A model generated the notes under the pieces. The model was not told where the DNA came from. It made no database searches and saw nothing but the letters and a program-made list of their open reading frames with translations. This document shows, in pieces, positions 1 through 17,795 of a DNA stretch of 17,795 bases. Numbering within the stretch: the stretch's first letter is position 1; each line of letters begins with the position of its first letter. Origin of the DNA: Acidobacteriaceae bacterium (GTDB taxonomy: Bacteria; Acidobacteriota; Terriglobia; Terriglobales; Acidobacteriaceae); the NCBI GenBank assembly GCA_030040395.1, contig JASHTU010000081.1:1-17795 (forward strand). The letters run 5' to 3'. The position numbers were made by a program, and so were the translations under genes.

Positions 1-660
1 CAGGTCCGCCCCGCAGCCGTTGCAGAAGCGCACTGTGTTGGCGTAGCTGGTGATGGGCATGATGCCCGGCACAATGGGAATCCGGATACCTGCCCTCGTG
101 CAGCGCTCCATGAAGTCTAAGTAGGCATCCACGTTGTAGAAGAGCTGGGTCAGCGCCGCGTCCGCGCCGGCCTCCACCTTGCGGCAAAAATTCTCAAAGT
201 CCGCGCTTGGGTTCGGAGCCTGCGGGTGCATCTCAGGGTAAGCGGCCACTTCGATCTTGAACGCGTCGCCGTGGGTCTCGCGGATGAAGCCGACCAGCTC
301 ATTGGCGTAATGAAACTCGCCCGGCGCGGCAGCGCTCATCGCCGTGGCCGGCAAGTCCCCGCGCAGCGCCACGATGCGCTTGACCCCCGCCGCCCGGTAG
401 CGTTCAAGATGGGCGGCCACATGAGCCCGCGTCGAACCCACGCAGGTGAGGTGCGGCGCGGCCTCGATGCCGCAGTGCTTGACCACCGTCAGCAGCGTCT
501 CGTAGGTGCCCTCCTGATTCGAACCGCCGGCGCCATAGGTCACGGAAAAGTAATCGGGTCGCACCGCCGCCAGTTCACAAATGACCCCCGGCAGCCTGGC
601 CGCCCCCTCCGGCGTCCGCGGCGGAAACAACTCGAATGAAAAACTGAGCCCCGAACTCAT
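1..660 (-). CDS. metF: Methylenetetrahydrofolate reductase, C-terminus cut by window edge
   Basis: The first 220 codons of a MetF-family protein read leftward from ATG at 660 and run off the window with no stop; the family is usually about 280-300 residues, so roughly the last quarter is missing. MetF is a cytosolic FAD enzyme that reduces 5,10-methylene-THF to 5-methyl-THF, the methyl donor for methionine synthesis. Visible family motifs, in order, are FELFPPR near residue 9, TYGAGGS near 41, PHLTC near 69, ALRGD near 98, an A-YPE motif near 139 and TQLFYN near 170. The ATG gives the expected short N-terminus directly before the first beta strand. It lies 202 bp downstream of ahcY on the same strand, so both work in the activated-methyl cycle and may be co-transcribed. 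No strong Shine-Dalgarno is visible. Confidence 0.93.
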   Translation of the reverse strand, partial: MSSGLSFSFELFPPRTPEGAARLPGVICELAAVRPDYFSVTYGAGGSNQEGTYETLLTVVKHCGIEAAPHLTCVGSTRAHVAAHLERYRAAGVKRIVALRGDLPATAMSAAAPGEFHYANELVGFIRETHGDAFKIEVAAYPEMHPQAPNPSADFENFCRKVEAGADAALTQLFYNVDAYLDFMERCTRAGIRIPIVPGIMPITSYANTVRFCNGCGADL

Positions 661-668
661 AAACTTCA

Positions 669-689
669 AGCTCCTAGCTTCTAGCCCCT
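669..689 (+). repeat. Three-unit heptamer repeat (AGCNYCT type)
   Basis: Three exact-phase 7-nt units, AGCTCCT, AGCTTCT and AGCCCCT, stand just upstream of metF. Two of them are reverse complements of units in the array at 816-857, so the two arrays form an inverted pair flanking about 125 bp of the ahcY-metF spacer. Confidence 0.6.
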
Positions 690-732
690 GATTACCGGCT
701 CGTGAGTCCTCGATGCTCTTTTGTCAGCCATG

Positions 733-754
733 GACCGATCCGCCGGATCAGGTC
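733..754 (-). other. Possible RNA hairpin in the ahcY-metF spacer
   Basis: GATCC at 737-741 and GGATC at 745-749 are perfect inverted arms with a 3-nt loop, extended outside by GACC (733-736) and GGTC (751-754) with one bulged base (750). No U-tract follows on the minus strand, so it is not a classical terminator. It could be a processing site or part of the metF leader. I could not match it to a SAM or SAH riboswitch. Confidence 0.35.
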
Positions 755-815
755 ACGGCCCGACCAAAGCGGCCCCCAACATACCGGCGTAGCTCCACGA
801 TCATGAAAAAAAGCG

Positions 816-857
816 AATAGCAACAAGCTACAAGCTAGTAGCAAGGAGCTAGAAGCT
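816..857 (+). repeat. Six-unit heptamer tandem array (ANNAGCW)
   Basis: Six consecutive 7-nt units fit in perfect phase: AATAGCA, ACAAGCT, ACAAGCT, AGTAGCA, AGGAGCT and AGAAGCT. The array begins 6 bp past the ahcY stop codon on the downstream side. It is noncoding on both strands as far as I can judge and looks like a short tandem repeat of the STRR heptamer type known from cyanobacteria. Confidence 0.7.
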
Positions 858-862
858 GACCC

Positions 863-2293
863 CTAGTACCTGTAATGCTCCGCCTTATACGGCCCCTCTA
901 CCCCCACGCCGATATAGTCCGCCTGTTTCGGCGTCAGCTTCGTCAGCTTCACGCCGATCTTTTCCAGATGCAGCCGAGCCACTTCCTCGTCCAGCTTCTT
1001 GGGCAGTACGTATACCTGCGGCTTGTAACTGTCGCGGTTCTTCCATAGATCGATTTGCGCCAGCGTCTGGTTGGCGAAGCTGTTCGACATCACAAAGCTC
1101 GGATGGCCCGTCGCGCAGCCCAGGTTCACTAGCCGCCCCTCGGCCAGGATGAAGATACTGTGCCCGTCCGGGAACGTGTACTTGTCCACCTGCGGCTTGA
1201 TGTTGACCTTCGTCACTCCCGGCTCCGCATTGAGCCGGTCCATCTGGATCTCGTTATCGAAATGCCCGATGTTGCACACGATGGCCTGATCCTTCATCTG
1301 CTGCATGTGCTCGAGGGTGATAATGTCGGTGTTGCCCGTGCAGGTCACGTAGATGTCGCTGCGGCCCAGCGTGTCTTCCAGTGTGGTCACTTCGAACCCC
1401 TCCATCGCCGCCTGCAGCGCGTTGATGGGATCGATCTCCGTGATCACCACTCGTGCCCCCATCCCCTGCAAAGAATGGCTCGATCCCTTGCCTACATCGC
1501 CATAACCGCAGATCACCGCCACCTTCCCGGCCATCATCACATCCGTCGCCCGCTTGATGCCGTCGGCCAGTGATTCGCGGCAGCCGTAGAGATTGTCGAA
1601 CTTCGACTTGGTCACCGAATCGTTCACATTGATCGCCGGAACCAGCAGCCTCCCTTGCTCCATCATTTTGTAGAGCCGGTGCACGCCCGTCGTCGTCTCT
1701 TCTGAAACCCCGCGCCACTCCTTGGCCATCTTGTGCCAATGCTCCGGGTCTTCGGCGTAGACCCGCTTGAGCAGGTCCTTGATCACCTGCTCCTCGTGGT
1801 TGCCCGAAGGGGTGTTGACCCAACCGTCGCCGTTCTCGAGCTCGTAGCCCTTGTGGATGAGCAGCGTCGCGTCGCCGCCGTCGTCCACCACCAGTTGCGG
1901 ACCCAACCCGCCCTTGTGGCTCAGCGCCCGGTAGGTGCATTCCCAGTAGTCCTCCAGCGTTTCGCCCTTCCACGCAAATACCGGTACGCCGCTCAATGCA
2001 ATTGCCGCCGCCGCGTGGTCCTGCGTCGAGAAGATGTTGCAACTTGCCCAGCGCACCTCGGCGCCCAGGCTTGCCAGGGTCTCGATCAGCACCGCCGTCT
2101 GGATGGTCATGTGCAGCGAGCCGGTCACGCGCACCCCCGCCAGCGGCTTCTCGGCGGCGTGTTTGTTGCGGATCGCCATCAGCCCCGGCATCTCCTGCTC
2201 GGCGATCGTAATCTCCTTGCGTCCCCACTCGGCCAAACTCATGTCGGCCACTTTATATTCCAAATCCGTAAGTTCCAGGGTCGAGCTCCCCAT
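863..2293 (-). CDS. ahcY: Adenosylhomocysteinase (SAH hydrolase)
   Basis: This 476-residue enzyme fits the longer bacterial SAH hydrolases. It splits S-adenosylhomocysteine reversibly into adenosine and homocysteine in the cytosol, using bound NAD, and relieves product inhibition of methyltransferases. Visible signatures are [17 protein letters not shown] near 58-73, [13 protein letters not shown] near 222-234, the NAD-binding GYGDVGKG at 263-270, CTGNTDII near 318-325, IGHFDNEI at 342-349 and the family C-terminus [10 protein letters not shown] ending at 476. I chose ATG at 2293 because AGGAGG ends 7 nt before it; the in-frame TTG at 2299 directly abuts that ribosome site. It is divergent from an ArsR/methyltransferase regulator and has a clear promoter overlapped by palindromic half-sites, so repression tied to SAH level is likely. 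Confidence 0.98.
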
Positions 2294-2307
2294 CCGCAAT
2301 CCTCCTT

Positions 2308-2335
2308 ATATCGACAAATCGTGATATGTTGATAT
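2308..2335. promoter_or_regulatory. Candidate SahR-like operator (ATATC/GATAT half-sites)
   Basis: ATATC at 2308-2312 pairs with GATAT at 2323-2327 as inverted half-sites 10 nt apart, and a further GATAT lies at 2331-2335, making a direct repeat TGATATG-T-TGATATG at 2322-2336. The block spans the ahcY -10 and probable start site and lies within the intergene shared with the ArsR-type regulator. ArsR-family repressors bind such AT-rich dyads; assignment to this regulator is inference. Confidence 0.5.
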
Positions 2336-2338
2336 GTA
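2311..2338 (+). promoter_or_regulatory. Weak candidate promoter of the ArsR/methyltransferase gene
   Basis: TCGACA (2311-2316), 16 nt and TATGTA (2333-2338) form a moderate sigma70-like pair on the plus strand. It would overlap the ahcY promoter face to face, so one operator could control both genes. The start would be near 2345, leaving about 40 nt of leader without a Shine-Dalgarno. Confidence 0.3.
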
Positions 2339-2361
2339 ACAGAAACGGCCCTCGCCGTCAA
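2333..2361 (-). promoter_or_regulatory. Sigma70-type promoter of ahcY
   Basis: On the minus strand TTGACG (2361-2356) is followed by exactly 17 nt and TACATA (2338-2333). The start point would be near 2326, giving a leader of roughly 33 nt that contains the AAGGAGGA ribosome site. The -10 and start region are overlapped by ATATC/GATAT half-sites. Confidence 0.7.
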
Positions 2362-2384
2362 TCCTGTTTTTTCGCCGTTTTTTT

Positions 2385-3311
2385 ATGCCCTCGATCGTCA
2401 AAATCCTGCGCGTAGCCGCCGATCCCAACCGGCTGCGCATTTTGCTCCTCCTTAAAGCTGAAGAGCTCTCCGTGGCCGAACTGCAGGAAATCCTCTCCAT
2501 GGGCCAGAGCACCATCTCCACGCACCTCTCGCAGCTCAAGCAGGCGCGCCTCGTTGAAGATCGCCGCACCGGCAAGAGCAATTTCTACCGCGCCACTTCT
2601 GCGGAGGGCAGCCCTTTGCACGAGATTCTCGACCAGGCAAAAAAGGAGATCCCTGAAGCCTCTCTCGACCAGGCCGCGATGCGCCGCGTCCTCAAAAAGC
2701 GCCAGGACAAAATGCGCGCCTTCTTTGACTCGGTGGCCGGCCGCTTAGGCAAGGACTACGTGCCGGGCAAGTCGTGGAAGAGCCTCGCCGAGGCGCTGCT
2801 GCGCCTCATGCCGCCGCTCACGATCGCCGACCTGGGCGCAGGCGAGGGAGCCTTTACGCTGCTCCTCGCCGAGCGCGCCAAGCGCGTTATCGCCGTCGAT
2901 GCTTCGCCGCGCATGATCGACGTGGGCCGCGAGCAGGCCCGTCGCCACGGCGTCAAGAACGTGGATTTCCGCCTCGGCGACATGGAGGAGCTTCCCATCG
3001 GCGACGCCGAAGTCGATCTCGTCTTCTTCTCCCAGTCCCTCCACCACGCCCTGCACCCTGCCCACGCCGTCGAAGAAGCCGCCAGAATCCTCGCTCCCGG
3101 CGGCCGCATCGTCGTCCTCGACCTCGCTAAACACCGCTTTGAAGAAGCCCGCGAACTCTACGCCGACGAGTGGCTGGGCTTCTCTGAAGCGGAACTCGAA
3201 ACTATGCTGGAAAAAGCCGGCTTCAGCAACGTCGAAACCGCCGTCGTCGACAAAGAGCCGGAAACCCCGCAGTTCCACACGCTGCTTGCAATTGCTGACA
3301 AATCCGCTTAA
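2385..3311 (+). CDS. sahR: SahR-like regulator: ArsR winged helix fused to SAM-methyltransferase domain
   Basis: This is a 308-residue two-domain protein. Residues 1-75 form an ArsR winged helix (LRVAADPNRLRILLLL, then recognition helix MGQSTISTHLSQLK and wing RTGKSNFYRAT). Residues from about 125 form a class I methyltransferase fold: motif I DLGAGEG at 149-155, acidic loop VIAVDAS, GDMEELP, then VDLVFFSQSLHH and LAPGGRIVVLDLAKH. ArsR-methyltransferase fusions called SahR, described in proteobacteria, bind SAH and repress methyl-cycle genes; here the gene is divergent from ahcY with metF beyond, which matches. Whether the domain methylates anything or only senses SAH cannot be told. The ATG follows a run of seven T and has no Shine-Dalgarno, yet starts exactly where the ArsR fold should begin. 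A plain methyltransferase with an ArsR domain is the alternative. Confidence 0.85.
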   Translation: MPSIVKILRVAADPNRLRILLLLKAEELSVAELQEILSMGQSTISTHLSQLKQARLVEDRRTGKSNFYRATSAEGSPLHEILDQAKKEIPEASLDQAAMRRVLKKRQDKMRAFFDSVAGRLGKDYVPGKSWKSLAEALLRLMPPLTIADLGAGEGAFTLLLAERAKRVIAVDASPRMIDVGREQARRHGVKNVDFRLGDMEELPIGDAEVDLVFFSQSLHHALHPAHAVEEAARILAPGGRIVVLDLAKHRFEEARELYADEWLGFSEAELETMLEKAGFSNVETAVVDKEPETPQFHTLLAIADKSA

Positions 3312-3338
3312 CTCCTCATATAAGAGGTTCACGATCTT

Positions 3339-3839
3339 ATGAGGGCTTTGCTCATAGCGCTTGTTCTCTTCTCGCCCCTTCCTGCGCTCTGCCAGTCGCC
3401 GGACAAGGAACCTGCCGCCATCCTCGAGTTCGGCGGCGCCGCGAGCATCAACCCCGGCGACAGCACGTCGAGCTTCGGCCCCTCCTTTGCTGTCGAATTC
3501 ACCCCCATCGAGCATTGGCTCGAGATTGAGGCCGGCGTCACACCGCTCTTTCGCTCCCATGCCACTGAATGGGACACTGACGCCCTCTTCAAGAAGCCGT
3601 GGACCCTCTCTCGCAAAACCGAGTTCATGGCAGGCGTCGGCCCGGAGTGGGTCCACTCCAATCAATCCGGATCAAAACCCAATTCCATCGCCGGCGAGGG
3701 CGCCCTCGACTTCATGTTCTGGCCAACCGGGAGACACCGCTTCGGCTGTTACCTCGAGCCATCCTACGACTACAACTTCATGCGCGGGCATGAGCAATCG
3801 GCCGGAGTGAGTGGGGGCTTGTTAATTGCCGTTCCCTGA
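3339..3839 (+). CDS. Hypothetical exported protein, probably outer-membrane barrel-like
   Basis: I do not recognise a named family. The 166-residue product has a typical signal peptide (RALLIALVLFSPLPALC then QSPDKE), with cleavage likely near residue 19. The Cys lies in a poor lipobox, so a lipoprotein is unlikely. The mature part shows alternating hydrophobic/polar strands with Gly and aromatic residues (ILEFGGAASI, FAVEFTPIEHWLEIEAGVTP, FMAGVGPEWVH, HRFGCYLEPSYDY), as in small beta-barrel outer-membrane proteins. It starts 27 bp after the ArsR/methyltransferase stop and may share its transcript; AGAGG lies 11 nt before the ATG, a long spacing. The function is unknown; barrel fold is inference from pattern only. 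Confidence 0.75.
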   Translation: MRALLIALVLFSPLPALCQSPDKEPAAILEFGGAASINPGDSTSSFGPSFAVEFTPIEHWLEIEAGVTPLFRSHATEWDTDALFKKPWTLSRKTEFMAGVGPEWVHSNQSGSKPNSIAGEGALDFMFWPTGRHRFGCYLEPSYDYNFMRGHEQSAGVSGGLLIAVP

Positions 3840-3910
3840 CCCTCGAACCATTTCCCGCACCCTCAGTCATCCTCTCCCGTCGTAGCATCGAATCACTAGA
3901 GGCCATCGCC

Positions 3911-4249
3911 ATGTCCGTCGTTGCAATTCCCGAAAAATCGTTGCAACCAACCCGCCTCACTCGAGCCCGCCGCACCGCCATTATCAAGGCTCTCGCCGAC
4001 CCGCATCGCTTCGCGCTGCTCGAGCAGATTGCCAAGGCCGGCTGCCCGCTCGGCTGCTCCCAGGCCCGCGCCGCTCTGCCCATCTCCGCCGCCACCCTCT
4101 CGCACCACATCAAGGAGCTCGAAACCGCCGGCCTCATCAACGTCCGCCGTGAGGGCAAGTTCCATTACCTCACCCTGCGCCCCGGTGTCCTGACTGCCCT
4201 CGCCGCCGGTCTCACCGCCCTCGATACCGGCCCCTGTGCAGCGCACTGA
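3911..4249 (+). CDS. ArsR-type winged-helix repressor with a CxxxC pair
   Basis: This 112-residue single-domain regulator has helix ALADPHRFALLEQI at 27-40, recognition helix ISAATLSHHIKELETAGL at 58-75 and wing VRREGKFHYLTLRPG at 78-92, the standard ArsR layout. Just before the recognition helix lies GCPLGCS with Cys45 and Cys49, and Cys109 is near the end. ArsR metal sensors carry a cysteine pair (ELCVCDL) in this part of the fold, but the spacing here is CxxxC, so metal or thiol sensing is only possible. GAGG stands 9 nt before the ATG. It precedes a short-chain dehydrogenase by 114 bp, and the dehydrogenase leader holds a strong palindrome, so that gene is the likely target. Confidence 0.88.
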   Translation: MSVVAIPEKSLQPTRLTRARRTAIIKALADPHRFALLEQIAKAGCPLGCSQARAALPISAATLSHHIKELETAGLINVRREGKFHYLTLRPGVLTALAAGLTALDTGPCAAH

Positions 4250-4319
4250 ACAACCCGCCAAGAAATTTCCACAAGGGCTCTGAATCCGTCTCCGCGGCCC
4301 ATGAATCAATTTGATAGTT

Positions 4320-4350
4320 ATCGAAATGTCGAAACAAATGACGTTTCGAT
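4320..4350. promoter_or_regulatory. Palindromic operator candidate before the dehydrogenase
   Basis: TCGAAAC (4329-4335) and GTTTCGA (4343-4349) are perfect 7-bp inverted arms 7 nt apart. A second overlapping arm, ATCGAAA at 4320-4326, also matches TTTCGAT at 4344-4350. The site ends 13 bp before the chosen start codon. It is the likely binding site of the upstream ArsR-type protein. Confidence 0.55.
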
Positions 4351-4363
4351 GCAGGAGCCGGAT

Positions 4364-5113
4364 ATGAGCAATCTCCAAGGCAAAGTCGCGCTGGTTACCG
4401 GCGCATCCAAGGGCATTGGCGCGGCCATTGCTCGCGAACTCGCCAACCGCGGCGCCGCCGTCGCCGTCAACTACTCGGGCAGCAAGGCCGAAGCCGAAAA
4501 GGTTGTCGCCGGAATCAAGGCCGCGGGCGGCAAAGCCGTCGCCCTCCACGCCAACCTGGCCGACCCCGATTCCATCGGCCCTCTGGTCAAGTCCGTCGCC
4601 GCCCAGCTTGGCCCCATTGATATTCTGGTCAACAACGCCGGCGTCTATGAGTTTGGCCCGCTCGACCAGGTCACGCCCGAGCATTTTAACAAAATGTTCA
4701 ACGTCAACGTGCTTGGCCTGCTCTTGACCACCAAGGAAGCGGTTGGGCATTTCAACTCCAACGGTGGCAGCGTTATCAACATCAGCTCGGTTGCGGCCGA
4801 CGGCATCGGCGGCGGTGCCGTCTACAGCGCCACCAAGGGCGCGGTCGACTCGATCAGCGCGGCACTGGCTCAGGAGTTGGGCCCGAAGAAGATCCGCGTC
4901 AACTCCATCAGTCCAGGCATGGTAATCACCGAGGGTACGCATGCAGCGGGCTTCATCGGTAGCGAGTTTGAGAAAGAAGCCGTTCAGCGCACCCCGCTGG
5001 GCCGCATCGGCCAGCCTCAGGACATCGCCTCCATTACCGCCTTCCTGGCCTCAGACGAGTCGCTCTGGGTCAACGGCCAAACCATCCAGGCCGCCGGCGG
5101 CTTCCGCCTCTAA
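4364..5113 (+). CDS. Short-chain dehydrogenase/reductase (classical SDR, FabG-like)
   Basis: This 249-residue classical SDR is a cytosolic NAD(P)-dependent oxidoreductase with a Rossmann fold. It has the cofactor motif TGASKGIG at 12-19, NNAG at 90-93, catalytic Ser142, Tyr154 and Lys158 (YSATK), and the SPG turn at 183-185. The length is normal. The substrate is not readable: similar proteins are named 3-oxoacyl-ACP reductase or glucose dehydrogenase on weak grounds. Ala-Val-Asn-Tyr-Ser-Gly-Ser after strand 2 suggests NADPH rather than NADH. I chose ATG at 4364 because AGGAG sits 6 nt upstream; an in-frame ATG at 4301 would add 21 residues encoded by the palindrome. The gene probably answers to the preceding ArsR-type repressor, since the dyad overlaps its leader. 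Confidence 0.93.
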   Translation: MSNLQGKVALVTGASKGIGAAIARELANRGAAVAVNYSGSKAEAEKVVAGIKAAGGKAVALHANLADPDSIGPLVKSVAAQLGPIDILVNNAGVYEFGPLDQVTPEHFNKMFNVNVLGLLLTTKEAVGHFNSNGGSVINISSVAADGIGGGAVYSATKGAVDSISAALAQELGPKKIRVNSISPGMVITEGTHAAGFIGSEFEKEAVQRTPLGRIGQPQDIASITAFLASDESLWVNGQTIQAAGGFRL

Positions 5114-5141
5114 CAGCCGCCTGGCGCCGGCGCAACGGCTG
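5114..5141 (+). terminator. GC-rich hairpin after the dehydrogenase (weak terminator candidate)
   Basis: CAGCCG (5114-5119) and CGGCTG (5136-5141) pair around a GC-rich loop, starting at the stop codon. A second GC palindrome follows near 5147-5165. There is no U-tract, so factor-independent termination is doubtful. Confidence 0.3.
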
Positions 5142-5238
5142 ACAGGGGCGGCCGCCGGCCGCCGGTGCGTCCACGCGATGAAGGGAGATGCTCTAAAATG
5201 CTTCGTGGCGCTTCTACGTCAAAGTTCGCGGAGAAACC

Positions 5239-5985
5239 ATGCGTCTTCCGTCCTTCGCTGTCATTCTCCTCAGTCTGCCCGCCATCGCCGCTGCACAAAA
5301 CACCGTTCCCTGGGGCTACCAGGGCAAGTACGGCCCGCTGATGTGGGGCAAGCTCAGCCCGGCTTATGCGGCCTGCGCAAAAGGCCATGAGCAATCGCCG
5401 GTGGATCTGGGCGGCGCCCGTCTCGATTCCGCGCTCCAGCCCCTCCAGTTCCACTACGTCGCCGGCCCGGTCACGCTGGCAAACGACGGCGGCACGATCG
5501 TCGTCCGCGTCGACCCGGGCAGTTCCATGGTCGTCGGTGGCGTGCGCTATGAGCTGACCGAACTCCAGTTTCGCCATCCCAGCGAACACGCCGTCAAGGG
5601 CAGGCTCGCCAACATGGAAGTCGATCTTGTCCATCGCAGCGCCGACGGCAAAATAGCCATCCTCGGCGTTTTGCTGACCGAGATCCGGGACTTTCCCAAT
5701 GCCGCCATGGCAACGCTTTGGCAGCATCTGCCCGCGATTCCGGGCGCTTCAACGCAGATCACGGATATGATCGATCCCGCCGGTCTTTTCCCCCCCGACC
5801 GCGGCTATTGGACTTATACTGGCTCGCTCACCTGGCCGCCCTGCACCGAAGGCGTACGCTGGTTGATCTTTCAGCAGGAAGTGAGCATCAGCCGCGGCCA
5901 GTTGGACGCCTTCTCCCGGCTCTTCCGCATGAACACGCGCCCCTTGCAGTCCCCCCACGGCCGCCGCATCGAAGCCAGCGAATAA
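5239..5985 (+). CDS. Alpha-carbonic anhydrase-like exported protein lacking all zinc ligands
   Basis: This 248-residue protein has a signal peptide (RLPSFAVILLSLPAIAAAQ, cleavage near 19-20) and the alpha-CA fold throughout: WGY at 25-27, QSPVDL at 52-57, PSEH at 114-117, MEVDLVH near 126-132 and SLTWPPCTEGVRW at 196-208. The two cysteines that usually form the disulfide (46 and 202) are kept, as is the threonine of SLT. But the three zinc histidines (94, 96 and 119 in human CA II numbering) align with Gln110, Arg112 and Asp129, and the proton-shuttle His64 position is Gly85. It is therefore very unlikely to hydrate CO2 with zinc. It may be a binding or structural paralogue, like vertebrate CA-related proteins. 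GGAG sits 5 nt before the ATG; TAAAAT at 5194-5199 is a weak -10 candidate. Confidence 0.9.
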   Translation: MRLPSFAVILLSLPAIAAAQNTVPWGYQGKYGPLMWGKLSPAYAACAKGHEQSPVDLGGARLDSALQPLQFHYVAGPVTLANDGGTIVVRVDPGSSMVVGGVRYELTELQFRHPSEHAVKGRLANMEVDLVHRSADGKIAILGVLLTEIRDFPNAAMATLWQHLPAIPGASTQITDMIDPAGLFPPDRGYWTYTGSLTWPPCTEGVRWLIFQQEVSISRGQLDAFSRLFRMNTRPLQSPHGRRIEASE

Positions 5986-6055
5986 AAGCAGCGGTCTGCG
6001 CGGCAAGCCACCGGCGGTCGCTGCGGCGAAAGATCCGGGTTGACTGCCGGCGCGG

Positions 6056-6742
6056 TCAACCGTTCGCCAGCGGCGCCAGGCTCAGGACCAGGTCGCCGCC
6101 GTCGCGCGTAGCCTTGACGCCGGTGAGGTCCTTCACCAGGTAGTGCGCGGCTTCAAGCGATTCAATGGGATGGGAAAAGGTTGTGGCAACCACCGTGCAG
6201 CCGGCGGCGCGGCCCGCCTGCGCGCCGGAAGAGGAATCCTCAAAGACGACGCAGTCTCCGGGCGCGAAGCCGAGCAGCGTGGCTCCAGCCGCGAATGGTT
6301 CAGGGTGGGGCTTGCCGCGGGTCACCTGATCAGCTGTCACCAGCCGCTTGGGCACGGGAATGCCGCCGGCCGGCATGCGGGCGCGCGCCAGGCGCTCGGT
6401 GGCGCTGGTGACCACCGTCCAGCAATCTTCAGGCAAAGCCGTGAGCAGGTCCAGGACGCCGGGCAGCACCGTCAACCCCTCGTTGTCCCAAATTTCAAGC
6501 TCCTCGATGACTTTCAATTCCGCCTCGCTGTCCAGGTCGGGGCGCAAGAGCGCCAGGGTCTCGATGGCTCGCCGGCCGTGCGCAATACGGATCGTGTCGG
6601 CGGCATTGACTCCGCGCATCTCTGCCCATTTGGTCCAACTGCGCTCAACCGAGCCGAGCGACGAGATCAGAATGCCATCCATGTCGAAAAGCACTCCCCG
6701 GCAGTGGAGCTGAACCGGGGAAGGAGCAATGGAAGAGCCCAT
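6056..6742 (-). CDS. HAD-family sugar-phosphatase-like hydrolase
   Basis: This 228-residue HAD subfamily IA hydrolase is a cytosolic, Mg-dependent phosphatase that uses an aspartyl intermediate. Motif I is DMDGIL with nucleophile Asp20 and Asp22, motif II is VTSAT with Ser112, motif III lysine is Lys144 in RGKPHPEPF, and motif IV is VVFEDSSSG with Glu168 and Asp169. The four-helix cap follows motif I (SLGSVERSWTKWAEMRGV). The pattern resembles the sugar-phosphate and glycerol-3-phosphate phosphatases; the true substrate cannot be read. I chose ATG at 6742, directly before the first strand; the reading frame stays open upstream to 7123, but that part overlaps the 3' end of the AsmA-like gene. 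No Shine-Dalgarno is seen; a TACAAT hexamer 6 nt upstream suggests a leaderless mRNA. It is convergent with the carbonic-anhydrase-like gene. Confidence 0.9.
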   Translation of the reverse strand: MGSSIAPSPVQLHCRGVLFDMDGILISSLGSVERSWTKWAEMRGVNAADTIRIAHGRRAIETLALLRPDLDSEAELKVIEELEIWDNEGLTVLPGVLDLLTALPEDCWTVVTSATERLARARMPAGGIPVPKRLVTADQVTRGKPHPEPFAAGATLLGFAPGDCVVFEDSSSGAQAGRAAGCTVVATTFSHPIESLEAAHYLVKDLTGVKATRDGGDLVLSLAPLANG

Positions 6743-6748
6743 AGGTCG

Positions 6749-6754
6749 ATTGTA
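6749..6754 (-). promoter_or_regulatory. -10-like hexamer TACAAT before the HAD gene
   Basis: TACAAT on the minus strand ends 6 nt before ATG 6742, so transcription would start at or next to the A of the start codon. No convincing -35 hexamer is visible 16-18 nt upstream. Confidence 0.4.
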
Positions 6755-6855
6755 TCGGGGCCGCTCTCCGGTGTGCGCCGCGGGCAAGGGCCCCCGCGTT
6801 GCCGTCATTGGGCAGCACCGGAAATGGGGCTTGCGCGAGGATCGAATATCCGCGT

Positions 6856-9507
6856 CTACGGCTTTTTTCCCCCCCGTCTGGGCAGAGTCAGGCGGAGTTT
6901 TGGCGGGTCCGCGAGGGTGAGAGAGGCTTCCAGCGGCTGCGCGCGTGAGCCCACCAAAATGCGGCTGTTTTTCAGGGTGACAACGCCATCGGCGATCTCG
7001 GCGTCGGCGTTCCAGCGACTGAAATGAAGCGGCGCGGTATCCGTAGCGGTCAGGGTTCCGGCGGCGGACTGCGGTTCGTCTGGAACCTCCGCCGCGGGTG
7101 CCGCGATGGTTCCGCGTAACCATTCGAAATGCAAATCGCCCTTGGCGGATTGGGCCAAGTCCTTGCCCGCGAAACCGGAGAGAGTCACTTTGCCGGCGGC
7201 ATTGAAGATCCCCCCCGGCCAGTCCAGGCCGAGCAACCGGCCCATCGCCTGAGCGCTCAGCTTATCGAAATGGCAGTCAAGCGTGTAAACGGGTGTGTTC
7301 GGGTCCGTCCCGGAGCGGTGCATTGCGCCGGAGCCGCTCAGGCGACCGCCGAGCAAACCGCCTTTGAGATCGGAAAACTCGGCTGCGTCAGGCAAAATCC
7401 GCAACGAGACCGACGGGGCGCTCAGCGTGACCGGGCCGAGCACGAGCGTACCGGCCTCAACCGTCCCCTCCATTTGCGGCCAAGCGGGTGCGGATGAAAG
7501 ATGCAGCCGCGCAATAACAGTTGAGAGCAGCGTGTCGTGCTCCCGCGCTCCCAGGAAGGCGGCCTGGAGGGCGGCGGCGTCGAGATTGGCGAACTGTATA
7601 TGGAAGTGCGGAAGGCAAGTTGCGGGCGCGGCAGGCGAGGGACAGACATCGGGGACCGTCAGTGCTGCCGTCCCTTTCACTGGGCCAAAGGAAAACGCCA
7701 CGGGGTCCCAGCGCAGTTCATCGCCGCCCAGATGGAGCGTAGCCTGGGCAATCTCCACACGGTTGGCCAGATAATCCGCCCTCCAGGTTGCGTTATTCAG
7801 GATCACGGTTCCCGTGAGCGAATCCCCGGACTGAGGCCCTCCGGCATCGGGTGCGCCCATTCCCACAGCCGTTCCTGAAGAATCCTCGCCAGCGGCCGGA
7901 ACCATCCCGTCTCCCTGAACCGCCATCCACGGCCCTTCCGCGCTGAGGTCGAGGCTGGCGGGTTCGCCGGCGAGCGCGTCGAAGGCTGAAGCATCGGGCA
8001 ATCCGGCGGCGTGGGCAAGCTCCCTGGCCCGAGCCATGCTAGCCTCACCGCGCAGCGTTGCATGGTAGCCGTCGCGGGCCAATCGCAGATTCACAACCAG
8101 CGGAGCGGTCGCCCCGGAGGGAACCACGGCCGTACCGGTCAGAGCTTCAAGGTGGTCCCCCTGGGACAAACCCGGCTCAAGAACAATCTTCGACGCGCGA
8201 ATCGGCTGGTTGAGTCCGCCGCCGCTAAGCTCCAAACCTTCAATGGCGAGGCTACCGGTTAACGGGCCCTGCGCGGCCAAACCTTGATGCCGCGTTCGAT
8301 TGCCGCTGCGCTTCGGCCCTCCCTTTTGGCTTGGCGGCCGGGCAGCGTAGGCGATCTTCCCGCTGACCACGCCCGCGACTTCAAGGTCCGGAGCAAATCC
8401 GCTGCGCAATGTGCGCAAAAGGTCGAGACCGGCGGCCACGGGAATGCGATCCAGAAGGAGAGAGAAATGCGGCGTGGCTCCGTCTTCGGCCAAATCGCCG
8501 GTAAGCTGCACGCGACCGTCGCCCAACAGCGAGTTACAGACGACGTTTTCGAGTGCGCGCCGGGAATAGTGGTTGACAAAGGCGCAGTTGGCGTCGAAGT
8601 CCAGCGGTTCGGCCGGGGCAAACTCGGCGCGGCGCACGCCCATGGCCTGCAGGCGCGTGGTGACGCGGGCAGATCCCGGGGTCCCCTCGAGGTGCAAATT
8701 GCCAGTCAAGTCGCCGCGCCAGCCTGCGTCGGAGCCGGTTAGAAGCCGGCTGAGTTGGCCAAGCTGCGCCTCGCGCCAGTCCAAATCGAGATGCACAGGC
8801 ATATCCAGCAGCCTGGGCGCCCGGGTGAGCGTCGCTTCCAGCCGCACAATGCCGGTGTCGGCCAAATTCAGGCTCACGTCGGTGCGCGCCGGCTGGCCGC
8901 GGAGCCGGATTCGCCACACGCCGGGGCTCTCCTGCCAGAAGGAAAGATCGGTGTTGACGAGCGAAAATGGCAGCTTCTCGGCGCCGTTTTTGAAATTGAT
9001 GCGGGAGTTCGTGGCTTCGAGGGAGGGCAGAAGGATGGCGTGGCGTTCACCGGCAACTGAGCCGCCCGCTTTGGCGGCGCTGCGAAACAACGGATCGAGG
9101 TTCCAGCGTCCAGGCGTGGAACGGACCAGGTTGAGGCTGGCTTCGTCCACGCTGATGCTGCCGATTTCCAGACGGCCTCGCCACAACGGCAGTAGACGGA
9201 TCGAAGCGGTGACGGAATTAGCATGGAGGACCGGCTCGGCTCCATACGCAGGATCTTCAGCCACGGTGAGATCGGTAAGCACAAAGCCCGGCCAGGGAAA
9301 CAGCCGCAACTCTACAGAGGACAGGCGCACCGGACGCCCCAGAGACGCGGCGATCAGTTCAGTGATGCCTCCCTTGTAACGCGCCACGCTGACCAGCGAC
9401 GGAACGAATACCACGGCTGCCAGAATGGCCGCCGCCGCAATCAGAATCCAGCGCAGCCGCCTGCGCCCGACGGCAGGTTGCCGAAGTTGCGCTTCCTGCG
9501 TCCCCAT
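6856..9507 (-). CDS. AsmA-family envelope protein
   Basis: This 883-residue protein has a short basic cytosolic N-terminus (RRRLRW), one membrane helix (ILIAAAAILAAVVFVPSLV near 22-40) and a long periplasmic part. After the helix come the family features IAASLGRPVRLSSVELRLFPWPGFVLTDLTVAEDP and, further on, IGSISVDEASLNLVR, typical of AsmA N-terminal domains. The C-terminal third again has repeated beta-strand motifs with the LLGGRLSGSG pattern of AsmA-like C-terminal regions. AsmA/YhdP/TamB relatives form periplasmic beta-groove bridges linked to lipid transport to the outer membrane; the exact role here is unknown. ATG 9507 or the GTG at 9513 may start it; a TAGAAT hexamer at 9520-9515 leaves only 7 nt before the ATG. 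It follows the second signal peptidase gene by 18 bp and probably shares its operon. Confidence 0.87.
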   Translation of the reverse strand: MGTQEAQLRQPAVGRRRLRWILIAAAAILAAVVFVPSLVSVARYKGGITELIAASLGRPVRLSSVELRLFPWPGFVLTDLTVAEDPAYGAEPVLHANSVTASIRLLPLWRGRLEIGSISVDEASLNLVRSTPGRWNLDPLFRSAAKAGGSVAGERHAILLPSLEATNSRINFKNGAEKLPFSLVNTDLSFWQESPGVWRIRLRGQPARTDVSLNLADTGIVRLEATLTRAPRLLDMPVHLDLDWREAQLGQLSRLLTGSDAGWRGDLTGNLHLEGTPGSARVTTRLQAMGVRRAEFAPAEPLDFDANCAFVNHYSRRALENVVCNSLLGDGRVQLTGDLAEDGATPHFSLLLDRIPVAAGLDLLRTLRSGFAPDLEVAGVVSGKIAYAARPPSQKGGPKRSGNRTRHQGLAAQGPLTGSLAIEGLELSGGGLNQPIRASKIVLEPGLSQGDHLEALTGTAVVPSGATAPLVVNLRLARDGYHATLRGEASMARARELAHAAGLPDASAFDALAGEPASLDLSAEGPWMAVQGDGMVPAAGEDSSGTAVGMGAPDAGGPQSGDSLTGTVILNNATWRADYLANRVEIAQATLHLGGDELRWDPVAFSFGPVKGTAALTVPDVCPSPAAPATCLPHFHIQFANLDAAALQAAFLGAREHDTLLSTVIARLHLSSAPAWPQMEGTVEAGTLVLGPVTLSAPSVSLRILPDAAEFSDLKGGLLGGRLSGSGAMHRSGTDPNTPVYTLDCHFDKLSAQAMGRLLGLDWPGGIFNAAGKVTLSGFAGKDLAQSAKGDLHFEWLRGTIAAPAAEVPDEPQSAAGTLTATDTAPLHFSRWNADAEIADGVVTLKNSRILVGSRAQPLEASLTLADPPKLRLTLPRRGGKKP

Positions 9508-9514
9508 CTTCACG

Positions 9515-9520
9515 ATTCTA
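9515..9520 (-). promoter_or_regulatory. -10-like hexamer TAGAAT before the AsmA-like gene
   Basis: TAGAAT on the minus strand lies in the 18-bp gap after the signal peptidase stop and ends 7 nt before ATG 9507. It could give a leaderless secondary transcript; chance occurrence is possible. Confidence 0.3.
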
Positions 9521-9525
9521 GCGTC

Positions 9526-10368
9526 CTAACGCGTCCGGTGAAAGGTTCGCTTCCACCGCGTATCGGTGAAGAAGTGGAGCGCCACGTGCCCCATCCACGC
9601 GATTCTGTGCACGAGTCCGGTTTGCTCGTATTCCGACTCCGGAGACTTGAACGACCAGTAATTGAACAGCGGACGGCCAATTATGTTGGCGCGGGGCACA
9701 AATCCCCAGTAGCGCGAATCCTCGCTATTGTGCCGGTTGTCGCCCATCATGAAGTACATGCCCGGCGGCACCACTAGGTCTCCGTTCTGGATGTAGTTCG
9801 GAAACGCCACGTCCCAGGACTCGGTTGAACCGGGAACTTCGCCCGGTGGAACGGAGGGAAACTCGTCCAGAAACTCATTGAAATTGTCGGGCGTGGTCGG
9901 CTGCGCATTGGGCTGCGCCTGGGACACGCCGTTGATGATCACAATGCCATCGCGCAGGTGGATGTGATCGCCCGGCACGCCGACGAGGCGCTTCACCAGG
10001 AACAAGTACTCCGGCTTGCCGTCAGCATCTATTGGATCGCCTGGCGAGCTGACCGGCTTGATAAAAACAATAATGTCGCCGCGCCGGGGCTCACGGTAAC
10101 GGACCAGGGGCATCCAATGGGCCGGCGGAGCCAGCGTGATGCGGTCCACCACCAGGTGGTCGCCGACCAGCAGCGAGTTTTCCATCGAGCCTGACGGAAT
10201 AACGAAGTTCTGGGCCAGAAAGGTGAGGATAAAAAGACCCACCACCAAAACTGAACAAATGCTGGCGACCGCCTCGTAGGTCGTCTCTTCCACCCTTTCC
10301 GGTTCTGCTTCCGGCTTGCGCGGGGCCTCGGGCGCCGCTTTGGAAACCAATACCTTCTGCTTTGTCAT
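9526..10368 (-). CDS. lepB: Signal peptidase I, second tandem copy
   Basis: This 280-residue type I signal peptidase removes Sec and Tat signal peptides at the outer face of the inner membrane. A charged cytosolic tail (1-31) precedes one membrane helix (ASICSVLVVGLFILTFLAQ near 35-53). Next come box B IPSGSMENSLLVGD with catalytic Ser61, box D VKRLVGVPGD with the general base Lys126, and box E GDNRHNSEDSRYWG at 209-222. The Ser-Lys dyad is intact. A loop between boxes D and E (about 145-195) is Pro/Asn rich. ATG 10368 is preferred: an AAAGAG stands 6 nt upstream. An in-frame start at 10422 would add 18 residues through an 18-bp direct repeat. It follows the other signal peptidase gene by 66 bp and shows only family-level likeness to it, so the duplication is old. 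Confidence 0.94.
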   Translation of the reverse strand: MTKQKVLVSKAAPEAPRKPEAEPERVEETTYEAVASICSVLVVGLFILTFLAQNFVIPSGSMENSLLVGDHLVVDRITLAPPAHWMPLVRYREPRRGDIIVFIKPVSSPGDPIDADGKPEYLFLVKRLVGVPGDHIHLRDGIVIINGVSQAQPNAQPTTPDNFNEFLDEFPSVPPGEVPGSTESWDVAFPNYIQNGDLVVPPGMYFMMGDNRHNSEDSRYWGFVPRANIIGRPLFNYWSFKSPESEYEQTGLVHRIAWMGHVALHFFTDTRWKRTFHRTR

Positions 10369-10402
10369 CAATCGCTCTTTGCGGATCAATCGCCCTTTGC
10401 GG
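10367..10402. repeat. Tandem 18-bp direct repeat at the start of lepB copy 2
   Basis: Two adjacent 18-bp units, 10367-10384 and 10385-10402, differ at a single base (T or C at unit position 10). The 18-bp length equals six codons, and the unit carries both the purine-rich AAAGAG/AAAGGG and the ATTGAT before the start, so it duplicates the ribosome-site region. Confidence 0.8.
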
Positions 10403-10434
10403 AAGAACTCGCCCGGTCCCAAGTCGGACCTGAA

Positions 10435-11217
10435 TCAGTGAACCACGCGGAAGATGCGCTTCCAGCGCGCAAATTCCTTTAACCGCGCCGAAATTTCCCC
10501 ATCGTGTCCGAGTCTATCATCCGCCGCTTGATCGACATCGGTGGCCGAAGGCCGGGAGAGCGAGAAGTAGATAATCAGCGGGCGGGCGACGATCGCCTGG
10601 CGAGGCACCAGCCCCCAATAGCGGGAGTCCAGACTGTGATTGCGGTTGTCGCCCAGAACAAAATACTCGCCTTTGGGAATCACCAGCTCGCCGTTGTGCG
10701 TCAATCTTTGCATCAGCCGCCACCAGTCGGGATCGACGTCCGGGTCGGTGTAGATTTGGGGTGGAAAATCGTCCCGGAATGAGTTGGGCGGCGCCGGCTC
10801 GAAGGAGGCGTACGGCTCGTCCAAAGGCGCGCCGTTAATGAACACCCGTCCATCCTCCATGCGGAGATGGTCGCCGGGAACCCCGACCACGCGTTTTACC
10901 AGCAATGGCGGGTTTGGATGATGGAAGACCACAATATCGCCCCGCTCTACCTGCCGGTAGGGCATCAACCACCGGCTCGGCACGTCGAACGGCGCAAAAA
11001 TCTGCTTGTTGAAGAGCAGAAAATCGCCCACCAGCAAGGTGTGCTCCATACTTTCCGAGGGGATGAGGAAGGGTTGCATCACAAAGGTGAGCACAAACAA
11101 CGCCACCACCACTGTGCGCAGCAGCGACGCCAGCGCTTCGGGCAGCGTCGGCATTTGAAGGCGCATGCGCAAGAGCGCGGCGAGGGCTGAACCCGTACGT
11201 TCGGCAAGGGTGGTCAC
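10435..11217 (-). CDS. lepB: Signal peptidase I, first tandem copy
   Basis: This is a 260-residue type I signal peptidase. A membrane helix (TVVVALFVLTFVMQPFLI near 35-52) leads into box B IPSESMEHTLLVGD with catalytic Ser56. Box D VKRVVGVPGD carries the general base Lys108, and box E is GDNRNHSLDSRYWG at 189-202. The dyad is complete. Compared with the downstream copy it has PSESM in place of PSGSM and a different loop between boxes D and E (DDFPPQIYTDPDVDPDWW), so the two may differ in substrate preference. Both end in a similar basic RWKR tail. The start is GTG at 11217; its bases overlap the TGA of rnc (GTGA), implying translational coupling with RNase III, as lepB and rnc are coupled in proteobacteria, there in the opposite order. 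Confidence 0.94.
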   Translation of the reverse strand: MTTLAERTGSALAALLRMRLQMPTLPEALASLLRTVVVALFVLTFVMQPFLIPSESMEHTLLVGDFLLFNKQIFAPFDVPSRWLMPYRQVERGDIVVFHHPNPPLLVKRVVGVPGDHLRMEDGRVFINGAPLDEPYASFEPAPPNSFRDDFPPQIYTDPDVDPDWWRLMQRLTHNGELVIPKGEYFVLGDNRNHSLDSRYWGLVPRQAIVARPLIIYFSLSRPSATDVDQAADDRLGHDGEISARLKEFARWKRIFRVVH

Positions 11218-12044
11218 TGGGCCGCGGGCTCCTCCCGTTTGAGTTCGACAAGCTCCTTCAGTTCGATGCCGCCGGGAGCGACCACGTCCGCCGCCGGCAA
11301 GGCTTCTAGGGCGCGGCGCGCGGCATCCTGCTCCGCCAGTTTTTTGCTGGCGCCCAGGCCGCGGGCCAGCAGTTTGCCGGGCTGGCCGCTTTCGCCCTTG
11401 AGCCGCGCTTCCACCAGGAAGCGCTTGCGGTGAGCCGGTCCACTTTCGCGCTTCACCCGGTAAACTGGAGCGCTGAAGCGCGCGGCCTGTAAGCGCTCCT
11501 GAAGCGCCGATTTGTAGTTGCCGAGCGCCGCGCCCGAGCGCAGCTCCGCGGCCAGTTGCTCCACGGCTTCGCCCGTCACCTGACGGCGGACCAAGGCGCG
11601 CACCGGCTCGAGGCCGCCGTCAAGAAACAGCGCCCCCATCACGGCTTCCATGGCGTCTGACAGTACGCTTCTCTTGCGGCGCAGGCCGCTGCGCTCCTCA
11701 TTGTGGCTTAAACGCAGGAACTTGCCTACGCCCACTGCGCCTGCCACCCCGGCCATATGCGGCCGACTAACAAGCTGCGCACGCACCCGCGTCAGTTCGC
11801 CCTCGCTCCACTCGGGATGCAAGACGAAAAGTGTCTCAGCGACCACCAGGTTGAGCACCGCGTCGCCCAAAAACTCCAGGCGTTCATTGTCGCCCGCGTC
11901 AGCCCCCACGCTGTCGGCCGTGTCGCCGTTGCTTCGCGCGAGCTCGCTGGCGAGGGAACGATGGGTGAGGGCGCGCACCAACAACTCACGGTCGGCAAAG
12001 CCATGGCCGAGGGCGGCCTCGAGCTCACGAAGGTCCGGTTCCAC
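11214..12044 (-). CDS. rnc: Ribonuclease III
   Basis: This 276-residue RNase III cuts double-stranded RNA, mainly rRNA precursors. The catalytic domain carries the signature NERLEFLGDAVLNLV with Glu54, Glu57 and Asp61, and SDAMEAVMGALFLDGG with Asp130 and Glu133, the metal-binding set of the family. The double-stranded-RNA-binding domain follows at about 175-250 (NYKSALQERLQ, YRVKRESGPAHRKRFLVEA, GLGASKKLAEQDAARRAL). About 25 extra residues trail it, rich in Glu and Lys. An acidic insert lies before the signature (GDTADSVGADAG). I chose GTG at 12044, preceded by AAAAAGGA 4 nt away; the frame is open to 12356, but upstream it reads through a heptamer repeat and the neighbour's 3' end. It overlaps the next lepB by 4 nt. 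Confidence 0.94.
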   Translation of the reverse strand: MEPDLRELEAALGHGFADRELLVRALTHRSLASELARSNGDTADSVGADAGDNERLEFLGDAVLNLVVAETLFVLHPEWSEGELTRVRAQLVSRPHMAGVAGAVGVGKFLRLSHNEERSGLRRKRSVLSDAMEAVMGALFLDGGLEPVRALVRRQVTGEAVEQLAAELRSGAALGNYKSALQERLQAARFSAPVYRVKRESGPAHRKRFLVEARLKGESGQPGKLLARGLGASKKLAEQDAARRALEALPAADVVAPGGIELKELVELKREEPAAQ

Positions 12045-12189
12045 ACATTCCTTTTTCGATCGGTTTCTCCTCACCCAAGTCGAATCCTGGCGTCTCTCGG
12101 CTCGGATGCATTGCGGGGATGCGCGCGGCCGAGAGCGGCTTGCCGGAAACGAGGAAAACGGCCTGCCAGAAGGGAATGGATTCAGAGCC

Positions 12190-12245
12190 GTTTCTTGGTC
12201 CCCGAGTTCCTGTTTCCTGACTCTGGTTCCTTGCTCCCGCGGTCC
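12190..12245 (+). repeat. Degenerate heptamer array in the rnc leader
   Basis: Eight consecutive 7-nt units in phase are all pyrimidine-rich around a KGNTYCC pattern: GTTTCTT, GGTCCCC, GAGTTCC, TGTTTCC, TGACTCT, GGTTCCT, TGCTCCC, GCGGTCC. The array fills much of the 214-bp gap between the TPR gene and rnc. Its unit differs from that of the 816-857 array but the period is the same. Confidence 0.55.
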
Positions 12246-12258
12246 CTGACCGCACGCC

Positions 12259-14082
12259 TCACCGTTGCGGCGGCGGCGCGGTTCCGCCCGGCCCCGCGGC
12301 TTCCGGACCAGGTTTCGCGGTTGCGGCTGGCGGCGCGGTGTCGTCGACGTCGTCATCGCACGTGAAGCCGCGCACTGTGTAGGCCGCCTTCACGCCGCGC
12401 TCGGCCGCCAGCCGCGTATCCTCCTGGCCGTCGCGCGAAACCAGCGCCTCCTTGTACTCCGCCACCGCCTCGTCGCGTTTGCATTCCACGTCCAGCAGGC
12501 GGCCCAGGTAGATATGCGACCAGGCCAGCAGACGCTGCTGCTTGCTGGTGGTGATCGTCTTTTGGAAATTATCGATCGCCTGTTCCGGATGGCCGTTCAT
12601 AAGCGCCGCCCGGGCCAGGATAAAGTCGGCGCGGGCGCAATCTTCTTTCGAGGAGGCCGCTCCGGCGGCGAGAACCTTGTTCGCCATCGCGGTCGCCGCC
12701 GCCACGTCGCCGGTGGAGAGCTTGGCTTCGGCCAAATCGAGTCCCGTCAGCTTCCGCGGCGCACTGCGCTGCAGAATCTCTGCGTCGGCCTGCTGGTCGA
12801 AGACGATCTGGCGGGCTCGGTGGATCTCCGCGTCCACGTCCATGCCGTACACCATTTCGCCGATGGTGTCGGTCAGGCTGGCCGGATCCTTCTCGAACTG
12901 GATCAACTGGTTGTAGAAATATCCGGTCAGCACGAAGCCCTGGGTCATGTCATGATGCACCGTGGCCTGGCGCACCGCTTCGGCCTTCTCCAGGGAGATT
13001 TCGCGTTCATGTTCATAGCGGGGCAGCTCGGCGCGGTCCACGCCCTCCGGAACCTTGAAGATCGGAACCCCGGTGTCCATGGTGCGCGCTTCGATGGCCT
13101 TAATCAGGCACTCGATGGTCAGCGGCACTACCCCGGACCGGTAGCTGTAGTCGAGCGGCGCATCGGCAATCACTTTCAAGATGGGCTCTTCGCGGTCGAT
13201 AGCGTTGGAGCGCGCATAGAGCAGCGGATCGATCATGTAGTGGAGATACGTATGGCGCACATCGGCCATGGGAATCTTGCCCTTCACCGGCGACACCACC
13301 ACCACATAGTCGGCCCCGTAGATGCGCGCGTTCACGATGGTGGGCGACAGCATCGGCTCGACCACCACGACGAACCGCCTGCCCTCATAGGAGGAAGCCG
13401 GCATCTTGAGATAAAGATTGGTGGCCACGATCATATGCGAGAGCGGGTCGTGCAGCTCGTCGATTTCTTCATCGTAGGCGTGGCGCGTGGTCAGCCAGAT
13501 GCCGTGCAGATCGACCGCGGCGGCGAACTTGCGGAGAATGGGCAGAATTTCCACCACCTGCGTCGAGTCGGGCGGCATCTCCGTCAAATCGGCCGTCGTT
13601 TCCAGCTCCGGCGCCGGCGTCAGGTAAAGAGCCAGCGAGATGTATTGCGCAATGTCCTTTTCGCTTCCCGTCATGCGGTGCTGCGCGATATAAAGACACA
13701 GCGCGTCGCGGTCGTTGCGGGCCTCTTCGCTCTTCGCCAGCGCCTGGTTCATTTCGTCGCGCACATGCTGGCGGATCGGATCGCTTTGCTGCAGGCCCTC
13801 ATCATAGCCGCAGGCATTCAAAGCCGTGGCCATGATGAAAACCGGCTCCGCGGGGATGAGCGAAATCATCGGCCCGGCCGGATCGACGAGCGAAGGGGCC
13901 TTCTCCTGCACATACATGCCCTGCGATAAAGAAGAAGACGAGGAAGAGGAGGAGCTTTGGCTCGGGGACGAGCTGCCGCTCGAAGATTGGGCGCCGGCGA
14001 AAGACGGTGAAATGCCCGAAAACAAGCAGACCGCCGCCCCGGATAAGAGCAGGGCAAACGATCGAATTCTATGCAAAACCAT
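12259..14082 (-). CDS. Exported TPR-containing protein with Ser-rich linker, function unknown
   Basis: This 607-residue protein has a signal peptide (VLHRIRSFALLLSGAAVCLFSGISPSFAGA, cleavage near 30), then a near-homopolymeric serine linker at about 33-53 and a conserved-looking globular part from 56. Within the latter, VVVVSPVKGKIPMADVRHTYLHYMIDP holds an HTYLH at 277-281, placed like the HExxH of a zinc protease but with Thr for the catalytic Glu. The C-terminal third (about 440-570) has TPR-like helix pairs (LDLAEAKLSTGDVAAATAMA, DFILARAALMNGHPEQAIDNFQ, AWSHIYLGRLLDVECKRDEAVAEYKEAL). A Pro/Gly-rich tail ends it. It should act in the periplasm or at the outer membrane. It leads the block with rnc and both lepB genes. 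No Shine-Dalgarno precedes the ATG; two palindromes lie just upstream. Confidence 0.85.
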   Translation of the reverse strand: MVLHRIRSFALLLSGAAVCLFSGISPSFAGAQSSSGSSSPSQSSSSSSSSSLSQGMYVQEKAPSLVDPAGPMISLIPAEPVFIMATALNACGYDEGLQQSDPIRQHVRDEMNQALAKSEEARNDRDALCLYIAQHRMTGSEKDIAQYISLALYLTPAPELETTADLTEMPPDSTQVVEILPILRKFAAAVDLHGIWLTTRHAYDEEIDELHDPLSHMIVATNLYLKMPASSYEGRRFVVVVEPMLSPTIVNARIYGADYVVVVSPVKGKIPMADVRHTYLHYMIDPLLYARSNAIDREEPILKVIADAPLDYSYRSGVVPLTIECLIKAIEARTMDTGVPIFKVPEGVDRAELPRYEHEREISLEKAEAVRQATVHHDMTQGFVLTGYFYNQLIQFEKDPASLTDTIGEMVYGMDVDAEIHRARQIVFDQQADAEILQRSAPRKLTGLDLAEAKLSTGDVAAATAMANKVLAAGAASSKEDCARADFILARAALMNGHPEQAIDNFQKTITTSKQQRLLAWSHIYLGRLLDVECKRDEAVAEYKEALVSRDGQEDTRLAAERGVKAAYTVRGFTCDDDVDDTAPPAATAKPGPEAAGPGGTAPPPQR

Positions 14083-14085
14083 GGG

Positions 14086-14113
14086 AAGACCCTGGTCTTA
14101 AGTCTATTTAGAC
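14086..14113. promoter_or_regulatory. Two adjacent palindromes before the TPR gene
   Basis: AAGACC-CT-GGTCTT (14086-14099) and GTCTA-TT-TAGAC (14102-14113) stand side by side immediately upstream of the ATG at 14082. They may be repressor sites or form a leader hairpin near the start codon; no regulator is assigned. Confidence 0.4.
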
Positions 14114-14257
14114 GCAGGAGCGCGGTCAAACGTCCAGCGCCCGGAATTCCCGGCGTCCTTGCCGGCGGGTCTCGCTGGTGCGGCGCAGCTTGGAGCTCGG
14201 ATGAAGATCGTTCTACCATAGACGCTGCTTGGCAATTCCGCGGCAGGAGCGGTGAGA

Positions 14258-14902
14258 GTGGTATCGGCGGAAGCCATTGTGACCTTGCATGACGAGCGGA
14301 CCCGCCTCTGGCACCAGGAATACGCGGCGGCGGACGAGCCACGGTCCTCCCCGGCAGACTCGGAGAAATCCTCGGCTGCGGGGTGGCTCGCGGCGGTTAC
14401 GCGCCACCATCGCGCCAATTTCGATCTGTGGCACATCGAGGATGAGGCGCGGGCCCCAAACGTAACCGACGCGTCGCTGGCCGCGGTCAAGCGCTGCATC
14501 GACCGCACCAACCAGCTCCGCAACGACCTGACCGAGGAGCTCGACCGATTCCTGATGGGCTGGCTGGAGCCGCGTGGTCTTCCCAGTTCCTCGGCGCCGA
14601 TGAACTCTGAATCGCCCGGCCTGATCGTCGACCGGCTTTCCGTGTTGGCGCTCAAAATCTACCACACGCGCGAAGAGATTGGCCGGCCGGGCGCTCCGGC
14701 TGGCCATGTGGACCGCAACCGCAACCGCCTGACCATCCTCGAGGAGCAGCGCGCCGACCTCGCCCGCTGCCTTGACGCGCTGTGGCGCGAAATCCTGGCC
14801 GGAACCCGGAGGTTCAAGATCTACCGGCAATTGAAGATGTATAACGACCCCGCGCTCAACCCGGCCATCTATGGCAAGAAGACTCCCGCGCCGGCGCGAT
14901 GA
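14258..14902 (+). CDS. DUF4254 family protein
   Basis: This 214-residue, mostly helical protein without signal or membrane segment belongs to the DUF4254 family, recognised from the run of conserved pieces HHRANFDLWHIEDEAR, VKRCIDRTNQLRNDLTEELD, MNSESPGLIVDRLSVLALKIYH, LTILEEQRADLARCLDALW and RFKIYRQLKMYNDPALNP. Relatives are often found near lipopolysaccharide or glycan glycosyltransferase genes, but none is seen here and no biochemical role is established to my knowledge. GTG at 14258 is preferred, since AGGAG lies 8 nt upstream; the GTG at 14252 would have a 2-nt spacing. It is divergent from the exported TPR gene and is followed, 21 bp after its stop, by a strong promoter for the next operon, so it is probably transcribed alone. 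Confidence 0.88.
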   Translation: MVSAEAIVTLHDERTRLWHQEYAAADEPRSSPADSEKSSAAGWLAAVTRHHRANFDLWHIEDEARAPNVTDASLAAVKRCIDRTNQLRNDLTEELDRFLMGWLEPRGLPSSSAPMNSESPGLIVDRLSVLALKIYHTREEIGRPGAPAGHVDRNRNRLTILEEQRADLARCLDALWREILAGTRRFKIYRQLKMYNDPALNPAIYGKKTPAPAR

Positions 14903-14923
14903 CTCGGTGCGTTACAGCAACCA

Positions 14924-14952
14924 TTGACGCCGGGCCGGGTTCTGCGTATAAA
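14924..14952 (+). promoter_or_regulatory. Near-consensus sigma70 promoter for the TPR-yvcK pair
   Basis: TTGACG (14924-14929), exactly 17 nt, then TATAAA (14947-14952). The start would be near 14959, giving a leader of close to 90 nt before ATG 15047. It is the best promoter match in the window. Confidence 0.75.
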
Positions 14953-15046
14953 GATGGCCTAAGCAGCGTTATTCCCGAGCGGGCGGTGTGGACCGGCAGG
15001 CGGGCCGGCCACCTCGCGTTCGAGAGTGCGCGCAAGTGACAAACCC

Positions 15047-15595
15047 ATGATGCAAGAGGCCCGATCCGCGGCTCCGAGCCGCATCAAGAACGTCAAACCG
15101 CCGGCCAAGCCCGACGGCCACTCCGCTGTTTTCCAGCACTACCAGGTTGCGGTGCAGTTGCTGCAACAGGGTAAGTACGAGAAAGCCCAGGCGGCTCTCG
15201 AAAAGCTCCTTCCCGACGCCCCGGCAGAGCTCAAGGAACGTTGTAAGATGTACATCCAAACCTGCCAGCGGCAACTGGAAAAGCCGAATCTGGCGTTTCT
15301 CACCCCCGAGGAACACTACGATTACGCTATTTCCCAGTTGAACACCGGCTACTACGAAGAGGCCCGCGAGCAGTTCCAGAGTATTCTCGCCGGCTATCCC
15401 GAGGCCGATTACGCCTTTTACGGGCTGGCGGTGCTCGACGCCATCACCGGCCGTTCCCAGGATTGCCTCACCAACCTGGCCCGGGCCATCGAGCTCAACG
15501 CCAAAAACCGCTTACAGGCTCGCGTGGACAACGACTTCCAGAACATGGTGGACGACCCTCGCTTTACCGAATTGCTGTATCCTGAGGTTCCGTAA
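15047..15595 (+). CDS. Cytosolic TPR protein upstream of yvcK
   Basis: This 182-residue protein without signal peptide has TPR-like helix pairs: FQHYQVAVQLLQQGKYEKAQAALEKLLPDAP, then HYDYAISQLNTGYYEEAREQFQSILAGYPEADYAFYGLAVLDAITG, then a final pair SQDCLTNLARAIELNAKNRLQARVDNDF. The ending NMVDDPRFTELL resembles the tail of other TPR proteins in which the last repeat is followed by D-P-F-L. Such proteins mediate protein contacts; the partner is unknown. ATG 15047 (followed by another ATG) was chosen although it has no clear Shine-Dalgarno; GTG 15026 is an in-frame alternative. The stop is 8 nt before the yvcK-like start, so the two genes are one operon under the 14924 promoter. Confidence 0.85.
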   Translation: MMQEARSAAPSRIKNVKPPAKPDGHSAVFQHYQVAVQLLQQGKYEKAQAALEKLLPDAPAELKERCKMYIQTCQRQLEKPNLAFLTPEEHYDYAISQLNTGYYEEAREQFQSILAGYPEADYAFYGLAVLDAITGRSQDCLTNLARAIELNAKNRLQARVDNDFQNMVDDPRFTELLYPEVP

Positions 15596-15603
15596 CGTCC
15601 GAT

Positions 15604-16677
15604 TTGAGCCCTGCGATTCCCGCTACCGGTGAACTCGTGCGCGCGCCGTCTTCCAGCCCTGACCCTGCGGTAGCCTTGCGTCCTTTGCGTGTGGTGGTCA
15701 TCGGCGGCGGAACCGGTCTCTCCACGCTGCTGCGCGGCCTCCGGCGCCATGTGCTCGCGCCCGGTCAAAGCGGCGATGCGCCGGCGCAAATTGCCGACCT
15801 CGCCGCTGTGGTCACGGTGACTGATGACGGGGGCTCATCGGGTCGCTTGCGTCGCGGCTTCAACATGCTGCCGCCCGGCGACCTGCGCAATTGCATGGTG
15901 GCCCTTAGCGAAGAAGAAGACCTGCTGGTCCAGCTCTTTAGCCATCGCTTCAAGGCCGGTGGCTCGCTCAAGGGTCACAACTTCGGCAACCTGTTCGTGG
16001 CCGCCCTCACCGAGATTACCGGCGATTTCGCCCTCGCCATTCAACTGGCGTCGAAAATTCTCGCCACCCGCGGCAACATTTACCCGGCCACGGAAGCCAA
16101 CACCACCCTCATCGCCCACATGGACGACGGCTCGGTTGTGCGCGGCGAAACCAACATCACCGCCAGCCGCCGTCGCATATTGGAACTTACTCTCGATCCC
16201 CCCGACCCGGCGCCGCTTCCGGAGACGCTCGAAGCCATCGAGCGTGCCGACCTCATCACCGTTGGCCCCGGCTCTCTCTACACCTCGCTGATCACGAACC
16301 TTCTCGTTGACGGAATTCCCCTCGCGCTGAGCCGGGCCCGCGGCCTGCGCGTGTATATCTGCAATCTCATGACCCAGGCCAACGAGAGCCTGGGCTTGTC
16401 CGCCTCCGAGCACATCGAGCGCATCTACGAGCACACCCGCGCCCCGATTTTCGATTGTGCGCTGGTCAATACCGCTCCCATTTCGCCTGAAACCCTCGCC
16501 CGCTACGCAGCCGAGGGAGCCGCGCCCATCGAGCCCGACATCGACCGCATCGAGGCCCTCGGCGTGCGCTGCATCGCCGGCGATTTCTTGAGCGAAGAAA
16601 ACGTGGTGCGCCACGCGGCGGGACGCGTCACCAGCACTTTGCTGGCCCTGGGGCTCAACGCACCGCTGCGCGCTTGA
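15604..16677 (+). CDS. yvcK: YvcK/CofD-like family protein (gluconeogenesis factor)
   Basis: This 357-residue protein matches the YvcK branch of the CofD-like family: phosphate/nucleotide loop VVVIGGGTGLSTLLRGLR at 30-47, TVTDDGGSSGRLR at 71-83, MLPPGDLRN at 88-96, LKGHNFGNL at 122-130, the VGPGSLYTS stretch in the middle and VNTAP near the last third. In Bacillus YvcK binds UDP-sugars and is needed for growth on gluconeogenic carbon and for correct cell-wall synthesis; I infer a similar cytosolic role. CofD proper makes F420, but the sequence and lack of F420 genes favour YvcK. In Firmicutes and Actinobacteria it sits with rapZ and whiA; here neither is present and a TPR gene precedes it. 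The start is uncertain: TTG 15604 is used, GTG 15637 is possible, neither with a good ribosome site. Confidence 0.92.
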   Translation: MSPAIPATGELVRAPSSSPDPAVALRPLRVVVIGGGTGLSTLLRGLRRHVLAPGQSGDAPAQIADLAAVVTVTDDGGSSGRLRRGFNMLPPGDLRNCMVALSEEEDLLVQLFSHRFKAGGSLKGHNFGNLFVAALTEITGDFALAIQLASKILATRGNIYPATEANTTLIAHMDDGSVVRGETNITASRRRILELTLDPPDPAPLPETLEAIERADLITVGPGSLYTSLITNLLVDGIPLALSRARGLRVYICNLMTQANESLGLSASEHIERIYEHTRAPIFDCALVNTAPISPETLARYAAEGAAPIEPDIDRIEALGVRCIAGDFLSEENVVRHAAGRVTSTLLALGLNAPLRA

Positions 16678-16735
16678 CCCGCCGACAAAAACACAAAGGC
16701 CGCGCCCGCCTGCACGTGCGCAGGAAATTGCCCGG

Positions 16736-17071
16736 CTACTTAGTCGACACCCGGCGCAGTTTTTCCCGCTGCTCGGCGATATCGTCCAAGGCTCCTTGCA
16801 CCCGGCTGAGCATCGACTGAATCTCTTCGAGATAAATCGGGAGCGTGTTCCACCAGGTTCTCATGGTGTCGGGCTGGTCGATCATCGCCAGCGCCGTGCC
16901 TGAAGCAGCCGCCACCAGGCCCGCGCGGCTCTTGCCGGCCATCAGCAGAACGCCGCTCAGGGCAAGGGAGCCGGCGGCGGCAACGCGAACCCAATGCACC
17001 GGCTCAACCGCGGCCGCCCCGGCCGCATTCTCGGGATTGTTCCCAGACGTCGAAAGCGGCACAACCACCAT
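16736..17071 (-). CDS. Small membrane protein of unknown function
   Basis: I recognise no family. The 111-residue product has a low-complexity polar start (1-22), a hydrophobic hairpin with two probable membrane helices (VRVAAAGSLALSGVLLMAG near 28-46 and RAGLVAAASGTALAMI near 49-64, separated by KS), then an amphipathic helical tail with heptad character (YLEEIQSMLSRVQGALDDIAEQREKLRRV). The tail could form a coiled coil in the cytosol. The start is secure: AAGGAG sits 5 nt before the ATG. It is convergent with yvcK, 58 bp from its stop, and stands alone. On its upstream side TATAGA at 17126-17121 is a possible -10, placed directly inside one inverted-repeat arm junction. Confidence 0.8.
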   Translation of the reverse strand: MVVVPLSTSGNNPENAAGAAAVEPVHWVRVAAAGSLALSGVLLMAGKSRAGLVAAASGTALAMIDQPDTMRTWWNTLPIYLEEIQSMLSRVQGALDDIAEQREKLRRVSTK

Positions 17072-17126
17072 AGCTTCTCCTTCCCTTCCGCGCTCCGCCG
17101 CCGGAGGCGGCAGAACCGTGTCTATA

Positions 17127-17235
17127 GCGGTTTAGGAAATGTTGTCGGGAGAATCCGGAGAAGCCGAGCCGACGCGACCTCAAGTAGCGGCGACCCTGCA
17201 TGATTCTGGCGACCCCACGTGATTTCCTAAACCGC
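17127..17235. repeat. 109-bp element with perfect 14-bp inverted ends (MITE-like)
   Basis: GCGGTTTAGGAAAT at 17127-17140 is the exact reverse complement of 17222-17235. Inside the arms a second imperfect pair continues: GTCGGGAGAATC (17144-17155) against the complement of GATTCTGGCGAC (17202-17213), 10 of 12 matching. TA dinucleotides lie 0 and 2 nt outside the arms. No ORF of note is inside. It could be a small non-autonomous transposable element, an extended RNA hairpin, or paired operators with -10-like boxes on each outer side (TATAGA to the left; TAAAAT to the right). It fills most of the 307-bp gap between the two flanking small genes; the rest of that gap shows nothing else I can support. 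Confidence 0.6.
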
Positions 17236-17378
17236 CGTAAAATATCGCTCGAAACCAACGGCTCGCGCCAATTCCTGGGCGAACCGCGCGGCGCAGGCAA
17301 GCTTCGGAATTCCGATCCCGCTTCCGCCGCCGCCGCGGCTCCGAGAAAACCGCTCCTCCTTGGCTTGGATGCTCGCCT

Positions 17379-17693
17379 TTAGTCCAGGTCGAATTCTCGC
17401 AGCGGCTTGCCTTCCGGCGCGTCCTTGGCCTTGCGCAGCGCCTCGGCAAACTTCTTCTCGAACAAATCGGCCTTATTCTTCTCCGCGTCCACGCTCTGGC
17501 GGAAGATCGACTCTTTCCGCTCCTCGTGCTCCCGCATGGCCTTGGCCGCCGTCTCCAGGTCCTCAAACATCCGCTTGCGTGGCGCCGAGGTGTGGCTCAC
17601 CACCAGACCCGTCGCCCCGTCGATTCTCAGCATCGCCCCGCAGTCCGGGCACGCCACTTCGAAAATGTTTTCCCTTGCTTTTGCCTTTGCCAT
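17379..17693 (-). CDS. Small CxxC and coiled-coil protein of unknown function
   Basis: This 104-residue hydrophilic protein has one CPDC pair (Cys15, Cys18) in FEVACPDCGAMLRIDGATG, which looks like half of a zinc ribbon or a rubredoxin-type knuckle, followed by a long charged helix (FEDLETAAKAMREHEERKESIFRQSVDAEKNKADLFEKKFAEALRKAK) with coiled-coil character. Since only two cysteines exist, metal binding would require a dimer. No signal or membrane segment is present. Function unknown; a nucleic-acid or scaffold role would be guesswork. The start is doubtful: ATG 17693 fits best with a TACAAT -10-like box at 17709-17704, while ATG 17705 would overlap that box. The frame is open upstream to 17789 without a better ribosome site. 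Confidence 0.72.
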   Translation of the reverse strand: MAKAKARENIFEVACPDCGAMLRIDGATGLVVSHTSAPRKRMFEDLETAAKAMREHEERKESIFRQSVDAEKNKADLFEKKFAEALRKAKDAPEGKPLREFDLD

Positions 17694-17703
17694 CACATCT
17701 GGC

Positions 17704-17709
17704 ATTGTA
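17704..17709 (-). promoter_or_regulatory. -10-like hexamer TACAAT before the CxxC protein gene
   Basis: TACAAT on the minus strand predicts a start near 17697, about 4 nt before ATG 17693. It is identical to the hexamer before the HAD gene. No -35 is clear. The remaining bases to 17795 hold no gene I can support. Confidence 0.35.
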
Positions 17710-17795
17710 GGCGCGATGATGCTCGCTTGCCTATAGACCCCTATCGCCTCCCAGCGCTGCCTTCTTGACAGCCCAACGCCCCAGGGCAAAAGATG

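Follow-up and report, generated by a model that had tools for sequence, protein, structure and literature searches.

An exported carbonic anhydrase homologue and its surroundings

The window, the whole stretch of 17,795 nucleotides analysed here, encodes on its forward strand a presumably exported homologue of α-carbonic anhydrases (α-CAs), whose zinc site is occupied by residues other than histidine. Features of the locus are listed below, with residues numbered as in the encoded protein and related to the equivalent α-CA positions.

5230..5234, +: GGAGA just 5' of the ATG, resembling a ribosome-binding site (by eye)
5239..5985, +: exported α-carbonic anhydrase homologue of 248 residues, zinc site lacking histidines
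5239..5295, +: putative signal peptide, residues 1–19, with AAA before Gln20 (by eye)
5374..5376, +: Cys46, probably disulfide-bonded to Cys202
5491..5493, +: Gly85 (GGC), position of the proton-shuttle residue His64 (alignment)
5566..5568, +: Gln110 (CAG), position of the zinc ligand His94 (alignment)
5572..5574, +: Arg112 (CGC), position of the zinc ligand His96 (alignment)
5584..5586, +: Glu116, position of Glu106, retained despite the loss of the zinc site (alignment)
5617..5619, +: Glu127, position of the second-shell residue Glu117 (alignment)
5623..5625, +: Asp129 (GAT), position of the zinc ligand His119 (alignment)
5830..5835, +: Thr198-Trp199, positions of Thr199-Thr200 (alignment)
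5842..5844, +: Cys202 (alignment of genus copies)
about 6056–6816, –: HAD-family hydrolase (PF13419/PF00702), conserved downstream neighbour
6856–9513, –: AsmA-family protein (PF05170), conserved downstream neighbour

The gene is intact and of full length, with 248 codons, a GGAGA element ahead of the start codon, a signal-peptide-like N-terminus ending in AAA before Gln, and two cysteines, in agreement with the undamaged gene described in the first-pass annotation. The signal-peptide boundary is supported by Ala 19 and Gln 20, which are identical in at least 90% of 73 aligned copies, and both cysteine positions are occupied by Cys in 71 of 71 genus copies. The PF00194 profile matches residues 33–247 with 123.6 bits (cut-off 27), and the predicted fold is that of an α-CA. 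In phmmer alignments with proteins of known structure, the segments TELQFRHPSEH and MEVDLVH are placed over KQFHFHAPSEH and FEAHFVH of 6im0 with no gap nearby, which puts Gln, Arg and Asp at the positions of the three histidines. The initial proposal of an α-CA framework, in which His 94, His 96 and His 119 are replaced by Gln 110, Arg 112 and Asp 129 and His 64 by Gly 85, is thus borne out in each of its coordinates by the profile match, the structure alignments and the predicted fold. An alternative alignment that would bring a histidine to a ligand position was rejected. His 113, which directly follows Arg 112, is not a shifted ligand, since its counterpart is also a histidine in 13 of 13 genus copies that carry the full histidine triad (HHH). 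Among the residues expected of the enzyme (EC 4.2.1.1), the window protein lacks all three zinc histidines and the proton shuttle, while the Thr199-Glu106 pair is present as Thr 198 and Glu 116. The protein thus belongs to the sequence and fold family of α-CAs but, judged by these residues, fails the tests for the enzyme.

When the window's genome, 4.1 Mb in size and 77% complete, was searched with PF00194, a single gene was identified. The protein had initially been regarded as an acatalytic paralogue. We reject a paralogue of a working α-CA for this genome, in which no second α-CA was found at the named completeness. Instead, the gene appears as an orthologue of one found throughout the genus, some of whose members have retained HHH. 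Matches were obtained in 73 of 80 genus genomes, including 41 of the 42 of high quality; the seven genomes without a match comprise one of high quality and six that are 63–88% complete. Two matches were found in four of the 80 genomes, of which G086 and G087 involve fragments. The second match in G014 is a distant HHH copy, and G079, with 5% contamination, includes one that closely resembles the copy of G092. In 57 of the 69 other genus copies examined, a count from which the second copy of G079 (G079b) was excluded, a HAD or AsmA gene follows downstream in the opposite orientation; among the remaining 12, eight have at least 2.5 kb of downstream sequence with neither gene and four have too little sequence. 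The genus-wide matches and the shared downstream neighbours together define a single set of orthologues with HHH and non-HHH members, most of which occupy the same locus. A β-CA with CADSR and HSDC motifs is also encoded in the window's genome, and a search across the genus found β-CAs in 71 of 79 genomes.

Other parts of the window contain further genes. Two adjacent signal peptidase I genes (9526–10422 and 10435–11217, both on the reverse strand; PF10502) are situated beside a ribonuclease III gene, and such pairs recur downstream in many loci of the genus. A methyltransferase fused to an ArsR-type DNA-binding domain (2385–3311, forward strand) is encoded next to genes for S-adenosylhomocysteine hydrolase and methylenetetrahydrofolate reductase, an arrangement suggestive of a methionine-cycle cluster that carries a regulator of its own. 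Finally, an open reading frame of 607 residues with a signal-peptide-like start (12259–14082, reverse strand) had no Pfam match at 1e-5.

Zinc-site residues in the genus and beyond

To describe the zinc site throughout the genus, we fetched 72 stretches, 70 of which are of the genus type and, together with the window, make up 71 copies, whereas the distant G014b and G050 were kept apart as outgroup. Outside this count, the triad could be read in fragments of G090 (EHD) and G087 (DHQ); fragments of G068 and G086 and a second one of G087 end short of it, and those of G105 were left out of the alignment. Naming the residues at positions 94, 96 and 119 in this order, 13 of the 71 copies are HHH and 58 are distributed over 20 other combinations. 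The more common triads are HHH (13), EHD (12), DHD (9), DHQ (7), EHE (7), DHH (4), QRD (3) and THQ (3), and QHD, ERH, SHQ, HHQ, NHE, DRH, NHQ, SHE, ERQ, THD, THE, AHQ and SHD are found once each. In 53 of the 71 copies, two or all three of the histidines are missing. The QRD triad occurs only in the window's genome, G020 and G030, and the same three copies are the only ones with a tryptophan at the position of Thr 200. Since G020 and G030 (83% protein identity) share Gln, Arg, Asp and the Gly at position 64 as well as the replacement of Thr 200, we reject an assembly error. Altered triads are also found in good assemblies, such as the EHE copy of G002, which consists of one contig of 5,987,865 bases. 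No internal stops were found in any of the 71 aligned copies. The original observation is confirmed and was understated. Within the genus, QRD is only one among 21 triads.

In a maximum likelihood tree of 73 rows, which was calculated after removal of seven trait columns and rooted on G050 and G014b, HHH copies occupy the first branches of the genus, and the outgroup is HHH as well. The minimum number of changes between HHH and non-HHH on this tree is six. When only losses are allowed, the best tree gives eight for HHH, eight for His 94, 12 for His 119 and three for His 96, numbers that are approximate because no more than 27 of the 70 inner branches carry a star and bootstrapping has not settled. 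The six copies with Arg at position 96 fall on three branches. The tree shows that zinc ligands were lost repeatedly in one gene, with the exact number of events being uncertain.

The other genera of the family contributed 47 copies, of which 33 are HHH, six HHQ and two HHD, with one each of EHD, SHQ, RKQ, NHH, HRQ and RRQ. In other families of the phylum, 35 of 36 readable copies are HHH, the exception being G443 with HRQ. This control initially contained 27 copies, all HHH, to which 11 listed matches in 10 stretches were added; of these stretches, eight are HHH, one is G443 and one (G732:C119) is readable at His 119 only. Ligand loss is concentrated in the family, and above all in the genus of the window, though it is not exclusive to it.

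Zinc ligands are replaced, as in the window, in two further groups of the family and in G443. The genus g60 contributes 14 copies (L140, L141, L144, L146–L147, L149–L154, L157–L158 and L161), seven of which are HHH, six HHQ and one HHD. Here the loss is limited to His 119, as though ligand loss in this genus had only recently begun. A separate kind of α-CA is found in g66 and g82 (L168 in G306, L172 in G317, L171 in G310 and L170 in G268), where the zinc positions of the four copies read RKQ, RRQ, HRQ and NHH and Pro-Ile/Leu/Phe-Cys replaces Pro-Pro-Cys in each of them. The copy of G443 (L212), with HRQ and Pro-Thr-Cys, reads like these altered g66/g82 proteins. In a wider tree of 111 rows, a quick tree that includes a hand-picked 35 of the 71 genus copies and carries a long-branch warning near the g66 copies, the four form a starred clade of their own, apart from the genus, from which ligand loss in this group looks independent of that in the window. 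The single g32 copy (EHD) is placed among the genus copies in the same tree.

Composition and conservation of the altered site

The residues that have replaced the zinc ligands are restricted in kind. In the 58 non-HHH copies, position 119 is Asp in 27, Gln in 15, Glu in 10 and His in six, and position 96 is His in 52 and Arg in six, with nothing else at either site. Glu 106 is retained in all 58 and in 12 of the 13 HHH copies of the genus. An acidic residue occupies position 117 in 49 of the 58, compared to 10 Val and three acidic residues in the 13 HHH copies. Position 64 is His in 12 of 13 HHH copies, and Arg at this position accompanies Asp 119 in 18 of 27 copies, a count with too few phylogenetically independent pairs behind it to establish covariation. 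The emptied site would thus mostly hold a cation, His or Arg at position 96, among carboxylates or Gln at positions 94, 117 and 119. In the window protein, Arg 112 may pair with Asp 129, Glu 127 and Glu 116, and Trp 199 would fill the substrate pocket, an arrangement deduced from the equivalence of positions. We consider that a polar and ion-paired centre has probably taken the place of zinc. Six non-HHH copies (three THQ, and SHQ, NHQ and AHQ) and likewise HHQ have no carboxylate at either position 94 or 119, and the ion-pair picture therefore does not suit all copies.

The same residues could alternatively constitute a different metal site, with EHD, DHD and EHE binding Mn, Fe or Ca for another chemistry and QRD being a derivative that has lost its metal. 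Such a site would account for the conservation of His 96, Asp 119, Glu 117 and Glu 106, each found in 18 of 18 copies of a clade with EHD and DHD triads, where position 94 is Asp or Glu in 17, and for the restriction of position 119 to Asp, Gln, Glu and His in all 58 non-HHH copies. It accords less well with the six copies on three branches that have Arg at position 96, for which an ion pair offers a better fit than a metal, and with the QRD trio, which is devoid of any usual metal-binding set. We thus regard this alternative as rather unlikely.

In the 18 rows of the EHD/DHD clade, 66 of 226 mature columns are invariant, and synonymous codons have turned over at conserved positions (13 CAC and five CAT at position 96, nine GAA and nine GAG at position 117). 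In neutral simulations of this clade, which covered positions 94, 96, 117 and 119, the constancy of position 96, 117 or 119, or the confinement of position 94 to Asp, Glu and Gln, was reached at the mildest rate in two to three runs out of 400, and never in the 400 runs at either of two faster rates. A looser confinement of position 119 to Asp, Glu, Gln and His was seen at the mildest rate in 20 runs out of 400, and never at the others. The replacement residues are conserved beyond neutral expectation, which places the altered site itself under constraint.

Purifying selection is evident in the gene as a whole. Codon models were applied to five sets that cover 51 of the 71 copies, with 20 in none, and yielded an ω of 0.147 for the QRD trio (three rows), 0.140 for EHD/DHD (18 rows, one of them QHD), 0.106 for HHH (13 rows), 0.106 for EHE (eight rows, with one THE and one SHE among them) and 0.158 for DHQ/DHH (nine rows, including one SHQ). 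Fixing ω at 1 worsened the fit by 2ΔlnL of 150 for QRD, 1622 for EHD/DHD and 1396 for HHH. The dN/dS values of the three QRD pairs by the method of Nei and Gojobori are 0.15–0.18, whereas a pairwise maximum likelihood estimate of 0.63 for G000 with G030 is at odds with the two other methods. The maintenance of the gene posited at the outset is in this way sustained. A slow decay, in which function is fading and the substitutions reflect a drift towards gene loss, would be compatible with the seven of 80 genomes lacking a match and with values of ω in non-HHH sets that are equal to or slightly above that of HHH (0.106–0.158 compared to 0.106). We consider it very improbable in light of the absence of internal stops, the rejection of ω = 1 for the QRD trio, the constraint on the site and the fact that only one of 42 high-quality genomes is without a match, the six others being incomplete. 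Least probable of all is a zinc-free pocket that has remained able to hydrate CO2 or a related substrate, for which the retained Thr 198 and Glu 116 and the precedent of metal-free ι-class CAs could be invoked, as Trp at position 200 and Arg at position 96 would crowd and recharge this pocket and the catalytic Thr 199, present in 13 of 13 HHH copies, is conserved in only 28 of 58 non-HHH copies, with seven of the other 30 having Ser.

A presumed pseudoenzyme in relation to known carbonic anhydrases

Our preferred reading, which we hold to be likely, is that of an exported α-CA pseudoenzyme of a soil bacterium, akin to the vertebrate CA-related proteins (CARPs), that has been kept for a non-catalytic job after repeated loss of zinc. 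The window gene would encode a folded CA domain that, from its residues and predicted fold, appears unable to build a His3-zinc site, and hydration of CO2 by the α-CA mechanism would consequently not be expected. It is the ordinary α-CA of the genus rather than a spare copy, and the conserved polar refilling of the emptied site suggests that a binding or structural role has been retained. The residues invariant throughout the genus are in our reading mostly residues of the fold and thus do not pick out a partner surface. The HRQ copy of G443 leaves our confidence unchanged, since this reading does not require ligand loss to be confined to one family.

As driver, an acidic envelope appears likeliest. 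Acid weakens the hold of histidines on zinc, and at low pH there is little to be gained from hydrating CO2 outside the cell. Selection may then have kept a version that folds without metal and serves a non-catalytic purpose, such as the binding of a partner protein or a ligand, in bacteria where extracellular CO2 hydration would matter little and a β-CA is also encoded. We take Edaphobacter paludis to be a member of the same family. This species is described as acidophilic, with growth at pH 3.6–7, in part of a published account (PMC11354219), and in a portion of a Granulicella proteome study CynT is the only carbonic anhydrase named (PMC7315648). Low-pH chemistry and the encoded β-CA would make the loss of zinc affordable, which does not by itself prove the cause, and the retention of HHH by 13 of the 71 copies in the genus, and by 33 of the 47 found elsewhere in the family, counts against acidity as driver.

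A more far-reaching version, which we put forward tentatively and with somewhat less than even confidence, holds that one gene was repeatedly turned into zinc-free proteins, whose conserved polar centres such as DHD, EHD, EHE, DHQ, QRD and others do a new job in the acidic envelope, for example by binding another metal or some ligand. If true, it would provide a natural series of about twenty re-engineered active sites on one scaffold. Variants of human CA II with two His and one Asp can still hold zinc, a His2Asp-zinc structure being among the works cited in PMC10175565, and DHH and HHQ copies may thus not be zinc-free. Human CA II itself binds zinc with a KD of about 4 pM and neither Ca at 10 mM nor Mg at 50 mM, as given in part of another source (PMC9738544).

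Several families provide a frame for comparison. In the α-CA structures 6im0 (Persephonella), 4c3t (Thermovibrio), 6eki and 8w7x, three zinc histidines are aligned at positions where the window protein has none, and the Sulfurihydrogenibium α-CA 4g7a presumably has all three. Dioscorin (4twl), a plant storage protein with α-CA fold, is a relative by fold that differs in role. Bacterial α-CAs are described as zinc enzymes with signal peptides in sections of an overview, in which the word 'acatalytic' was not found (PMC5746736), and our search at the level of titles and abstracts, in mostly non-subscription literature, found no description of bacterial α-CAs with replaced zinc ligands. That pseudoenzyme CAs exist is already known; what is unusual is that, in a single bacterial gene kept by purifying selection, the zinc site has been replaced repeatedly and in many different ways. 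The annotation 'carbonic anhydrase' may often mislead with respect to activity in this genus, where 58 of 71 copies lack the full triad.

The closest likeness is that to the vertebrate CARPs VIII, X and XI and the CA-like domains of receptor tyrosine phosphatases β and γ, acatalytic members of the α-CA family in which at least one zinc histidine is replaced, as stated in part of the literature on these proteins (PMC2873310). CARPs were found to raise lactate transport by MCT1 without catalysis, according to portions of a separate study (PMC6609565). The comparison drawn in the first-pass annotation is supported, since at least one zinc histidine is replaced in an intact gene maintained under purifying selection, and the window protein would be a kept and probably acatalytic version, the likeness being one of logic. 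It differs from CARPs in being bacterial, exported and of a single domain, with all three ligands and His 64 replaced, and in being the genus's own α-CA rather than one of several isoforms, with a zinc site that varies from species to species. The familiar pseudo-CAs are animal isoforms found beside working sister genes, whereas here the sole exported α-CA identified has lost its ligands. Closely related bacteria with versions that still carry the histidines thus offer a natural mutational series, which allows one to ask how metal sites vanish, what refills them and why a metal-free CA persists.
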